A stretch of DNA of 64,000 bases, from the NCBI RefSeq assembly GCF_002157505.1, contig NZ_NFSC01000031.1:310001-374000 (forward strand), given 5' to 3'. The notes under the pieces were generated by a model. It saw nothing but the letters and a program-made list of their open reading frames with translations. It did not search any database and had not been told where the DNA came from. The stretch is from Arthrobacter agilis. GTDB taxonomy: Bacteria > Actinomycetota > Actinomycetes > Actinomycetales > Micrococcaceae. Each line of letters opens with the position of its first letter. Positions within the stretch are counted from its first letter, which is position 1. This document shows, piece by piece, positions 1 to 64,000 of the stretch. A program made the position numbers and the translations under genes.

Positions 1-414
1 GCCGGCGGCATCACGCTGGACTCCGCACTGCCGGACCACGCCGTGACGGTCTCCGGCAACCGCGAGCAGCTCTCCGCAGCCCTGGCCATCGTGCTGTCCA
101 ACGCCATCAAGTTCACCCCGGAGGACGGCACGGTCTTCGTCGGACTCACGCACGAACCCGATGAGGGACACGTGGTCGTCGTCGTGCGCGATACCGGCAT
201 CGGCATCCCCCCGGACGACCTGCCCCGACTGTTCGAGTCCTTCCACCGGGCGGCCAACGCGAACCAGGTCCTGCCGGGAGTCGGGCTCGGCCTGTCCATC
301 GCGAAGAAGACGTTCGAGGCGCACCACGGGACTATCACGATCGAATCGAGCCTCGGCGTCGGCACCGCCGTCGCCATCACGCTACCGCTGTTGAACCACG
401 CTCCCGTAGGGTGA
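1..414 (+). CDS. Sensor histidine kinase, C-terminal ATPase part (cut by the window edge)
   Basis: The frame is open from base 1 to a TGA at 412-414, so only the last 137 residues are visible. They form a HATPase_c domain: N box LSNAIKFTP, G1 box DTGIGIP, an F-box-like LFESF and G2 box GVGLGLSIAKK, the ATP-binding motifs of two-component kinases. The C terminus ends just after the domain, so there is no fused receiver. The dimerisation and sensor parts lie upstream of the window, so the signal cannot be inferred. An unknown gene follows after 30 bases on the same strand; no response regulator is visible on this side. Confidence 0.9.
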   Translation, partial: AGGITLDSALPDHAVTVSGNREQLSAALAIVLSNAIKFTPEDGTVFVGLTHEPDEGHVVVVVRDTGIGIPPDDLPRLFESFHRAANANQVLPGVGLGLSIAKKTFEAHHGTITIESSLGVGTAVAITLPLLNHAPVG

Positions 415-444
415 TGAGCTGAACGAACCACGGAAGGACTTCCC

Positions 445-984
445 ATGACGCGCGTCGCGAACGGCACCCCGGTACGCCAGCTGGACCTCGGGACACTGCT
501 GCCCTACCTCGACCTGCACCTCGTCGGCGCGACCAACGGAGTCCGCCTCTTCAGTGCGGCGCGGGTCTCCTGGGCCGGAACTCCCCACGAGGAGGATTTC
601 GCCCGACTGCGCCGCGAGATCGGCCAGGAGCGCGCCTTCCTCAAACGGCTCATCAAGGCTCTGGGCCACCGGCCGAGCCTTCTGAAGATGGCGCTGGCAC
701 GAGTCCTGTCCGTCGTCGCGGAACTCGATCCGCTCAACCCGATGAGGCGCAGGGCCAACGCCGGCGCCCAACTGGAACTCGAAGCCCTCCAGTCCCTGCT
801 CAAGGGCAAGGAGGCACTCTGGTCCACACTCCTCGCGCTGTCCGCCGATGCCTCCGCGACCACGGGCGACGCGGTGCTCAACCGACCCGTCCTGGAGCAG
901 CTGCTCGACGCGTCGAAGCGCCAGCAGGAGACCGTCGCCCGCGTCATGACGGAGACGGCAGCGGACCGCTTCCTGCGGCACTGA
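445..984 (+). CDS. Uncharacterised helical protein, 179 aa
   Basis: I do not recognise a named family. The ATG at 445 has a good ribosome site (GGAAGGA at 432-438). The protein is mostly amphipathic helix, with long Leu/Ala/Arg/Glu-rich runs from about residue 50 to 175 and no signal peptide or membrane segment. Its pattern of repeated helices with acidic and His positions is reminiscent of small four-helix-bundle proteins, but no di-iron motif is clear. It starts 30 bases after the histidine kinase and is probably cotranscribed with it. Its 3' end faces metG with 22 bases between. Function unknown. Confidence 0.75.
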   Translation: MTRVANGTPVRQLDLGTLLPYLDLHLVGATNGVRLFSAARVSWAGTPHEEDFARLRREIGQERAFLKRLIKALGHRPSLLKMALARVLSVVAELDPLNPMRRRANAGAQLELEALQSLLKGKEALWSTLLALSADASATTGDAVLNRPVLEQLLDASKRQQETVARVMTETAADRFLRH

Positions 985-1006
985 GGCCCAGCGGCCCGCC
1001 GCAACG

Positions 1007-2581
1007 TCAGGACGCGGCGGGCTCCTCGTACTTCGGGAACACCGGCGACGGTGCGGGCAGGGCGGTGCCCGGCTCGATGCGCCGGTCGAGCGCGCTGAAG
1101 AGACGCCGGGCGTCGTCGGCCTCCGTGCCCTGGCCGAGCGCCGTGAGGATCTGCCCTGCGCTGCCCGGCATGACGGGCTGCGCGAGGACGGCCACCACCC
1201 GGAGGACCTCCAGGGTCACGTACAGGACGGTGTTCATGCGCTCGGGATCGGTCTTCCGCAGGACCCAGGGCTGCTGGTCGGCGAAGTAGGCGTTCGTGTC
1301 GCCGAGGACTGTCCACACGGCTTCGAGGGCGCGGGAGAACTCCTGCCGGTCGTACGCAGCACGGCTGGCCTCCAGCAGGGCATGGGCCTGGTCGAGGATC
1401 TCCGTGTCGGCCGGTGAGAACGCTCCCGGCTGGGGCACGGCACCGTCGCAGTTCTTTGCCACCATGGACAGTGACCGCTGCGCCAGGTTGCCGAAGTTGT
1501 TGGCCAGGTCGGAGTTCATCCGCCCGACGACGGCCTCGTGGCTGTAGGAGCCGTCAGCCCCGAACGGGACCTCGCGGAGGAGGAAGAAGCGCACGGAGTC
1601 GAGGCCGTACTGGTCCACCCAGTCCGCGGGTGCCACGGTGTTGCCGAGCGACTTGGACATCTTCACGCCCCGGTTGTGCAGGAAGCCGTGGATCATGACG
1701 CGCTTCGGCAGTTCGAGGCCCGCGGACATGAGGAAGGCGGGCCAGTAGATGGCGTGGAAGCGTGAGATGTCCTTGCCGATCACGTGGACGTCGGCGGGCC
1801 AGAACCTGCGGAAGCGCTCCGAGTCGGTGTCGGGGAAGCCGACGCCGGTCAGGTAGTTGGTCAGCGCGTCCACCCAGACGTACATGACGTGCCGGTCGTC
1901 GCCGGGGACCGGAACGCCCCAGTCGAAGGTGGTGCGGCTGATGGACAGGTCCTCGAGCCCGCGCCGCACGAACGAGATGACCTCGTTGAACCGCGGCTGC
2001 GGCGCGCCGAACTCCGGCTGCGACTCGTAGAGGTCGAGGAGCTTCTGCTGGTAGGCCGAGAGCCGGAAGAAGTAGCTCTCCTCCTCGGTCCAGGTGACCT
2101 CGGTGTCGGTCTCCTTCGAGTACCGCACGCCGTCCTCGCGGACCTCCGTGTCGTCCTCCGCCCAGAAGGACTCGTCCCGCACGGAATACCACCCGGCGTA
2201 CTTGTCCAGGTAGATGTCCCCGTTCGCCTCCATCCGCTTCCAGATCTCGGTCGCGGCGGCATAGTGGTCCTCATCCGTGGTCCGGATGAAGCGGTCGTAG
2301 GAGGTCCCGACGACGTCGTTCATGTCCCGGAACGCCCGCGCGTTGCGCGTGGCGAGGTCCCGGACGGGGATGCCCTCCCGGTCGGCGGCCTGCTGCATCT
2401 TGAGGCCGTGCTCGTCGGTACCCGTGAGGTACATGACGTCGAACCCGTCGAGGCGCTTGAAGCGCGCCATGGCGTCCACGGCGATGGTCTCGTAGGCGTG
2501 CCCGATGTGCGGTACGCCGTTCGGGTAGGAGATGGCCGTGGTGATGTAGAACGAGGGCTTTGCGTCAGCTGGGGAGGTCAC
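1007..2581 (-). CDS. metG: Methionyl-tRNA synthetase
   Basis: Charges tRNA-Met with methionine in the cytoplasm. The class I signatures are clear: HIGH at residues 25-28 and KMSKS at 307-311. The connective-peptide segment reads GWYSVRDE without the zinc-binding cysteines, as in the zinc-free bacterial form. At 524 residues it ends after the anticodon-binding helical domain and lacks the C-terminal EMAP-like tRNA-binding domain. The start is GTG at 2581. A -10-like TAATTT lies exactly six bases upstream with no Shine-Dalgarno sequence, suggesting a leaderless transcript. The formamidase-like gene ends 29 bases upstream on the same strand. Confidence 0.97.
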
Positions 2582-2587
2582 CCTATG

Positions 2588-2593
2588 AAATTA
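2588..2593 (-). promoter_or_regulatory. -10 hexamer of a probable leaderless metG promoter
   Basis: On the minus strand TAATTT is followed by six bases and then the GTG start of metG. This places the expected transcription start at the start codon. There is no Shine-Dalgarno sequence. No convincing -35 is visible in the end of the upstream gene. Confidence 0.55.
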
Positions 2594-2610
2594 CCCCGGC
2601 ACGCCCGGAT

Positions 2611-3555
2611 TTACCCAAGCGTGGCGGCTGCCGTGCCGACGGCGTCGAGTGCGAGCACGGCGTGGACGCCCCACGTCTGGTTGGCGATCTGCGTGACCCG
2701 GAGGTCGACGACGGAGCCGGCCAGGGCCAGCGCGGCCGTCCGCTCCAGGCCGTGGAGCTGCTGGAGCCAGGTGAGCATGGCACCGAGGGCCTCCGCCGTC
2801 GCCCGGTTGAGGTCCGCGTCGAACCCGAAGGTGATGCGGGCGGTGGGCGTGATCGCATGGATGGTATCGAGCGGCGCATCCCGCACGAGCCCGACCGTGA
2901 CGGTCGACGTCATGCCGCACTCGATGGCCGTGCCGCCGACCTCCCCATCGCCCTGCGCGGCGTGCCCGTCCCCGAGGTGGAGCAGCGCGCCGGGCACGGT
3001 CACCGGGAGGAAGAGCGTGGAGCCGGCCGTCAGCTCACGGCAGTCGATGTTGCCGCCACCCGCCGAGCGCGGCGGCGTCGTCGAGTGCTCCCCCGGCTCG
3101 GCGGGCGGCATGCCCACCACGCCGAGGAACGGCGCCAGGCGGACCACGTGCCCGAACTGGTCGGTGCCGGTGGCGGACTCGCGGTCGAGGTCCCACAGCA
3201 GCCACGCGGGCTCCGTGCCCTCGAGGCCCAGGCTGCGCAGGAAGGCGTCATCCTGCCGTGCGGCGCGGGTCCAGCCCCAGTCCGCGGGCTCGAAGGACTC
3301 GAACCGGACGGCCAGCACGTCGCCCGGGACGGCCCCTGCGACCTCGATGGGTCCGGTGAGGGCGTGGCCGCGCCGGTGGGGGAACCGGTAGGGCGTGACC
3401 GCGCCCGGCGTCGGCTGCCGCTCGAGGTGGCCCCAGGCGTCGAGGGACTCGACGACGACGCGGTCCCCCGGATCGATCCGCAGGACCGGCGGGGTATCCC
3501 GGGACAGGACCTGCGTCGCCGTCGCCGGCTCGGCCGGCAGCCGGTGCAGAACCAT
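2611..3555 (-). CDS. Acetamidase/formamidase family protein
   Basis: Belongs to the FmdA/AmdA family, which hydrolyses formamide or short amides to ammonia and the acid. The family pattern is visible along the 314 residues: an N-terminal beta-rich part (PVLRIDPGDRVVVES), the GPIEVAGAVPGD block, the GGNIDCREL block and LHLGDGHAAQGDGEVGG, which carries the conserved His/Asp/Glu residues of the metal and active site. There is no signal peptide, so it is cytosolic. The ATG at 3555 follows a G-rich ribosome site. It lies between serA and metG on the same strand, a setting that says little about its substrate. The exact amide is not predictable. Confidence 0.85.
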   Translation of the reverse strand: MVLHRLPAEPATATQVLSRDTPPVLRIDPGDRVVVESLDAWGHLERQPTPGAVTPYRFPHRRGHALTGPIEVAGAVPGDVLAVRFESFEPADWGWTRAARQDDAFLRSLGLEGTEPAWLLWDLDRESATGTDQFGHVVRLAPFLGVVGMPPAEPGEHSTTPPRSAGGGNIDCRELTAGSTLFLPVTVPGALLHLGDGHAAQGDGEVGGTAIECGMTSTVTVGLVRDAPLDTIHAITPTARITFGFDADLNRATAEALGAMLTWLQQLHGLERTAALALAGSVVDLRVTQIANQTWGVHAVLALDAVGTAAATLG

Positions 3556-3587
3556 CGGTCCCCCTCGTCGATCCTGGTCGGTGCCGG

Positions 3588-5180
3588 TCAGTCCTGGAGG
3601 TCCACTTCCCGGGCCACCGTCGCGCCGATCTCGGAACGGATGGCGTCGAGGACGTCCTGCGGCACGGAGCTGTCCACGGTGAGGAGGGAGAGCGCCTGGC
3701 CGCCCTCCTTGTTCCGTGCCACCTGCATGCCAGCGATGTTGATGTCCCGTTCCCCGAGGAGGCGGCCGAGCGCGCCGATCACGCCGGGGCGGTCGGTGTA
3801 GAGCAGCACCAGGAGGTGGTCGCTGATCGGGATCTCGAGGTCGTAGCCGTTGACGCCGACGAGCTTCTCCACCTGCTTCGGGCCGGTCAGGGTCCCTGCC
3901 ACGGAGATCTGCGTGCCGTCGGAGAGCGCGCCCCTGAGTCGGAGCACGTTGCGGTACTCCTCGGACTCGGGCGTGGTGACGAGCCGGGACGTGATGCCGC
4001 GCTGTTCGGCGAGGATGGGCGCGTTGACGTAGGAGACCTTCTCGGAGACGACGTCGGTGAAGACGCCCTTGAGCGCGGCGAGTTCGAGGGCCTTGACGTC
4101 GAGGGCGGCGATCTCGCCGGCGACCTCGATGTCGATCTGGGTCAGGGAGGCGTGCGTGAGCGCGGTGAAGATCCGCCCGAGCTTCTCCATGAGCGGGATG
4201 CCGGGACGGACGGCCGGGTCGATGACGCCGCCGGCCACGTTGACGGCGTCGGGAACGAGTTCACCGGCCAGGGCGAGCCGGACCGACTTCGCGACGGAGA
4301 TGCCGGCCTTCTCCTGGGCCTCCTCGGTGGACGCCCCGAGGTGCGGCGTCACCACGACGCTGTCGTGGGCGAAGAACGGGAGGTCGGTGCTGGGCTCCCG
4401 GACGAAGACGTCGACGCCGGCGCCGGCGATCTGCCCCTGCTCGAGTGCGGTGTGGAGGGCAGCCTCGTCCACGAGGCCTCCTCGTGCCACGTTCACGACG
4501 TAGGCGGAGTCCTTCATGACCGCGAAGGCTTCGGCGCCGAGCATCCCGACGGTTTCGGGGGTCTTCGGCATGTGGATGGTCACGAAGTCGGATTCGCGCA
4601 GCAGTTCGTCGAGGGAGACGAGCCGCACGCCGAGCTGGGCCGCCCGGGCCGAGGTCACGTAGGGGTCGTAGGCGAGGATCTGCGTGCCGAAACCCTGGAG
4701 GCGCGCCGCGACGAGGGCACCGATGCGGCCGAGCCCGATGATGCCGATGTTCTTCTCGTACAGCTCCATGCCCGAGTACTTGGAGCGCTTCCACTCCCCC
4801 GCCTTCAGGGCTGCGCTGGCCTGCGGGATGTTGCGTGCGAGGCTCAGGATGTGGCCGACCGTGAGTTCGGCGGCGGAGATGATGTTCGACGTCGGGGCGT
4901 TCACGACCATGACGCCGGCCCTCGTCGCGGCCTTGATGTCGACGTTGTCGAGGCCGACTCCCGCGCGGGCGATGACTTTCAGCCTGGGCGCGGCCTGGAT
5001 GGCTTCCTCGTCCATCTGCGTCGCGGAGCGGACCAGCACGGCGTCGACGTCGGCGAGGGCCGCGAGGAGCTGCGAGCGGTCGGCGCCGTCGGTGCTGCGG
5101 ATCTCGAAGTCGGGTCCCAGTGCATCGACGGTGGCGGGAGAGAGTTCCTCGGCGAGGAGGACGACGGGCTTGGTGGTCAC
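3588..5180 (-). CDS. serA: D-3-phosphoglycerate dehydrogenase
   Basis: First step of serine synthesis: NAD-dependent oxidation of 3-phosphoglycerate. Its 530 residues match the long type I enzyme. The Rossmann motif GLGRIG is at 149-154. The catalytic residues sit in NVARGGLVDE (Arg233) and TPHLGAST (His near 281). The ASB intervening domain follows from about residue 320, and a C-terminal ACT domain (LLYTDRPGVIGALG) from about 455 is the usual serine-sensing domain. The GTG start at 5180 has GAAGGAA upstream. It lies downstream of ilvC on the same strand, separated by a hairpin; ilvBNC-serA order is common in actinobacteria. Confidence 0.97.
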   Translation of the reverse strand: MTTKPVVLLAEELSPATVDALGPDFEIRSTDGADRSQLLAALADVDAVLVRSATQMDEEAIQAAPRLKVIARAGVGLDNVDIKAATRAGVMVVNAPTSNIISAAELTVGHILSLARNIPQASAALKAGEWKRSKYSGMELYEKNIGIIGLGRIGALVAARLQGFGTQILAYDPYVTSARAAQLGVRLVSLDELLRESDFVTIHMPKTPETVGMLGAEAFAVMKDSAYVVNVARGGLVDEAALHTALEQGQIAGAGVDVFVREPSTDLPFFAHDSVVVTPHLGASTEEAQEKAGISVAKSVRLALAGELVPDAVNVAGGVIDPAVRPGIPLMEKLGRIFTALTHASLTQIDIEVAGEIAALDVKALELAALKGVFTDVVSEKVSYVNAPILAEQRGITSRLVTTPESEEYRNVLRLRGALSDGTQISVAGTLTGPKQVEKLVGVNGYDLEIPISDHLLVLLYTDRPGVIGALGRLLGERDINIAGMQVARNKEGGQALSLLTVDSSVPQDVLDAIRSEIGATVAREVDLQD

Positions 5181-5269
5181 GGGGGAATTCCTTCTGCGGT
5201 GGGCTTGCGGGATCAGGCGGGATCAACCGGGCACGGTCAGGACGGGCGGAAACGGACCCGGGCACAGGT

Positions 5270-5318
5270 CCGGCAGGACACCTGCTCGTCGCTGAGCGTT
5301 GAACACGTGTCCTGCCGG
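5270..5318 (-). terminator. Hairpin between ilvC and serA
   Basis: A perfect 12-bp inverted repeat (CCGGCAGGACAC at 5270-5281, complement at 5307-5318) with a 25-base loop begins 12 bases after the ilvC stop. There is no U run, so it may be an mRNA-stabilising 3' hairpin or a partial terminator that lowers serA readthrough, rather than a strong intrinsic terminator. Confidence 0.5.
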
Positions 5319-5329
5319 CAGTGGGGGCA

Positions 5330-6920
<1,591 letters not shown>

Positions 6921-6922
6921 GA

Positions 6923-8803
6923 TCAGTCCTCCTGTTCCCATGTCGGGGTCATGTTGCGGGCAATCTGGATGAGGTCGTTGCTGACGCCCGCGGGCACCAT
7001 CGGCCAGACCATGGAGTCGCGGCTGACCACGAAGTCGATGACGACGGGGCGGTCGTTGATCGCCAGCGCCTGCTCGATGGTCGCGTCGATGTCCTCGTCC
7101 CTCTCGCAGCGCAGGCCCACGCAGCCGTAGGCGTCGGCGAGCTTCACGAAGTCCGGGACGCGCACGGTGTCGTGGCCCGTGTTCAGGTCCGTGTTCGAGT
7201 AGCGCCCCTCGTAGAAGAGGGTCTGCCACTGGCGCACCATGCCCAGGGAGGAGTTGTTGATGACAGCGACCTTGATGGGGATGTTGTTGATGACGCAGGT
7301 AGCCAGTTCCTGGTTGGTCATCTGGAAACAGCCGTCGCCGTCGATGGCCCAGACCACGCGGTCCGGGTTGCCCACCTTGGCGCCCATCGCGGCCGGCACG
7401 GAGTAACCCATGGTGCCGAGGCCGCCGGAGTTGAGCCAGGCGTGCGGGCGCTCGTACTTGATGAACTGCGCCGCCCACATCTGGTGCTGTCCCACGCCCG
7501 AGACGAAGACGCCCTCGGGGCCGGTCAGCTCGCCGATCCGCTTGATGACCTGCTGCGGTGCCGACAGGCCGTCGTCGGGCTGCGTGAATCCGACCGGGTA
7601 GGTCTCGCGCAGGTGGTTGAGGGTCTTCCACCAGGCGGAGATGTCCGGCCGTTCCTGCGTCTCGAACGAGTCGCGGACGGCGGCCGTCAGCTCGGGGATG
7701 ATCTCCTTGACGGACCCGACGATGGGCACGTCCGCGGCGCGGTTCTTGGAGATCTCGGCGGGATCGATGTCCGCGTGGATGACTTTCGCGTTCGGGGCGA
7801 AGCTGGAGAGGACTCCCGTGACGCGGTCGTCGAAACGCGCGCCGAGGGTGATCAGGAGGTCCGCCTGCTGCAGTGCCGTCACGGCGGAGACGGAACCGTG
7901 CATGCCGGGCATCCCCACGTGCTGGTCGTGGGAGTCGGGGAAGACGCCGCGGGCCATGAGGGTCGTGACCACGGGGGCACCGACGAGCTCGGCCAGCTCC
8001 TTCAGCTCCACGGAGGCATGGGCCTTGACGACGCCGCCGCCTACATAGAAGACGGGGCGCTGCGCGGCGCTGATGAGGCGGGCGGCCTCGCGGACCTGCT
8101 TGGAGTGGCCGCGCACCACCGGCCGGTAGCCGGGGATGTCCACCTTGGGCGGCCAGGAGAAGGTCATGCTGGACTGCTGGGCGTCCTTGGCGATGTCGAC
8201 CAGCACGGGCCCGGGACGTCCCGTGGTCGCGATGTGGAAGGCCTCGGCGAGGACGCGGGGGATGTCCTGCGCGTTCGTCACGAGGTAGGAGTGCTTGGTG
8301 ATGGGCATCGTGATGCCGACGATGTCCGCTTCCTGGAACGCGTCCGAGCCGATGAAGGCGCTCGAGACCTGGCCCGTGATGGCCACCATCGGCACCGAGT
8401 CCATGTGCGCGTCGGCGATGGCGGTCACGAGGTTGGTGGCGCCCGGACCCGAGGTCACGATGCAGACACCGGGCCGACCGGTCACCATCGCGTAGCCCTG
8501 CGCCGCATGGCCTGCGCCCTGCTCGTGCCGCACGAGGATGTGCCGGAGCTTCGTGGAGGCCAGAAGGGGGTCGTACGTGGGAAGGATCGCTCCCCCGGGA
8601 AGACCGAAGACGTCGTCGACGCCGAGTTCCTCGAGGGACCGGACGATCGCCGCGGAACCGAGCATCTCGGTGGGGCCCACGACATTGTTGGGTCCACGGA
8701 CGGCGCTCGCCGGGACGACGGGTGCTGTCTCACGCGCGGGTGCTGCGGGAGGTGCTGGCCTTGCTGCCAGCAGCGCTGGGCTGATGGGCGATCCCTTGGA
8801 CAT
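6923..8803 (-). CDS. ilvB: Acetolactate synthase large (catalytic) subunit
   Basis: Thiamine-diphosphate enzyme that condenses pyruvate with pyruvate or 2-ketobutyrate, the committed step to Val, Leu and Ile. From the ATG at 8803 it is 626 residues. The catalytic Glu94 is in [14 protein letters not shown], and the ThDP/Mg motif GDGCFQM...NN starts at residue 489. Between them lie the central FAD-binding domain and the expected substrate residues. The start has AGGAAG seven bases upstream. A longer frame reaches 8899, but that would overlap the attenuator region and lacks a ribosome site. The first 40 residues are a Pro/Ala-rich extension common in actinobacteria. Confidence 0.97.
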
Positions 8804-8897
8804 CTTCGGCTTCCTTTGGAACGTTTGCTGCACTGCTGCAGCTATGACTGCGGATTGACTTCCGCGCGCTTCTTCTGTGCCAACAAGGTGTGTCAAC

Positions 8898-8936
8898 AAA
8901 AAAACCCCTCAGCCTTGTCGGGCTCTGCGAGGGGTT
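8898..8936 (-). terminator. Attenuator terminator in the ilvB leader
   Basis: On the minus strand AACCCCTC (8936-8929) pairs with GAGGGGTT (8910-8903), with an inner AGCC/GGCT helix, and is followed by a run of seven T. It lies 32 bases after the leader peptide stop and 94 bases before ilvB, the position expected of a transcription attenuator. The 7-base element 8943-8937, next to its 5' arm, pairs with a segment inside the leader peptide coding region (8981-8975). Confidence 0.9.
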
Positions 8937-8968
8937 GCGCGTGACTGTAGTCGTCTACCGGACGGGCT

Positions 8969-9016
8969 TCAGGCCACGCGCTGGGTAAGGACGACGACTA
9001 CTGGTTCGGGCTGCAT
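8969..9016 (-). CDS. ilv operon leader peptide, 15 aa
   Basis: A short frame, ATG at 9016 to TGA at 8969, encodes MQPEPVVVVLTQRVA: four valine codons in a row, then leucine. It is followed by alternative RNA pairings and an intrinsic terminator before ilvB. This is the layout of a translation-coupled attenuator that senses Val- and Leu-tRNA charging. The valine codon stretch (9001-8993) pairs perfectly over 9 bases with 8955-8947; a second pair, 8981-8975 with 8943-8937, cannot form at the same time without a pseudoknot. The ATG lies six bases after a -10-like hexamer, so the leader peptide itself is probably translated from a leaderless RNA. Confidence 0.88.
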   Translation of the reverse strand: MQPEPVVVVLTQRVA

Positions 9017-9022
9017 ACCTGT

Positions 9023-9052
9023 AGTTTCCACGCCCCCGCGAAAGGGTGTCAA
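9023..9052 (-). promoter_or_regulatory. Promoter of the ilvBNC operon
   Basis: The minus strand has a perfect TTGACA (9052-9047), an 18-base spacer and GAAACT (9028-9023). Six bases later comes the ATG of the leader peptide. This is the best -35 in the window. The predicted transcription start falls on or next to the leader ATG, leaving no room for a ribosome-binding site. Confidence 0.75.
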
Positions 9053-9118
9053 CCACGCCCCTGCTTGTCTCACATCGTGGACTCGGCGTCCAGCGAGTGG
9101 ACCCGCACCCCTGGTGGG

Positions 9119-9161
9119 GGCGCTGCCCGGGACGGGAGGACATCCCGTCCCGGGCAGCGCC
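9119..9161 (-). terminator. Long GC-rich stem-loop after ilvD
   Basis: A perfect 19-bp inverted repeat (9119-9137 with 9143-9161) and a 5-base loop GGACA start 10 bases after the ilvD stop codon. No T run follows on either strand. It probably ends or stabilises the ilvD transcript and insulates it from the ilvB promoter about 70 bases further on. Confidence 0.7.
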
Positions 9162-9171
9162 GGCGACGTCC

Positions 9172-10875
9172 CTAGCCCGTGACTGCACCCTTGGATGCGG
9201 AGTGCACGAGCTTTGCGTATTTCGCCAGGACGCCTTTGGTGTAGCGGGCCGGGAGCGGCTCCCACCCCACCCTGCGCTGCTCGAGCTCCGCTTCGTCGAC
9301 GAGGAGGTCGAAGCTCTTCGCCGCGATGTCGACGCGGATGCGGTCGCCGTTGCGCACGAAGGCGATGGGGCCGCCGTCGACGGCCTCCGGCGCCACGTGG
9401 CCGATACACAGGCCCGTGGTGCCTCCGGAGAAGCGGCCGTCCGTGAGCAGGAGGACATCCCTGCCGAGGCCGGCACCCTTGATGGCGCCGGTGATGGCGA
9501 GCATCTCGCGCATGCCGGGGCCGCCCTTGGGGCCCTCGTAACGGATCACGATGACGTCACCGGCCTGGATCTCGCCGGCATCGAGCGCATCGAGGGCGCC
9601 CTGCTCACGCTCGAACACGCGGGCGGTCCCCTCGAAGACGTCGGCATCGAAGCCGGCGCTCTTCACGACGGCGCCCTCGGGGGCCAGCGAGCCGTGCAGG
9701 ATGGTGATGCCACCGGTCTTGTGCAGCGGGTTGTCGAGCGCGCGGAGGATCTTGCCGTCGAGGTCTGGCGGGTCGATCTCCGCGAGGTTCTCCGCGAGGG
9801 TCTTGCCGGTCACCGTCAGGCAGTCACCGTGCAGCAGGCCGGCGTCGAGCAGCGCCTTCATGATGACCGGCACGCCGCCCACCTTGTCGACGTCGTACAT
9901 GACGTAGCGGCCGAAGGGCTTGAGGTCGCCGAGGTGCGGGATCCGGTCGCCGATGCGCGTGAAGTCGTCGAGCGTCAGTTCGACCTCTGCCTCACGGGCG
10001 ATCGCCAGCAGGTGGAGGACGGCGTTGGTCGAGCCGCCGAAGGCCATGGTGACCGCGATGGCGTTCTCGAACGCCTTCTTCGTCATGATGTCGCGGGCCG
10101 TGATGCCGAGGCGCAGCAGGTTCACGACCGCCTCGCCGGACTTCCGCGCGAACATATCGCGGCGGCGGTCGGCCGAGGGCGGCGCCGCCGAGCCGGGCAG
10201 GGACATCCCGAGGGCCTCGCCGATGCAGGCCATCGTGTTGGCGGTGTACATCCCGCCGCAGGCACCCTCACCGGGGCAGACGGCGCGTTCGATGCTGTCG
10301 AGGTCCTTGTGGCTCATCTTGCCGGCGGCGCAGGCGCCGACCGCCTCGAAGGCGTCGATGAGGGTGACTTCCTTCTCGGTGCCGTCCTCGAGCTTCGCGA
10401 ACCCCGGCATGATCGTTCCCGCGTACAGGAACACGGAGGCGAGGTCGAGCCGCGCTGCTGCCATGAGCATGCCCGGCAGGGACTTGTCACAGCCGGCGAG
10501 GAGCACGGAGCCGTCGATGCGTTCGGCCTGCATCACCGTCTCCACCGAGTCCGCGATGACCTCACGGGAGACGAGCGAGAAGTGCATTCCCTCGTGGCCC
10601 ATCGAGATGCCGTCGGATACGGAGATGGTGCCGAACTGCATGGGGAACCCTCCCCCGTTCCGCACGCCCTCCTTGGCTCCCTCCGCCAGGCGGTTGAGGG
10701 ACAGGTTGCAGGGAGTGATCTCGTTCCAGGAGCTCGCGACGCCGACCTGCGGCTTTGCGAAATCGTCGTCACCCATACCCACGGCTCGCAACATCCCGCG
10801 GGACGGTGCCGCATGGATGCCGTCCGTGACGACGCGGCTTCTTGGCTTGATGTCTGGCTTTGTTTCCACGGTCAT
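9172..10875 (-). CDS. ilvD: Dihydroxy-acid dehydratase
   Basis: Third common step of Val/Ile synthesis: dehydration of 2,3-dihydroxy acids with an Fe-S cluster. The 567-residue protein has the three conserved cysteines at about 56 (EITPCNLS), 129 ([10 protein letters not shown]) and 206 ([12 protein letters not shown]), spaced as in the IlvD/Edd family, and the C-terminal TDGRFSGGT motif. It is transcribed separately from ilvBNC, upstream on the same strand. The ATG at 10875 lies six bases after TAGACT with no Shine-Dalgarno sequence. A perfect palindrome covers the -19 to -57 region. It ends in a strong hairpin. Confidence 0.97.
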
Positions 10876-10881
10876 GTTAGA

Positions 10882-10887
10882 AGTCTA
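10882..10887 (-). promoter_or_regulatory. -10 hexamer of a probable leaderless ilvD promoter
   Basis: TAGACT on the minus strand is followed by exactly six bases and the ilvD ATG. There is no ribosome-binding site. The -35 position falls inside the palindrome at 10894-10932, which suggests regulation by a DNA-binding protein. Confidence 0.6.
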
Positions 10888-10893
10888 GGCCCG

Positions 10894-10932
10894 TGTAACA
10901 GGGGGGTTTCGCCATGTGACCCCCCTGTTACA
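10894..10932. promoter_or_regulatory. Perfect inverted repeat upstream of ilvD, operator candidate
   Basis: TGTAACAGGGGGGT (10894-10907) and its exact complement (10919-10932) are separated by 11 bases. If ilvD is leaderless, the repeat spans about -19 to -57, so it is not in the mRNA and is more likely a protein-binding site than an RNA hairpin. I cannot assign a regulator. Confidence 0.6.
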
Positions 10933-11108
10933 GCTGCCTGGGCGCCGACTGGAAGGGCCGTGCCTCCCCGCGCGGGTCCTCGTGCGGGGGCTCTCCGCTC
11001 CGGTACAGTGTGGAATTCGCGGGCGATCCTTCCGGCCCTCCGGCCGAGCGCACCGCGAACAATCCCTCCGGGGACCAGTCCGACAGCCTCCTACCGCAAC
11101 GGCGTGAT

Positions 11109-11576
11109 ATGACTCCCGATGATCCCTCCGGAACCGGCCGACCGCTCGCTGGCGGGCAGGGACTGAAGAACGCCCTCCGCCGCGTGTTCGACGGGCAGAT
11201 CCCGAACTACGGTGACTACAACCTCGTCTTCGCGGCGCCGCACGCGCGGGGCCCTGAGGGCCCGGCGTATCCGATCGGCTACGTGGTGGGGTACCGCTGG
11301 AAGCCTGCCGAGCTGATGATCGCACCGGTGGACCTCGCGGCCATCAGGGGCGCGGGGGTTCCCGTCGAGATCAACATGACCAATCTCGCGCACGCCCTGC
11401 AGTGGGTCGACGACGGCAGCTACGAGGTGGGCACGAGCACCGGCCGGGTCTTCCGCTTCGGCGTCAGCGCGGACCCGGTCCTCGATATCGGTCCCGGCAC
11501 CCCGATGAGGCTGACGCAGGAGGACGACCTGGTCGACTTCAGCTCCTTCATGGATGCCTTCATCGCCATGGCCTGA
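11109..11576 (+). CDS. Uncharacterised protein, 155 aa
   Basis: No family recognised. The core, from about residue 18, has a mixed alpha/beta pattern (VFAAPH, GYVVGYRWKPAELMIAPVD, EINMTNLAHALQW) with an acidic C terminus, no signal peptide and no membrane segment. It looks like a compact cytosolic protein. The start is uncertain: I favour the ATG at 11109, but the frame stays open upstream to a GTG at 11010 directly after a -10-like TACAGT (11004-11009), with no good ribosome site at either. The upstream extension repeats the tetrapeptide D/N-PSG. It is divergent from ilvD and convergent with the next gene. Confidence 0.7.
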   Translation: MTPDDPSGTGRPLAGGQGLKNALRRVFDGQIPNYGDYNLVFAAPHARGPEGPAYPIGYVVGYRWKPAELMIAPVDLAAIRGAGVPVEINMTNLAHALQWVDDGSYEVGTSTGRVFRFGVSADPVLDIGPGTPMRLTQEDDLVDFSSFMDAFIAMA

Positions 11577-11602
11577 GTCCGAGCCCCGAGTCCGCGCCGC
11601 GC

Positions 11603-12571
11603 CTACCCCCAGGGTCCGCGCCGTACGAGGTTGGCCGGCTCCTGGCCGCGGCCGAGCAGTCCGACCTGGCGCCGCAGCAGCGCGAGGATCCGGGGCGGGA
11701 AGGCACCGGTGTTGCCCCCGACGTGCGGCGTGATGATCACGCCGGGAGCGTTCCACAGCGGGTGGCCCTCGGGCAGCGGTTCGGGGTCGACGACGTCGAG
11801 CGCCGCCTTCAGCCGGCCCGCCACGACTTCGCGGGTGAGGGCTTCGGTGTCCACCACCGCACCCCGGGCGACGTTGACGACGAGCGCACCGTCGGGGAGG
11901 GCCGCGAGCACGTCCTTCCCGATGAGTCCGCGCGTGGCGTCGGTGAGCGGCGTGATCACCACGACGACGTCGTGGTGCGGGGCGAGGTCCACCAGTTCGT
12001 CGCTGCCATGGACGTGACCGAGTGCGTCGTCGCGGGCGACGCTGCCGACGCGGGTGACCTTCGCCTCGAAGGTGTCCAGGCGCCTGCGGATCTCCTCGCC
12101 GATGCCTCCGACCCCCACGAGGAGGACCCGGCGGTCCGCGAGCCCGGGATAGCGGGCGCTGTGCCACCGACCTTCGGCCTGCTGGCGGACGGCGTCGTCG
12201 ATCCCCCGCAGCGACGCCAGGGCGAGCCCGACGGCGAGTTCGGCGGTGGCCGCCGCATGCACTCCCGCAGCAGTCGCGATGGCCACCTCGGGTCCCACGA
12301 GGTCCGGGACGCCGTCGTACCCCGTGGACTGCGTCTGGACGAGCCGGAGGTTCGGCGCGGCGTCGAGCGCCCCGTCGAGGTGGTCGCGGCCCGTGTACGG
12401 CAGCACCGCGGCATCGAGGTCTGCCGGGTCGAGGCCCTCCGGTGCGCCCTGGAAGTCCCAGAGCACGACGTCGACGGCCGGGGAGGCACCTGCCAGCCCG
12501 TCTCGCAGGTCGGCGGTGGGGACGCTCAGGGTGCGGACGGTCGGGACATCGGAGCTCGCGGGAATCGTCAT
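11603..12571 (-). CDS. D-isomer specific 2-hydroxyacid dehydrogenase
   Basis: NAD(P)-dependent reductase of 2-keto acids or the reverse; the substrate is not predictable. It has 322 residues. The Rossmann motif GVGGIGEEIRRRL is near residue 153, and the catalytic triad sits in VNVARGAVVD (Arg), DVVDPEPLP (Glu) and ITPHVGGNT (His). The substrate domain is short and diverged from SerA, so this is a paralogue and not a second phosphoglycerate dehydrogenase; there is no ACT domain. The ATG at 12571 has TAGGCT exactly six bases upstream and no Shine-Dalgarno sequence, a likely leaderless start. Confidence 0.9.
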   Translation of the reverse strand: MTIPASSDVPTVRTLSVPTADLRDGLAGASPAVDVVLWDFQGAPEGLDPADLDAAVLPYTGRDHLDGALDAAPNLRLVQTQSTGYDGVPDLVGPEVAIATAAGVHAAATAELAVGLALASLRGIDDAVRQQAEGRWHSARYPGLADRRVLLVGVGGIGEEIRRRLDTFEAKVTRVGSVARDDALGHVHGSDELVDLAPHHDVVVVITPLTDATRGLIGKDVLAALPDGALVVNVARGAVVDTEALTREVVAGRLKAALDVVDPEPLPEGHPLWNAPGVIITPHVGGNTGAFPPRILALLRRQVGLLGRGQEPANLVRRGPWG

Positions 12572-12577
12572 GGCGCC

Positions 12578-12583
12578 AGCCTA
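12578..12583 (-). promoter_or_regulatory. -10 hexamer, probable leaderless promoter
   Basis: TAGGCT followed by six bases and the ATG of the 2-hydroxyacid dehydrogenase gene at 12571. No ribosome-binding site is present between them and no clear -35 is seen. Confidence 0.5.
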
Positions 12584-12747
12584 GTGCCGGGCCTGCGTGC
12601 AACCGCGGAGCGGCCTCGCGGGACGGTGCGGACAAGGGTCCCGAGCGAGGGTCGGGGAGCCGGTTTCATGTTTCGGGCGAAGTGCTGGTAGAGTTTCATG
12701 CTGTTGCGGATGAGCCGATCGGGTGAAATCGGAAGGCAAAACGCTAC

Positions 12748-12820
12748 GCACCTCTAGCTCAATTGGCAGAGCAATTGACTCTTAATCAATGGGTTCCGGG
12801 TTCAAGTCCCGGGGGGTGCA
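12748..12820 (+). tRNA. tRNA-Lys (anticodon CTT)
   Basis: A 73-base cloverleaf can be folded by hand: acceptor GCACCTC/GGGGTGC with one G-U pair, D arm GCTC/GAGC, anticodon arm ATTGA/TCAAT with loop CTCTTAA, and T arm CCGGG/CCCGG with loop TTCAAGT. The anticodon CTT (12781-12783) reads AAG lysine codons. The discriminator is A and CCA is not encoded. Confidence 0.97.
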
Positions 12821-12823
12821 CAT

Positions 12824-12875
12824 CGAAGCCCCGTCCTTCAGGTCTCGCCGCCTGGAGGACGGGGCTTCGTTTTTT
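12824..12875 (+). terminator. Intrinsic terminator of tRNA-Lys
   Basis: Four bases after the tRNA, a 14-bp perfect stem (12824-12837 with 12856-12869), extended by five more pairs including one wobble, is followed by six T (12870-12875). It is a textbook factor-independent terminator. Confidence 0.95.
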
Positions 12876-13013
12876 CTGCCCGTTGCAGGCGGCCCGGTCC
12901 GGGCGCCTCCGCCACAGCCGTCCCCGTCAAGGCTCGGAATCCGTCCTCCGTCCGTTGCACCGCCGCTGCGGACTCCTGCACGATGGCTGGTATCCCACTC
13001 CCGGAGGACCACC

Positions 13014-13256
13014 ATGTTCAGGAACGCGGCGGACGAACCGCCCATCATCGACTTCCACCCGTGGCCGCGCCCGATCCCGGCACACTACCTCTCGGTCCTG
13101 CAGGTCGGCGTCCTGCTCGGCCTCGTGACGATCCTGCTGCTGACGGTGCTTCCGTCCCTCTCGTTCCTCCACCTCCTCGTCAGCGTGCTGGTCCTCGTGA
13201 CGCTGGTGCGGCGCACCCGGAAGCGGCACCCCCGGCGCGAGGACGCGAAGGACTGA
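13014..13256 (+). CDS. Small two-span membrane protein, 80 aa
   Basis: No family recognised. The ATG at 13014 has GGAGG at 13003-13007, an ideal ribosome site that decides the start among several upstream options. Residues about 27-47 (VLQVGVLLGLVTILLLTVLP) and 50-66 form two hydrophobic helices joined by a tight Ser/Leu turn. A basic tail RRTRKRHPRRED suggests a cytoplasmic C terminus. The N terminus is polar with several prolines. The next gene, also with a membrane anchor, starts 46 bases downstream, so the two may be cotranscribed, although that gene has its own promoter-like sequence. Confidence 0.75.
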   Translation: MFRNAADEPPIIDFHPWPRPIPAHYLSVLQVGVLLGLVTILLLTVLPSLSFLHLLVSVLVLVTLVRRTRKRHPRREDAKD

Positions 13257-13289
13257 CCGGTCCCCCGTCGTCTTCCGCCTGCCCGGGCC

Positions 13290-13295
13290 TACGAT
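13290..13295 (+). promoter_or_regulatory. -10 hexamer, probable leaderless promoter
   Basis: TACGAT followed by exactly six bases and the GTG start at 13302. No Shine-Dalgarno sequence precedes the GTG. Confidence 0.5.
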
Positions 13296-13301
13296 GAACA
13301 C

Positions 13302-14009
13302 GTGAACGAAATCCTGTCCTTCGCAGGGAACTACTGGTGGCTGGTCTTCCCGCTGTCAGGTGTGTTCGCGGTGTCGGGACGGCAGTGGTCGGAGGCGAGC
13401 GAACGGCGCCACCAGCGCAGGATGGAGCTCTACCGCCTGAAGCACCCCGGCGTCCTGCACGGCGCGCACACCTCCGAACAGCTCCCGCAGCAGGCACCCC
13501 GGCGCGAACGGGATGTCCAGCATGTCGAGCGCATGCACGACGAGGTCGACAGGAAGTGGCTGTCCTATGAGCTCGACGCGGCGAAGCTGATCGACTACCC
13601 CATGATGACGGACGTGCGGGAGCCGCTCACGGTCGCCTTCCTCAGGGCCAAGCGCGAGGCGGACTCGCTGCGGCCTGAGGAACCCTCCGAAGTGTCCGCG
13701 GAAGACCTCGCTGCCTACCGGTCCGCCGTCACGTCGTACGACGTCGCCTTCCAGGTGGCGGAGACCGAGGCGAGGCGAGTCCGGGCGAGCGGGTTCAGCG
13801 CGGACGAACGGCAGCGGCTCTCGACCGCCCGGAAGCTCGTCACGGTGGCCGTGGACGACGCCGCCACGGCTGCGGAACGCCAGACGGCGTACCGCCGGGC
13901 CCGCCGCGAGCTGGACGGCCTGATCGTCCTGCCGGATGCCACGATCACCTCGCTCGAGGAGAAGGTCGCCGGGGCGATCGGCCCGCGTTCCGAGCCCTCC
14001 CCGTCCTGA
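13302..14009 (+). CDS. Membrane-anchored helical protein, 235 aa
   Basis: No named family recognised. One N-terminal transmembrane segment (about residues 10-26, NYWWLVFPLSGVFAVSG) is followed by a long charged, mostly helical cytoplasmic domain rich in Glu, Arg and Ala. Its coiled-coil-like stretches lie at about 28-45 and 60-220 and may oligomerise or bind a partner. The GTG start fits the membrane segment and the leaderless promoter pattern; an ATG at 13294 is out of frame. It follows the small membrane protein closely. Function unknown. Confidence 0.75.
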   Translation: MNEILSFAGNYWWLVFPLSGVFAVSGRQWSEASERRHQRRMELYRLKHPGVLHGAHTSEQLPQQAPRRERDVQHVERMHDEVDRKWLSYELDAAKLIDYPMMTDVREPLTVAFLRAKREADSLRPEEPSEVSAEDLAAYRSAVTSYDVAFQVAETEARRVRASGFSADERQRLSTARKLVTVAVDDAATAAERQTAYRRARRELDGLIVLPDATITSLEEKVAGAIGPRSEPSPS

Positions 14010-14101
14010 TACGGCGGTTCGCTTCCCTGGGCGCCGCAGCTGAACGATAATCGCTTCCACACGGACGGCGTGGCGCGAGCCACCGGCAGAAGGCGGACAC
14101 C

Positions 14102-14602
14102 ATGGCGGCGACGATCAATTCCTACCTCAGCTTCCGGGACACGGCGGCCCGGGCCATGGAGTTCTACCAGTCCGTCTTCGGCGGCGAACTCCAGCGCAGT
14201 ACGTTCGCGGAGTTCCAGGTGAGCGAGGACCCTGCGGAGCAGCACAAGATCATGCATTCCATGCTGACCACACCGTCCGGACAGGTCCTCATGGCGGCCG
14301 ATACGCCCAACAGTATGGAATACGCCGCCCCGGCCGGGCATTCGCTCTCGGTCAGCGGCGACGACGAGGCGGAGCTCCGCGGGTACTGGAACGCACTCGC
14401 CGGGAGTGGCAGCGAGATCGTGCCCCTCGCGCAGTCACCCTGGGGCGACAGCTTCGGCATGTGCATCGACCGCTTCGGCGTCACCTGGATGGTGAACATC
14501 GCCGGAGCCCCCGCCACCGCCCAGGAGGTCCCTGCAGCCGCCGCTGCGACGGCACCTGCGACCGCCCCTGCAGACACTCCGGGCGACGCCACCGGCGTCT
14601 GA
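14102..14602 (+). CDS. VOC-superfamily (PhnB/glyoxalase-like) protein
   Basis: The first 135 residues match the PhnB-like branch of the vicinal oxygen chelate fold: SYLSFRDTAARAMEFYQSVFGGEL at the N terminus (paired beta-alpha-beta modules) and WGDSFGMCIDRFGVTWMVNI at the end. Proteins of this branch are mostly of unknown substrate; some bind metals or small molecules. Here the usual metal His/Glu positions are only partly kept, so catalysis is unclear. Residues 136-166 are an Ala/Pro/Thr-rich disordered tail. The ATG at 14102 has AAGGCGGA upstream, and GATAAT at about 14045 could be its -10. Confidence 0.85.
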   Translation: MAATINSYLSFRDTAARAMEFYQSVFGGELQRSTFAEFQVSEDPAEQHKIMHSMLTTPSGQVLMAADTPNSMEYAAPAGHSLSVSGDDEAELRGYWNALAGSGSEIVPLAQSPWGDSFGMCIDRFGVTWMVNIAGAPATAQEVPAAAAATAPATAPADTPGDATGV

Positions 14603-14682
14603 CGCCCGGCGTCCCGTCGTCCGCCCTGGCCCGATGCCAGGCGTGCGCTGACTCCTGACCCGACGACTCCTGCTCGACGACC

Positions 14683-15741
14683 TCAGGCGTGCGCGCCCGC
14701 TCCGAAGGTCAGCGTCGGCTCGTCCGGGGTGGAGAGCGTGAGCACGGCCTCCTCGATGCGCTCGTGTTCCTCGATGTCCCGCTCGACGGCACGGAGGGCG
14801 ATGGCGACGTCGTGCTCCCGCCGGTCCCCCACGAGGTCCACCGCCGCCACCAGGTACAGGCGCTCGGGACCCACGTACTCGAGGTGCAGGTACGTCACGC
14901 GCTCGATGCTGTCATGCGCTCCCAACCGCCCGGCGACCGATTCGAGCAGGGCCGGGGACACGGCCTGGCCGACGAGGAAACGCCGGTTGCGGTCGATCAG
15001 GATCACGGCGATCACCCCGAGCAGCACGCCCACCAGGATCGAGCCGACCGAGTCGGGGACGGGAGAGCCGGTCAGCTGGTGCAGCAGGATCCCGAGGAAC
15101 GCGAGGACGAGGCCGATCAGCGCGGCCGAGTCCTCCGCGAACACCGCGCGCAGCGTCGGGTTCGAGGTCGTGGACACGCTCTGCAGCGTGGAGGTGCCCC
15201 CTGCACGTCCGGCTTTCCGCGCCTGCCGGAAGGCCTGGGCGAAGGAGATCCCCTCGAGGACGAACGCGACCGCGAGAACCGCGTACGCGATGCCGTAGTC
15301 CCCGGCCGGTTCGGGTTCGAGCAGTTGCTGGACGCCGTGCCAGATCGAGACCACCGCGCCGGCCGTGAACAGCCCGAAGGCCGCGAACATCGACCAGACG
15401 TACGCCTCGCGCCCGTAGCCCATCGGGTGCGCCCGGTCCCTGCGGCGCCGCGATTTGCGCTCCGCGATGAGCAGGAAGATCTGGTTTCCGGTATCCGCCC
15501 ACGAATGGGCCGCTTCCGCTGTCATCGAGGCCGAGCCCGTGATGAGTGCGGCAACCGTCTTGGCGGCTGCGACCAGGAAGTTGGCCACGAAGGCGATGAT
15601 GACGGTCAGCACTCCCTCACCGCCCGATGGACGATGCCGTTGCCCGTCCTCGCCCTGCCCGTCGGCGCCCTGCGCGTCGGAGCCCTGCCCGTCCTCGCCC
15701 TGCCGGGCCCGGTGCTCAGCCTGCGATACCTGGTTCTTCAT
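14683..15741 (-). CDS. Cation diffusion facilitator transporter
   Basis: Proton-coupled efflux of divalent metals (usually Zn, Cd, Co, Mn or Fe) across the membrane. The 352 residues contain about six membrane helices from residue 45 to 245. The CDF metal-site motif HSWAD in the second helix (EAAHSWADTGNQ) is followed by the matching DSAAL segment in the fifth, and a short C-terminal cytoplasmic domain ends the protein. The start is the ATG at 15741 with GGAAGGG upstream. The N-terminal tail has four QGxDG-type pentapeptides encoded by 15-bp tandem repeats (15640-15699). The metal cannot be predicted. Confidence 0.9.
   Translation of the reverse strand: MKNQVSQAEHRARQGEDGQGSDAQGADGQGEDGQRHRPSGGEGVLTVIIAFVANFLVAAAKTVAALITGSASMTAEAAHSWADTGNQIFLLIAERKSRRRRDRAHPMGYGREAYVWSMFAAFGLFTAGAVVSIWHGVQQLLEPEPAGDYGIAYAVLAVAFVLEGISFAQAFRQARKAGRAGGTSTLQSVSTTSNPTLRAVFAEDSAALIGLVLAFLGILLHQLTGSPVPDSVGSILVGVLLGVIAVILIDRNRRFLVGQAVSPALLESVAGRLGAHDSIERVTYLHLEYVGPERLYLVAAVDLVGDRREHDVAIALRAVERDIEEHERIEEAVLTLSTPDEPTLTFGAGAHA
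15640..15699 (-). repeat. 15-bp tandem repeat, 4 copies, in the CDF transporter
   Basis: Four degenerate units of 15 bp (plus-strand consensus CTGCCCGTCCTCGCC) encode QGEDG-like pentapeptides in the cytoplasmic N-terminal tail. The first and fourth units are almost identical, as after recent duplication. Confidence 0.8.
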
Positions 15742-15802
15742 GCCGCCCTTCCGGAATGCCTTCGCAGGCGGCGGCACTGGGAGTGCCGCCGCCTGCCACC
15801 TG

Positions 15803-15991
15803 CTACTTGGAGGCTTCCTTGTTCACATCCGTCGGCGAGTCGAACTCACGGTCGGGAAGGTTGTTGAGTGTCTCGAGAACGGTGTCGTCAGCGCCCTTGT
15901 CCTGGGCGTGCTTGACGAGGTCCTCCTTGGAGGCCGGGTAGTTCATGCCGCCCAGTGCTTTCTGGATGTCGATCGGACTCGGATCTGCCAT
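15803..15991 (-). CDS. DUF2795 domain protein, 62 aa
   Basis: A short acidic protein that is one DUF2795 domain: IDIQKALGGMNYPASKEDLVKHA and DTVLETLNNLPDREFDSPTDV are the two conserved blocks (a helix, then a NLPDxxYxSPxDV motif). The family is widespread in actinobacteria and often found as solitary small proteins; its role is not established. The ATG at 15991 has GGAGCACCTC-type spacing to AAGGAGCA upstream. It sits alone between the CDF transporter and the glycosyltransferase, all on the minus strand. It has no membrane segment. Confidence 0.9.
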   Translation of the reverse strand: MADPSPIDIQKALGGMNYPASKEDLVKHAQDKGADDTVLETLNNLPDREFDSPTDVNKEASK

Positions 15992-16057
15992 GAGGTGCTC
16001 CTTCGTGTCGGTTCTCTTGCACGGTTCTCTTGCACGGTGCTCCGGATTCGGACACCG

Positions 16058-16921
16058 TCACTGGCCCAGGATCACGTGGGCAGCGTCTATTGCGCGGTCG
16101 ACCACCGTGGTGGGCGCCTCGAGATGCACGGCTCCGGAGGGGATGATGCCCGCCCCGCCATGGCGTTCCATGACGCGCCACTGGGCGGCGACGTCCTCGC
16201 CGGCGTGCTCGGGCGGGAGCTTGTCCCAGAAGTCGAACCCGCCGCACTCCACGAGGGCCTCGCGGTCGAACAGCACGCATCCGCCCACCCAGGCGACCCG
16301 GTACAGCCGCCAGCCCCCGGGCGGGACCGCCAGTTCGGCGGCGGCATGGGCGAGGTTCGCCGCGTTGTGGAGCGGCCAGCGGGCGAAGCCCTCCGACCCG
16401 GGGCGGATCCGCTCCGGCATCACCTCGTCGTCCGGCCACAGCGCCAGCTCCGTCCGCTCGTGCGGCCGGCGGTCCTCGAGGTAGGACAGGCCCTGGACGG
16501 CGGATCCGATGAATCCGCACCGGGCCGCCCGGATCGCCCTGGTCATGCGGTCCAGCGAACCGGGTTCCAACCAGACATCGTTGTCGAGGAACAGGACGAG
16601 CGGGGCGCTCGACAGTTCCAGCAGGTAGTTGCGGTGTTCCGCCAGCCCCCTGCGCGGCAGGTGGCGCACGAGTTGCACCGGGTGGCCCTGGGCCTCGAGG
16701 ACCCGCACCATCGCACGGACGGCGGGCTGCTCGTAGGACGCGTCCTCGCCCTCGGTCTGGTCGCTCACGAGCACCCGGAACGGCACGTGGTCCTGGGCCG
16801 CGAGCCCGGACAGCGTCACGGCGAGTTCGGCGGGGCGGCCGTAGGACGGAATCAGCACATCGACGGCGGGCTCGTCCCCCGCCGTGTCCAGGGCCCACTC
16901 CCCCGACCAGCGGCGGGTCAC
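16058..16921 (-). CDS. Glycosyltransferase family 2
   Basis: Inverting GT-A glycosyltransferase of 287 residues. The family start VDVLIPSYGRPAELAVTLSGLA is at about 20-42, and the metal/nucleotide LDND motif (FLDNDVW) is at about residue 120. The protein has an ED motif (HAGEDVAAQW) near 247 and no membrane helix. Sugar donor and acceptor are unknown. GTG at 16921 overlaps the stop of the hldE-like gene by 4 bases (GTGA), so the two are translationally coupled and this gene belongs to the heptose locus, as the last gene of the aldehyde dehydrogenase-hldE-GT2 operon. Confidence 0.9.
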   Translation of the reverse strand: MTRRWSGEWALDTAGDEPAVDVLIPSYGRPAELAVTLSGLAAQDHVPFRVLVSDQTEGEDASYEQPAVRAMVRVLEAQGHPVQLVRHLPRRGLAEHRNYLLELSSAPLVLFLDNDVWLEPGSLDRMTRAIRAARCGFIGSAVQGLSYLEDRRPHERTELALWPDDEVMPERIRPGSEGFARWPLHNAANLAHAAAELAVPPGGWRLYRVAWVGGCVLFDREALVECGGFDFWDKLPPEHAGEDVAAQWRVMERHGGAGIIPSGAVHLEAPTTVVDRAIDAAHVILGQ

Positions 16922-18462
16922 GGCAGGTCTCCTGCCAGCGGGCTCGAGCGGATCCGGCGCACCACTGCCGCGGTCGAGTGCTCCGGGACGTAGTCGAGGA
17001 TGCTGACCCGGCCGCCGCAGGCCTCGACGGCGGGAGCCTCCTCGAGCATCTGCGCCGTGTAGTCACCGCCCTTCGCGTACACGTCGGGCTTCAGCAGCTC
17101 GATCAGCGGGACGAGCGTGTCGGAGCCGAAGACGGTGACGTAGTCGACGCAGCTGAGCGAGGCGATGACGCCCGCGCGGTCCGCGATCGGATTTATGGGA
17201 CGGTCGGGGCCCTTCAGCCTGCGCACGCCGTCGTCGTCGTTCAGGGCGACCACGAGGACGTCGCCGAGCTGCTTCGCCTGGTTGAGGTAGCGGGTGTGGC
17301 CGCGGTGCAGCACGTCGAAGCAGCCGTTCGTCAGGACGATGCGGCGTCCCGCCGCGCGGTCGGCCTCCACCTTCCGGAGCAGGTCCGCCGTCGACAGCGC
17401 TGTGTCCGCGAACTGTTGCAGATGGGCCGTGAGGTCCGCCGTCGTGCACACGGAGGTACCCGGTCGATGGACGACGACATCGGCGGCCGCCTGGGCGAGG
17501 TCGAGGCTCGTCGTGAGGGGCAGGCCCGCTGCGCGTGCGGCCGTGAGGCTCGCGACGAAGGTGTCGCCCGCGCCGGATGCCTGCTTCTCGGTGGCGGGCT
17601 TGGCCCATGTCCGGTGCTCCTCGCCGTCCTGGCCGAGCAGCACCGTGCCGTCGCGGTCGAGGGTCACGACGACGGCGGCGGCGTTCGTGGCCGCGAGGAG
17701 CTCGCTCCGCCGTTCGGTCACCGTCGCGGCCCGGTCCGACCGCGGGTCGAGGCGCATCGCGAGGACCTGGGCGGCCTCCTGCGCATTCGGGGTGACGATG
17801 TCCGGTCCCAGCGCGGACCACGCCGCGGTGTCGTGGGCGTCGACGACGACGAGCGTCTCCGGACCGATCGTCGAGGCGCGCCCGAGTGCGGACCGGACCT
17901 CCTCCCCGAGAGCACCCGAGCCGTAGTCGCAGACGACGACGGCGTCGGCTCCCGCGACGGCACGGGGGATCCTGGCGGCGAGCGCGGTGACAGCCTCCGG
18001 GGGGAGCTGGTCGTGCGTGTCGTCGAGCCGGAGCATGACCTGGTCACCGCCGAGGATCCGGTACTTCGTGGTGGTGCCCACGCGGTCGTCCTGCACCAGG
18101 TCCGTCGTGTCCACCCCCGCGTCCTCGAGGATCGTGTGCAGGCGGCGACCGGCGTCGTCCGTACCGATGAGCCCGCACATCCGCACACGTGCGCCGAGGG
18201 CGGCGAGGTTCATGGCCGTGTTCGCCGCACCGCCGGCAGCATAGTCGCGCCGGGTGATGTCGACGACGGGCGCCGGAGCCTCACGGCAGAACCGTTCAAT
18301 GGTGCCGCTCCACCATCCGTCCAGCATGGCATCGCCCACCACCGTGATGAGGGGTGCGCGGTCGGCGATGGCGGTCGGGACCCAGGCTGCGAGCCCGCGG
18401 ACCTCGGAGAGGTCTCCCGCGTCGTCCGGCATCGCGTTGTAGTCCTGCAGTGCGTCGTCCAT
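16918..18462 (-). CDS. Bifunctional HldE-like heptose kinase / heptose-1-phosphate nucleotidyltransferase, copy 1
   Basis: In the known HldE pathway, the N-terminal kinase makes heptose 1,7-bisphosphate and the C-terminal domain makes ADP-heptose from heptose 1-phosphate and ATP. Residues about 35-345 form a PfkB/ribokinase fold with AAGGAANTAMNLAALGA and the catalytic GAGD (Asp300). Residues about 360-514 form a nucleotidyltransferase with HRGH at 386-389 and YAKGGDY. The length is 514, slightly above E. coli HldE. The start overlaps the aldehyde dehydrogenase stop by one base (TGATG). A second, shorter paralogue lies at 22040-23407. The nucleotide (ADP, GDP or CDP) is not certain from sequence. 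Confidence 0.88.
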   Translation of the reverse strand: MDDALQDYNAMPDDAGDLSEVRGLAAWVPTAIADRAPLITVVGDAMLDGWWSGTIERFCREAPAPVVDITRRDYAAGGAANTAMNLAALGARVRMCGLIGTDDAGRRLHTILEDAGVDTTDLVQDDRVGTTTKYRILGGDQVMLRLDDTHDQLPPEAVTALAARIPRAVAGADAVVVCDYGSGALGEEVRSALGRASTIGPETLVVVDAHDTAAWSALGPDIVTPNAQEAAQVLAMRLDPRSDRAATVTERRSELLAATNAAAVVVTLDRDGTVLLGQDGEEHRTWAKPATEKQASGAGDTFVASLTAARAAGLPLTTSLDLAQAAADVVVHRPGTSVCTTADLTAHLQQFADTALSTADLLRKVEADRAAGRRIVLTNGCFDVLHRGHTRYLNQAKQLGDVLVVALNDDDGVRRLKGPDRPINPIADRAGVIASLSCVDYVTVFGSDTLVPLIELLKPDVYAKGGDYTAQMLEEAPAVEACGGRVSILDYVPEHSTAAVVRRIRSSPLAGDLP

Positions 18463-19871
18463 CAGGCACCCTCCGGCGGTGCGCTGATGTGGACGACCTT
18501 CACCAGGGCGAACTCGTCGAGCAGTTCGGGTCCGTAGCCGAAGCCGGCCCCGCTGATGCCGCGGGGCTGGGCAGAACCGCCCGGCGCACCGCCGAAGACA
18601 GCGTTCACCTTGACGGTGCCGACGGCCAGTCCGGCGATGGCACGCTGGGCATGCGCGATACTGCCGGTGAGCACGGACGCGGCCAGGCCGTAGGGGCCGG
18701 CGGCAGCGAGGCGGAGCCCGTCGTCGAAGCTGTCGACCACGGTCACGGGCGCGACGGGCCCGAAGGTCTCCTCCGTCATGACCGTCATGGCCTCCGTGCA
18801 GCCCGCGAGGACCGTTGCGGGGTAGTGGGATCCGGGGCCTTCGGGCACGGTGCCACCCTCGAGGGGGTCGGCGCCGAGCTGGAGGGCTTCACGGACCTGG
18901 GCATCGACGGCGTCCCGCATGCGGCGATCCACCAGCGGGGGGAACGTCCCGCTCGCGTTCCGGCTCCGCGCCTCCTCGGTGAGAGCGGCCAGGAACGGTT
19001 CGGCGATGGCCCGGTGGACGTAGATGCGCTCCACGGACGTACAGATCTGGCCCGCGTTGGCGAAGGCGCCGAGGGCCGCCTGGCCTGCCGCCCACACCGG
19101 GTCGACGTCGGCGTCGACGATCAGGGGGTCGTTCCCGCCGTTCTCGCGGAGAACGTGCGCGCCGGTGAGGGACGCGGCGCGTGCGATCCGGGCCCCGGTG
19201 GCGCTCGAGCCGACGTGGGCGAAGACATCGACACCCGTCTCCATCGTGAGCATCTGGCCCACCCCGGCGCCGCCGGTGAGCGTGGTGAGGACACCGTCCG
19301 GGAAGGCCGGCTGCAGCAGTCGTCCGAGCAGTTCGCCCACGTGCGGGCACCGTTCGCTCGGCTTGTGGATGACGGTGTTGCCCGTGACGAGGGCTGCGCC
19401 GATGAGTCCTGCGGCGACGGCCACCGGGTCGTTCCAGGGGGTCAGGAGCACGGCGACTCCCCGCGGCTCGGCCACGGTGTAGTCGGTGGCGGTGACGGCT
19501 CCCCGGAGGCTGAGTCCGCGGTGGACGGGGCCGAGTTCCGCGTACTGCTCCAGCGTGGAAATCCCGGCTTCGATGCCGCCGAGCGCATCCTCGAGGGGCT
19601 TGCCGGTCTCCCGCGTGTTGAGTTCGGCGAGTTCACGGGCGCCGGCGCGGAGCGCACCTGCGGCCCGCCGGAGTGCGGCGCCCCGCTCGGCGGGACTCGT
19701 GGCCGCCCACTCGGGCTGAACGGTCCGTGCCAGTGAGACCGCGAGTGCCACCTGTTCGCGGGCAGCGCTGGGAAGGGTTCCCACCTCGCTGCCGTCCCGG
19801 GGATCGGAGATGGTGATCGACTCGTCCTCCTGCACATCAAGCGGGGAGTGTGCCTGGGAGTTGATGGACAT
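18462..19871 (-). CDS. Aldehyde dehydrogenase family protein
   Basis: NAD(P)-dependent oxidation of an aldehyde. Catalytic residues are present: Cys277 (GQICTSVERIYV), Glu243 (LRENGGNDP), oxyanion Asn147 (TPWNDP) and Lys170 in HKPSE. The 469-residue length is normal for the superfamily. The chosen ATG at 19871 has CGAGGAGAG upstream; the frame is open further upstream without a ribosome site. It is the first gene of the operon with hldE copy 1 and the GT2 gene, so its substrate may be a sugar-derived aldehyde, but this is inference. The closest general similarity is to succinate-semialdehyde or benzaldehyde dehydrogenase types. Confidence 0.9.
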   Translation of the reverse strand: MSINSQAHSPLDVQEDESITISDPRDGSEVGTLPSAAREQVALAVSLARTVQPEWAATSPAERGAALRRAAGALRAGARELAELNTRETGKPLEDALGGIEAGISTLEQYAELGPVHRGLSLRGAVTATDYTVAEPRGVAVLLTPWNDPVAVAAGLIGAALVTGNTVIHKPSERCPHVGELLGRLLQPAFPDGVLTTLTGGAGVGQMLTMETGVDVFAHVGSSATGARIARAASLTGAHVLRENGGNDPLIVDADVDPVWAAGQAALGAFANAGQICTSVERIYVHRAIAEPFLAALTEEARSRNASGTFPPLVDRRMRDAVDAQVREALQLGADPLEGGTVPEGPGSHYPATVLAGCTEAMTVMTEETFGPVAPVTVVDSFDDGLRLAAAGPYGLAASVLTGSIAHAQRAIAGLAVGTVKVNAVFGGAPGGSAQPRGISGAGFGYGPELLDEFALVKVVHISAPPEGA

Positions 19872-20131
19872 TGCTCTCCTCGATGTCGTGTACCGCCGCG
19901 GCATGGTTCCGCCGCACGGCTAGTGGTCCCGTACCCACCTTCCGTGCGTTCACACACGCCACCGGCCGATTTCTGCACCCGCGTCCATCAGCACGCTTAG
20001 CATAATGTGGCAGGAGGAGGGGCGGCCGCTTCACCGCTCCGGGAGAAGGCATGGACAGTAGCAGCAGCCCTGTGTAGAGGTGGAGAGGCACACCGGGCAC
20101 CGGGCGATCAGACACAGGAACGGGGATATAC

Positions 20132-21286
20132 GTGACGCAGCAGGACACGACGGCGGACTTCGGCGGGCGGCAGGACACGGCGCGGTCCGTCGGGCCCGTG
20201 CTCGCCCCGTTCGCGGACATCCGGCGGATCGCCGTCCTGCGCGGAGGCGGACTCGGCGACCTCATGTTCGCGATGCCGGCCATCGCGGCCCTCAAGAACC
20301 GGTACCCGGACGCGGAGATCACCCTCCTCGGCATGCCGGGCCACGCCGCCCTGCTCGAGGGCAGGCCGGGGCCCGTGTCCGCCGTCCTGGAGCTCCCGGT
20401 CTCTCCCGGCGTACGGCCGGGCGATGTGGACCCCGGTGCCGTCGACCGGTTCTTCGACGGGGTCCGCGGGTCCTTCGATCTCGCCGTCCAGCTCCACGGC
20501 GGCGGGCGCAATTCGAATCCCTTCCTGCTGCGCCTGGAAGCACGCCACACCATCGGGACGCGCACGCCCGACGCCGCGGGACTCGAACGGACCATCCCGT
20601 ACGTGTACTACCAGCACGAGGTGTTCCGCGCCCTCGAGGTGGTGGGCCTGGCCGGCGCGACGCCGGTCGACCTGGAGCCGCGGGTCCAGGTCCTGCCGGA
20701 GGAGGTCGAGCTCGCGGCCGGGCTGACGGGGAGCGGCGCGGTGATAGCACTGCACCCCGGCGCGACGGACCCGCGCCGGAGGTGGCCGTCGTCGTCCTTC
20801 GCGGACGTCGCCGTGAGGGCGGCGGCCGATGGCTGCGAGGTGCTGGTGGTCGGGGATGCCACGGACGTCCCGACGGCGGAGGAGATCGTGCGCCTCGCGC
20901 TCGACCGTGACCCGGAGGCGAACGTCCGTTCGCTCGCCGGACAGCTGACGCTCGGCGAGCTGACCGGGGTGCTGGACCGCAGCGCCGTCATGGTCGGCAA
21001 TGACAGCGGGCCGCGGCACCTGGCCCAGGCGGTCGGCACGCCGACCGTCGGCGTGTACTGGATCGGCAACGTGATCAACGCGGGAGCAATGGGACGATCG
21101 CTCCACCGCGTGCATTTCTCCTGGGTGACCTCGTGCCCGGTGTGCGGGGTGGATGTCACGCAGGTGGGCTGGACGGCCGAACGCTGCGAGCACGATGACT
21201 CGTTCGTTGCGACCGTCCAGCCCGACGCCGTCTACGCGGACGTGGCGGAACTCAGGGCCACGAGCCTTCTTCTGCGTGGGCGATGA
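20132..21286 (+). CDS. Glycosyltransferase family 9 (heptosyltransferase-like), copy 1
   Basis: GT9 enzymes transfer heptose from ADP-heptose in LPS-forming bacteria. The N-terminal RIAVLRGGGLGDLMFAMPA (about residues 31-49) and the C-terminal ALHPGATDPRRRWP and GNDSGPRHLAQAVGTP motifs are diagnostic of the GT-B heptosyltransferase fold. It has 384 residues and no signal peptide. The C terminus carries a cysteine group (SCPVCG, then RCEHD) of possible metal-binding type. The GTG start at 20132 follows GGGGA. It is monocistronic, divergent from the aldehyde dehydrogenase operon, and its last 35 bases overlap the convergent SDR gene. Confidence 0.9.
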   Translation: MTQQDTTADFGGRQDTARSVGPVLAPFADIRRIAVLRGGGLGDLMFAMPAIAALKNRYPDAEITLLGMPGHAALLEGRPGPVSAVLELPVSPGVRPGDVDPGAVDRFFDGVRGSFDLAVQLHGGGRNSNPFLLRLEARHTIGTRTPDAAGLERTIPYVYYQHEVFRALEVVGLAGATPVDLEPRVQVLPEEVELAAGLTGSGAVIALHPGATDPRRRWPSSSFADVAVRAAADGCEVLVVGDATDVPTAEEIVRLALDRDPEANVRSLAGQLTLGELTGVLDRSAVMVGNDSGPRHLAQAVGTPTVGVYWIGNVINAGAMGRSLHRVHFSWVTSCPVCGVDVTQVGWTAERCEHDDSFVATVQPDAVYADVAELRATSLLLRGR

Positions 21287-21977
21287 CCATCTCGCGGATC
21301 TCGCAGCTCTTGGGCTGAGAGAGCGCGAAGAGGATCGCCTCGGCGACGCGCTCCGGGTCGTTCAGCCGTGAATCGTCCTGCGGCTTGTACTGCTCGTCGC
21401 GGTCGTCGAAGAAGCGGGTCTTCATGCCGCCGGGGATGATCGTCGTGACGCCGATCTGGCCGGCGGTCTCCGCGGCCAGTGCCTGGGAGAACCCCATGAC
21501 GCCGAACTTGGAGGCGCAGTAGGCCGTCGCGTCGCCGACGGCCTTGATGCCCAGCGTCGAGGCGATCGTGACCACGCGGCCGTGTGTCTTCTTGAGGTAC
21601 GGCAGGGCGGCGCGGGCGGTCGAGGCGGTACCCAGGAGGTTCACGCCGATCACCTTCTCCCACTGGTCGGCGGGCACCGTGTCGAGGGCGCCGCACCGGT
21701 CGATGCCGGCAGCGGTGACGACGGCGTCCAGGCCGTCCATCGTCTCCGCGGCTTCCCGCACCGCCGCCTCGACGGCCTCGCGGTCCGCGACGTCGACCTC
21801 GAAGGCCTTGACGCCCGTCACGCGGCTGATGTCGCGGTCGAGCACCACGGGGGTGCCTCCCGCGGCGAGGACGCCCTGCACGATGGCCGCGCCGAGGCCC
21901 GAGCCTCCGCCGGTCACCAGGACGCGTCCGGGGTTGAAGCTCCTGCTTGCTGCGGGAGTTGGTGTGTTCTCAGTCAT
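21252..21977 (-). CDS. Short-chain dehydrogenase/reductase (classical type)
   Basis: NAD(P)-dependent oxidoreductase of 241 residues. The cofactor motif TGGGSGLG is at about 22-29 and the active site is Y153CASK157. This spacing (TGxxxGxG) and length define a classical SDR. It is not an extended SDR and so not the heptose epimerase HldD. The ATG at 21977 has GAAAGGA upstream. It lies 62 bases after hldE copy 2 at the end of the large glycan operon, so it may act on a sugar or lipid part of the same product. Its 3' end overlaps the convergent GT9 gene by 35 bases. Confidence 0.9.
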   Translation of the reverse strand: MTENTPTPAASRSFNPGRVLVTGGGSGLGAAIVQGVLAAGGTPVVLDRDISRVTGVKAFEVDVADREAVEAAVREAAETMDGLDAVVTAAGIDRCGALDTVPADQWEKVIGVNLLGTASTARAALPYLKKTHGRVVTIASTLGIKAVGDATAYCASKFGVMGFSQALAAETAGQIGVTTIIPGGMKTRFFDDRDEQYKPQDDSRLNDPERVAEAILFALSQPKSCEIREMVIAHAEEGSWP

Positions 21978-22039
21978 GCTGTTCCTTTCGTTGCGTGCGC
22001 CCGGCCGACGAGATGGACCGGGTGCGGGTCTGTAGCCGC

Positions 22040-23407
22040 TCAGCCGACGCGGGCGAGCGCGGCGGCAAGTTTCGTGGTGGAGCGGGCTGGAATGTAGGGG
22101 ACGGTGACCGTCCTGCCGCCCCAGCTGCTGACGAGGGCAGCTTCGGGGAGGTCCTCCGCGGCGTAGTCGCCGCCCTTGACCCAGATGTCGGGCTGCAGGC
22201 GCGAGATGGCGTTCTCGGGGGTCGACTCGCTGAAGATGAGCACCGCGTCGACGCATTCGAGGGCGGACAGCAGCTCGGCGCGGTCCTCCTGCTTGATGAT
22301 CGGCCGGTCCTCGCCCTTCAGCCCGCGCACCGACTCGTCGGAGTTGAGGCAGACGATGAGGCAGTCGCCGAGGCGCCGGGCCGCAGCGAGCGTGCGGGCG
22401 TGGCCTGCGTGCAGGAGGTCGAAGCACCCCCCGGTCGCCACCACCGTCCCCCCTGATTCCCGTGTCCGGCGGACCACGTTGAGGGCGTCGAGGCCGTCGA
22501 CGGGCAACTGCTCCGGGGTCTCCTCGCGGCTTCTGCCCATGGCTCCCACGCCTCCGGACGCGAGGAAGTGCGCGGCGGCTTCCGTCGCCTCCTGCGCGGC
22601 GCCGTCGATCGGAGCTCCCTGCGCCAGCCCGACGGCGAGCGCGGAGGCGAAGCGGTCACCGGCCCCGCAGGGGTCGGAGGCGGCCACGCGGGGCGCCGGC
22701 ACCACCTGGGGCAGGAGGCCGGCTGCTGCGACGAGCGCTCCGTGCTCCCCCATCGTGACGAGGACGGCCTTGCTCCGCCAGGTCGCGAGCAGCACCTCCG
22801 CAGCCGCGGCCGCCGCCTGCGTCCCCGACCCCCGGACGTCGGCGAAGCGGAGGGCCTCGCCGATGTTCGGGGTCACGGCGGCGACACCCGGGACGGGCTG
22901 CGCTCCGGCGGGATGGGGGTCCCAGACCACGGGGATCGATGCGGAGAGCGCCTCGAGGCGGGCGCGCAGGTCGTTGTTGGCGAGCAGCCCGCGGCCGTAG
23001 TCGGCGGCGATGATCGCGTCGGCCCCCTCGAGTGCCGAGAGCATGTCCCCGGTGCAGCCCGGGACGGGCGGCTTCGCGCACCCCTCGTCGAAGCGCACCA
23101 CGGGCTGCCCGGAGGCGCGGACGCGGGTCTTCACGGGCGTGGGTGCTCCCGAGGGGCCGGCGACGACGGTGATCCCGTCGAGTTCGGCACGCAGCAGCCC
23201 GGCGGCATCGTCCTCACCGAGGACGGTGACCAGGACGGCGTCGTGCCCGTCCGCCTGCAGCATGCGGGCCACGAGGCCTGCTCCCCCGGCGCGGCGCTGG
23301 ATCGCGTCGACGTCGACGACGGGCACGGGGGCGTCGGGCGAGAGCCGCCCGGCATCACCGGACAGGTCCGTGTCGAGCAGTACGTCTCCGACCACCACGA
23401 TCCTCAT
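22040..23407 (-). CDS. Bifunctional HldE-like kinase / nucleotidyltransferase, copy 2
   Basis: Same domain order as copy 1 but shorter (455 residues) and clearly diverged. The PfkB-type kinase half (about 1-290) has RRAGGAGLVARMLQADG and the catalytic GAGD (Asp251). The nucleotidyltransferase half (about 320-455) has HAGH at 333-336, CLNSDESVRGLKGEDRP and WVKGGDY. Both active sites look intact. The start ATG overlaps the gmhA stop by 4 bases. Two such fusions in one locus suggest either different nucleotide or heptose specificity, or that each contributes mainly one half-reaction. Confidence 0.87.
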   Translation of the reverse strand: MRIVVVGDVLLDTDLSGDAGRLSPDAPVPVVDVDAIQRRAGGAGLVARMLQADGHDAVLVTVLGEDDAAGLLRAELDGITVVAGPSGAPTPVKTRVRASGQPVVRFDEGCAKPPVPGCTGDMLSALEGADAIIAADYGRGLLANNDLRARLEALSASIPVVWDPHPAGAQPVPGVAAVTPNIGEALRFADVRGSGTQAAAAAAEVLLATWRSKAVLVTMGEHGALVAAAGLLPQVVPAPRVAASDPCGAGDRFASALAVGLAQGAPIDGAAQEATEAAAHFLASGGVGAMGRSREETPEQLPVDGLDALNVVRRTRESGGTVVATGGCFDLLHAGHARTLAAARRLGDCLIVCLNSDESVRGLKGEDRPIIKQEDRAELLSALECVDAVLIFSESTPENAISRLQPDIWVKGGDYAAEDLPEAALVSSWGGRTVTVPYIPARSTTKLAAALARVG

Positions 23408-24111
23408 CGCTGCTCCTCCCGGCGGCGGTGCACCTCTGCGTCGAAGGCACGGCAGATGGCGTGGAGGGCTATCAGGTGGCCCTCCTGGGCATTGGCGGAC
23501 GTCGCGTCGACCGCCACGTAGTCGTCCACGCACTCGGTCAGCGGATTGGGGCCAACGCCGGTGAGCGCCCAGGTGGTGATGCCGGCCGCACGCGCGGCCT
23601 CGACGGCATGGAGCAGGTTGGGGCTCTTGCCGCTCGTGCTCAGGAGCATGAGGATGTCCCCCGGACGGCCGTGGGCGCTCACCTGGCGGGCGAACATCCG
23701 GTCGAAGCCGTAGTCGTTGGCGATCGCCGTCACGGCGGAGCTCTCGGCGTGGAGCGAGATCGCGGAGAACGGCTCGCGTTCGCCGTCGAACCGGCCCACG
23801 AGTTCGGCGGTCAGGTGCTGTGCCTCGGCGGCGGAGCCACCGTTGCCCGCTGCGAGGAGGCGCTGGCCGGCCAGGAGCCGGTCCGCCATCTCCACGCCCC
23901 AGGCCGCCAGGGTGGCGGTGCTGCCGAGGAGGGACTCGACCGCCGGTGCGACGGCGCGCAGGTGCTCCAGGACGATCCGGTGCGAATCGGCCCGCACCCG
24001 GTCGGCCCTGCCGTCCGGGCTGCCCGGATCGAGGGGCGTAGCTGGTGGTGCGGCGGTCGGTGCTGCCGCGGTGCGCGTATCCGGGAATACGTCGGAGAAA
24101 TGCGTGGTCAC
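23404..24111 (-). CDS. gmhA: Sedoheptulose-7-phosphate isomerase
   Basis: First step of heptose activation: sedoheptulose 7-phosphate to D-glycero-D-manno-heptose 7-phosphate. SIS-domain protein with GNGGSAAEAQHLTAELVGRF and STSGKSPN. The zinc ligands seem conserved as His99, Glu103, Gln209 and His217, with almost the same spacing as in E. coli GmhA (61/65/172/180). The total of 235 residues includes an N-terminal extension of about 40 that is Pro/Ala/Asp-rich. The GTG at 24111 overlaps the GT4 stop by 4 bases; hldE copy 2 follows with another 4-base overlap. Confidence 0.92.
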   Translation of the reverse strand: MTTHFSDVFPDTRTAAAPTAAPPATPLDPGSPDGRADRVRADSHRIVLEHLRAVAPAVESLLGSTATLAAWGVEMADRLLAGQRLLAAGNGGSAAEAQHLTAELVGRFDGEREPFSAISLHAESSAVTAIANDYGFDRMFARQVSAHGRPGDILMLLSTSGKSPNLLHAVEAARAAGITTWALTGVGPNPLTECVDDYVAVDATSANAQEGHLIALHAICRAFDAEVHRRREEQR

Positions 24112-25400
24112 AGTGCCCTGCCTCCCGTGCTTTCGAGTCGACGCGCGGCACTGCGCCGCGCTGTTGCCGGTTGTGCGGACGCTGCCGCGCCCAGGGCCGT
24201 CTGGTAGGCCTTCTCGGTATCGGCCGCGATGCGGCTCCACGAATAGCGGGCCTTGACGCGGCGGTAGCCGTTGTCGCCGAGTTCGCGCCCCCACTCGGGA
24301 TCGGCGACGATGTCGGCGATGGCCGCCGCGATGGCCGCCGGGTCCTGCGGGGGGACGTGGAGCCCGGTCTTGCCGTCCACCACGGTGTCCACGAGCCCGC
24401 CGACGGCCGCGGCGATCACGGGGACCCCGCAGGCCATCGCCTCGAGCGGGACGATGCCGAACGGCTCGTACCAGGGCGCGCAGACCACGGCGTCGGCGCT
24501 CCGGAGGACCGCGGGCATCTCGGCACGCGACACCTGGCCCCGGAGGACGACCCTGTCGCCGACGCCGAGGTCGACCGCCAGCGCGCGGAGCCGCTGCGCC
24601 TCGGGATCGTCCTCGAGCCCGGTGGAGTTGCCCGCGCCGCCCACGATGACGAGTTCGACGTCGTCGCGCCCTCTGTCGGCGAGCTCGCGCAGGGCGCTGA
24701 TCGCGAGGTCCATGCCCTTGCGGGGCACGAGGCGGCCCACGCTCACGATCCGGTGGGCTCGTCCGCGCTCCTCCACCGGGCCGCGCGGGGTGAACAGTTC
24801 GAGGTCCACGCCGCAGGGGGCGATCGACACCCGGCTGCCCGGGACACCCATGGCCTTGAGTTCGAAGACCTCGTCCGAGCAGGTGGCGACGATGCGGTCG
24901 GCGCTCCGGCCCACCATCGTCTCGAGCATGAGGCGCTCGGACGGGCTGGTGTCCTCGGCGCCCTGGTGACGGCGCTTGACCGTTCCGAGCGCGTGGAAGG
25001 TCTGGAGAACCTGCACCGGGCGCCCGGCGGCCCGTGACTGTCCGGCGGCGTCGAGCGCTGCGAGTCCCGACATCCAGAAGTGCCCGTGCACGATGTCCGG
25101 TGGCTCGGTGCCCCAGTCCTCCACGATGCCCGCGGCGAGTTCGCCCATGTAGGGCAGCAGCATGTCCTTCGGGACGCTGCGCACGGGTCCCGCGGTGATG
25201 TGCACGACCTCCAGCCTCGGGTCGGTCCGGACGCGGTCAGGGAGGGCCGGGTCGTCGCGGCGCGTGTACACCGTGACCTCGTGTCCCCGGCGGGCGAGCG
25301 CGAGGGACAGTTCGGCCACATGGACGTTCTGCCCGCCGGCATCCACGCCCCCCAACGCCGCGAGTGGGCTTGCATGCTCAGACACCATCGATATCCTCAC
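24108..25400 (-). CDS. Glycosyltransferase family 4
   Basis: Retaining GT-B enzyme of 430 residues. The N-terminal GGVDAGGQNVHVAEL (about 17-31) resembles the sugar-phosphate acceptor loop of the MshA/sucrose synthase group. The C-terminal EPFGIVPLEAMACG contains the donor-binding EX7E motif. Residues after about 400 are a basic Ala/Arg tail. No signal peptide. The GTG at 25400 overlaps the previous gene's stop, and the 3' end overlaps gmhA, both by 4 bases. Its acceptor could be a phosphorylated sugar or lipid; the donor is unknown. Confidence 0.9.
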   Translation of the reverse strand: MRISMVSEHASPLAALGGVDAGGQNVHVAELSLALARRGHEVTVYTRRDDPALPDRVRTDPRLEVVHITAGPVRSVPKDMLLPYMGELAAGIVEDWGTEPPDIVHGHFWMSGLAALDAAGQSRAAGRPVQVLQTFHALGTVKRRHQGAEDTSPSERLMLETMVGRSADRIVATCSDEVFELKAMGVPGSRVSIAPCGVDLELFTPRGPVEERGRAHRIVSVGRLVPRKGMDLAISALRELADRGRDDVELVIVGGAGNSTGLEDDPEAQRLRALAVDLGVGDRVVLRGQVSRAEMPAVLRSADAVVCAPWYEPFGIVPLEAMACGVPVIAAAVGGLVDTVVDGKTGLHVPPQDPAAIAAAIADIVADPEWGRELGDNGYRRVKARYSWSRIAADTEKAYQTALGAAASAQPATARRSAARRLESTGGRAL

Positions 25401-26398
25401 TGCGCTTTCCTTTCTGTTACCGCCAGGACCGGGTGCCGCGTCGGGTCCTGCGCCAGGACGTCGTCCCAGTCGGCGAGGAACCGGGCGAGCCCGTACCGTG
25501 CGAGTGCCGCCTCCCGGGCAGCCAGTCCCCGTGTCCGGGCTTCGTCCGGGTCGTCGATCAGGCGTGCCGCCATCCGCACGAGGTCGTCGATGCTGGTCGA
25601 GATGGCTCCGGCCTCGGGCGGCACCGCGCGTGCCGCCTCCGTCGTTGCGAGCGCCAGCACGGGAAGCCCGACGTGCATGGCTTCCAGGAGGGAGAGTCCG
25701 AGGGAGGTCCAGCGCAGTGGGTGGACGTAGGCCCGCGAGCGTCCGAGCCGGGCGTGCAGTTCGGCCATGGAGAGGTCTCCGCCGATGCGCAGCTCCCCGG
25801 GGCCGAGGTCGAGCGTGTCCGCGAGCTGGTCCGTGCCCATGCCGAAGACCTCCAGCGGGGCGACGCCCGCGAACCGCGGAAGGAGGTCCGTCCCGGTGAT
25901 GCGTCCGCGCCGGACGGGCTCGTTGATGACGGCGGCGAGCTGCTCGAGCTCACCGCTGTAGAGGTACCCCGGGTCGACGATGCCGTGCTCGATGACGCGG
26001 GTCCTCGCGGCGCCGTTGTCCCAGAAGAGCTCGTTGAAGTGGGTGACGTGGATGACCGGGATGTCGGTCTGCCCGGCGAGCGGGTGCACGGTGCCGACGA
26101 TGTCACGGCGCGGCGTGTTGTGCTCGAGGAAGACGGCCGGGAGGTCCCGCCCCGGCGTGCGCCCGAGGAGCCGCTCGCACTCGGCGATCTCCTCGACCCG
26201 CTGCAGGACGACGACGTCGATGTCCGCGTCCCGGAGGTCGGAGGGCGCCACCTCGATGACGGAGGCCGGCCAGTCGCGGCCGGCACGGCCGAGGCCCCAC
26301 GCGCCGCCGTCGGGGGTGGTCGGCAGCACGTAGGTGTGTGTACCCCTCACGAAGGCATCGGTCCACCCTCCGTGGACGTGCCATAACAGGATCCTCAT
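25397..26398 (-). CDS. Glycosyltransferase (GT-B, GT4-like)
   Basis: 333-residue protein starting MRILLWHVHGGW. The C-terminal TSLGLSLLEAMHVGLPVLAL is the GT4 donor-site pattern with its Glu residues, and HARLGRSRAYVHPLRW is the usual preceding block. The N-terminal half is short and diverged (FLEHNTPRRD, VTHFNELFWDNG). No signal peptide or membrane helix. It is joined to both neighbours by ATGA or GTGA overlaps in the gmhB-GT9-GT-GT4-gmhA-hldE operon. Its substrate is unknown. Confidence 0.85.
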   Translation of the reverse strand: MRILLWHVHGGWTDAFVRGTHTYVLPTTPDGGAWGLGRAGRDWPASVIEVAPSDLRDADIDVVVLQRVEEIAECERLLGRTPGRDLPAVFLEHNTPRRDIVGTVHPLAGQTDIPVIHVTHFNELFWDNGAARTRVIEHGIVDPGYLYSGELEQLAAVINEPVRRGRITGTDLLPRFAGVAPLEVFGMGTDQLADTLDLGPGELRIGGDLSMAELHARLGRSRAYVHPLRWTSLGLSLLEAMHVGLPVLALATTEAARAVPPEAGAISTSIDDLVRMAARLIDDPDEARTRGLAAREAALARYGLARFLADWDDVLAQDPTRHPVLAVTERKAQ

Positions 26399-27498
26399 CG
26401 GTTTCCCCTCGTTGTTCTGCGGCCTTCTGTGCGGCCGATGCTGCGGCGTGAGCCGAGTGACGATATTCCGGAGCTGAGCCGGAGGACGGCGTCGACGACG
26501 TCCTCCGGGGAGACGTTGGACAGGCACGGGTGGCCCTGGACGGGGCAGATGCGGGCCCGGCTGAGCGCACACGCGGCCTGCTGGTCGCCCAGCAGTTCGA
26601 CGGGCACGCGGTAGGGCGCCCAGCGGATCGCCGGCACGACGGGCGAGAAGAGGCAGACGACGGGTGTGCCGACGGCGGCCGCCAGGTGCGCGGGACCGGT
26701 GTTCCCGGTGACGACGACGGACGCTCCGGCGAGGACGGAGCCCAGCGTGGCGAGGTCCGTCCGTCCGCCGAGGTCCAGGGCCTCCGGTCCGGCGACGGTG
26801 GAGGTCAGGTCGGTCTCGTTCGGCCCGCCGGTGACGACGACGCGGAACCCGGCCGCGGTCAGGAGCTCGACGGCGGCCGCATGGTGCAGCGGCGGCCAGG
26901 CGCGCGCGGGCACGGATGCCCCGGGGTGCACGACGACGTAGGGCCCGCGTCCCACGAGCTCCGACGCGTCGGTGAGGTTGGTGACCTGGAGCCTGCCGTC
27001 GTCGCCGGGGGCCAGGGCGTAGCCCGCGGCCTCCGCGATGCCCAGCGCGCGCTCGGCCTCCGGCTGGTCCTCCGGGAAGTCCTCCCCGGGCTTCAGCCGC
27101 ACGTCGAGGAGCGAGCCCGCATAGTCGACGGACGCACCGGCGATCCGCCGCACTCCCGCCAGCCGGAGCAGCAGCGCGAGCGGCAGGGGTGACTGGTGGA
27201 ACGACGTCAGGAGAACGGCCTCGTCCACGTCCAGAGCCAGCACCGCGTCGTGCAGTTCCCCGACGAGTTCGGGCGTGGGCTCGGGCGGAGGATCCACGAT
27301 CCAGGGAGCGGACCAGGTGAGAACGTCGACGACGCCGGGCAGGAGCCGGGCGGCCGCGGCCCCCTGCGGCCCGCACAGCATGACGACGTCGTTCGGGGAG
27401 TCCCCGTGGTCCCCCGCGGCGATCGCGCGGACGGCCGGCCCCGCGAGGAGCACGTCCCCGGCGCTGTCGAGCCGGGCCACCAGCACGCGCCGCCTCAT
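26395..27498 (-). CDS. Glycosyltransferase family 9 (heptosyltransferase-like), copy 2
   Basis: GT-B enzyme of 367 residues with the GT9 motifs: VLVARLDSAGDVLLAGPAVRA (about 5-25), VHPGASVPARAWPP and GNTGPAHLAAAVGTPVVCLF. A CALSRARICPVQGHPCL segment near the C terminus resembles the cysteine region of copy 1. Basic tail of about 25 residues. The ATG at 27498 overlaps the gmhB stop by 4 bases. Because it sits directly after gmhB in the operon, it is the strongest candidate for a true heptosyltransferase here. Confidence 0.9.
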   Translation of the reverse strand: MRRRVLVARLDSAGDVLLAGPAVRAIAAGDHGDSPNDVVMLCGPQGAAAARLLPGVVDVLTWSAPWIVDPPPEPTPELVGELHDAVLALDVDEAVLLTSFHQSPLPLALLLRLAGVRRIAGASVDYAGSLLDVRLKPGEDFPEDQPEAERALGIAEAAGYALAPGDDGRLQVTNLTDASELVGRGPYVVVHPGASVPARAWPPLHHAAAVELLTAAGFRVVVTGGPNETDLTSTVAGPEALDLGGRTDLATLGSVLAGASVVVTGNTGPAHLAAAVGTPVVCLFSPVVPAIRWAPYRVPVELLGDQQAACALSRARICPVQGHPCLSNVSPEDVVDAVLRLSSGISSLGSRRSIGRTEGRRTTRGNR

Positions 27499-28040
27499 GG
27501 CGTCGCCCACAGGGACTCGACGGCGTGGGCGAGGTCGCGGGCGACGACCGGAGCCGAGAGGATCTCCTCCTCGAGTGTGATGTCGGTCGGGACCAGCACC
27601 CCGCGGGCCCCCGCGGCCGCGGCGGCACCCATGTCCGCTCCGATGTCCCCCACGACGGCGACGTCGGACGGGTCGAGGCCGAGGCGCGCACTGGCGGAGA
27701 GGACCATGCCCGGACCGGGCTTGCGGCACGCGCACCCGTCGGCCGCCCCGTGCGGGCAGACCTCCCAGAGGTCGAAGGGCCCCAGCAGTTCCTCCACCCG
27801 GGCGTTGACGGCATCCACCTGCTCCCGCGTGACGAAGCCCCGCGCGATGCCCGACTGGTTGGTGACGACCCCCACGGGGATGCCACGGGACCGCAGGCCG
27901 TCGAGGACCTCGCGTGCGCCCGGCATGGGCCGTACGAGCGCCGGATCCCCGTTGTAGGGGACGTCGACGACGATGGTCCCGTCGCGGTCGAACAGGACCG
28001 CCCGAGGGGCTGTCTGGGTGTGTCCGGCCGAAGTGTTCAT
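27495..28040 (-). CDS. gmhB: D-glycero-D-manno-heptose-1,7-bisphosphate phosphatase (HAD-IIIA)
   Basis: HAD phosphatase that removes the 7-phosphate of heptose 1,7-bisphosphate, the step between the two HldE reactions. Of 181 residues, Asp18 and Asp20 lie in FDRDGT, then TNQSGIARG, the zinc loop C95-x-H97...C103-x-C105 (VCPHGAADGCACRKPG), and GDIGADM. The zinc loop separates GmhB from the histidinol-phosphatase-like relatives less well than the context does, so the assignment rests on both. It is the first gene of the six-gene overlapping operon. The ATG at 28040 has only a weak ribosome site. Confidence 0.88.
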   Translation of the reverse strand: MNTSAGHTQTAPRAVLFDRDGTIVVDVPYNGDPALVRPMPGAREVLDGLRSRGIPVGVVTNQSGIARGFVTREQVDAVNARVEELLGPFDLWEVCPHGAADGCACRKPGPGMVLSASARLGLDPSDVAVVGDIGADMGAAAAAGARGVLVPTDITLEEEILSAPVVARDLAHAVESLWATP

Positions 28041-28216
28041 ACAGGCTTAGTTCCCGAGAAGAAGCAGTACTAAACACTTTCTCCCGAACTTCTTCTCCTG
28101 CTTCTCCTCGCGCCTCTCCTTCCCGACCGCGATTCCGATCCCTCCTGGCCCCGTGACGACCCCCGCACCGGCGCACGACGACGGGCGTCCGCCGATCCTC
28201 TGGCAGGATAATTCGC

Positions 28217-29257
28217 ATGACTTCCGAGGGCACCAGCGCCGCGAGCGCCCAGCAGGCATTCCAGGGACCGCACCGGCACCTATCCGTCGATCCGACTCCC
28301 CGCTCCATCCCCAGCACGACTCCCCCACCCGACGGGCGTCCCGAGATCCTGGCCCTCCGCGCGCTCAAACTCGGCGACCTCCTCGTCGCCGTGCCGGCAC
28401 TCCGGGGACTGCGCCGCGCATTCCCCGACCACCGGATCTTCTACGCCGCGCAGGAATGGCTCCGGCCCATCGTCGCCCTCACCGACGCCGTCGACGATCT
28501 GCTGCCCACGCACGGGCTCGACGACCCCCTTCCCATCGAGCACGGGCGGATCGACCTGGCCGTCAACCTGCACGGCAACGGCGCGGAGAGCCGGGGACGC
28601 CTCGAGGAGATCGGCGCGAAACGCCTGATGGGCCACAGCGCACCGGGCTGGGACGGGCCCGAGTGGGACAACGACGCGCTCGAGCGGAAACGCTGGGCCT
28701 CGCTCGTCGGCTGGCACGGCGTTCCGGCAGATCCACTGGACTGCCGCCTCCGGGTGCCCGACGGCGACAGCCCGGCGCCCGACGCCGTCGTCGTGCATGT
28801 CGGAGCCGCCTATGGCAGCCGGCTCTGGCCCGTGGAGCGGTTCGCGGCAGTCGCACGTTCCCTGGCCGCCGCAGGTCATCAGGTGGTCTTCACAGGCAGC
28901 GAGAAGGAACGGCCGCGCGCCCTCGCCGTCGCCGACGCAGCCGGCCTGCCCGAGGACACGGTCGCCGCGGGCAAACTCCCGCTCGACCGCTTCGCACGAC
29001 TGATCGCCGGGGCGTCCCTCGTGATCTCCGCGGACACGGGCGCCGCCCACCTCGCGTCGGCCTACGCGAGGCCGTCGATCATCCTGTTCGGGCCGGCACC
29101 GGTGTCGTCGTGGGGGCCGCCGCCCGGACCCCACACCGTCCTGACGGATGAGTCCCTCCGCCTCGGCGAGACCTTCTCCCCCACGCCGGACCCTGCCCTG
29201 CTGGCCGTGACGGTCGAGCAGGTGCTGGCCGCCGCAGCGGACCACGGCATCTCCTAG
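28217..29257 (+). CDS. Glycosyltransferase family 9 (heptosyltransferase-like), copy 3
   Basis: 346 residues, with a Pro/Ser-rich N-terminal extension of about 40 before the GT9 start (EILALRALKLGDLLVAVPALRGLRR). The C-terminal domain has VHVGAAYGSRLWPVERFA and SADTGAAHLASAYARP. The N-terminal K-x-GDLL motif is intact. It lacks the cysteine-rich C terminus seen in copies 1 and 2, so it probably acts on a different acceptor. It is divergent from the gmhB operon with a 176-bp shared upstream region. GATAAT (28207-28212) sits four bases before the ATG. Convergent with the sigma-factor gene. Confidence 0.9.
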   Translation: MTSEGTSAASAQQAFQGPHRHLSVDPTPRSIPSTTPPPDGRPEILALRALKLGDLLVAVPALRGLRRAFPDHRIFYAAQEWLRPIVALTDAVDDLLPTHGLDDPLPIEHGRIDLAVNLHGNGAESRGRLEEIGAKRLMGHSAPGWDGPEWDNDALERKRWASLVGWHGVPADPLDCRLRVPDGDSPAPDAVVVHVGAAYGSRLWPVERFAAVARSLAAAGHQVVFTGSEKERPRALAVADAAGLPEDTVAAGKLPLDRFARLIAGASLVISADTGAAHLASAYARPSIILFGPAPVSSWGPPPGPHTVLTDESLRLGETFSPTPDPALLAVTVEQVLAAAADHGIS

Positions 29258-29331
29258 CACGATCTTCTGGCGCACAACTCCAGGGCGCTGGTCCCTGTCA
29301 GTCAGGACCTGTCATGCGGGTTCAGGCCCGC

Positions 29332-30276
29332 TCAGGCGATCCTGGATCCTGCCGCCCGCTGGTCCTGCGCGGCAGGAGCGCCGAGGAGCCTCTTCTGAAG
29401 CTTCACGAGGATCCGCGCGAGGGTCCTCGAGACCTGCATCTGGGACATGCCGAGCTCGTCGCCGATGCACTGCTGGGTCTGCTCCATGAAGTAGCGGCGG
29501 TAGAGGAGTTCCTTCTCGCTGCTGTCGAGTTCGTTGACGGCGCTGCGCAGGGAGATCAGGTCGTCGCTGCGCTCCATGCCGTTGTAGTCGGTGGCCAGCG
29601 TGTCCGCCCAGCTGCGTCCCTCGAAGGGCGCATCGAGGGAGTCGGGCCGCAGGCTCGAATGGGAGGCCTGCGCCTCGAGGATCTTGTCCTCCGGCCAGCC
29701 GAGCTCCAGTCCGAGTTCGCGGGCCGTCGCCTCACGGCCGAGCCTCTGGGCCAAGGCGGGTGCGGCCCGGGCGATCTCCGTGCGCAGGTCCTGGACGTCC
29801 CGCGGGGGCCGGACCACCCAGCACGAATCCCGCAGGTACCGCTTGATCTCGCCGTTGATCGTCGGCACGGCGAAGGAGGCGAAGGGAACGCCCCGTGCCG
29901 GATTGAAACGCTGCACGGCCTTGATGAGTCCGAGGTATGCGACCTGCCGGATGTCGGAGGCCTCCGGCCCCGACGCCGCGAAGGACCGTGCCACCGATTC
30001 GGCGATATCCATGTGCCGCAGGGCGATGTCGTCCTGCAGTGCCGCCTTGAGGGGACGCTCGGGGTACGTGCAGCCGGCCCCCTCGTCATCGAGGTCGAGG
30101 AGGTCGTCGAGGCTGTCGAGGGCGTTCGGTTCGACGTCGTTCCGGTCATCCTGCTCGACGTCGTTCCGGTCGTTCCGGTCGTCCTGTTCGACGTCGTTCG
30201 GTACGACGTCGTACGGGTCGGCGGCGTGCCCCGGAAGGGATTCGCCGGGCACCACGGGGGCGGCCGTACTCTGCAT
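29332..30276 (-). CDS. RNA polymerase sigma factor, SigB/SigF/SigG type
   Basis: Alternative sigma factor of the stress/sporulation group. Region 2 (DIRQVAYLGLIKAVQRFNPARGVPF), region 3 (EIKRYLRDSCWVVRPPR...) and region 4 (ELDSSEKELLYRRYF, then IGDELGMSQMQVSRTLARIL) are all present. I chose the ATG at 30276 because GGAG lies six bases upstream; ATG 30288 and GTG 30306 are in frame but less well placed. The N-terminal 60 residues are strongly acidic and built from DNA repeats (30131-30201). No anti-sigma gene is adjacent. Convergent with a GT9 gene. Confidence 0.92.
   Translation of the reverse strand: MQSTAAPVVPGESLPGHAADPYDVVPNDVEQDDRNDRNDVEQDDRNDVEPNALDSLDDLLDLDDEGAGCTYPERPLKAALQDDIALRHMDIAESVARSFAASGPEASDIRQVAYLGLIKAVQRFNPARGVPFASFAVPTINGEIKRYLRDSCWVVRPPRDVQDLRTEIARAAPALAQRLGREATARELGLELGWPEDKILEAQASHSSLRPDSLDAPFEGRSWADTLATDYNGMERSDDLISLRSAVNELDSSEKELLYRRYFMEQTQQCIGDELGMSQMQVSRTLARILVKLQKRLLGAPAAQDQRAAGSRIA
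30131..30201 (-). repeat. Tandem repeat in the acidic N terminus of the sigma factor
   Basis: The plus-strand unit TCGACGTCGTTCCGGTC recurs three times with variable linkers, encoding NDVEQDDRN repeats. The copies are almost identical in DNA, so they are young. Shorter diverged copies (ACGACGTCGTACGG) continue to about 30217. Confidence 0.8.
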
Positions 30277-30440
30277 GCTGTTCTCCATCAGGCGTCGGGC
30301 ACTCACGTCTCCCAACAAAACATCAGCTAGCTTAGTACGCAACCCCTTTCTTGTTCGGGTTCCCTTTTCGCCGAGCTCTTTCCCTTTCCCGATCACTCCT
30401 GTACAAAGCGGCTCCTCGGTCGACGGGGGCCAGGACATGC

Positions 30441-30469
30441 AAAAAGCCCCTTGCCAGAGGCAAGGGGCT
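30441..30469 (-). terminator. Intrinsic terminator of the marR gene
   Basis: Perfect 11-bp stem (AGCCCCTTGCC at 30445-30455 with its complement at 30459-30469) and a 3-base loop. On the minus strand it is followed by TTTTT. It lies 35 bases downstream of the MarR-family gene ending at 30504. Confidence 0.95.
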
Positions 30470-30503
30470 ACGACCGGACGCTCACCAGCAGCCCGCCGGG
30501 GAG

Positions 30504-31013
30504 CTAGCCGACGACGGTCGCAGCGGGTCCTGTCGATCCCGGCTCTCCCAGGGCCAGGTCGTCGTCCGCCGTACCGGTCCCCGGCGCCATGTTCCAGCGG
30601 GGAGCCCCGAGCTCACGGATGACCGTCTGGAGGTGGCTGCGCAGTTCCTCGGAGACGAGTCCGCCGCCCGCCACGAGGGTGCGTTCGATGTCGTCCGCGG
30701 AATCGAGGACCTCACGCCCGGCCGGCGAGATGGACACCATGTGCGAGCGTCGGTCCAGGTCGTTGCGCACCCGCGTCACATGCCCCCTGGACTCGAGGCG
30801 CGCGAGGGTCTTGCCCATGGTCTGTGCCTGGACACGCACGATCTGGGCGAGGCCGGCCTGCGTCATGGCACCCTGGTCGGCGAGGACTCCCAGCGCGATC
30901 ACGCCCGCGTGGGTCACGCCGATGTCGACCAGCCGCTCGTTCCAGGCGTGCTCCACCAGGCGCGCGGCCGTCGTCAGCAGTCGGCCGGTGGGCCATTGCT
31001 CCAGATTGGGCAT
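30504..31013 (-). CDS. MarR-family transcriptional regulator
   Basis: Winged-helix repressor or activator of about 169 residues. The recognition region reads QAGLAQIVRVQAQTMGKTLARLESRGHVTRVRNDLDRRSHMVSISPAGREVL, a typical MarR helix-turn-helix plus wing with the DxRxx motif. The start is either ATG 31013 or GTG 31025 (in frame, closer to AGAGGAA); the former fits domain length. It is divergent from a peroxiredoxin gene. An inverted repeat CTAG-n5-CTAG (31085-31097) lies next to its TTGACT -35, suggesting autoregulation and perhaps control of the peroxiredoxin. It ends in a strong terminator. Confidence 0.9.
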   Translation of the reverse strand: MPNLEQWPTGRLLTTAARLVEHAWNERLVDIGVTHAGVIALGVLADQGAMTQAGLAQIVRVQAQTMGKTLARLESRGHVTRVRNDLDRRSHMVSISPAGREVLDSADDIERTLVAGGGLVSEELRSHLQTVIRELGAPRWNMAPGTGTADDDLALGEPGSTGPAATVVG

Positions 31014-31084
31014 AGAACAGTGCACTTCCTCTCGCTTGCGAGACCGGCGGCCGCCGTCGGCGTCGGATCTTCCACCTATGATAT

Positions 31085-31101
31085 CTAGGCTGGCTAGTCA
31101 A
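31085..31101 (-). promoter_or_regulatory. Promoter -35 and inverted repeat upstream of marR
   Basis: TTGACT (31101-31096 on the minus strand) overlaps CTAGGCTGGCTAG (31085-31097), a 4-bp inverted repeat with a 5-base centre. A MarR operator overlapping its own -35 is a common arrangement. The -10 is weak (TAGGTG with a 17-base spacer), so confidence is moderate. Confidence 0.4.
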
Positions 31102-31175
31102 TTCCTCCCAGCCAGCGCGAGGAGGACCTGCCGGGAGGCGGGCCCTCCCGCCCGTCCGAATCCTCAGGAGTATGC

Positions 31176-31649
31176 ATGTCGCAACGACTAGCCACGGGTG
31201 ACAGTGCCCCCGACTTTACGCTTAATGACGCCCAAGGCAACGAGGTGACGCTGTCCTCCTTCCGGGGCGGCAATGTGGTCGTGTACTTCTACCCTGCGGC
31301 GGCAACGCCCGGATGCACCACCCAGGCCTGCGACTTCCGCGACAACCTGGCCTCGCTCGGCGCCGCGGGCTACCGCGTCCTCGGGATCTCCCCCGACCCG
31401 GTGGACAAGCTGGCGGCCTTCGCCGGCAACGAGTCGCTGAACTTCCCGCTCCTGTCCGACGAGGACCACACGGTCGCGGAAGCCTACGGCGCCTGGGGCG
31501 AGAAGCAGAACTACGGCAAGACCTACGAGGGGCTCATCCGCTCCACGGTCGTCGTGGACGGGGAGGGGAAGGTCGCCGTCGCGCAGTACAACGTGCGGGC
31601 CACCGGGCACGTGGCGAAGCTGCGCCGCGACCTCGGCATCGACCAGTAG
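31176..31649 (+). CDS. bcp: Thioredoxin-dependent peroxiredoxin (BCP/PrxQ type)
   Basis: Reduces hydrogen peroxide and organic hydroperoxides in the cytoplasm. 157 residues, an AhpC-TSA fold with peroxidatic Cys47 and resolving Cys52 in ATPGCTTQACDFRD, the PrxQ alpha2-type five-residue spacing. Conserved FPLLSDEDH and the Arg in EGLIRSTVVVD follow. The ATG at 31176 has AGGAG at an ideal distance. It is divergent from the MarR regulator with about 160 bp between, so it may be a target of that regulator. Repeats fill the downstream gap. Confidence 0.95.
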   Translation: MSQRLATGDSAPDFTLNDAQGNEVTLSSFRGGNVVVYFYPAAATPGCTTQACDFRDNLASLGAAGYRVLGISPDPVDKLAAFAGNESLNFPLLSDEDHTVAEAYGAWGEKQNYGKTYEGLIRSTVVVDGEGKVAVAQYNVRATGHVAKLRRDLGIDQ

Positions 31650-31673
31650 GGATCTCCCAGTGGGGACGGCTGT

Positions 31674-31738
31674 CAGGATCGGCCGCCCGCATCGACCCCC
31701 AGGATCGGCTGCCAGGATCGGCTGCCAGGATCGAAGGC
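31674..31738 (+). repeat. 13-bp tandem repeat upstream of tRNA-Leu
   Basis: CAGGATCGGCTGC occurs twice in tandem (31700-31712, 31713-31725), with partial copies before (31674-31684) and after (31726-31736). It lies in the non-coding gap between bcp and tRNA-Leu. No function visible. Confidence 0.7.
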
Positions 31739-31798
31739 TGTGCCACATTGGCGCTAGAGTGAAACCCGAAGGATGCCCTCCCGCGGAGCGGCATCCGG

Positions 31799-31883
<85 letters not shown>

Positions 31884-32255
31884 CGAAACCGGGAGCACCA
31901 GGGCCGCAGTCCCCGGGGCCGGTCCTCCCGAGCCCTGCCGGGCAGTGCGCCCGGCAGGGCTTTTTCGTGCGCGACAGGGCTTTTCATACGCAACCCATCC
32001 AACGCTCCACGGCGGCCGAAGTACCTCCGACATCGACACGATGGCGAGCCACCGATGTCCCTGGTCCGGTCCTCTAACCCGGGCCGGGGGTCACCGACGG
32101 ACCCTCCCGCCTGCCGGGCGAGGGGGTCCGTTCCCTCGTGCTCATACACCGCCTTCCTGAGTGGCGCGGACAGGACCATCGCCTAGACTTGGGCTTTCCA
32201 GACACCCGGCTCCCGAAGAACCGGGAATCCCCCTGCCTTTCGGAGATCGAAGCCT
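31884..32255 (+). other. 372-bp non-coding gap after tRNA-Leu
   Basis: It holds the tRNA terminator (31931-31965), a second weaker hairpin with a two-base bulge (32097-32131), and TAGACT (32184-32189), which is the best -10 for the lipoprotein gene that starts at 32256. I see no coding frame with a ribosome site in it. Confidence 0.6.
31931..31965 (+). terminator. Intrinsic terminator of tRNA-Leu
   Basis: Perfect 12-bp stem AGCCCTGCCGGG (31931-31942) with its complement (31950-31961), a 7-base loop, and a T run at 31961-31965. Confidence 0.93.
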
Positions 32256-33968
32256 GTGAAGACCCCTGCCGCGCGCCGCAGCCGCGGACCGGCCAGCTCC
32301 CGCGTGACGCTGGCAGCGGTGCTGGTGGCCCTGGTGTCGCTCGTCTCCTGCACCCCGGCCGAGATCGCGCCACCGCCGCCGTCGGTGACCCCCACGACCG
32401 TGCCGGGCGCCTCGACCTTCACCTTCGGGACGTCCGCCGAGCCCCGCACGCTGGACCCCGCGCTCGCCAACGACACCGAGTCCTACCGCGTGACCCAGCA
32501 GATCCTGCAGGGTCTCGTCGGCGTCGACCCGCTGACCTCGGAACCGACAGCACTGCTGGCGGAGTCCTGGGACGAGCAGGACAGCGGCCGCGCCTACGAG
32601 TTCACGCTGAGGGACGACGTCGCCTTCTCCGACGGCCAGCCGTTCGACGCGGAGGCCGTCTGTGCAAACTTCGACCGCTGGTACTCGCTGCCCGAGAGCG
32701 CCCGCTCCGGCACGTCCCGCCTTCCCTTCGAGAGCGTGTTCAAGGCGTTCTCCGACCGGCCGGACGTCAGCCTGTACAAAGGATGCACCGCGACGGCCGA
32801 GTACACCGTCCGCCTCCGGCTGAACGGGCGGATCACCGGCCTCATCCCGGCACTGGCGGCGCCGGCCTTCGCCATGTCATCCCCCGCTGCGCTCGAGGCC
32901 GGGGCGGCGGACGAACTCAATGAGTCCCGCGGCGGGGCGGCTGTCTCCCGCTACGGCCAGGCACCCGTCGGGACGGGCCCGTTCCGCCTCGTCTCCTGGG
33001 ACCAGGGGAACGTCGAACTCGAATTCTTCGATGGGTACTGGGGTGAGCGGGGCGACGTCGAGAAGGTGGTGTTCACGACCATCTCCAACCCCGATTCCAG
33101 GGCACGGGCGCTCACGTCGGGGCGTATCGACGGCTACGACTTCGTCTCCGTCGACAGCGCCGTCGACCTCGCCCGCAACGGGCTCCAGTTCCTCCAGCGC
33201 GACCCGTACTCGGTCCTGTACCTGGGGATGAACGAGGACTTCCCCGGCGTCGACAACATCCTCTTCCGCCAGGCCGTCGCGCACGCCATCGACAAGGATG
33301 CGCTCATCGACGGCCGCTTCCTGAACGGGACCAAGCCGGCGCGCCAGTTCATCCCGGAGAAGCTCGGTGTCAGCAACGACACCGTCGAGGACTACGGCTA
33401 CGACCTCGACCTCGCGAAGGAACTGCTGGCGGAATCGGGCTACGACGGGCGAGAGCTGCCCTTCTACTACCCGCGCAACGTCTCCCGCGCCTACCTGCCG
33501 TCGCCGGAGAAGGCCTACGCCGAGCTGAGCCGCCAGCTGACGGCGGCAGGGTTCAACATCAAGCCCGTGCCGATCGAGTGGAGCGACGGTTATGTGGCGA
33601 CGGTCCAGGAGTCCGGCGCGAGGGCCTTCCACCTCCTCGGCTGGAGTGGCGGGTACCAGGATCCGGACAACTTCGTCGGCGCGCTCTTCGGCAGCTACAA
33701 CGACGAGTTCGCCTATGAGGACCCTCAGCTGTTCAGCAAGATCAACAGGGCACGCGGCCTGCCGAACGGGGAGGACCGTACGGCGGCCTATGCGGACATC
33801 AGTTCGCAGATCTCCGCCCGGATCCCGGCCGTACCGCTCGCCTTCCCGATCTCCGCGCTCGCGATGAGCGCGCGCGTGACGGCCTACCCCGTCAGCCCCG
33901 TCATGAACGAGGTCTTCAACCGGATCGACCTCGCGGATGTCGAGCCCCGGCCCGCCGCCTCGGAGTGA
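32256..33968 (+). CDS. ABC-type peptide/oligopeptide-binding lipoprotein (SBP family 5)
   Basis: Captures a peptide, nickel chelate or similar ligand outside the membrane. 570 residues with a lipoprotein signal: a basic n-region, a hydrophobic stretch 18-30 and lipobox LVSC with lipidated Cys32. Family 5 motifs follow: GTSAEPRTLDPALANDTES, EFTLRDDVAFSDGQPFDAEAV and the late LFGSYN region. The GTG start at 32256 lies after GGAGATCG. No permease or ATPase gene is adjacent (the next gene is mqo, and tRNA-Leu lies upstream), so it is an orphan receptor relying on a transporter elsewhere or a separate role. Confidence 0.92.
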   Translation: MKTPAARRSRGPASSRVTLAAVLVALVSLVSCTPAEIAPPPPSVTPTTVPGASTFTFGTSAEPRTLDPALANDTESYRVTQQILQGLVGVDPLTSEPTALLAESWDEQDSGRAYEFTLRDDVAFSDGQPFDAEAVCANFDRWYSLPESARSGTSRLPFESVFKAFSDRPDVSLYKGCTATAEYTVRLRLNGRITGLIPALAAPAFAMSSPAALEAGAADELNESRGGAAVSRYGQAPVGTGPFRLVSWDQGNVELEFFDGYWGERGDVEKVVFTTISNPDSRARALTSGRIDGYDFVSVDSAVDLARNGLQFLQRDPYSVLYLGMNEDFPGVDNILFRQAVAHAIDKDALIDGRFLNGTKPARQFIPEKLGVSNDTVEDYGYDLDLAKELLAESGYDGRELPFYYPRNVSRAYLPSPEKAYAELSRQLTAAGFNIKPVPIEWSDGYVATVQESGARAFHLLGWSGGYQDPDNFVGALFGSYNDEFAYEDPQLFSKINRARGLPNGEDRTAAYADISSQISARIPAVPLAFPISALAMSARVTAYPVSPVMNEVFNRIDLADVEPRPAASE

Positions 33969-34122
33969 CCCCGGAACAACACCCGGTAGTACGTCCTGCG
34001 CTACGCCCGGAATACCCCTGCAGGCGCGGTAGCGACAGGTCCAGGGACGCCGAGCTGATTTAAGTAAGGTCACTACCAGACGCTAGGCTTTCCCTGCTAG
34101 AACCTCGCGACTGGAGACCACG

Positions 34123-35616
34123 TTGACCACAAACAGCCAGGGCACACCCGCCACGTCCACCGACGTCGTCCTCATCGGCGGTGGGATCATGAGCGCCACC
34201 CTCGGCGCCTTCCTCCGGCAGCTCCAGCCCGAGTGGGACATCTCACTCTTCGAACGGCTCGACGTCGCCGGTCTCGAGAGTTCCGACCCCTGGAACAACG
34301 CCGGAACAGGCCATGCGGCGCTGTGCGAGCTGAACTACGCTCCCGCCGGCAAGGACGGTTCCGTCGATCCGGCCAAGGCCGTCGCCATCAACGAGCAGTT
34401 CCAGGTCTCGCGCCAGTTCTGGTCGCACATGGTCTCCGAGGGGCACATCGGCGATCCGCGCACCTTCATCAACGCCGTGCCGCACATGAGCTTCGTCTGG
34501 GGCCAGGCCAACGCCGACTACCTTCGGAAGCGCTACGAGGCGCTCAGCCCGCAGCCGCTGTTCAACACGATGGAGCACAGCGAGGACCACGACACCATCG
34601 CCGGCTGGGCACCGCTGGTGATGAAGGGCCGCAGCCCCTCCCAGCCCGTCGCGGCGTCGCGTGTCGCGGGCGGGACGGACGTCGATTTCGGCGCCCTGAC
34701 CCGCCAGCTCACCGGCTACCTCGAGGGAACCGGCGTCGACCTCCACTACGGCTTCGACGTGCTCGACGTCGCGCGCGCCTCCGACGGCCGCTGGGATGTC
34801 AAGGTCAGGAACAGGGCGACGGGCGAGACCAGCACCGTGACCACGAAGTTCGTCTTCATCGGCGCCGGTGGCGGTGCCCTGCACCTCCTGCAGCGCAGCG
34901 GCATCCCCGAGGGCCGTGGTTTCGCGGGCTTCCCCGTGTCAGGCCAGTTCCTGCGCTGCACCGACGCCGAGTTGGTCAGCCAGCACAATGCGAAGGTGTA
35001 CGGCCAGGCATCGGTGGGTGCTCCCCCGATGTCCGTGCCCCACCTGGACACGCGCTTCGTCAAGGGTGAGCGCTCGCTGCTCTTCGGCCCCTACGCGGGT
35101 TTCTCCACCAAGTTCCTGAAGCGCGGCTCCTACCTGGACCTCCCCGGCTCCATCCGGCCGTCGAACCTCGTGCCGATGCTCGCCGTGGCCAAGGACAACA
35201 TGCCGCTGACCAAGTACCTCATCACCGAGGTCCTGAAGAACCGCGAAGCCAAGAACGAGTCGCTCAACGAGTTCCTCCCGTCGGCCGACGGCGGCAAGTG
35301 GGAACTGATCTCGGCCGGGCAGCGTGTACAGGTCATCAAGAAGGCCCCCAAGAAGGGCGGCGTGCTGCAGTTCGGCACCGAGGTCATCACGTCGTCGGAC
35401 GGCTCGGTCGGAGCTCTGCTCGGCGCCTCTCCCGGCGCATCCACCGCGGCCCCGATCATGGTGGAGCTCCTGAAGCGGTGCTTCCCCGCCAAGATGTCCG
35501 ACTGGGAGCCGAAGCTGAAGGAGATGCTCCCGGGATACGGCGTTCGGCTCAACGAGAACCCGTCCTTGGCCGCCGAGGTGCAGTCCCTGACCGATCGGGT
35601 CCTCAAACTCAAGTAA
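34123..35616 (+). CDS. mqo: Malate:quinone oxidoreductase
   Basis: FAD enzyme on the inner face of the membrane that oxidises malate to oxaloacetate and passes electrons to quinone, a TCA-cycle step common in actinobacteria. 497 residues. The FAD motif [20 protein letters not shown] is at about 11-30, followed by [30 protein letters not shown], a family hallmark. The start is TTG at 34123 with GGAG upstream; no ATG or GTG in frame suits the N-terminal motif better. TAGGCT near 34085 could be the -10. The RND pump starts 51 bases after its stop. Confidence 0.95.
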
Positions 35617-35667
35617 CGACGGCGGAGCCGGCCAGCCGGGCGACCGCCAGCACCGAAGGCAGGTTCC

Positions 35668-38600
35668 TTGTTCCGTCTGGCGCAGCTCTCCCTGGGCAAC
35701 CGGGCCCTCATCGCGCTCATCACGATCTTCGCTTCGGTCTTCGGGGTCATCACGCTCGGATCCCTGAAGCAGGAACTCATCCCGTCGCTCGAGTTCCCGC
35801 AGATCACGGTGCTGTCCACGGTGCCGGGCGCGTCCCCGGAGTACCTCGACCAGCAGGTCAGCGAGCCGCTGGAGGCAGCACTGAGCGGCGTCGAGGGCCT
35901 GGAGTCGTCGTCGTCCACCTCACGGACCGGTGTCTCGACCGTCAGCCTGGTCTTCGTGTACGGCACGAACCTGGACCGGGCACGCGCGCAGGTGGACCGG
36001 GCGATCTCGACGGTGCGCCCCGGCCTCCCGGACGACGTCGAACCCCAGGCCCTCGCCGGCAGCATCAGCGACCTGCCCATCGTCTTCATGGCGGTGTCCT
36101 CGGACCAGTCCCTCAGTGAACTGAACGGCGACCTCGCCCGGCTGACCGTTCCGCGGCTGCAGAAGATCGACGGCGTGAGGACCGCGGACGTCTCCGGCGG
36201 GACGACGCAGCATGTCGCGATCCTGCCCCGGGACGGAGCTCTGGACGCGGCGGGCCTGACGGTCGGCGACCTCGCCGGGACACTCGAGGACAACGGCGCC
36301 CTGTTCCCCGTCGGCAGCCTCGAGGAGGACCCCCGGTCGCTGACCATCCAGGCGGGCAGCCAGATCGGGTCGCTGGAGGACATCGAGGGGCTCCCGGTCC
36401 TCCCCTCCTCGGAGGAGACGTCTCCCGACACGGCGGCCCCCGGCACACCGACGGGTCCTGGCACCCCGGCAGGCCCTGGCACCCCGGCGGCCCCATCCGT
36501 CCCGGCGGGCCCCGACACACCGGTGGCTCCCGCGACTCCGGTGGAGCCTGCGCCCCGCGCCGTCGTCACCATCGGCCAGGTCGCCGATGTCAGCCTCGCC
36601 GATGACGAGGCCACGTCGATTGCACGGACCAACGGGATCGAGACGCTCGCGCTGGCGGTGACCAAGGTGCCCGACGGCGACACCGTGGAGATCTCGCAGC
36701 AGATCGTGGATCTCGTCCCTGACCTCGAGGCCGAACTCGGCAACGGAGCCGACATCACGGTGGTGTTCGACCAGGCGCCGTTCATCGAGCGCAGTATCGA
36801 CGACCTCACCACCGAGGGCATCCTCGGACTCGGCTTCGCCGTGCTCATCATCCTCATCTTCCTGCTGTCCGTCCGCTCGACGCTGGTCACCGCGATCTCG
36901 ATCCCCCTGTCGCTGCTCGTCACCTTCATCGGGCTCTACGTGGCCGGCTACTCCCTAAACCTCCTGACGCTCGGCGCGCTGACCATCGCCATCGGACGCG
37001 TGGTGGACGACTCGATCGTCGTCATCGAGAACATCAAGCGCCACCTCGGGTACGGGGAGGAGAAGCGGGAGGCCATCCTGACGGCGGTCCGCGAGGTGGC
37101 CGGCGCCGTCACGGCCTCGACGCTCACGACGGTGGCCGTCTTCGCACCGATCGCGTTCGTCGGCGGGCTTGCCGGCGAACTCTTCCGGCCCTTCGCCGTG
37201 ACGACGGGGATCGCGCTGCTGGCATCGCTCGCCGTGTCGCTGACCATCATCCCGGTGCTCGCCTACTGGTTCCTGCCGCGGACCTCATCGCGACGGCACG
37301 AGGCGCGCCATGCGGCCGCCGGGACACCCGACGCAGCCGGCGGGAGTTCCCCGGCAGCACCCTCGCCCGAGCGCCCGTCGCTCCTCCAGCGTGGCTACCT
37401 CCCGATCCTGGCCGGGACACAGCGGCACCCCGTCGTCACGCTCATCAGCGCCCTGATCGTCCTCGGCGGCACGGCGGCGATGATCCCGTTCCTTCCCACA
37501 AACCTGCTCGGCGGGTCCGGGCAGAACAGTTTCTCCATCACGCAGACCCTGCCGCAGGGCTCCAGCCTCGGGACGACCGCGGAGGCCGCCGGCCGGACGG
37601 AGGAGATCCTGGCGGACAACCCCGACGTCCGGGACGTCCAGCTGACGGTCGGCAACCCGGAGAATGCCTTCGCTGCACGGTTCTCCGGGGGCGCCTCCGT
37701 CGCGACCTTCACCGTCATCACGCGCGAGGACGCCGACCAGGAAGCACTGCAGGAGTCCGTCCGCCAGGACCTCGAGGGACTCGAGGATGCCGGCACCTTC
37801 TCCCTGTCGAGCCAGCAGGGCGGCTTCGGGACCTCGAGCACCATCGACATCGACGTCACGGCTCCCGTCAGTGCCGACCTCGAGACAGCCAACAGCGCCG
37901 TGCTCGACGGGATGGAGGGGCTCGAGGGCGCCGGTGAGGTGACGAGCAACCTGTCGGCGGCGCAGCCGCAGGTCCAGATCGACGTCGACCGCGCCGCCGC
38001 GGTCGCGGCGGGGCTGAGCGAGGGCCAGATCGCGGGCCTCCTTGGCGGCAGCATCAGCCCCGTCCCGGGCGGCACGGTGCGCTTCGAGGCCGAGGACCTC
38101 CCGGTGCTGATCGGCGAGGGCACCCCGATCACGAGCCTCGGCCAGCTCCGCGACCTGCGGATCCCGACGGCGCGGGGGCCCATTCCGCTGACGGATGTCG
38201 CGTCGGTCGAGGAAGTCCAGGTGCCGCTCTCGGTGACGAGCTCCAACGGAGAGCGGACGGCCCGCGTGTCCATCACGCCGTCGGGGGACGACCTCGGAAC
38301 CCTCACCGCAGCGGTCAACGAACGCCTCGCCGGCATCGATCTGCCCGCCGGCGCGACCACGACCGTCGGTGGCGCCTCCAGCCAGCAGGCCGAGTCCTTC
38401 GACCAGCTGTTCCTGGCACTCTGGGCCGCGGTCGCGATCGTGTACGTCATCATGGTCGCGACGTTCAAGAGCCTCGTGCAGCCCCTGATCCTGCTCGTGT
38501 CGATCCCCTTCGCCGCCACGGGCGCGATCGCGCTGCTGCTGATCACGCGGATCCCGCTCGGGCTGCCCTCCCTCATCGGGATGCTGATGCTCGTGGGCAT

Positions 38601-38946
38601 CGTCGTCACCAACGCGATCGTGCTGATCGACCTCGTCAACCAGTACCGGCAGCCACGCGACGGCTCCCCGGGCCTGCCCGTCGCCGACGCCATCCGCGAG
38701 GGTGCCCGCCAGCGGCTCCGCCCGATCCTCATGACCGCACTGGCGACCATCTTCGCGCTGACTCCGATGGCCCTCGGCCTGACCGGCGAAGGCGGCTTCA
38801 TCTCGCAGCCGCTGGCCGTCGTGGTGATCGGCGGACTCGTCTCCTCCACGGCGCTCACGCTCATCCTGGTCCCGGTCCTGTACCGGCTGATCGAGGGCCG
38901 CCGCGAAAGGCGCGCACTGCGCCGGGCGGCGGCTGCCGGGGTCTGA
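35668..38946 (+). CDS. RND-family efflux transporter (AcrB/HAE-like)
   Basis: Proton-driven export protein of 1092 residues, with two copies of the RND layout: a membrane helix at 12-32, a large extracellular loop, six helices around 390-540, then a helix near 590, a second loop and six helices around 915-1070. GRVVDDSIVVIENIKRHL in TM4 carries the conserved Asp pair of the proton relay. A Pro/Gly/Thr insert (about 255-295) in the first loop comes from an 18-bp tandem repeat. TTG start at 35668 with AAGGCAGG upstream. No adaptor protein or outer-membrane channel is nearby, as expected in a Gram-positive. A MarR gene follows. Confidence 0.92.
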   Translation: MFRLAQLSLGNRALIALITIFASVFGVITLGSLKQELIPSLEFPQITVLSTVPGASPEYLDQQVSEPLEAALSGVEGLESSSSTSRTGVSTVSLVFVYGTNLDRARAQVDRAISTVRPGLPDDVEPQALAGSISDLPIVFMAVSSDQSLSELNGDLARLTVPRLQKIDGVRTADVSGGTTQHVAILPRDGALDAAGLTVGDLAGTLEDNGALFPVGSLEEDPRSLTIQAGSQIGSLEDIEGLPVLPSSEETSPDTAAPGTPTGPGTPAGPGTPAAPSVPAGPDTPVAPATPVEPAPRAVVTIGQVADVSLADDEATSIARTNGIETLALAVTKVPDGDTVEISQQIVDLVPDLEAELGNGADITVVFDQAPFIERSIDDLTTEGILGLGFAVLIILIFLLSVRSTLVTAISIPLSLLVTFIGLYVAGYSLNLLTLGALTIAIGRVVDDSIVVIENIKRHLGYGEEKREAILTAVREVAGAVTASTLTTVAVFAPIAFVGGLAGELFRPFAVTTGIALLASLAVSLTIIPVLAYWFLPRTSSRRHEARHAAAGTPDAAGGSSPAAPSPERPSLLQRGYLPILAGTQRHPVVTLISALIVLGGTAAMIPFLPTNLLGGSGQNSFSITQTLPQGSSLGTTAEAAGRTEEILADNPDVRDVQLTVGNPENAFAARFSGGASVATFTVITREDADQEALQESVRQDLEGLEDAGTFSLSSQQGGFGTSSTIDIDVTAPVSADLETANSAVLDGMEGLEGAGEVTSNLSAAQPQVQIDVDRAAAVAAGLSEGQIAGLLGGSISPVPGGTVRFEAEDLPVLIGEGTPITSLGQLRDLRIPTARGPIPLTDVASVEEVQVPLSVTSSNGERTARVSITPSGDDLGTLTAAVNERLAGIDLPAGATTTVGGASSQQAESFDQLFLALWAAVAIVYVIMVATFKSLVQPLILLVSIPFAATGAIALLLITRIPLGLPSLIGMLMLVGIVVTNAIVLIDLVNQYRQPRDGSPGLPVADAIREGARQRLRPILMTALATIFALTPMALGLTGEGGFISQPLAVVVIGGLVSSTALTLILVPVLYRLIEGRRERRALRRAAAAGV
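36442..36495 (+). repeat. 18-bp tandem repeat, 3 copies, in the RND transporter
   Basis: Three units of 18 bp (GGCACCCCGGCAGGCCCT-like) encode GTPAGP-type hexapeptides in the first extracellular loop. More diverged Pro-rich sequence continues to about 36550. Confidence 0.75.
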
Positions 38947-38950
38947 CTCT

Positions 38951-38970
38951 CCGTCCCGGGCCGGGGACGG
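38951..38970 (+). terminator. Weak hairpin after the RND gene
   Basis: CCGTCCC (38951-38957) pairs with GGGACGG (38964-38970) with a 6-base loop, four bases after the stop codon. No T run, so termination is uncertain. Confidence 0.35.
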
Positions 38971-39009
38971 GCGAGCGGGGCGGCCGGGTCGGCCGAGCGG
39001 GACCGGGCG

Positions 39010-39030
39010 TACAATAGATGCAAATGCATC
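39010..39030 (+). promoter_or_regulatory. Promoter -10 and palindromic operator of the second marR gene
   Basis: TACAAT (39010-39015) is followed at once by the perfect palindrome GATGCA-AA-TGCATC (39017-39030), which would cover the transcription start. The size and AT-containing symmetry fit a MarR operator, so the downstream MarR protein probably represses itself here. Confidence 0.6.
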
Positions 39031-39070
39031 GAAGTTGCCGGCTGCGCCGGCAGGAGGCCGGGAAACAGCC

Positions 39071-39580
39071 GTGGCTGACAACGTGAGGACCGCCGTCGGG
39101 CGGGCAGGACAATCATCATCGGGTGAGGGCGACGCTGCGGCAGTGCCCTCCGTCCGCCAGACGTCGGAGGCGTGGGAGTCCCTCTTCCGGGCCCAGGTGG
39201 GCGTGATGCGGCGCATCCGGCAGGACCCGGTGTTCCGCGAACTGCCCATCGGGGAGTACGACGTCCTCTTCAACCTGAGCCGCTGCCCCACCGGCTGGAC
39301 CCGCCTCAACGAACTCAACAACTCCCTGCTCATCAGCCAGCCCAGCCTGAGCCGCATGGTCGACAGGCTAGAAGCGAAGAACCTGATCCGGAAGCGACCC
39401 GCCGAGTCCGACCAGAGGGGTGTCGAACTGGCGCTGACGGACGAGGGCAGGGCGCTTCAGCGGCGCATCGGTTCCAGCCACGTGCACCGCATCCACGAGG
39501 TGCTCGCACCCGTACTCGAGCCGGCGGAGCTGGAGCAGCTGAAGGCGCTGACGGACAAGCTCAACGCCCGCCTGAAGTGA
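39071..39580 (+). CDS. MarR-family transcriptional regulator
   Basis: Winged-helix regulator of about 169 residues. The DNA-binding part is LNELNNSLLISQPSLSRMVDRLEAKNLIRKRPAESDQRGVELALTDEG; the first 30 residues are a disordered Ser/Gly/Ala extension. I chose the GTG at 39071; a TTG at 39035 is in frame and would lengthen the tail by 12 residues. A palindrome lies 41 bases upstream. Its position 124 bases after the RND pump, same strand, suggests it may sense the pump's substrates, but regulation of the pump itself is not shown. Convergent with the transglutaminase-like gene. Confidence 0.9.
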   Translation: MADNVRTAVGRAGQSSSGEGDAAAVPSVRQTSEAWESLFRAQVGVMRRIRQDPVFRELPIGEYDVLFNLSRCPTGWTRLNELNNSLLISQPSLSRMVDRLEAKNLIRKRPAESDQRGVELALTDEGRALQRRIGSSHVHRIHEVLAPVLEPAELEQLKALTDKLNARLK

Positions 39581-39591
39581 GCTTCCCGGCG

Positions 39592-39651
39592 GTCGACCTG
39601 CAGGGCGTCGACCCGCAGGGCGTCGTCCTGCCCGGCGTCGACCTGACGTCG
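39592..39651. repeat. 15-bp tandem repeat, 4 copies, between convergent genes
   Basis: Units GTCGACCTGCAGGGC, GTCGACCCGCAGGGC, GTCGTCCTGCCCGGC and GTCGACCTGACGTCG fill the 81-bp gap between the 3' ends of marR and the transglutaminase-like gene. In one plus frame they would read VDLQG-like pentapeptides, but that frame has no start of its own. Confidence 0.8.
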
Positions 39652-39661
39652 CCGGACTACG

Positions 39662-40465
39662 TCAGCGAAGGGAGAGCAGCACGTTCGTCTGCTCCAGAGG
39701 GAGTTCGTCGACCGTCGCGGTGACGGACAGCCCGGACAGCTGGAGCGACCCGCCGACCGTCGAGAGGAACGCCGTGTCGGCTGCGTCGCGGCCCGTCGCG
39801 ATGCGCAGCATCGAGGCGCGTGGCGCGAGGCCCGTGGCATCCACCAGGTGCCACGCCCCGTCGACCCAGGCCTCGACCACGGCGTGGAAATCCATCGGGC
39901 TCAGCCCCGGCGCATAGACGGACGCGAGCCGTGCGGGGACATCCCGCGCCCTGAGCAGTGCGATCACGAGGTGCGCGTAGTCGCGGCAGACTCCCCTGCG
40001 GGCCAGGAGGGTGTCCACTGCACCGTCGGTGAAGCGGGACGAACCCGACACGTAGGACAGCTCGTCAGCCACCCAGTCCCGCACGCCCTGGACAAGCGCC
40101 GTGCCCTGCAGGGTGGGCAGCACCGTATAGGCCGTCGGCAGGATCCTGTCCGATTCGCAGTAGCGGCTGGGCCGCACGTACCGCACCAGGTCGACGTCGT
40201 CCGCCGGTACCGGTGCGACTGCTCCGGTCACCGTCGCCCGGTAGCGCACCTCCAGCGCCGACGCCCGTGGCGTGGTGAGCAGGTGCAACCGGCTCCCGTC
40301 CCTGTCCTGCCGTTCCCGGAGCTCCGCCGGTTCACCGTCAACCAAGACGGTCAGGTGCTCGTCGACCGCCAGGTACGCCTCAGGGCTTGCGACGGCGATC
40401 GAGAGGACCACCTGGGTACCCGCGATCGTCGTAGCACTGAGATCGGCGGAGACAGTGCGTTGCAT
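39662..40465 (-). CDS. Transglutaminase-like cysteine peptidase family protein
   Basis: 267 residues with a bacterial transglutaminase-like domain. The catalytic triad is complete: Cys160 (RRGVCRDYAHL), His194 (MDFHAVVEAW) and Asp209 (HLVDATG). The N-terminal about 95 residues are the beta-rich domain usual for this group (DUF-type transglut_N). There is no signal peptide, so it acts in the cytoplasm, as a protease or amidase rather than a cross-linker; the substrate is unknown. The ATG at 40465 has GGAAGC upstream, somewhat far. It is divergent from the SDR gene. Confidence 0.9.
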   Translation of the reverse strand: MQRTVSADLSATTIAGTQVVLSIAVASPEAYLAVDEHLTVLVDGEPAELRERQDRDGSRLHLLTTPRASALEVRYRATVTGAVAPVPADDVDLVRYVRPSRYCESDRILPTAYTVLPTLQGTALVQGVRDWVADELSYVSGSSRFTDGAVDTLLARRGVCRDYAHLVIALLRARDVPARLASVYAPGLSPMDFHAVVEAWVDGAWHLVDATGLAPRASMLRIATGRDAADTAFLSTVGGSLQLSGLSVTATVDELPLEQTNVLLSLR

Positions 40466-40587
40466 GGTTTCTTGCTTCCGGTAGGCGGTGGGATCGCCTA
40501 CAACTCTAAGCTGTTGGAGGCGGCGACCCTCGACGCCGGTCGGGTACTCCCCGACCGGGCAGGACATGCCGGCAGGGAAGGAACACC

Positions 40588-41508
40588 ATGAGCGATTTTT
40601 CAGCGGACGCCATCGGCGATCTGACAGGCAAACGCGTGGTCATCACGGGCGCGAACAGCGGCATCGGACTGCAGACGGCCGTGGAACTGGCCAGGAAGGG
40701 CGCCGAGGTCGTGCTCGCCTGCCGCAACGAACAGCGCGGCCGCGATGCCGAGCAGAAGGTGCGCTCCCTGACAGGCAGCAGCCGGGTGGTCATGCGCGTC
40801 CTCGACCTGGCGAGCCTCGAGTCGGTCCGGGCTTTCGCGGCCGGCATCACCGATCCGATCCACATCCTCGTGAACAATGCAGGCGTCATGGCGACGCCAA
40901 GGTCGACGACGGCCGATGGGTTCGAACTGCAGTTGGGCACCAACCACCTGGGTCACTTCGCGCTGACCGGCCTGCTGCTGGAGAACCTGCACGACGCCGG
41001 GTCCGCCCGCGTGGTCACGCTCTCCAGCCTCGCCCACAAGCGGGGCCGCATCAACTTCGACGACCTCCAGTCGGAGCGCGGCTACCGCAGGTGGGGCGCC
41101 TACCAGCAGAGCAAGATCGCGAACCTGTACTTCATGGTGGAGCTCGACCGGCGTGCGCGTGCCGCGGGCTGGGACCTGACGTCGGTGGCGGCCCACCCGG
41201 GCCTGGCGAACACGAACCTGACCGCGAGCATGCAGGTGCCGGCAATGCTCGACGTCCTCGGCGGGTTCGTGAAGCTGATGAGCCAGTCCGACGCCGCAGG
41301 GGCGCTGCCCACCCTCTATGCGGCAACCTCACCGGAGGTTCGGGGCGGGGACTACTACGGTCCGTCGGGCCCCGGGGAGACCCGTGGCGCTCCGCGGCTC
41401 GTCGCTCCGGTTCCGCGTGTCCTTGATCGGGACATCGCGGTGCGGCTGTGGAACCGCAGCGTGGAGCTGACGGGCGTCGACTACGGAGCCCTGCACCCCG
41501 TGGGCTGA
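40588..41508 (+). CDS. Short-chain dehydrogenase (retinol dehydrogenase/WW-domain oxidoreductase-like)
   Basis: NADP-dependent oxidoreductase of 306 residues. TGANSGIG is at about 20-27, NNAGVM at about 96 and the active-site YQQSK near 172; LGTNHLGHFALTGLLL is characteristic of the RDH-like subgroup. The ATG at 40588 has GGAAGGA upstream. It is a paralogue of the SDR at 60489, which shares the TNHLGH motif. The natural substrate is unknown. A hairpin follows its stop codon. Confidence 0.92.
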   Translation: MSDFSADAIGDLTGKRVVITGANSGIGLQTAVELARKGAEVVLACRNEQRGRDAEQKVRSLTGSSRVVMRVLDLASLESVRAFAAGITDPIHILVNNAGVMATPRSTTADGFELQLGTNHLGHFALTGLLLENLHDAGSARVVTLSSLAHKRGRINFDDLQSERGYRRWGAYQQSKIANLYFMVELDRRARAAGWDLTSVAAHPGLANTNLTASMQVPAMLDVLGGFVKLMSQSDAAGALPTLYAATSPEVRGGDYYGPSGPGETRGAPRLVAPVPRVLDRDIAVRLWNRSVELTGVDYGALHPVG

Positions 41509-41537
41509 CCCTCCCCGGGCGGCCCCCACCCGGAGGG
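41509..41537 (+). terminator. Hairpin after the SDR gene
   Basis: CCCTCCCCGGG (41509-41519) pairs with CCCGGAGGG (41529-41537) with a two-base bulge, right after the stop codon. No T run; a weak terminator at best. Confidence 0.35.
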
Positions 41538-41634
41538 ACCGGATCATCTCGCTGATCGTGGCGGACTCCGGGGTGCCGAAGGACAGTGTTCCCGGCTATA
41601 GACGAAATGTGACCCCATGTCACCGCCCTGCTTT

Positions 41635-41682
41635 GGAGACGGCACCCTCGACCTGTCATTATCTGCGTATGCATGCAGATAA
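41635..41682 (+). promoter_or_regulatory. arsR promoter with palindromic operator over the start codon
   Basis: TTGGAG (41635-41640), a 16-base spacer and CATTAT (41657-41662) lie exactly six bases before the ATG at 41669. The perfect inverted repeat TTATCTGC-n8-GCAGATAA (41659-41682) covers the -10, the start site and the first codons. This is the place and size expected for an ArsR/SmtB-family operator. It implies a leaderless, autorepressed arsR transcript. Confidence 0.75.
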
Positions 41683-42049
41683 GCGGATATGTGGACGGCT
41701 GCCCGAGAGCAATTTCGTCGAACTGGCCGTGGAGGTGTTCTCGATGCTGGCCGATGCCACCCGGGTACGGATCATCCTCGCCCTGCGGGACGCCGGCGAG
41801 CTGTCGGTGAACAGTCTGGCGGAAACCGTCGACAAGAGCCCCGCCGCGGTCTCCCAGCACCTGGCCAAACTCCGCCTGGCCAGGCTCGTCACCACCCGCC
41901 AGGACGGCACCCGGGTGTTCTATCGCCTGGAGAACGAGCACGCGTCCCAGCTTGTGAACGACGCGATCCTCCAGGCGGAACACGCCCTCGGTGGTACCCA
42001 TCACCACCGCGCCCACGGACTCGCCGCAGCAGAGGGGGTCTCCGCATGA
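41669..42049 (+). CDS. ArsR/SmtB-family metal-responsive repressor
   Basis: 126-residue winged-helix repressor: MLADATRVRIILALRDAGELSVNSLAETVDKSPAAVSQHLAKLRLARLVTTRQ is the SmtB-type DNA-binding core. Metal ligands probably lie in the last helix and tail (NEH...EHALGGTHHHRAH), a His-rich C terminus like that of Ni/Co sensors of the NmtR type; there is no CVC-type alpha3 cysteine site. ATG at 41669 lies inside its own operator. Its stop overlaps the start of the P-type ATPase gene (ATGA), so it should control that exporter. Confidence 0.92.
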   Translation: MHADKRICGRLPESNFVELAVEVFSMLADATRVRIILALRDAGELSVNSLAETVDKSPAAVSQHLAKLRLARLVTTRQDGTRVFYRLENEHASQLVNDAILQAEHALGGTHHHRAHGLAAAEGVSA

Positions 42050-43953
42050 GCACCACCCTGGCCGACGCCCCGATCCGGACCGGTGGACGGGTCCTCGCGA
42101 AACCACCCTCGATCTTCCTCACCGGCGCCCGCCTCCCCGAGGTGCGCTGGGCCGGGCTGGCGCTGGTGCTGTTCCTCATCGCCTGGCCGCTGCAGATGGC
42201 CGGGACACCGGCCCCCCTGTGGTGGAGCATCTATCTCGCGTGTTACCTGGCGGGCGGCTGGGAACCGGCCTGGGCCGGGATCACCGCCCTGCGCGAGAAG
42301 GTGCTCGACGTCGACCTGCTCATGATCGTCGCGGCGGTCGCAGCCGCCAGCATCGGGCAGGTCTTCGACGGAGCGCTGCTGATCGTCATCTTCGCCACGA
42401 GCGGGGCACTGGAGGCACTCGTCACGCAGAGGACCGCGGACTCGGTGAGCAGCCTCCTCACCCTCGCCCCGGAGCGGGCCACACGCCTCACCCGCAGCAC
42501 TGCCGGTGACACCCTCGAGGAGGTCGACACGGCCGATCTCCAGGTGGGGGATCTCATCCTGGTCCGTCCCGGCGAACGCATCGGTGGTGACGGGACCGTC
42601 GTCGACGGGATCAGTGAGGTGGACCAGGCGGCGATGACGGGTGAATCGGTACCCGTCCGCCGCTCGGAGGGTGATGCCGTGCTCTCCGGCACGCTGAACG
42701 GCACCGGTGCGCTGACGATCCGCGTGACGCGCCCCGCCAGTGACTCCGTGGTCGCCCGCGTGGTGAGGCTGGTCGAGGAAGCGTCGGAGACGAAATCGAA
42801 CCGGCAGCTGTTCATCGAGAAGGTCGAGCAGCGGTACTCCCTCGGTGTCGTGGCCGCGACCCTCGTCGTGTTCTTCCTGCCGCTGGTGCTCGGCCAGGAC
42901 TTCCAGGGCTCGCTGCTGCGCGCGATCACCTTCATGATCGTCGCGTCCCCCTGCGCGGTGGTCCTCTCGACCATGCCGCCGCTGCTGGCCGCGATCGCCA
43001 ACGCCGGGCGCAACGGTGTCCTCGTCAAGTCGGCGACCGTGATGGAGCGCATCGGTGCGACACAGCTCGTCGCCTTCGACAAGACCGGGACGCTGACCGA
43101 AGGCGCCCCGGTCGTCCGCGGGATCGAACCCGCCGACGGGCGCACGGCGGAGGAAGTCATCACCCTCGCCGCCGCTGTGGAACAGGACAGCGAGCACCCC
43201 CTGGGACGGGCCATCGTCCGCGCGGCCGCCACTCCGATCCCCGCCGTGCACGGTTTCCGTGCCGTCCCCGGGCATGGGGTCGAAGGGACGGTGGACGGGC
43301 ACCTGGTCAGCGTCCGCCAGTCACCGATCGAGCATGCCGACCGCGTGGGAACGGTCGTCGACGTCCTCGTGGACGGGCAGCGGGCGGGAACCCTCATCCT
43401 GGAGGACGCCCTCCGGGCCGACGCCGGAGACGTCGTCGCCCGCACGGCGGCGCTGACCGCGCACCCCGTGCACCTGCTCACCGGGGACAACGACCGCACC
43501 GCAGCCGACGTCGCCGGCCGCACCGGCATCACCACCGTCCATGCCCGCCTCCTGCCGGAGGACAAGGCCCGGACGGTGCAGGACCTCGAAGCAGCCGGTG
43601 TCGCCGTGATGGTCGTCGGTGACGGAGTGAACGATGCCCCCGCGCTGGCCTCGGCGAGCACGGGGATCGCGATGGGACGCCACGGCTCGGACCTCGCACT
43701 GGAGACGGCCGACGCCGTCATCATCCGCGACGACCTCTCCGTGATCCCGGCCGTCATCGGACTCTCCCGGAAGGCCCGGCGCTACGTGATCGCGAACCTT
43801 CTCATCGCGGCCACGTTCATCGTCGTCCTCGTCACCTGGGACCTCATCGCGACGCTCCCCCTGCCCCTGGCCGTCGCCGGTCACGAAGGCTCCACCGTGA
43901 TCGTGGCGCTCAACGGCCTGCGGCTGCTCCGGCGCAACGCCTGGAGCCGGTGA
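42046..43953 (+). CDS. P1B-4-type heavy-metal-transporting ATPase
   Basis: ATP-driven metal exporter of 635 residues. The SPC motif in the metal-binding helix (301-303) and HEGSTVIVALNGLRLL at the C terminus mark the P1B-4 group (CoaT/CtpD-like: Co, Zn, Cd or Fe). TGES (198-201) and the phosphorylation site DKTGT (345-349) are present, as is GDGVNDAP. No N-terminal CxxC metal-binding domain. The ATG at 42046 overlaps the arsR stop by four bases. Six membrane helices are recognisable, as expected for this smaller group. Confidence 0.95.
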   Translation: MSTTLADAPIRTGGRVLAKPPSIFLTGARLPEVRWAGLALVLFLIAWPLQMAGTPAPLWWSIYLACYLAGGWEPAWAGITALREKVLDVDLLMIVAAVAAASIGQVFDGALLIVIFATSGALEALVTQRTADSVSSLLTLAPERATRLTRSTAGDTLEEVDTADLQVGDLILVRPGERIGGDGTVVDGISEVDQAAMTGESVPVRRSEGDAVLSGTLNGTGALTIRVTRPASDSVVARVVRLVEEASETKSNRQLFIEKVEQRYSLGVVAATLVVFFLPLVLGQDFQGSLLRAITFMIVASPCAVVLSTMPPLLAAIANAGRNGVLVKSATVMERIGATQLVAFDKTGTLTEGAPVVRGIEPADGRTAEEVITLAAAVEQDSEHPLGRAIVRAAATPIPAVHGFRAVPGHGVEGTVDGHLVSVRQSPIEHADRVGTVVDVLVDGQRAGTLILEDALRADAGDVVARTAALTAHPVHLLTGDNDRTAADVAGRTGITTVHARLLPEDKARTVQDLEAAGVAVMVVGDGVNDAPALASASTGIAMGRHGSDLALETADAVIIRDDLSVIPAVIGLSRKARRYVIANLLIAATFIVVLVTWDLIATLPLPLAVAGHEGSTVIVALNGLRLLRRNAWSR

Positions 43954-43959
43954 CGGCTC

Positions 43960-45132
43960 CTACGCGGGCAGGGCGGACGGAGCGGCAGGGGCCGCACCCA
44001 GGGAGCGGACGGCGCTGACCGACGCGACGACGGCGCGGGCCGCCTCCTCGAGGTCCGCGCGCGTCGTGTCCTGGGTCCAGGACAGCCGCACGGCGCTGTA
44101 GGCGGTTTCGTCGTCGAGCCCGAGTGCACGGAGCACGGCGGACGGCTCGGAGGAACCCGCCGCACAGGCGGACCCGCTCGAGCACACGACGCCGCGGCGC
44201 TCGAGTTCCAGGAGCACGGACTCACCGCTGACTCCGGGGAAGCAGAACGAGGCGAGGTTCGGGAGGCGGTGCTCGGCATCACCGGTCAGGACCGCACCGG
44301 GCACCGCGTCCAGGACGGAGTCGATGAACGCGTCGCGCGCCGCCCGGGCCCGGTCGGCCGCGGCCGGCAGGGCGCCCTGTGCGAGGTCCAGCGCGCACGC
44401 CAGGCCGACGGCGCCGGCCACGTTCTCCGTGCCGGACCGGCGCCCCCGCTCCTGGCCGCCACCGTGCAGCACGGGTTCGCAGCGCGTGCCCGACCGGAGG
44501 TAGAGCAGGCCGATGCCCTTCGGCGTCCCGAGCTTGTGCCCCGAGATGCTGAGCGCCGTGACGCCCAGCTCCCCGACGTGGAGGGGCAGCCACCCCGCCG
44601 CCTGCACGGCGTCGGAGTGGAAGGGGACGCCGGCCTTCCGGCAGACTGCCGCCAGCGCGGCGATGTCCTGGACGGTCCCCACCTCGTTGTTGGCATACAT
44701 CACGGTGCAGAGGGTCGTCCCGTCCTCGAGCGCGGCCTCCAGCTCGGCCGGTGAGACCCGGCCGGTCGCGGACACGGGCAGGCTCGTGATGCGGAACCCG
44801 TGGAAGTCCCGGAGGTAGGCCAGGGCTTCCAGCACCGCGGGATGCTCGATCGGACTGGCGACGATGTGCCGTCCCCGCGGCGAGGCCAGCGCGATGCCCT
44901 TGAGGGCGAGGTTGTCCGCCTCGGTGCCGCCCGAGGTGAAGATGATCTCCGAGGCCCTGCAGCCGAGCAGCGCGGCGATCCGCGAGCGGGCGCGGGAGAA
45001 CTCGGCCGCGGCAGCCTCGCCGTAGGCGTGGTGGCTGGAGGGGTTCCCGAAGGTCGAGGTCAGCAGCGGCCACATCTCCTCGAGGACCTCCCGCCGGGCC
45101 GGCGCCGTCGCGGCGGCATCGAGGTAGATCAT
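43960..45132 (-). CDS. Cysteine desulfurase (NifS/IscS family), in the NAD operon
   Basis: PLP enzyme that takes sulfur from cysteine, here probably to build the [4Fe-4S] cluster of NadA. 390 residues: PLP-lysine at 200 (SISGHKLGTPKG), the catalytic cysteine loop near Cys323 (SSGSACAAGSSEPS), and N-terminal YLDAAATAPARREVLEEM. The ATG at 45132 overlaps the nadC stop by four bases. Being last in nadABC is a known arrangement in which a dedicated desulfurase matures NadA. Convergent with the metal ATPase, with 6 bases between their stops. Confidence 0.93.
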   Translation of the reverse strand: MIYLDAAATAPARREVLEEMWPLLTSTFGNPSSHHAYGEAAAAEFSRARSRIAALLGCRASEIIFTSGGTEADNLALKGIALASPRGRHIVASPIEHPAVLEALAYLRDFHGFRITSLPVSATGRVSPAELEAALEDGTTLCTVMYANNEVGTVQDIAALAAVCRKAGVPFHSDAVQAAGWLPLHVGELGVTALSISGHKLGTPKGIGLLYLRSGTRCEPVLHGGGQERGRRSGTENVAGAVGLACALDLAQGALPAAADRARAARDAFIDSVLDAVPGAVLTGDAEHRLPNLASFCFPGVSGESVLLELERRGVVCSSGSACAAGSSEPSAVLRALGLDDETAYSAVRLSWTQDTTRADLEEAARAVVASVSAVRSLGAAPAAPSALPA

Positions 45133-46052
45133 GCCCGCCCCGCTGCGGCGCCCGGGGGGACGAAGTCCAGGCCGAGGTCGAGGGACCTCACACTGTGCGT
45201 CAGGGCCCCCGCCGAGATGATGTCCACGCCGGTTGCCGCGATGGCCGCGACCGTATCGAGGCGGACGTTGCCGCTCGCTTCCACGAGCGCACGTCCGCCC
45301 ACCCGGCGCACACCCTCCGCGAGGTCGTCGAGCGAGAAGTTGTCCAGCATGATGGTGTCCACCCCGGCGGCCAGCACCGGCTCGATCTGGTTGAGCCGGT
45401 CCACCTCGACTTCCACGTGCACGGTGTGCGGCAGCCGGGACCGGACCGCCAGCAGCGCGGCGGTGAGCGCCGCGGGCCCCTCGACGGCGAGCAGCGCCAG
45501 GTGGTTGTCCTTCACCATCACGGCATCGGACAGGCTGGACCGGTGGTTCGAGCCGCCACCGCAGCGGACGGCCCAGCGCTCGAGGACCCGGAGGCCCGGG
45601 GTGGTCTTGCGGGTGTCGACGATGCGGGCACGCGTGGCACCGGCCGCCTCCACGAAGTCGCGCGTCATGGTGGCGATCCCGCTGAGGCGCTGCGTGATGT
45701 TGAGTGCCGTCCGTTCCGCCGTGAGGATGCCGGCCGCCGGTCCGCTGATCTCCGCGAGAACGTCGCCGGCGTCGAACCGGGTCCCGTCGGCCCGCGGGAA
45801 AACGACCTCGATGCGCGGATCGGTGAGCCGCAGAGCGGCCTCGATGGCCGACGTCCCGCAGAGCACGCCGGGCTCGCGCGCCGTCACGACCGCCGTCGTG
45901 GTCAGATCGGGGTCGATGAGCGCCTGGCAGGTGATGTCGCCCCACGGCGCGTCCTCGGCGAGTGCGGCGGTGACGATGGCATCGATGAGGTGCTGCGGTG
46001 GTCGCGCCGGATCCGCTCCGGTGCGCAGGGGGCTGCTGGCGGTCGAGGTCAT
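45129..46052 (-). CDS. nadC: Nicotinate-nucleotide pyrophosphorylase (carboxylating)
   Basis: Converts quinolinate and PRPP to nicotinate mononucleotide, CO2 and PPi, the third de novo step. 307 residues, with conserved ALAEDAPWGDITC, the PRPP/quinolinate-binding Arg/Lys residues (DTRKTTPGLR, near 145-155) and HVEVEVDRL, and the C-terminal VDIISAGALTHS. The ATG at 46052 overlaps the nadB stop by four bases, and the 3' end overlaps the desulfurase start by four. Confidence 0.95.
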   Translation of the reverse strand: MTSTASSPLRTGADPARPPQHLIDAIVTAALAEDAPWGDITCQALIDPDLTTTAVVTAREPGVLCGTSAIEAALRLTDPRIEVVFPRADGTRFDAGDVLAEISGPAAGILTAERTALNITQRLSGIATMTRDFVEAAGATRARIVDTRKTTPGLRVLERWAVRCGGGSNHRSSLSDAVMVKDNHLALLAVEGPAALTAALLAVRSRLPHTVHVEVEVDRLNQIEPVLAAGVDTIMLDNFSLDDLAEGVRRVGGRALVEASGNVRLDTVAAIAATGVDIISAGALTHSVRSLDLGLDFVPPGAAAGRA

Positions 46053-47710
46053 GGCGTTCCTTCGGGGGCTCGTACGTAGGACCGGCTCGGGGCGGGCCGG
46101 CCGGGAGAGGTATTGGGCTGGTCGGAGCGGTAGTGCGCTCCGCAGGACCCGATCCGGTTCGCGGCCGAGTGCACGAGCAGGCGCGCGCACAGCAGCAGGT
46201 TCGCCGTCCCGGGATCGGTGTCGTTGCGGTAGGAGGCGAGATGCTTGCGTGCGATGTCGAGGCCGCTGCCCGTGCGCAGGACTCCTGCGTGGTCGGACAT
46301 CAGCGCCTGCAGGTCCTCGCGCGTGAAGGACTGCGTGCCCGTATCCTCCGCGTCGAGATCGAGGTGCTCGGCGTCGAACTCGGGCACCCGTCCTCCGTCG
46401 ACGATCGCGGCCGCACACCGAGCGCCGAACACGACCCCCTCGAGGAGGCTGTTGGAGGCGAGCCGGTTGGCGCCGTGCACGCCGGTGCGGGCGACCTCCC
46501 CGACGGCGAAGAGGCCCGGGACCGAGGTGCGTCCGTCCGTGTCGGTCCGCACGCCACCCATCCAGTAGTGGGCCGCCGGCACCACCGGCACGACGACCGC
46601 CGACCAGTCGAAGCCGTGGCGCGCGGTGAGGTCCGTGAGGGACGGGAAGCGCCGGGCGAGGAAGCCGGCGCCGAGCGCGGTCGCGTCGAGGTAGACACGG
46701 TTCCGGGAGTCGGGGGTGCCGGCGGTGCCGCAGGGCCGGCGCGCCAGGTGGCGTGCGATGCTGCGCGAGACGACGTCGCGCGGTGCCAGGTCGCCGTCCG
46801 GGTGGTAGTCCGACATGAAGCGGCGTCCGTCGGCATCGATGAGGCGCGCGCCTTCGCCCCGCACGGCTTCGGAGATGAGCGGGTTCCCGGGTACGTCGAG
46901 GGACGTCGGGTGGAACTGGAAGAACTCGAGGTCGGCGACTACCGCGCCGGCCCGCCACGCCAGGGCCACGCCGTCGCCGGTGGCGATCGCCGGGTTGGTG
47001 GTGTGCTCGAAGAGCTGCCCCGCCCCCCCGGTCGCCAGCACGACGGCGTCGGCCCCGATCCGGTGTGCGGCGCCGTCCTGCAGCACCTCCACGCCGGTGG
47101 CACATCCCGCGTCGTCGAGCAGTATCCGCGTCACGAAGCCGTGCTCCACGACGCGGATGCCGGCGTCACGGCGCACCGCGGCGACGAGTGCGTCGACGAG
47201 GCCCGCACCGGTCGCGTCGCCGCCGAGGTGAAGGATCCGTGCCGCGGAGTGGGCGGCCTCGCGCCCGCGCGCCGGCGACGAGGACCGGCCGGACGCGCTG
47301 TCGAAGACGACTCCGGCCCGCTGCAGGGCGTCGATACCGTCGGCTGCGCCCCGGCAGAGGACGTCGACCGCACTCCGATCGGCCAGCCCGGCACCCGCCG
47401 CGAGGGTGTCGGCGATGTGCGCCTCGACCGAATCCTGCGGGGTGGCCTCCGGGCCTGCCGGGACGGCTGCGCCGGCTGCATCCGCAGCCTCTGCTGCGTC
47501 CGGGAGAACCGCTGCGATGCCGCCCTGCGCGTACCGCGTGTTGCTCTCGGTGAGCGCGGCCTTGGACACCAGGACCACGTCGCAGCGCGGATCGAGTCGA
47601 CGCAGTACCAGCGCGGTCTGCAGCCCGGCGATACCGGCTCCGACGACCACGGCCCGCCGGGACGGGCGGTCGCCCCGCACGTCCTGCGGGACGGGATGGG
47701 CCGGCGTCAC
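46049..47710 (-). CDS. nadB: L-aspartate oxidase
   Basis: FAD enzyme oxidising L-aspartate to iminoaspartate, the first de novo NAD step. 553 residues: FAD motif VVVGAGIAGLQTAL at about 21-34, TRYAQGGIAAVL (flavoprotein active-site lid region), HPTSLD, EAVRGEGARLI, and YWMGGVRTDTDGRTSVPGLFAVGEVARTGVHGANRLASNSLLE near 380-420. The GTG at 47710 overlaps the nadA stop by four bases (GTGA). The C-terminal helical domain is shorter than in E. coli and ends in a basic Pro/Ser tail. Confidence 0.95.
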   Translation of the reverse strand: MTPAHPVPQDVRGDRPSRRAVVVGAGIAGLQTALVLRRLDPRCDVVLVSKAALTESNTRYAQGGIAAVLPDAAEAADAAGAAVPAGPEATPQDSVEAHIADTLAAGAGLADRSAVDVLCRGAADGIDALQRAGVVFDSASGRSSSPARGREAAHSAARILHLGGDATGAGLVDALVAAVRRDAGIRVVEHGFVTRILLDDAGCATGVEVLQDGAAHRIGADAVVLATGGAGQLFEHTTNPAIATGDGVALAWRAGAVVADLEFFQFHPTSLDVPGNPLISEAVRGEGARLIDADGRRFMSDYHPDGDLAPRDVVSRSIARHLARRPCGTAGTPDSRNRVYLDATALGAGFLARRFPSLTDLTARHGFDWSAVVVPVVPAAHYWMGGVRTDTDGRTSVPGLFAVGEVARTGVHGANRLASNSLLEGVVFGARCAAAIVDGGRVPEFDAEHLDLDAEDTGTQSFTREDLQALMSDHAGVLRTGSGLDIARKHLASYRNDTDPGTANLLLCARLLVHSAANRIGSCGAHYRSDQPNTSPGRPAPSRSYVRAPEGTP

Positions 47711-48987
47711 GGCTGGACCGCGAGCATCCGGTTCAGGGCCACGCGGGCCGGCTCCGCCACGCTGTCCGGCACGGTGATCCGGTTCAGCACCCGCCCCTCG
47801 ACGAGCCCTTCCAGCACCCAGGCGAGGTAGCCCGGGTGGATGCGGTACATCGTCGAACACGGGCAGATCACGGGGTCGAGGCAGAAGATGGTGTGCTCCG
47901 GGTACTGGGCGGCGAGCCGGTTCACCATGTTGATCTCCGTGCCGATCGCGAAGGTGCTGCCCGGGGCGGCGGCATCGATCGCCTTCCGGATGTAGTCGGT
48001 GGACCCGGACTCGTCCGCGGCGTCGACCACGGGCATGGGGCACTCGGGGTGCACGATCACGCGCACACCCGGGAAGTCGGCGCGCGCCTTCTCGATCTGC
48101 TCAACGGTGAAGCGCTTGTGGACCGAGCAGAAGCCGTGCCACAGGATGACCCGGGAGTCGCGCAGTGTCTGCTCGTCCGTCCCTCCCCAGGCCTTGCGCG
48201 GATTCCACATCGGCATCTGCTCGAGCGGCACGCCCATGGCTTTCGCGGTGTTGCGGCCCAGGTGCTGGTCCGGGAAGAACAGGACGCGCTGGCCGCGCTC
48301 GAACGCCCACTCGAGCACCGCGGCGGCGTTGGACGACGTGCAGACGATCCCGCCGTGCTCACCGCAGAATCCCTTCAGCGCCGCGGAGGAGTTCATGTAC
48401 GTCACGGGGATGACGGGCTGGCGGCCGCTGGCGTCGGGCTCCGAACCGAAGAGCTCCGTCAGCTGGTCCCAGCACTCCGACACCGAGTCGATGTCGGCCA
48501 TATCGGCCATGGAGCAGCCGGCGGCGAGGTTGGGGAGGATGACGGCCTGCTGCGGCGTGGAGAGCATGTCCGCCGTCTCAGCCATGAAGTGGACCCCGCA
48601 GAAGATGATGGCCTCGGCCGAGGACCGTTCGGTGGCAGCGCGTGCCAGCTGGTAGCTGTCCCCCACGAAGTCCGCGTACTTCACCACCTCGTCGCGCTGG
48701 TAGAAGTGCCCGAGGATGACCACGGAGTCCCCGAGTGCCTCCTTGGCTGCGAGGATGCGCCGGTCGAGCTCCTCGGCAGGAGCGGTCCGGTAGGCCTCGG
48801 GCAGTTCGCCCTGGCGTGGGGTCGCGGGAGGGGCGGCGTCGTGCATCGAGGCACCCGGCCCGTAGTCGGGCAGGGGAAGGGCGTCGAAGGCCCAGGGGTC
48901 GCGCGCGAGGTTCGGTGAGCAGGTCCCCACCGCGGGGGCCCCTGCCTCGCCGCGTGAGATGAGCTGGATGGCTGTGGTGACGGACAA
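47707..48987 (-). CDS. nadA: Quinolinate synthase
   Basis: Condenses iminoaspartate with dihydroxyacetone phosphate to quinolinate, using an oxygen-sensitive [4Fe-4S] cluster. 426 residues. Three cluster cysteines lie in IIFCGVHFMAET, GIVCTSSNA and VICPCSTMYRI. An N-terminal extension of about 75 residues precedes the core, as usual in actinobacteria. The start is TTG at 48987 (MSVTTAIQL), supported by AGGGAG five bases upstream; no ATG or GTG offers this spacing. It follows nrtR by 94 bases and heads the chain of overlapping nadA-nadB-nadC-desulfurase genes. Confidence 0.94.
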   Translation of the reverse strand: MSVTTAIQLISRGEAGAPAVGTCSPNLARDPWAFDALPLPDYGPGASMHDAAPPATPRQGELPEAYRTAPAEELDRRILAAKEALGDSVVILGHFYQRDEVVKYADFVGDSYQLARAATERSSAEAIIFCGVHFMAETADMLSTPQQAVILPNLAAGCSMADMADIDSVSECWDQLTELFGSEPDASGRQPVIPVTYMNSSAALKGFCGEHGGIVCTSSNAAAVLEWAFERGQRVLFFPDQHLGRNTAKAMGVPLEQMPMWNPRKAWGGTDEQTLRDSRVILWHGFCSVHKRFTVEQIEKARADFPGVRVIVHPECPMPVVDAADESGSTDYIRKAIDAAAPGSTFAIGTEINMVNRLAAQYPEHTIFCLDPVICPCSTMYRIHPGYLAWVLEGLVEGRVLNRITVPDSVAEPARVALNRMLAVQP

Positions 48988-49049
48988 GGCTTCTCCCTGG
49001 GATGGGTCCGGCGCATTGGGGTTCGCACCGGAGTCGGGTTCTGGGGGTG

Positions 49050-49085
49050 AACGGTGAGGACGACGAGGACGGTGAGGACGACTAG
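49050..49085 (-). repeat. 18-bp direct repeat, 2 copies, at the nrtR stop codon
   Basis: AACGGTGAGGACGACGAG (49050-49067) and GACGGTGAGGACGACTAG (49068-49085) match at 16 of 18 positions. The second copy contains the nrtR stop codon on the minus strand. It lies in the nrtR-nadA gap and I see no function. Confidence 0.7.
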
Positions 49086-49828
49086 GAGGGCGGAGCGGCG
49101 GACTGCCCCTCGGCGGGGAGCCGCGCAGCGGGGCCGGGCGGAGGGGTCTCCTGGTGCGGCCCCGTGTACGTGTAGAGGCGCGGGGGCCGGTTGCGTCCGC
49201 CCTGGAGCACCTCGTCCGTCGCGGCGATGTCCCTCGCCGAGCGGAGCTGGCGCCGGAAGTTCGCCGGGTCGAGGTGCCTGCCGAGCACCGCCTCGTAGAC
49301 GCCCCGCAACTGCGCGAGCGTGAACCGCGCTCCCAGGAAGTGGTAGGCCACGGAGCCGTACTCGATCTTGCCGCGGAGCCGCTCGAGGGCGTACGCGACG
49401 ATCTCGTCGTGGTCGAAGGCGAGGCCGGCGGCGTCGGAGGCCCGGAACCATTGCACGTTCTCGGACTCACGGGCGAGATCAGCCTGTTCCGGCCGGACGA
49501 GCGCCCAGTAGACGATCGACACGAGGCGCTGCGTCGCGGAGCGGTCGAGCCCCCCGAAGGCGTAGAGCTGCTCGAGGTAGGTCGGCTCGAGTTTCGTGGT
49601 CTCCCGCAGGTTCCGGGCGGCTGCGTCCTGGAGGGACTCCCGGCCGCCGAGCGGACCGCCGGGCAGTGCCCACTTGCCGAGGTGCGGTTGCCGGATGCGC
49701 CGCACCAGTGGAAGCCAGATCTCGGAACGGCCGGTCCCGGGGTCGGTGCGGAGGGCGAAGATGACCGTGGAGATGGCGAGCGACGGTGCCTGTGCCTGGC
49801 GCTCCGAGACGTTGGCCGAGCTGTACAT
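49082..49828 (-). CDS. nrtR: Nudix-domain transcriptional regulator of NAD synthesis (NrtR type)
   Basis: Represses NAD genes and is released by ADP-ribose-type ligands in known cases. The N-terminal 150 residues are a Nudix fold whose box is degenerate: GGRESLQDAAARNLRETTKL has lost the REUxEE glutamates needed for hydrolysis. The C-terminal part (about 155-225) is the winged helix (ARFTLAQLRGVYEAVLGRHLDPANFRRQLRS). 248 residues. It lies 94 bases upstream of nadABC on the same strand. An inverted repeat over a TATAGT -10 lies 35-57 bases upstream of its start, so it should autorepress the operon. Confidence 0.92.
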   Translation of the reverse strand: MYSSANVSERQAQAPSLAISTVIFALRTDPGTGRSEIWLPLVRRIRQPHLGKWALPGGPLGGRESLQDAAARNLRETTKLEPTYLEQLYAFGGLDRSATQRLVSIVYWALVRPEQADLARESENVQWFRASDAAGLAFDHDEIVAYALERLRGKIEYGSVAYHFLGARFTLAQLRGVYEAVLGRHLDPANFRRQLRSARDIAATDEVLQGGRNRPPRLYTYTGPHQETPPPGPAARLPAEGQSAAPPS

Positions 49829-49862
49829 ACCGGCCTTCCGTCCGAGGAATGAGGTGCCCGTT

Positions 49863-49885
49863 GTTAGGGTCGAAATGACTATAAC
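49863..49885 (-). promoter_or_regulatory. NrtR operator candidate over the nrtR-nad promoter
   Basis: GTTAGGGTC-GAAAT-GACTATAAC is an inverted repeat (7 of 9 positions match, 5-base centre). On the minus strand it contains TATAGT (49883-49878), the best -10 for nrtR. Binding would block the promoter. Similarity to published NrtR sites is from memory, not checked. Confidence 0.65.
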
Positions 49886-50045
49886 TCATCGGACCCGTGC
49901 GTCCTAGCCGCAGACACTGCTGAAGCGGACGCCCTGCAGTGCACCGGGTTGCCCCCTGCGGTAAAAGTGTCTAAAGTCACAGGCGTCGGCCGTCCAGGCC
50001 GCGCGGCGGAGATGTGTTCAACGGTGCACATGTCTCTGCCGCCCT

Positions 50046-50051
50046 TACGAT
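50046..50051 (+). promoter_or_regulatory. -10 hexamer, probable leaderless promoter
   Basis: TACGAT followed by exactly six bases and the ATG at 50058, with no ribosome-binding site. Confidence 0.5.
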
Positions 50052-50057
50052 GGGGGC

Positions 50058-50855
50058 ATGGACCACCACGCCGTACATCCTGTCGAGGGCGTCGATCCCC
50101 ACCTGGCCATCACGCGCAGCGACCCGGACTCGACCCGTCCCCTCCCGCCGATCCTGCTGCTGCACGGCTTCGGCTCCTCGTCCCGCCGGAACTGGATGGA
50201 CTCGGGTTGGGTCCGATTCCTCAACGACGCGGGCCGGAGCGTGATCATGGTGGACCTCCCGGCTCACGGAGACAGCGCGGCTCCCGAGGACGCGGGCGCC
50301 TACGTACCGAGCCGCATGCGGGCGGACATCCTCCAGGCACTGTTCGACGAGCGGGTCCTTCCCCTCCGCGAGGGCGACCCGACCTCAGGCGTCGACATCA
50401 TCGGCTACTCCCTCGGGTCGCGCCTGGCCTGGGAGTTCGCTGCCACGCAGCCGGAGATCGTGCGCCGGATGGTGCTCGGAGGACCAGGCACGGCCGATCC
50501 TCTTGCCGACTTCGACCTGGAAGGCGCCGAGCGCTTCCTCGCCGGCGGTCCTGCCTCCGGGGACCCGACCACCATGGACCTGCTGCGCATGGCGCAGGCG
50601 GGCCCGGAGACGAACCTTCCGGCACTCCTCGCCATGGTCGCGGCCATCAAGACCGAGCCTTTCGACCCGCAGGGCGCCGTACCCAAGATGCCGCTGCTGC
50701 TCGTCGCCGGCGACCAGGACGACTACTCGCAGGGCCTCCGGGATCTCGCGGCATGGGCTCCCGGCGCCGAGATCGCGACCCTGCCGGGCAGGACCCATGC
50801 GAACGCGGTCACGTCCCGGATCTTCAAGGAAGCAGCCCTCGCGTTCCTCGCCTGA
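50058..50855 (+). CDS. Alpha/beta hydrolase
   Basis: 265 residues with an alpha/beta hydrolase fold: oxyanion segment LLLHGFGSSS (about 33-42), nucleophile Ser118 in GYSLG, Asp in VAGDQDDY (about 220) and His in GRTHANA (about 247). No signal peptide; cytosolic. The family includes esterases, haloperoxidase-like and MhpC-like enzymes, and the substrate is not predictable. Divergent from nrtR, with a 229-bp shared region that contains the NrtR operator. Expected to be leaderless from the TACGAT promoter. The Ser/Thr kinase gene follows. Confidence 0.92.
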   Translation: MDHHAVHPVEGVDPHLAITRSDPDSTRPLPPILLLHGFGSSSRRNWMDSGWVRFLNDAGRSVIMVDLPAHGDSAAPEDAGAYVPSRMRADILQALFDERVLPLREGDPTSGVDIIGYSLGSRLAWEFAATQPEIVRRMVLGGPGTADPLADFDLEGAERFLAGGPASGDPTTMDLLRMAQAGPETNLPALLAMVAAIKTEPFDPQGAVPKMPLLLVAGDQDDYSQGLRDLAAWAPGAEIATLPGRTHANAVTSRIFKEAALAFLA

Positions 50856-50915
50856 CGGCTTCCCCGAACAGGTCCGTCCCGCGCGGCGGGGCGCTGAACG
50901 CTGCGCCCGTCGCGT

Positions 50916-50921
50916 TATACT
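50916..50921 (+). promoter_or_regulatory. -10 hexamer of the Ser/Thr kinase gene
   Basis: TATACT about 75 bases before the kinase ATG, with a weak -35 (TGAACG or CTGAAC) 15-16 bases upstream. It would give a leader of roughly 65 bases before the AGGAG ribosome site. Confidence 0.45.
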
Positions 50922-50991
50922 GGAAACTGATCAGCAGCCTTATCAGGCTCGGCGATGATCGACACCCACAACCTGTAGCGGGAGGACACGC

Positions 50992-51963
50992 ATGGATGTG
51001 CTCCTTGCTGACCGGTATCAGACCACCGAGCTCCTCGGGGTCGGCGGTGCCGCATCGGTATACCGCGCGGTGGACAGGAATCTCGGGCGCGATGTCGCCG
51101 TCAAGATCTTCAACCCCACGACGTCGGACGACGACAACTACCGGCGCCAGCACACCGAGACGATGCTGCTGTCCACCCTGAACCACCCCGGCCTCGTGAC
51201 GCTGCACGACGCGGGAATCCACGAGGACGACGAAGGCCGGACCACCGGCTTCCTGGTGATGGAACTCGTGGACGGGGAGGATCTCCGCCACCTGCTGAAG
51301 CGAGGCGCCCTTCCCGCCGAGGACGTCGCCCAGCTGGGCGCGGACCTGGCCGATGCCCTGGCCTACATCCACTCCGAGGGTGTCGTCCATCGCGACGTCA
51401 AGCCGGCCAACATCCTCATGTTCCACAGCGGGGACAACGGCACGCGCCTCTATCCGAAACTGACGGACTTCGGCATTGCCCGCATGGTGGATGCCACCAT
51501 GGCGACGGCGGTCGGAGCGACGATCGGTACGGCGAACTACCTCAGCCCGGAGCAGGCCAAGGGCGATCCGCTGGACGAGCGCAGTGACATCTATTCGCTC
51601 GGCCTCGTGCTCCTCGAGTGCCTGACCGGCGAGAAGGCCTTCCCCGGACCGATCGTCGAGGCAGCGCTCGCGCGACTGCTGCGGGATCCGGACGTACCCG
51701 ACACACTCGGGCCGGACTGGAGCGAGCTCCTGAGGCGGATGACGGCCAGGGATCCGGCCCGCAGGCCATATGCGCACGACGTCGCGCTGCAGCTCCGGAG
51801 CTACGCGGACGAGCAGTTCGATGCCCACCCGGTGACGCAGGACCCGACGAGGGTGGCCGGACCGGCTACCGGGACCGACGAGACCGAGATCGTGACCGGC
51901 GGCGTGTTCACGGGCAACGTACGCATTCCCGAACCGCCGGATCACGCTCCCAGCATCAGCTGA
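50992..51963 (+). CDS. Soluble Ser/Thr protein kinase (Hanks type)
   Basis: 323 residues. Gly loop LGVGGAASVY (15-24), catalytic Lys38 (VAVK), HRDVKPAN with Asp135, DFG with Asp159 and an intact APE-like region (YLSPEQAKGDPLDERSDIYSLG). Thus an active kinase is expected. Unlike PknB there is no transmembrane segment or PASTA domain; the last about 50 residues are a Thr/Asp/Pro-rich tail without a fold. The ATG at 50992 follows GGGAGGA. No phosphatase or FHA gene is adjacent, so substrates are unknown. Confidence 0.95.
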   Translation: MDVLLADRYQTTELLGVGGAASVYRAVDRNLGRDVAVKIFNPTTSDDDNYRRQHTETMLLSTLNHPGLVTLHDAGIHEDDEGRTTGFLVMELVDGEDLRHLLKRGALPAEDVAQLGADLADALAYIHSEGVVHRDVKPANILMFHSGDNGTRLYPKLTDFGIARMVDATMATAVGATIGTANYLSPEQAKGDPLDERSDIYSLGLVLLECLTGEKAFPGPIVEAALARLLRDPDVPDTLGPDWSELLRRMTARDPARRPYAHDVALQLRSYADEQFDAHPVTQDPTRVAGPATGTDETEIVTGGVFTGNVRIPEPPDHAPSIS

Positions 51964-52069
51964 TCCAGCGTCGGAGCTGATTCAGCGCCGGGCCAGTGGC
52001 TCGAGAAGCAGCGTCCCGCCGGGACGTGCCCGACGGGACTGCAACGGTGCTGCCGACGATGCGCGCTCC

Positions 52070-52234
52070 CTACGATCCGCCGTCGTCGTCGCTGTCTTCC
52101 TCCGGCTCGAAGTTGCTCGCCTCGTCCATTGCACCCGCGGCCACTCCGTCGTCGCTCACCGGGATCGTGCCCTCCGGGCCCAATCCCTGCGGCGCGTCGT
52201 CAGCGCCTTCGTGCTCGGTGCCTTCGGTGCTCAT
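52070..52234 (-). CDS. Small acidic protein, 54 aa
   Basis: ATG at 52234 has a perfect AGGAGG with a short spacer upstream, and the frame ends with TAG at 52070. The protein is highly acidic (about 17 Asp/Glu, no Lys or Arg), starting MSTEGTEHEGADD and ending in an EEDSDDD-like run; it is probably disordered. It follows the MFS transporter gene on the same strand after 87 bases and is convergent with the kinase gene. No family recognised. The ribosome site and the complete absence of Cys/Lys/Arg argue that it is real and not chance. Confidence 0.6.
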   Translation of the reverse strand: MSTEGTEHEGADDAPQGLGPEGTIPVSDDGVAAGAMDEASNFEPEEDSDDDGGS

Positions 52235-52321
52235 GCGCCCTCCTCGATCTCGGATGTCCTTCGATCCTATGCTCGGCGCAGGGGAATTGACAGCCGACTG
52301 ATGATGTCCGGTCGGTGACCG

Positions 52322-53647
52322 TCAGGCCCTGTCGCTGCGCCGCAGGGCGACGGCGGACACCGCTCCGAGGACGAGCAGGACGACGGCCGCCGCCGCAGGA
52401 ACCGCGGCGGCTCCCGGTGCACCGGAGGCCTCGGCAAGCGTGCCGGCAAGAGCCGAACCGATGGCCGCCCCGGCGACGATCCCGCTGGCGAGGAGCGTCA
52501 TGACCGTGCCCAGCCGATGCCCGGGAGCGACGGCGGACCCGATCGAGAAGATGGTGACCATGGCGGGACCGACGAAGACCCCGAGGACGAACAGCACGGC
52601 CAGCATGCCGGGAATCGAACCGGGCAGGACCAGTGCCGCGGCGGCCGCTGCCATCCCCGCGGCGGATGCCATCCACCGGCCCGTATGCCGGAAGCGCCGG
52701 GACCAGTAGGCGACCGACAAGGCTGCGCAGGCCGAGCTCAGGCCCATGACCGCGTAGAGCAGGCCCGAGGACTCGGCGATCCCGAACTGTCCTGCGAAGG
52801 CCGTGAGGAACGTCTGGGTGGAGCCGAAGAACGTCCCGATGGCGATCATTCCCGCCACGGGCAGCAGGACCAGGGCCCGGCGGGAGTCCCTCGAAGCCGG
52901 GTCGCGTTCCTGCCCGTTCCCGGCCTCGGAAGCTGTCGACCCCGCGTCTGATCCCGCGTCACTGAAGGCGACGGTCCGGTGGACGGCGAACGCGCTGACG
53001 AGGGTGAGGGTCAGCACCGCGGCCAGGAGCAGCGGAAGCCAGGGGGCGATCATACTGGCCAGCAGGCCGACCAGTGCGGGGCCGAGGACGAAGGTCAGCT
53101 CGTCGGCCGTGCCCTCGTACGAGAGGGCCGTGTCCAGGGCGGACCGCGGGCTACGACGGGTCATCGCCATCCAGCGCACCCTGGCCAGCGGGCCGATCTG
53201 CGGGCAGGTGAACCCCGTTCCGAAGGAAGCCGCGAGGACGAGGGCGAGTGCGCTGCCGGTGAAGCGTTCGTTCGTCAGCGTCACCAGCAGGAGGGCGGCG
53301 ATGGCGAGGGTGTTCAGGATCGCCGATAAGAGCAGCACGATCCGCTGCCCGCGCTTGTCGGCGAGGAAGCCGAGCAGCGGCGCACCGAGCGCCGAGCCGA
53401 GGCCGACCGCTCCGGCCGCGAACCCGCCGGCTGCGTAGGAGCCACTCGCGGTGGTGACGAGTGTCAGGGCTCCGACGGTGAGCATCGCGAGCGGAAGCCG
53501 CGCGAAGAGGCCGATGACCAGGAAGGAGGGGCCTGCGAGTTGCGGGAGGACCCCGAACCTGCCGAGCCGGGACCGCTCGGGGCGGCCGGGATGGGGATTC
53601 GGGGACGGGGAGGATTCCGGCGGGGCCGGGACGGGGTTCTTGTACAT
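52322..53647 (-). CDS. Major facilitator superfamily transporter
   Basis: 441 residues with 12 predicted membrane helices and the conserved loop LLGFLADKRGQR (about residue 92) between TM2 and TM3, the MFS signature DxxGxR. A long Ser/Glu/Asp-rich loop (about 229-255) joins the halves. The N-terminal 30 residues are polar, Pro-rich. Substrate unknown; the closest general type is a drug or metabolite exporter. The ATG at 53647 has GGAAAG upstream. It lies 70 bases after sbcC on the same strand, with possible readthrough. Confidence 0.9.
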   Translation of the reverse strand: MYKNPVPAPPESSPSPNPHPGRPERSRLGRFGVLPQLAGPSFLVIGLFARLPLAMLTVGALTLVTTASGSYAAGGFAAGAVGLGSALGAPLLGFLADKRGQRIVLLLSAILNTLAIAALLLVTLTNERFTGSALALVLAASFGTGFTCPQIGPLARVRWMAMTRRSPRSALDTALSYEGTADELTFVLGPALVGLLASMIAPWLPLLLAAVLTLTLVSAFAVHRTVAFSDAGSDAGSTASEAGNGQERDPASRDSRRALVLLPVAGMIAIGTFFGSTQTFLTAFAGQFGIAESSGLLYAVMGLSSACAALSVAYWSRRFRHTGRWMASAAGMAAAAAALVLPGSIPGMLAVLFVLGVFVGPAMVTIFSIGSAVAPGHRLGTVMTLLASGIVAGAAIGSALAGTLAEASGAPGAAAVPAAAAVVLLVLGAVSAVALRRSDRA

Positions 53648-53717
53648 GCGCTTTCCGGGTGCATCGAACGCGCATCGTCCCCCCTCCCGATGCGCCCGAC
53701 CCGGTAACCCGACTATT

Positions 53718-56700
53718 TTACACGCCGGCGGGCTGCTCCACGTAGCGGAGGCTGGAGCCCTGGCGGCCCTTCACGACCTGCAACTGTGCGCTCACGCGCT
53801 GCTTCAGTTCGGGTACGTGACTGACCAGCCCCACCACGCGCCCTCCACTCCTCAGGCCCTCGAGTGCGTCCATGACCTGCTCGAGCGCCTGATCGTCCAG
53901 CGAGCCGAACCCTTCGTCGACGAAGAGGGTCTCGATATCGAGCCCGCCTGCTTCCTGCTGCACCACATCGGCGAGTCCGAGGGCGAGCGCCAGGGACGCC
54001 ATGAAGGACTCCCCGCCGGACAGCGTCGAGGTGTCCCGCCGGTTTCCCGTCCAGCCGTCGATCACGTTCAGGCCGAGGCCCGAACGTTTGTTGCCCGCGG
54101 TGGCGTCGCTGTGCACCAGCGCATACCGGCCGTCGGACATCTGCAGCAGCCGCTCGGTGGCAGCAGCGGCCACCTGCTCGAGGCGCGAGGCGAGGACATA
54201 CGTGGCCAGGGACATCTTGTACAGGTTCTCCCCTCCCCCGCGGGCGGTGTCCGCCACGGCCGCGGCAAGCCGCGCCTGGTCGCGCACCGGCGCGATCTCC
54301 TGCTCGAGCTGCGCGAGTTGCAGCGCGTACCCCTCGAGCTGCGCGACCGAGTGTCCGAGCACCTCGACGTCGATACCGGCCCGCTGTGCACGCCCACGGA
54401 GCTCGTCGGCGGCAGCACCGGCGACACGTTCGTCCTCGTCGGTCGGCGGCTCGACGCCGTCCTGCTCCTCGCGCAGGCTGTCCCGGATACGGTCGTCGTC
54501 CCACGCAGCGTCGAGGCGGTGTCCGCGGACCTCATGGTCCTTCACCTCCTGCACGATGCGTGCATGGCGGTCATCCGGGAGGAGGGCTGAACGTGCCTCG
54601 TTCGCCGATGCGAACGGGGTGTCGAGCAGCGCCTCCTCGACGCGCCGCCGGTTGTCCTCCTGGCGCGCCGATGCCTGGACAAGGGCGTCGAGGGCCTCGC
54701 GGACCGCCTCGAAGTCGTCGTAGGCCTGCTGCACCTCCTCGATCCGCGCTCCCAGCGACGGCGCGGCCGCCTGCAGTCCGGAAAGCCGCAGCGCGAGCAT
54801 GCGGTCCTGGTCCAGCAGCGACAGCCGCCGCGAATCGGCTGCGGTACGTTCCTCGCGCAGGGAGTCACGCGCCGCGCGGGTCCGCTCCTCCTCCTCGGTG
54901 GCACGGCGCAGACGCTCCTCGACGGCCACGCACTCGGCGTGCGCGGCCTCGGCACCTTCCAGCCTGCCGCGTGCCGCCCGCGTCGACGCGGCCGCCTCCT
55001 CCGGAGCCAGCTCACCTCCGCGGGCAGCGAGTTCCGCCACCTCGAGGCGCGCCCGGTCCCGCACCTCCCGTGCCTCGTGCAGCGTCCTTTCGGCACTCGC
55101 CTGCAGCCGCCGTGCAGCCTGCTCCTCGTCCAGGGTGATCCGGTCGCCGCCCGGCGACGTCACCGGGGCCGGGTGCTCGACACTTCCGCACACCGGGCAC
55201 GGCTGGCCGTCCACCAGTTGTTCGGCGAGCTCCTCGGCAGCCTGCTCGAGCCGGAGCTGCAACTTGGCGAGCCATTCCTCCTTCAAAGCCAGGAAACGCT
55301 CCGATGCCACCGCGTGCTCCGCATCGGCTGCGGCACGGCGCTTCTCGGCCGCACGGTACTGCTTGACCGTCTCCTCCGCGGCGACTGCTGCAGCGAGGTC
55401 GGCGCGCAGGTGCGCCACGCCGTCGGCTGCCTCACGCAGGACAACCAGGCCCTCCGCATCGGCGATGCGCTGGCGCTGCAGCACACTGATGGTGTCGCCG
55501 GCGCGCTCGATCCGTTCGTCGAGGGCTGCGACGTCGGCGGTACGCGCGTCGAGCTCGGCCCGGACGTCGAGCAGTCGCTGTTCATCGGGCAGCGCCGCAC
55601 GGAGGACTCCCAGCGCGGAGGAGGACGCGGCACAGCCACTGCTCAGCGCTTCACGTGGTACCTCGTCCCTGGAGACGAGGCCGGTGTCGAGGTACTCGGC
55701 GGACGCGGTGTTGTCCTGCAGGCGGCGCAGGGCCTTCCGGTACCGGGCGCGGGCGCCGACGACCGTTGCGGCTCCCTCGTCGTCCAGGCGGAGCAGGGCA
55801 GCGAGTCCCTGCGCCTGGTCGTGGCGGCGCGCCAGCTCCACCATCCGTGCGATCTCGTCCGCGCGGCTGTCGTGGTCCTGCTGCTGCTTCCGCACCTCCA
55901 CGAGGGCTTCGGCGCGGCTCCGCCGCTGCCGGAGCGCCGCGAGCGAGGCGTCCATGAGCGCGCTCCGCTCCGCGAGTTCGGTGCTCTCCAGCGCTGCTGC
56001 GTCCCTGCGGCCCGTGAGGGCCGCGGCCAGTGCCTGCAGGGACGCCGCCCAGTCCTCGGAGGACTCCGGGTCGACGCCGGTATCCGCCACACCCAGGTCA
56101 TGGCGTCCGGCCTCGTCGACCGCCCGCAGGAAGAGGTGCCGTTGCCTTGCCTCCTGCTCCGCGAGGCCCCGTGCCGCCCGCTGGCTCTCCTCGGCGAACA
56201 GTCTCTCGAGGTCCTCGAAGCGCGTCGTGGAGAACAGCCGCTGCAGGAGTTCCCGCCGCGGCTTCGCGTCTGCCCGCAGGAAGGCGGCGAACTCACCCTG
56301 GGGCAGCATGACCACCTTGGTGAACTGTTCCTTGTCCATGCCGAGCAGGGTCTGCAGTTCGAGACCGGCCTCGTCGTTGCGTGCGGACTTCTGCACCCAC
56401 TCGATGCCGATCCGTTCACTCAGGAGGGTGCGTGCCTGTTCGGTGGTGGTGCCGCTCCCCCGCCGCGCAGGCCTGTCCCAGGCGGGTGACCGCACGACGC
56501 GGAAGCGGCGCTCCGCCACGGAGAACTCGAGGGCGACCTCCGGTGCCACGGATTCAGCCGCGTGGTCGCTGCGGAGCCTCTTGGCCGCCTGGCGCGCGCC
56601 CGGGACCGAGCCGTAGAGCGCGAAGCACACGGCGTCGAGCACACTCGACTTCCCGGCCCCGGTGGGACCGTTCAGGAGGAACAGGCCCTGGCTCGACAGC

Positions 56701-56771
56701 GCATCGAAATCGACGCTCTGCCGGTCGGCGAACGGCCCGAAGGCCTGGATCTCGAGTTGGTGGAGTCTCAT
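53718..56771 (-). CDS. sbcC: Exonuclease SbcC, SMC-like ATPase subunit
   Basis: ATPase partner of SbcD that cleaves DNA hairpins and processes double-strand breaks. 1017 residues: Walker A GPTGAGKS at 35-42, a long coiled coil on both sides of the zinc hook CPVC (near residue 525), signature LSGGESFMASLALALGLAD near 918 and Walker B LFVDEGFGSLD near 950. The length is close to E. coli SbcC. The ATG at 56771 lies 9 bases after the sbcD stop, so the two are cotranscribed. Confidence 0.96.
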   Translation of the reverse strand: MRLHQLEIQAFGPFADRQSVDFDALSSQGLFLLNGPTGAGKSSVLDAVCFALYGSVPGARQAAKRLRSDHAAESVAPEVALEFSVAERRFRVVRSPAWDRPARRGSGTTTEQARTLLSERIGIEWVQKSARNDEAGLELQTLLGMDKEQFTKVVMLPQGEFAAFLRADAKPRRELLQRLFSTTRFEDLERLFAEESQRAARGLAEQEARQRHLFLRAVDEAGRHDLGVADTGVDPESSEDWAASLQALAAALTGRRDAAALESTELAERSALMDASLAALRQRRSRAEALVEVRKQQQDHDSRADEIARMVELARRHDQAQGLAALLRLDDEGAATVVGARARYRKALRRLQDNTASAEYLDTGLVSRDEVPREALSSGCAASSSALGVLRAALPDEQRLLDVRAELDARTADVAALDERIERAGDTISVLQRQRIADAEGLVVLREAADGVAHLRADLAAAVAAEETVKQYRAAEKRRAAADAEHAVASERFLALKEEWLAKLQLRLEQAAEELAEQLVDGQPCPVCGSVEHPAPVTSPGGDRITLDEEQAARRLQASAERTLHEAREVRDRARLEVAELAARGGELAPEEAAASTRAARGRLEGAEAAHAECVAVEERLRRATEEEERTRAARDSLREERTAADSRRLSLLDQDRMLALRLSGLQAAAPSLGARIEEVQQAYDDFEAVREALDALVQASARQEDNRRRVEEALLDTPFASANEARSALLPDDRHARIVQEVKDHEVRGHRLDAAWDDDRIRDSLREEQDGVEPPTDEDERVAGAAADELRGRAQRAGIDVEVLGHSVAQLEGYALQLAQLEQEIAPVRDQARLAAAVADTARGGGENLYKMSLATYVLASRLEQVAAAATERLLQMSDGRYALVHSDATAGNKRSGLGLNVIDGWTGNRRDTSTLSGGESFMASLALALGLADVVQQEAGGLDIETLFVDEGFGSLDDQALEQVMDALEGLRSGGRVVGLVSHVPELKQRVSAQLQVVKGRQGSSLRYVEQPAGV

Positions 56772-56780
56772 GGGCCGGTC

Positions 56781-57944
56781 CTAGCGTTCGTGGGCGAGGC
56801 TGAGGGCGGCGTCGACCGTCGACCGGATGAGGGCATGTTCCTCGGGCGAGGCCTTCCGCCCGCGGACGTGTTCCAGGAAGCCGCAGCAGATGTCGGCGTC
56901 GTCCCGTGCCTCGGCGATGCGCTGGCTGTACGTGCGGGTGTCGTCCTGGTTCCCGCCCTCGGGTGCGAAGGCGAGCACGAGGGTGTCGGGGAACCGGGTC
57001 CTCAGGCGCTCCATGGCGCGTGCCGGGCGCTCACTGTCGGTGAGGGTGATGTGGCAGTAGGCTGTCGCGGCCCAGTCGAGGTCCTCGCGGCTCAGCAGGT
57101 CCTCGAGCGTCCCGGCGAGGACGGCGAGCTCGCGCGGTGCCGGCCACTCCACGGCGCGGATCTCCCGCACCCCGTCCGCGGTCACCTCGAGGAGCCAGGC
57201 GCCCTTGTTCTGGTTCACCTCGGAGAAGGAGTACGCGAGGGGCGACCCGGAGTAGCGCACGGTCTCAGAGAGCTTCTGCCTGCCGTGCAGGTGGCCGAGG
57301 GCGCTGTAGTCGAATCCCTCGAAGAGGGAGAGCGGAACGGACCCCAGCCCGCCGATCGCGAGATCGCGTTCGCTGTCCGAGCCGGTCCCGCCGGCGGCGA
57401 AGGTGTGCGCCAGGACGATCGATACGACCCGCCGATCGGCCCGCCGGTGGTCGAGGTCCTCGCGGATCCGGTCGAGGGCGGCGCGCGTCACGGCCGTGTG
57501 CGTGCTGCCGTCCGCCTTCAGGGCCTCGGCGACGACGCGGGGCTCGAGGTAGGGCACCCCGTAGATGGCGAGTTCGGCATCCTCGCCGAGGGAGAAGGTC
57601 ACCGGGGTGCCGATGTCCTCGATGCGCGTCCTGAGGTGGACTCCGCCGCGGGAGAGGATACGGCCGCCGAAACCGAGCCGGGTCGCCGAGTCGTGGTTCC
57701 CGCTGCTGATGACCACGTGGGCACCCGCGACCGTCAGCCGGTCCAGCGCCTCGTCGAAGAGTGCGACGACGTCGACGGCGGGCAGCGCGCGGTCGTAGAC
57801 GTCCCCGGCGACCAGGACGACGTCGACGGCTTCCTCACGCACGGTCTTCTCGAGGTTGTCGAGAAAGATCCGCTGGGCATCGAGGGTGCCCGTCCCGTGG
57901 AAGGAACGTCCCAGATGCCAGTCGGAGGTGTGGAGGATCCTCAT
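56781..57944 (-). CDS. sbcD: Exonuclease SbcD, nuclease subunit
   Basis: Mn-dependent nuclease subunit of the SbcCD complex. 387 residues, starting MRILHTSDWHLGRSFHG. Metal-ligand motifs are all present: DWH, AGDVYD, SSGNHDS and LGHLHGRQ. The ATG at 57944 is chosen because the family begins here; a longer frame runs to 57974 without a ribosome site. TAGCGT lies seven bases before the ATG, close to the leaderless pattern. It heads the sbcD-sbcC operon. Confidence 0.96.
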   Translation of the reverse strand: MRILHTSDWHLGRSFHGTGTLDAQRIFLDNLEKTVREEAVDVVLVAGDVYDRALPAVDVVALFDEALDRLTVAGAHVVISSGNHDSATRLGFGGRILSRGGVHLRTRIEDIGTPVTFSLGEDAELAIYGVPYLEPRVVAEALKADGSTHTAVTRAALDRIREDLDHRRADRRVVSIVLAHTFAAGGTGSDSERDLAIGGLGSVPLSLFEGFDYSALGHLHGRQKLSETVRYSGSPLAYSFSEVNQNKGAWLLEVTADGVREIRAVEWPAPRELAVLAGTLEDLLSREDLDWAATAYCHITLTDSERPARAMERLRTRFPDTLVLAFAPEGGNQDDTRTYSQRIAEARDDADICCGFLEHVRGRKASPEEHALIRSTVDAALSLAHER

Positions 57945-58009
57945 GATTTTCACGCTACCGCCGCACGCCGACATTCCATGGATCAGCGCGCGGCGGGCCC
58001 CGAAATGGG

Positions 58010-59050
58010 CTAGCGCACCGGTCCGGACGTCCCGGGGGCATCGGACGATGCTTCGCGCGGGTGCGATGCCGGCTGGTCGAAGAACGACGCCACATCGCCG
58101 GCAGGCCGCTCAGCCGCGCTCGCCGGCCCGTCCTGCGGCCCGTCCTGCGGCCCGTCCTGCGGCCCGTCCTGCGGCACCGGGTGCTGCTGCACCAGGTGCT
58201 GCTGCGCGGTTTCCTCAGTGGTTTCCTGCACGGTCGCGCCGGCGGAGACGGGGGCCTCCGCCTCGAGGACCTGCGCCGCCGAGCGCGCGGGGCGCCGGGT
58301 ATCGACGCTGCGGAAGACCAGTCCCGCGATCAGCGCACCGACGATCGGCGCGGCCCAGAACAGCCACAGCTGCTCGAGGGCCCAGGACTCGGCGAAGATG
58401 GCCGACGCCGTGGCCCGGACGGGATTGATGCCGCCGTTGGTGACGGGCAGGAGGAAGGAGAGCAGGCCGGCGTAGGTCAGGCCGACGGCGAACGGCGCGA
58501 GGTCGCGCCTCGCGCGCTGCGAGCCCGCCCCGAGGAACACTGCGACGAGGAGTGCCGACGCGACGACCTCGAGCAGGAAGGCACTGGTCAGGGGGAACTG
58601 CGCGGCGGAGTGCTCGCCGAAGCCGTTGGAGGCCGAACTGAAGAATCCCTGGATGTCGGTGAGCTGGGCGTTGGCGCTGAGTACCAGCCAGATCAGTCCC
58701 GAGGCGGCGACGGCTCCGAGTACCTGCGCCACCACGTACGGGGCCACGGACTTCCAGTCGGTCCGCCCGGCGACTGCGGAGCCGAGTGTGATGGCCGGGT
58801 TGAAATGGCCTCCGGAGACGTAGCCGAACGCGATCATCGCGGCGACGACGGCGAAGCCGAAGACGAGTGTGGGCTGCAGTGCCGTCTCCGTGGCCAGCAT
58901 CGTTGCGCCGAGCCCGGCGAGGATGACGAGGAACGAGCCGGCCCCCTCGGCGATCGAGCGTGCTGCGAGCCCGGAGGTGTGCACTGCATCGTCGTACGTG
59001 GTCGTGGAAGCGGTGTCTGCCGTCGCTCCGGCCGTCGTGGTGGGGGTCAT
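58010..59050 (-). CDS. Aquaporin/MIP-family channel with altered second NPA motif
   Basis: 346 residues. Six membrane helices fill about 35-245, with half-helix motif NPA at 84-86 (GGHFNPAITLG) and NPV at 209-211 followed by the selectivity Arg212 (GGINPVRATAS). The usual second NPA is therefore changed to NPV. The C-terminal about 100 residues are disordered and carry a PQDG repeat encoded by four identical 12-bp units. The ATG at 59050 has AAGGATTG upstream. Water or small neutral solutes are the likely cargo. Divergent from the ADP-ribosylglycohydrolase-like gene. Confidence 0.9.
   Translation of the reverse strand: MTPTTTAGATADTASTTTYDDAVHTSGLAARSIAEGAGSFLVILAGLGATMLATETALQPTLVFGFAVVAAMIAFGYVSGGHFNPAITLGSAVAGRTDWKSVAPYVVAQVLGAVAASGLIWLVLSANAQLTDIQGFFSSASNGFGEHSAAQFPLTSAFLLEVVASALLVAVFLGAGSQRARRDLAPFAVGLTYAGLLSFLLPVTNGGINPVRATASAIFAESWALEQLWLFWAAPIVGALIAGLVFRSVDTRRPARSAAQVLEAEAPVSAGATVQETTEETAQQHLVQQHPVPQDGPQDGPQDGPQDGPASAAERPAGDVASFFDQPASHPREASSDAPGTSGPVR
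58127..58174 (-). repeat. 12-bp tandem repeat, 4 identical copies, in the aquaporin tail
   Basis: Four copies of CCCGTCCTGCGG in a row encode the PQDG tetrapeptide. All four are identical, so the array is young or actively kept by slippage. Confidence 0.9.
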
Positions 59051-59208
59051 GAATACGCAATCCTTCGGTCGTGCCTGGGAGACTGTCCGGTCGGTGCACC
59101 GGGCCGCCGACAAGCCTTCCATCCTAGCCTGCATGCCCGCTGGGAGGAGCAGTGCGAGCGGAGAGCAGTGCCTAGGGAGAGCAGTGCCGACGGGCCGGCA
59201 GCCCTCCC

Positions 59209-59214
59209 TAGACT
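59209..59214 (+). promoter_or_regulatory. -10 hexamer, probable leaderless promoter
   Basis: TAGACT followed by exactly six bases (all G) and the GTG at 59221. Identical to the ilvD hexamer. Confidence 0.55.
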
Positions 59215-59220
59215 GGGGGG

Positions 59221-60384
59221 GTGACGACTGACAGCACCGCCGAATCCCCCTCCGACTCCAGCACCGCCGAATCCCCCTCCGACTCCAGCACCGACTCCCG
59301 CACCGGCTGCAGCACCGACTCCCGCACCGGCTCCAATGCCGGGGACGTTCCAGCGGATGCCTACGAGGACCGGGTCCTGGGCTGCCTCCTCGGCACGATG
59401 GCGGGTGACGCCTACGGCGTGCTCTACGCGGCGGGGGACGATCCAGTTGCGGCCCTGGACGACCCCGGAGAGATGGCCGTGTCGGCGGCGACCCAGCTCA
59501 CCCTGTACACCGTCGACGGCCTCGTCGAGGCACTCGAGTGGGCGAATGACGGGGTCGCCGCCGACGAGACGGCGTGCCTGTGGCTCGCCTACCTCCGCTG
59601 GCTCGTGCGGCAGGGCGAGCACCTTCCGCCCGCCGCACCTGCGCCGCCGGCGAGGTGGCTGGATCGGCAGGACGACCTCCTGGCCGTGCACGACGCCGAT
59701 GCCGACACCGTGCGCGCCCTGCTCACCGGCGCCATGGGGACGCAGGTCCGGCCGCTGAATCCCGAGACCCAGGGACCCGGGGCGCTGATGCGATCGGCCC
59801 CGTTCGGCCTGGTCCCCCGCATCCCGGCCGCCATGGTCGAGCGCCTGACCGTCGATGCCGCCGCCCTCACGCACGGCTCCCCGGCCGCGAAGGGCACGGC
59901 AGCCCTGTTCAGCGGCATCATCCGCTCCCTCGCGATCGAGGGCTGCGACCTCGACGGGGCCGTTCGCGCCGTGCGCGGGGAGGAGAACCACCTGGCGAAG
60001 GAGGCGGGGCACGATGCCGCCGCCTTGGCCGGAGGCACGGCCCCTCCGCAGTCTGCCGACGGAACGACGGGCGGTCGATCGACGGCGACCGGTACGACGG
60101 CCGGCGGAACGACGGCGGCCGGAACGTTCGAGGCCGCCCTGCAGGCCGTCCGTGAGACTGCAGGCTCGTCCCCCCGGGAGCACCTGGCGGGAGCGCTGGC
60201 CCACGCTGCCGCCGCGGGCCGGCCCGATGCGTCTCCCGTCATCGCCGCATCGCTTGCGGGGGGCATCGTCGGCGCGCTGCACGGCACCACGGCGCTTCCA
60301 CCCGCCTATCTGACCGCACCCGGGGTGGCCGAGGTCGTGCGCGCGATGGCGCGCACCCTGCTCGCCGCGACCACGGGTTCCTGA
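59221..60384 (+). CDS. ADP-ribosylglycohydrolase-family protein with degenerate metal sites (possible pseudoenzyme)
   Basis: 387 residues. Fold-defining motifs are kept: RVLGCLLGTMAGDAYG (about 51-66), GPGALMRSAPFGLVP, ALTHGSPAAKGT and GGIVGALHG. However, the first metal motif, normally S/T-D-D-T, reads SAAT (88-91), and the late motif, normally D-x-D-[ST], aligns with SPVIA (338-342), so four magnesium-ligand aspartates seem missing; Asp336 is close and could shift the alignment. ADP-ribose hydrolysis is therefore doubtful. The N-terminal 40 residues are Ser/Thr repeats (59233-59334) and another low-complexity stretch lies near 275-300. GTG start is expected to be leaderless. Confidence 0.85.
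   Translation: MTTDSTAESPSDSSTAESPSDSSTDSRTGCSTDSRTGSNAGDVPADAYEDRVLGCLLGTMAGDAYGVLYAAGDDPVAALDDPGEMAVSAATQLTLYTVDGLVEALEWANDGVAADETACLWLAYLRWLVRQGEHLPPAAPAPPARWLDRQDDLLAVHDADADTVRALLTGAMGTQVRPLNPETQGPGALMRSAPFGLVPRIPAAMVERLTVDAAALTHGSPAAKGTAALFSGIIRSLAIEGCDLDGAVRAVRGEENHLAKEAGHDAAALAGGTAPPQSADGTTGGRSTATGTTAGGTTAAGTFEAALQAVRETAGSSPREHLAGALAHAAAAGRPDASPVIAASLAGGIVGALHGTTALPPAYLTAPGVAEVVRAMARTLLAATTGS
59233..59334 (+). repeat. 27-bp and 24-bp tandem repeats in the ADP-ribosylglycohydrolase-like gene
   Basis: Two identical 27-bp units (59233-59259, 59260-59286) encode STAESPSDS. They are followed by two 24-bp units (59287-59310, 59311-59334) that differ at one base and encode STDSRTG[C/S]. All stay in frame. 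Confidence 0.9.
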
Positions 60385-60488
60385 CCCGGGCCCACCGCCC
60401 CCGCCGGAACGGCCCGAACACCGCCCCAGCCGCACCGGCGGGGATCGAGGGAGCGGCCGGGCTTCGGGGACGGCCTACGCTGGAGACC

Positions 60489-61406
60489 ATGTGGAATCCC
60501 GCCGACCTCCCCCTGCTGTCCGGCCGGCGCATCCTCGTGACGGGCGGCACCGCCGGGCTCGGCTACTTCGCCTGCGAACAGCTCGCCGGCGCCGGTGCGG
60601 CCGTTCTTCTTGCAGCGCGCAGCGAGGACAGGGCACGGCGCGCGATCGCAGCCATCCGCAGCCGGTATCCCGATGCCGACGTCACCTTCCAGCCCCTCGA
60701 CCTGGCCGATCTGGCGTCGGTCCGGGCTGCCGCAACGACGATCGCGGCGGGACCACCCCTGTCCGGACTGCTCGCCAATGCCGGAGTGGTCGGATCGCCG
60801 GAGCGGCGTACGACCGCGGATGGCTTCGAGCTGCAGTTCGGCACCAACCATCTGGGCCACTACGCCCTGATCGCACTCCTCCTGCCGGCGCTGAGCACTG
60901 CCGGGACGAGGATCGTCCATCTCGGCAGCATCAGCCACCGCTGGGCGCGCCTGACGCCGTCGTCCCTCCAGCCGTCGTCGTACCGCAACGCGAGCGCGTA
61001 CGCGACGTCGAAGCTCGCGGTGATGGCGTTCGGTTTCGAACTCGGACGGCGCCTCCGGCTGACCGGCAGCGCGGCGACGAGCGTGGTCGCCCATCCCGGC
61101 CTCTCCCTCGGCATGTTCACGCCGGACCGGCCCGGCGTCACCACGCACAGGGAGGCACCCCGCTGGAGGCAGCGCGTGATGGAGCCCATCGCGCAGGGCA
61201 AGGACGACGGCGCCTGGCCGCTGGTGCGGGCGACGGTCGACCCCGACATCCCGAACGGCGCCTATTGCGGCCCCGACGGCTGGTTCCAGCTCAGGGGACG
61301 GCCCGCGCTCGTGCCCGCGAAGCGGCATGCGCGCGAGAGCAACGCAGCGTCACGGCTCATCGACCTGTCAGCCGACCTCACCGGTATACGGCTCCGTTTC
61401 CAGTAG
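60489..61406 (+). CDS. Short-chain dehydrogenase (RDH-like)
   Basis: 305 residues. TGGTAGLG is at about 18-25, LANAG in the fourth strand, FGTNHLGHYALIALLLP at about 118-134 and the active-site YATSK near 176. It shares the TNHLGH block with the SDR at 40588 and is a paralogue. The ATG at 60489 lies seven bases after TACGCT and has GGAG within that spacer, so both leaderless and leadered starts are possible. Convergent with the exonuclease-BRCT gene, 12 bases between stops. Confidence 0.9.
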   Translation: MWNPADLPLLSGRRILVTGGTAGLGYFACEQLAGAGAAVLLAARSEDRARRAIAAIRSRYPDADVTFQPLDLADLASVRAAATTIAAGPPLSGLLANAGVVGSPERRTTADGFELQFGTNHLGHYALIALLLPALSTAGTRIVHLGSISHRWARLTPSSLQPSSYRNASAYATSKLAVMAFGFELGRRLRLTGSAATSVVAHPGLSLGMFTPDRPGVTTHREAPRWRQRVMEPIAQGKDDGAWPLVRATVDPDIPNGAYCGPDGWFQLRGRPALVPAKRHARESNAASRLIDLSADLTGIRLRFQ

Positions 61407-61418
61407 CCGGGCGAGCCG

Positions 61419-62411
61419 CTACTGGCTGTCCGCGGGCCACCGGCCGCCGGTCATCTGCAGGAACTCGGCCTCGGAGAGCACCTCGATTGCCTGGCCCCGC
61501 TCGTGCAGCTCGAGGACGCGGCGCGCCTTGCCGGTCACGCGTCCGTTGCGCAGGTCGGACGCGACGAAGCCGTCGCCCACCACCAGCACGGTGGTCCGGC
61601 GGGTGACGGCGCTCGCCGGCTGCGCTCCGAGACGCGCGGCGCGTTCTTTCGCCTGCGGACGGGAGATGCCGAGGTTCCCGGTGAAGACGACGGTCTGCCC
61701 GTAGAGCGGATGCCGCGGATCGGCCTGCACATTGGCATGCGGGTTCTCGCCTTCTTCCGGCCAGCCGGACCAGCCCGACGGCGACGAGCCGCGCCCCAGC
61801 GCCGTCCGCGTCGCCTTCGACAGGTCGTCCACGCCCGGGGCGTACGGCTCCGCCCGCGACAGCGGGAGGTTGTGGTGACCGAGCGCGTCCTCCACGGTCG
61901 GCGCATCGTACCGGCGGGCGATGTCGATCATGATGCCGGCGCACGCACGCGCGTCCTCGACGGCGTCGTGGTGGTTCAGCAGCGGCACTCCGGCGGCCTC
62001 CGCGACGAACGGGAGCGAGTAGGAGGGCAGCGAGTAGCTCTTCCGCGCGAGCACGACGGTGCAGGCGTAGTCCCACGCCGGACCTGCGAGCGCGGAGACC
62101 TCGAGTGCGGACCGGATCACGCCGAGGTCGAAGGCCGCATTGTGCGCCACCAGGACGTCGGATCCGATGAAGCCGCCGATCTCGGGAAACAGCTCCCCGA
62201 AACGGGGAGCGTCCTCGACCATGCCGGAGGTGATGCCGTGGATGGCGATGTTGCGGGAGTCGAAGTGGTCGTGGCCTACGGGCGGACGCATCAGCCAGGA
62301 CGCCTCTTCCACGATCCGGCCGTCCCTCACCTTCGTCAGCCCGACGGCGCACGGGGAGCCGCGAAAGCCATTCGCAGTCTCGAAGTCGATGGCCGTGAAC
62401 GCTATTCCCAC
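61419..62411 (-). CDS. DEDDh 3'-5' exonuclease fused to a BRCT domain
   Basis: 330 residues. The N-terminal half is a DnaQ-type exonuclease with Asp9 and Glu11 (AIDFETANG), Asp95 (HNAAFDLGVI), His148 and Asp153 (HDAVEDARA). The C-terminal about 240-325 is a BRCT domain (QTVVFTGNLGISRPQAKERAARLGA). The pair resembles proteins annotated as DNA polymerase III epsilon-like in actinobacteria and may act in repair; the true replicative epsilon is a different gene. The GTG at 62411 lies seven bases after TAAACT and follows a GGGAGG ribosome site. Confidence 0.93.
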   Translation of the reverse strand: MGIAFTAIDFETANGFRGSPCAVGLTKVRDGRIVEEASWLMRPPVGHDHFDSRNIAIHGITSGMVEDAPRFGELFPEIGGFIGSDVLVAHNAAFDLGVIRSALEVSALAGPAWDYACTVVLARKSYSLPSYSLPFVAEAAGVPLLNHHDAVEDARACAGIMIDIARRYDAPTVEDALGHHNLPLSRAEPYAPGVDDLSKATRTALGRGSSPSGWSGWPEEGENPHANVQADPRHPLYGQTVVFTGNLGISRPQAKERAARLGAQPASAVTRRTTVLVVGDGFVASDLRNGRVTGKARRVLELHERGQAIEVLSEAEFLQMTGGRWPADSQ

Positions 62412-62504
62412 GCCTCCCAGTTTACCGCCGCTCGTTGCATGCGTTCACGCAACGTTAACCGGGGACCCCGCGCGCCCCGGTGGCAGGGGGTCCTACGCTG
62501 AATC

Positions 62505-63176
62505 ATGGCCCGTGATGACAGCTCCCGCCGGTGGTACCTCTTCGACTACGGCAACGTGATCTCCACTGCTCCCACGCCCTCCGACTGGGAGGCGCTCACG
62601 GAGGCGACCGGCGTGCCGGACCTGGCGGCACCGACGTCGGGCTACTGGCAGCACCGCCATGCCTACGACTCCGGAGCACTCCTGTCCGACGAGTACTGGT
62701 CCCTCGTCTGTGCGGACCGTATAGGGCCCGTGAGGTCGGCGTGGCTGGACATCCTCGACGGCAACCAGTGGTCGCACCTGAATCTCGAGACCCTGGACGT
62801 CCTCGAGGACCTCGACGCCCGGGGCGAGCGCCTGGCTCTGCTCTCGAACATGCCGGCGCCCATGGTGTCCCAGCTCGCCTCCGCGCCGTGGGTCCACCTG
62901 TTCCGCCACCGCTTCTTCAGCTCGTCCCTCCGGCTCGTCAAGCCGTCGACCGCCGTCTTCGACCATGTGCTCACGGAACTCGCGGTGGAACCGGGCCTCG
63001 TCACCTTCCTCGACGACTCACCGGCGAACATCGCGGCCGCGCGCTCGCTCGGGATCGACGCCCGGCTGTTCGACCCGGTGTCCGACCTGTCCCGCCTGCT
63101 CGCCCCCGCGGCGTCCGGCGCCGGGCTGCACGGGGCGCAGGCACCGTCAACAGCCGTCAGTTCAGCCCGGGAGTGA
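62505..63176 (+). CDS. HAD-superfamily hydrolase
   Basis: 223 residues. Motif I is FDYGNVIS, with nucleophile Asp and Gly at +2 as in YihX-type HAD phosphatases, then LLSNMP (motif II), RLVKPS (motif III Lys) and FLDDSPANIAAA (motif IV). The cap is of C1 type. Substrate unknown. The ATG at 62505 lies five bases after TACGCT with no ribosome site. The last 20 bases overlap the convergent acetyltransferase gene. Confidence 0.9.
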   Translation: MARDDSSRRWYLFDYGNVISTAPTPSDWEALTEATGVPDLAAPTSGYWQHRHAYDSGALLSDEYWSLVCADRIGPVRSAWLDILDGNQWSHLNLETLDVLEDLDARGERLALLSNMPAPMVSQLASAPWVHLFRHRFFSSSLRLVKPSTAVFDHVLTELAVEPGLVTFLDDSPANIAAARSLGIDARLFDPVSDLSRLLAPAASGAGLHGAQAPSTAVSSARE

Positions 63177-63825
63177 GGAAGCCGAGCGCTGCCTCGGCAC
63201 CCTGCACGTCGGCGGTCCACTCCGGCCGCACGAAATCCTCCCGGGCCAGCAGGACGTTCTGCTGCACCTGAACCTCCCCGCGGCGGACTTCCACCAGGGA
63301 GGTGCCGTTCGAGACGTAGCCGAGGCGGCGCGACACCCCGAGCGATGCCCGGTTCCAGTCCGCGGCCTCCGACGTCGCCGACGTCGCACCGAGGTGGTCG
63401 AACGCGAACTGCAGCACGGCCGCGCGCATCTCCGTGCCGTAACCCTGTCCGTGGACCGACCGCGTGAGCCAGGAGCCCGAGCGGACGCGACGCAGCACCG
63501 GGAACGAGCGCGCAAAGAGGTCCTGGACACCGATCACGCGCCCCTCGGCGAGCACGACGAAGTTGAGAGTCCAGTCGGCAGCGGTGACCCCCGCACGGAT
63601 CCGCCACTGGTGCCTCGCCGTCTCCGTCACCAGGACGTCCCGCGGGGCGTCGGTCCACGGGACGCTGAAGGGCATCTCCGCAGGGTCGTGGATACCCGCG
63701 AGCACCGCGTCGACCAGGTCCGGCAGGTGCTCGTCCCGCACCGGTGTCAGGACGAGGCGGGGTGTGGTGACGGTCAGGCCGAACAGCGGCCAGACCCGTA
63801 CCAGCGGGTCGTGTGTTCCGGTCAC
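63157..63825 (-). CDS. GNAT-family N-acetyltransferase (RimJ/RimL-like)
   Basis: 222 residues. The N-terminal TPRLVLTPVRDEHLPDLVDAV and the acetyl-CoA segment SVHGQGYGTEMRAAVLQFAFDHLGA (pyrophosphate loop Q/R-x-x-G-x-G/A) are of the RimJ/RimL type, followed by WNRASLGVSRRLGY. Such enzymes acetylate ribosomal protein N termini or small molecules; the target is unknown. The GTG at 63825 overlaps the stop of the DedA gene by four bases (GTGA), so they form an operon. Its 3' end overlaps the convergent HAD gene by 20 bases. Confidence 0.9.
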   Translation of the reverse strand: MTGTHDPLVRVWPLFGLTVTTPRLVLTPVRDEHLPDLVDAVLAGIHDPAEMPFSVPWTDAPRDVLVTETARHQWRIRAGVTAADWTLNFVVLAEGRVIGVQDLFARSFPVLRRVRSGSWLTRSVHGQGYGTEMRAAVLQFAFDHLGATSATSEAADWNRASLGVSRRLGYVSNGTSLVEVRRGEVQVQQNVLLAREDFVRPEWTADVQGAEAALGFLTPGLN

Positions 63826-64000
63826 TGCACCCTTTTCTTCGCCCGGTGCTTGCGGATCTTGGAGAAGACGAAGTAGGCGGCGAACAGGACGACGGCGACG
63901 ATCACGATCTTCTGGAAGGTGTTCGCGTACTGCTCGACGATGTGCCAGTTCTCGCCGAGGTAGAAGCCTGCCATCACGAAGATGGTGTTCCAGATCAGGC
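63822..64000 (-). CDS. DedA-family membrane protein, C-terminal end (cut by the window edge)
   Basis: The visible 59 codons end with TGA at 63822 and read NTIFVMAGFYLGENWHIVEQ, a typical late DedA segment, then a membrane helix (KIVIVAVVLFAAYFVFS) and a basic tail KIRKHRAKKRVQ. DedA proteins are membrane proteins linked to lipid flipping and membrane homeostasis. The gene overlaps the acetyltransferase gene by four bases. The rest lies outside the window. Confidence 0.85.
   Translation of the reverse strand, partial: LIWNTIFVMAGFYLGENWHIVEQYANTFQKIVIVAVVLFAAYFVFSKIRKHRAKKRVQ

Follow-up and report, generated by a model that had tools for sequence, protein, structure and literature searches.

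A probable Arthrobacter form of an actinobacterial heptose operon sharing its predicted core with the cwg genes of Streptomyces

Why does a Gram-positive soil actinobacterium carry genes for activating heptose, and what might it build with them? The question arises from a block of 12 genes at positions 16058-29257 of the window, a 64,000-nt stretch of an Arthrobacter agilis group genome to which all coordinates below refer. The block shares four activation steps and the GT9 family with the Gram-negative ADP-heptose pathway, which serves the LPS inner core through WaaC/WaaF. In contrast to that pathway, the Arthrobacter genome has neither an LpxC match nor an HldD match over cut-off (best score 88.8 versus 274.6; all HldD candidates were rejected as far below it), and one of its two HldE proteins carries Leu for a conserved Asn. 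The premise of an earlier note on this DNA, that the organism cannot make LPS, is supported by these results.

Gene content and enzyme identities

The boundaries of the block agree with its genes: 16058 is the final base of the GT2 stop codon and 29257 that of GT9_a. Two genes, GT9_a and GT9_c, lie on the plus strand, the other ten on the minus strand. The genes and the sigma factor that adjoins them are as follows.

16058..16921, minus: GT2 glycosyltransferase, overlapping HldE_B by 4 nt
16918..18462, minus: HldE_B, canonical-type HldE with the Asn kept, second module
18462..19871, minus: ALDH, aldehyde dehydrogenase, first gene of the second module
20132..21286, plus: GT9_c, third GT9 glycosyltransferase
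21252..21977, minus: SDR, classical short-chain dehydrogenase, conserved in the block
22040..23407, minus: HldE_A, PfkB kinase plus nucleotidyltransferase, cwgI counterpart; Leu replaces the Asn of GGAAN
23404..24111, minus: GmhA, sedoheptulose-7-phosphate isomerase, cwgH counterpart
24108..25400, minus: GT4, MshA-like paralogue, cwgG counterpart
25397..26398, minus: GTx, GT-B fold, GT4-like glycosyltransferase, in the cwgF position
26395..27498, minus: GT9_b, GT9 heptosyltransferase-like, NTGPAH motif, cwgE counterpart
27495..28040, minus: GmhB, HAD heptose-1,7-bisphosphate 7-phosphatase (profile and structure matches; Zn-loop C-P-H...C-x-C), cwgD counterpart
28217..29257, plus: GT9_a, GT9 heptosyltransferase-like, DTGAAH motif, cwgJ counterpart, divergent from GmhB
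29332..30438, minus: sigma-70 family sigma factor adjoining the block

Profile and structure matches confirmed that GmhA, GmhB and two HldE fusions are all present, as the earlier note had claimed, next to three GT9 and three other glycosyltransferases (GT2, GT4 and the GT4-like GTx). What that account had overlooked were the SDR and ALDH genes and the division of the two HldE proteins between separate clades. The enzyme families, their motifs and the order and conservation of the operon are read directly from the DNA. With the starts chosen here, the six genes from GmhB to HldE_A overlap by 4 nt at every junction. The three GT9 genes are the only PF01075 matches of the genome (31 contigs, 99% complete), and the block's 12 genes include no flippase, polymerase or transporter.

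Among the curated NCBI cut-offs (NCBIfam equivalog), only that of RfaE domain II was reached, by HldE_A and HldE_B at 182.3 and 182.9 bits, barely above 181.5. GmhA (TIGR00441, 146 bits against 209), GmhB (heptose-bisphosphatase model, 115 against 178), the whole-length HldE models and the HldE kinase domains (152 bits for HldE_A and 233 for HldE_B, against 345) stayed below theirs. GmhA nevertheless matched SIS_2 with an E-value of 1.3e-21, and its residues H102, E106, Q212 and H220, which we take, after E. coli and Burkholderia GmhA, to be catalytic and metal residues, were invariant in 13/13 aligned rows. The top PDB match of GmhB was a D,D-heptose 1,7-bisphosphate phosphatase. GAGD and HxGH are present in both HldE proteins of the locus. 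Across the relatives, the kinase Asp of GAGD was found in 87/87 HldE_A and 61/61 HldE_B rows, and both His residues of HxGH in 87/87 and 60/61.

The remaining genes yielded less specific assignments. GT4 was ruled out as MshA itself: it scored 242.7 bits where the cut-off is 462.5, and another gene of the genome reached 491. Against solved structures, SDR matched general SDRs alone, so that no specificity was assigned. A search with ALDH, run under a strict E-value limit of 1e-60, gave no match. The D/N residue of the GT9 TGxxH motif varies and is insufficient to name sugar donors. The motif (F/L)XXGRSTT (STTR5), which according to the portion seen of one report marks promiscuous heptose nucleotidyltransferases (PMC11573728), is absent in full from both proteins of the locus (YIPARSTT in HldE_A, YVPEHSTA in HldE_B), its Arg occurring in 85/102 HldE_A rows and 26/63 HldE_B rows.

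Two clades of HldE

HldE_A and HldE_B fall into separate clades with support of 100/100. The last position of the GGAAN motif is Leu in all 102 HldE_A rows but Asn in all 63 HldE_B rows and in E. coli HldE, and for lack of this Asn HldE_A was classed as a divergent clade. These residue counts were made after removal of 14 fragmentary or atypical HldE frames (seven A, seven B) and include one genome twice (L027 and L062); the comparison covers the set less L142, which has no kinase part, and G114, with one weaker HldE match. HldE_B was found solely in genomes that also have HldE_A (14/14). As far as the literature was searched, the split between the clades, drawn from sequence comparison, appears to be new.

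In three of 87 HldE_A-clade frames, GmhA and HldE_A share one open frame. Tang et al. in 2022 reportedly described tridomain NDP-heptose synthetases of actinobacteria, and because of these one-frame forms the HldE_A clade may include such enzymes. The Arthrobacter locus differs from them in that it encodes GmhA and HldE_A in two genes, which overlap, and has a second, didomain HldE_B.

Relation to cwg and spread among actinobacteria

The cwg operon of Streptomyces coelicolor was reportedly first described as a cell-envelope stress operon in 2002. It comprises 12 genes, SCO6179-SCO6190, and is, in the part of a later paper available to us, a vancomycin-induced target of SigE predicted to serve cell wall glycan synthesis (PMC6767563). 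Induction by vancomycin through SigE points towards an envelope role. Judged by annotated product names (SCO6182, SCO6183 and SCO6185-SCO6187, the partial source not listing cwgF) and by the Streptomyces-like locus L040, rather than by S. coelicolor sequence, the order GmhB, GT9_b, GTx, GT4, GmhA, HldE_A fits cwgD-cwgI. L040 itself has 12 colinear genes with a core order identical to that of Arthrobacter, and its promoter matches the published cwg promoter at 27/29 bases. The core of the Arthrobacter block therefore appears to fit a kind of locus already described, in outline, from Streptomyces. The earlier note could not say whether such a locus had been described; with this fit, and with actinobacterial NDP-heptose synthetases published, novelty of kind falls away.

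The two loci nevertheless differ outside the core. In Arthrobacter the cwgJ counterpart GT9_a lies on the opposite side and is divergent; SDR, ALDH, HldE_B and GT9_c are extra; there is one GT2 gene versus three in L040; and neither a carbamoyltransferase nor the RmlB/GalE-like epimerase of L040 is found in the locus. Because the carbamoyltransferase is missing, we file the locus as a same-core relative and not as a full cwg operon. Simple patterns revealed no SigE-like or SigB-like promoter on four intergenic strands of the window, and the best Arthrobacter match to the published cwg promoter had 10 mismatches, although Arthrobacter might use a different consensus. In five further loci that were retrieved, not all of them necessarily extending to the start of the operon, the best matches were not close either (10 or 11 mismatches).

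In the literature found, no product of cwg is identified and no chemistry is on record. The portions seen of three papers (PMC13274773, PMC3123327, PMC4630627) contain nothing on a product, and the one relevant point in what was available of a fourth is a salt-induced heptosyltransferase gene in Frankia (PMC5563000). Teichulosonic acid was rejected as a product name, its S. coelicolor cluster being SCO4873-SCO4882, outside the cwg region.

A neighbourhood search across actinobacteria, of the kind that the earlier note had proposed for Micrococcaceae and Streptomyces, recovered the full core in 72 of 80 named loci and found it colinear on one strand in 66. These 80 are the best of at least 542 relatives among at least 593 stretches, ranked by GT9_b similarity, which biases all their conservation figures upwards; 15 of them are shorter than 18 kb, and the GT9_b alignment leaves out L043. 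The sigma factor, which we take to be SigB/F-like, is a neighbour in 46 of these best 80. Complete cores occur in loci of Arthrobacter, Curtobacterium, Clavibacter, Modestobacter and Nocardia. Within the same best 80, the Arthrobacter locus L078 keeps GT9_b while GmhB, GTx, GT4, GmhA and HldE_A were not detected, and in L053, the closest named Arthrobacter relative, GT9_b is kept and GT4, GmhA and HldE_A went undetected in a locus with N runs. GmhA matches were present in 60 of 297 genomes of the order (48 of them above 240 bits), so the heptose trait is accessory.

Locus L059, labelled as a Streptomyces MAG, has GT9_b and GT9_a 71 to 73% identical to those of the Arthrobacter locus, and is probably a misplaced Arthrobacter contig.

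A carbamoyltransferase was found in the heptose locus in 15/100 actinobacterial loci. In described function this resembles WapO, a putative carbamoyltransferase credited, in the part of the source at hand, with the carbamoyl group on Pseudomonas LPS core heptose (PMC8005017). In contrast, the Arthrobacter agilis genome has no such gene (no PF16861 match). Mutual exclusion of carbamoyltransferase and HldE_B was considered, none of the 15 sharing a locus, but three genomes have both, apart, and the claim was dropped.

What the block may make

We regard the block, with a probability of about 0.7, as the Arthrobacter version of a heptose operon that is widespread in actinobacteria and built on the cwg core, through which heptose would be activated and incorporated into an oligosaccharide or glycolipid of fixed length in the envelope. 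GmhA would convert sedoheptulose 7-phosphate to heptose 7-phosphate, the HldE kinase domain would add the 1-phosphate, GmhB would remove the 7-phosphate, and the HldE nucleotidyltransferase domain would yield the nucleotide-heptose. The GT9, GT4 and GT2 enzymes would then carry out the cytoplasmic assembly of the oligosaccharide on an acceptor, either a lipid or part of the cell wall, for export via machinery encoded elsewhere in the genome. Since no HldD exceeds its cut-off, the D-glycero form of heptose is expected. The sugar, acceptor, export route and envelope location, like any roles of SDR, ALDH and HldE_B, are what we infer from this gene set; two matches to LCP glycopolymer ligases, encoded elsewhere in the genome, count in favour of this reading. 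The reading is weakened by the profile scores below cut-off and the missing Asn of HldE_A, by the want of an export gene in the block and of a SigE-like site by simple pattern, and by the failure to detect much of the core in L078 and L053. It is weakened further by the accessory nature of the trait and by a 2020 genome survey which, in the part seen, confines ADP-L-glycero-heptose to Gammaproteobacteria while admitting false negatives (PMC7725333).

The motif Asn binds sugar in PfkB kinases. Its uniform replacement by Leu in the A clade, the full support for the clade split and the low score of the A kinase domain would all suit an HldE_A acting on another sugar phosphate or anomer, in which case the core product would not be the usual beta-manno-heptose nucleotide and only HldE_B, if present, would make that one. 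We consider this unlikely, given that GmhA and GmhB stand in the same block, that GmhA and HldE_A can share a frame, that the catalytic Asp is retained and that HldA chains took all seven top places among the structures matched by the HldE_A model. Moreover, the characterised heptose enzymes in the available part of one paper, which lists the tridomain type, can all make ADP-heptose (PMC11573728), which would weigh against this reading if they include members of the A clade. A small specialised metabolite of the septacidin or hygromycin B type is a much less probable product. Heptose does occur in nucleoside antibiotics, as a partly seen source states (PMC10948575), and in another genome, locus L041, the one-frame GmhA/HldE_A has no further queried block gene within 20 kb; the block, however, is conserved across many genera, has six glycosyltransferases and no metabolite scaffold gene among its 12, and is in Streptomyces controlled by cell-envelope stress.

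GT9 enzymes can act on proteins, and with three GT9 genes the block might heptosylate a surface protein in the manner of the Gram-negative autotransporter heptosyltransferases. Protein heptosylation is also mentioned in what was seen of PMC10948575, but six glycosyltransferases better suit a multi-sugar glycan and no acceptor-like protein is among the 12 genes, which makes this reading very improbable. Scarcely credible is the option, raised by the earlier note, that the product remains a soluble nucleotide-heptose, which would then have its own role; free nucleotide-heptoses are discussed as agonists in the consulted part of PMC11573728, yet in the 66 loci counted above among the best 80 of at least 542 relatives, glycosyltransferases and activation genes form one colinear set. 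From its genes, the product is likely a heptose glycan.

A more elaborate proposal would join several of these observations and is, taken whole, unlikely. Actinobacteria would make their own Gram-positive equivalent of the inner core of LPS, in the form of a short and fixed oligosaccharide of heptose attached to an anchor in the envelope. The two HldE clades of Arthrobacter and its relatives would activate two different heptoses from one GmhA/GmhB supply, HldE_A having changed specificity with its Leu for Asn, and the oxidation of one of these heptoses by SDR and ALDH would give a heptouronic acid; elsewhere the carbamoyltransferase would decorate heptose instead.

In conclusion, recognition of the cwg core as a heptose-activation and GT9 block, complete in Arthrobacter as well, opens the way to a simple and direct chemical test. 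Should heptose be detected, the envelope of these Gram-positive bacteria would hold a class of sugar usually taken as a mark of LPS, and the bacteria would contain nucleotide-heptoses of a type to which ALPK1 of vertebrates can respond.

Enzymes of the heptose block

Twelve genes occupy positions 16058-29257 of the window. The minus strand carries, in order, GmhB, the GT9 glycosyltransferase GT9_b, the GT4-like glycosyltransferase GTx, a GT4 enzyme, GmhA and HldE_A (together the core, with a 4-nt overlap at each junction), followed by a short-chain dehydrogenase (SDR), an aldehyde dehydrogenase (ALDH), the second HldE-type enzyme HldE_B and a GT2 enzyme; the other two GT9 genes, GT9_c and GT9_a, lie on the plus strand. 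Adjoining the block at 29332-30438 is a gene for a sigma factor, presumably SigB/F-like, which may control it.

The GmhA, GmhB, two HldE and three GT9 genes and further glycosyltransferases that the earlier note had read here are real and well seen. Judged from sequence, their family matches are strong and not due to chance: 1e-23 and 5e-37 to PfkB and 2e-18 and 2e-15 to the nucleotidyltransferase for the two HldEs, and about 1e-22 for GT9. Most curated equivalog cut-offs were missed, indicating that the enzymes diverge from those of Gram-negatives. GmhA residues H102, E106, Q212 and H220 are kept in 13/13 aligned rows, and the solved structure nearest to GmhB is D,D-heptose 1,7-bisphosphate phosphatase. 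Both HldEs match the Burkholderia heptose kinase HldA, and their nucleotidyltransferase halves match the solved putative cytidylyltransferase 5x9q; when the HldE_A model was compared with solved structures, the top seven hits were all HldA chains. Among solved proteins, the GT9_b profile picks out heptosyltransferases I and II; the fold of GTx is GT-B, nearest to that of GT4 enzymes such as PimB'. Near the C-terminus of GT9_b (26395-27498), C310, C318, H323 and C325 are invariant in 15/15 aligned rows and possibly form a metal site.

Across the 3.88-Mb genome, GmhA has a single strong match (328 bits; the second scores 26), and PF01075 hits the three GT9 genes of the block and no others. LpxC found no match in the genome, and HldD nothing over cut-off.

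Relatives of the locus and the cwg operon

A GT9_b profile scan of named genomes confirmed at least 542 relatives among 593 stretches, of which the best 80 were retained, a gene being scored present at 40% identity or more. Among the matches listed, GT9_b of Arthrobacter agilis UMCV2 is 95% identical to ours. This neighbourhood search, of the sort proposed in the earlier note, bore out the locus: all six core genes occur in 72 of these best 80 loci. The core is colinear on one strand in 66/80, and the same 80 loci contain SDR (69), GT9_a (63), HldE_B (57), GT9_c (44), ALDH (41) and a sigma-factor neighbour (46). Short contigs are among the eight loci lacking the full core. Two Amycolatopsis loci lack GTx and GT4, and GT4 and GmhA went undetected in the Streptomyces locus L129. 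Most of the core is missing from two 21-kb Arthrobacter loci, L053, where runs of N preclude a verdict, and L078 (Arthrobacter silvisoli), where GT9_b, SDR and the sigma factor are kept, the remaining core genes are undetected and the cluster has possibly been lost.

More broadly, the heptose nucleotidyltransferase domain exceeded its cut-off in 31/148 genomes of a class-wide sample, and GmhA was matched in 60/297 genomes of the order, 48 of the 60 above 240 bits. Common as it is, the trait is patchily distributed. Tang et al. have reportedly described actinobacterial heptose enzymes.

PMC6767563, citing Hong et al. 2002, describes SCO6179-SCO6190 as the 12-gene cwg operon of Streptomyces coelicolor, a direct, vancomycin-induced SigE target whose predicted product is a cell wall glycan. 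Annotations in PMC5839063 give cwgD as a dehydratase, cwgE, cwgG and cwgJ as transferases, cwgH as phosphoheptose isomerase and cwgI as a bifunctional synthase/transferase, and PMC5882110 calls cwgE a putative heptosyl transferase. We infer that the cwgD "dehydratase" is GmhB, a relative of HisB. Judged from these partial annotations, in which cwgF is unlisted, cwg and the window share one core gene order. The Streptomyces-like locus L040 has twelve colinear genes: epimerase, carbamoyltransferase, GT2, GmhB, GT9_b, GTx, GT4, GmhA, HldE_A, GT9_a, GT2 and GT2. Upstream lies a site agreeing with the published cwg promoter at 27/29 bases. We take L040 to be a Streptomyces cwg operon, which ties the window core to cwg. 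No close match to the promoter site was found in the window or in five other loci, some of which may stop before the operon start (10 or 11 mismatches).

Two HldE clades and apparent extensions of the core

In a tree of 29 HldE_A, 25 HldE_B and the E. coli sequence, the two clades split at 100/100 support; E. coli HldE sits on a long branch beside B, its placement unsure. At the Asn of the GGAAN motif, 102/102 HldE_A rows have Leu, while the Asn is present in E. coli HldE and 63/63 HldE_B rows. No row counted has lost the catalytic Asp, and a single row departs from the HxGH of the nucleotidyltransferase.

Co-occurrence was scored in 33 genomes with HldE_A, G114 being left unclassified. HldE_B is present in 14 and never alone in the sample; the cluster includes a carbamoyltransferase in 20. 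Both are found in 3 genomes and neither in 2, of which one is cut by a contig end. HldE_B and the carbamoyltransferase shared a locus in 0/15 cases. This pattern suggests that they extend a single core in two different ways.

GmhA and HldE_A share one open frame in 3/87 frames, which links the isomerase functionally to HldE_A.

Single frames encoding isomerase, kinase and nucleotidyltransferase (GmhA-HldE_A)
L036:13084-15372
L039:4073-6337
L041:9591-11627 (no further queried block gene detected within 20 kb)

At L031:14272-15951, GmhB and GT9_b likewise share one frame, of 559 residues. NodU-like carbamoyltransferases occur within the heptose cluster of many actinobacteria (L028, L029, L038, L040, L042-L046 and others), with an identity to the L040 protein of 66 to 76%, except in L042 (91%) and L129 (86% over 211 residues); the Pseudomonas LPS core, where heptose is carbamoylated, offers a parallel. 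At L036:17380-18645, GT9_a is followed by a TIR-domain and YheO-like PAS protein. Its follower at L044:12006-13298 is a gene of the UDP-glucose/GDP-mannose dehydrogenase family, which suggests an acidic sugar in the L044 lineage.

Predicted product

For a Gram-positive organism that it considered unable to make LPS, the earlier note had proposed a heptose-containing glycan or glycolipid, or a soluble nucleotide-heptose, as the product. In the best-supported reading, the nucleotide-heptose would be made in the D-glycero form and used by the GT9 enzymes, which together with the GT4, GT4-like and GT2 enzymes would build a fixed-length oligosaccharide. None of the 12 genes encodes a polymerase, flippase or ABC transporter, which sets the block apart from typical repeat-unit polymer loci; LCP glycopolymer-ligase has two matches elsewhere in the genome. 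The Arg of the (F/L)XXGRSTT motif has been tied to use of CTP and UTP besides ATP (PMC11573728). HldE_A of the window reads YIPARSTT, with this Arg, and HldE_B reads YVPEHSTA; neither has the full motif.

The open-access papers searched, a limited set whose silence is weak evidence, yielded no chemical product for cwg, and a 2021 review on cell wall glycopolymers, searched for the word "heptose", contained no instance of it (PMC7831098). A 2020 genome survey, which admits false negatives, places ADP-L-glycero-heptose only in Gammaproteobacteria (PMC7725333).

The core of the block is a known kind of operon, which takes a variant form in Arthrobacter by including a second HldE module; from SigE control of the Streptomyces relative, its oligosaccharide is predicted to be placed in the envelope.
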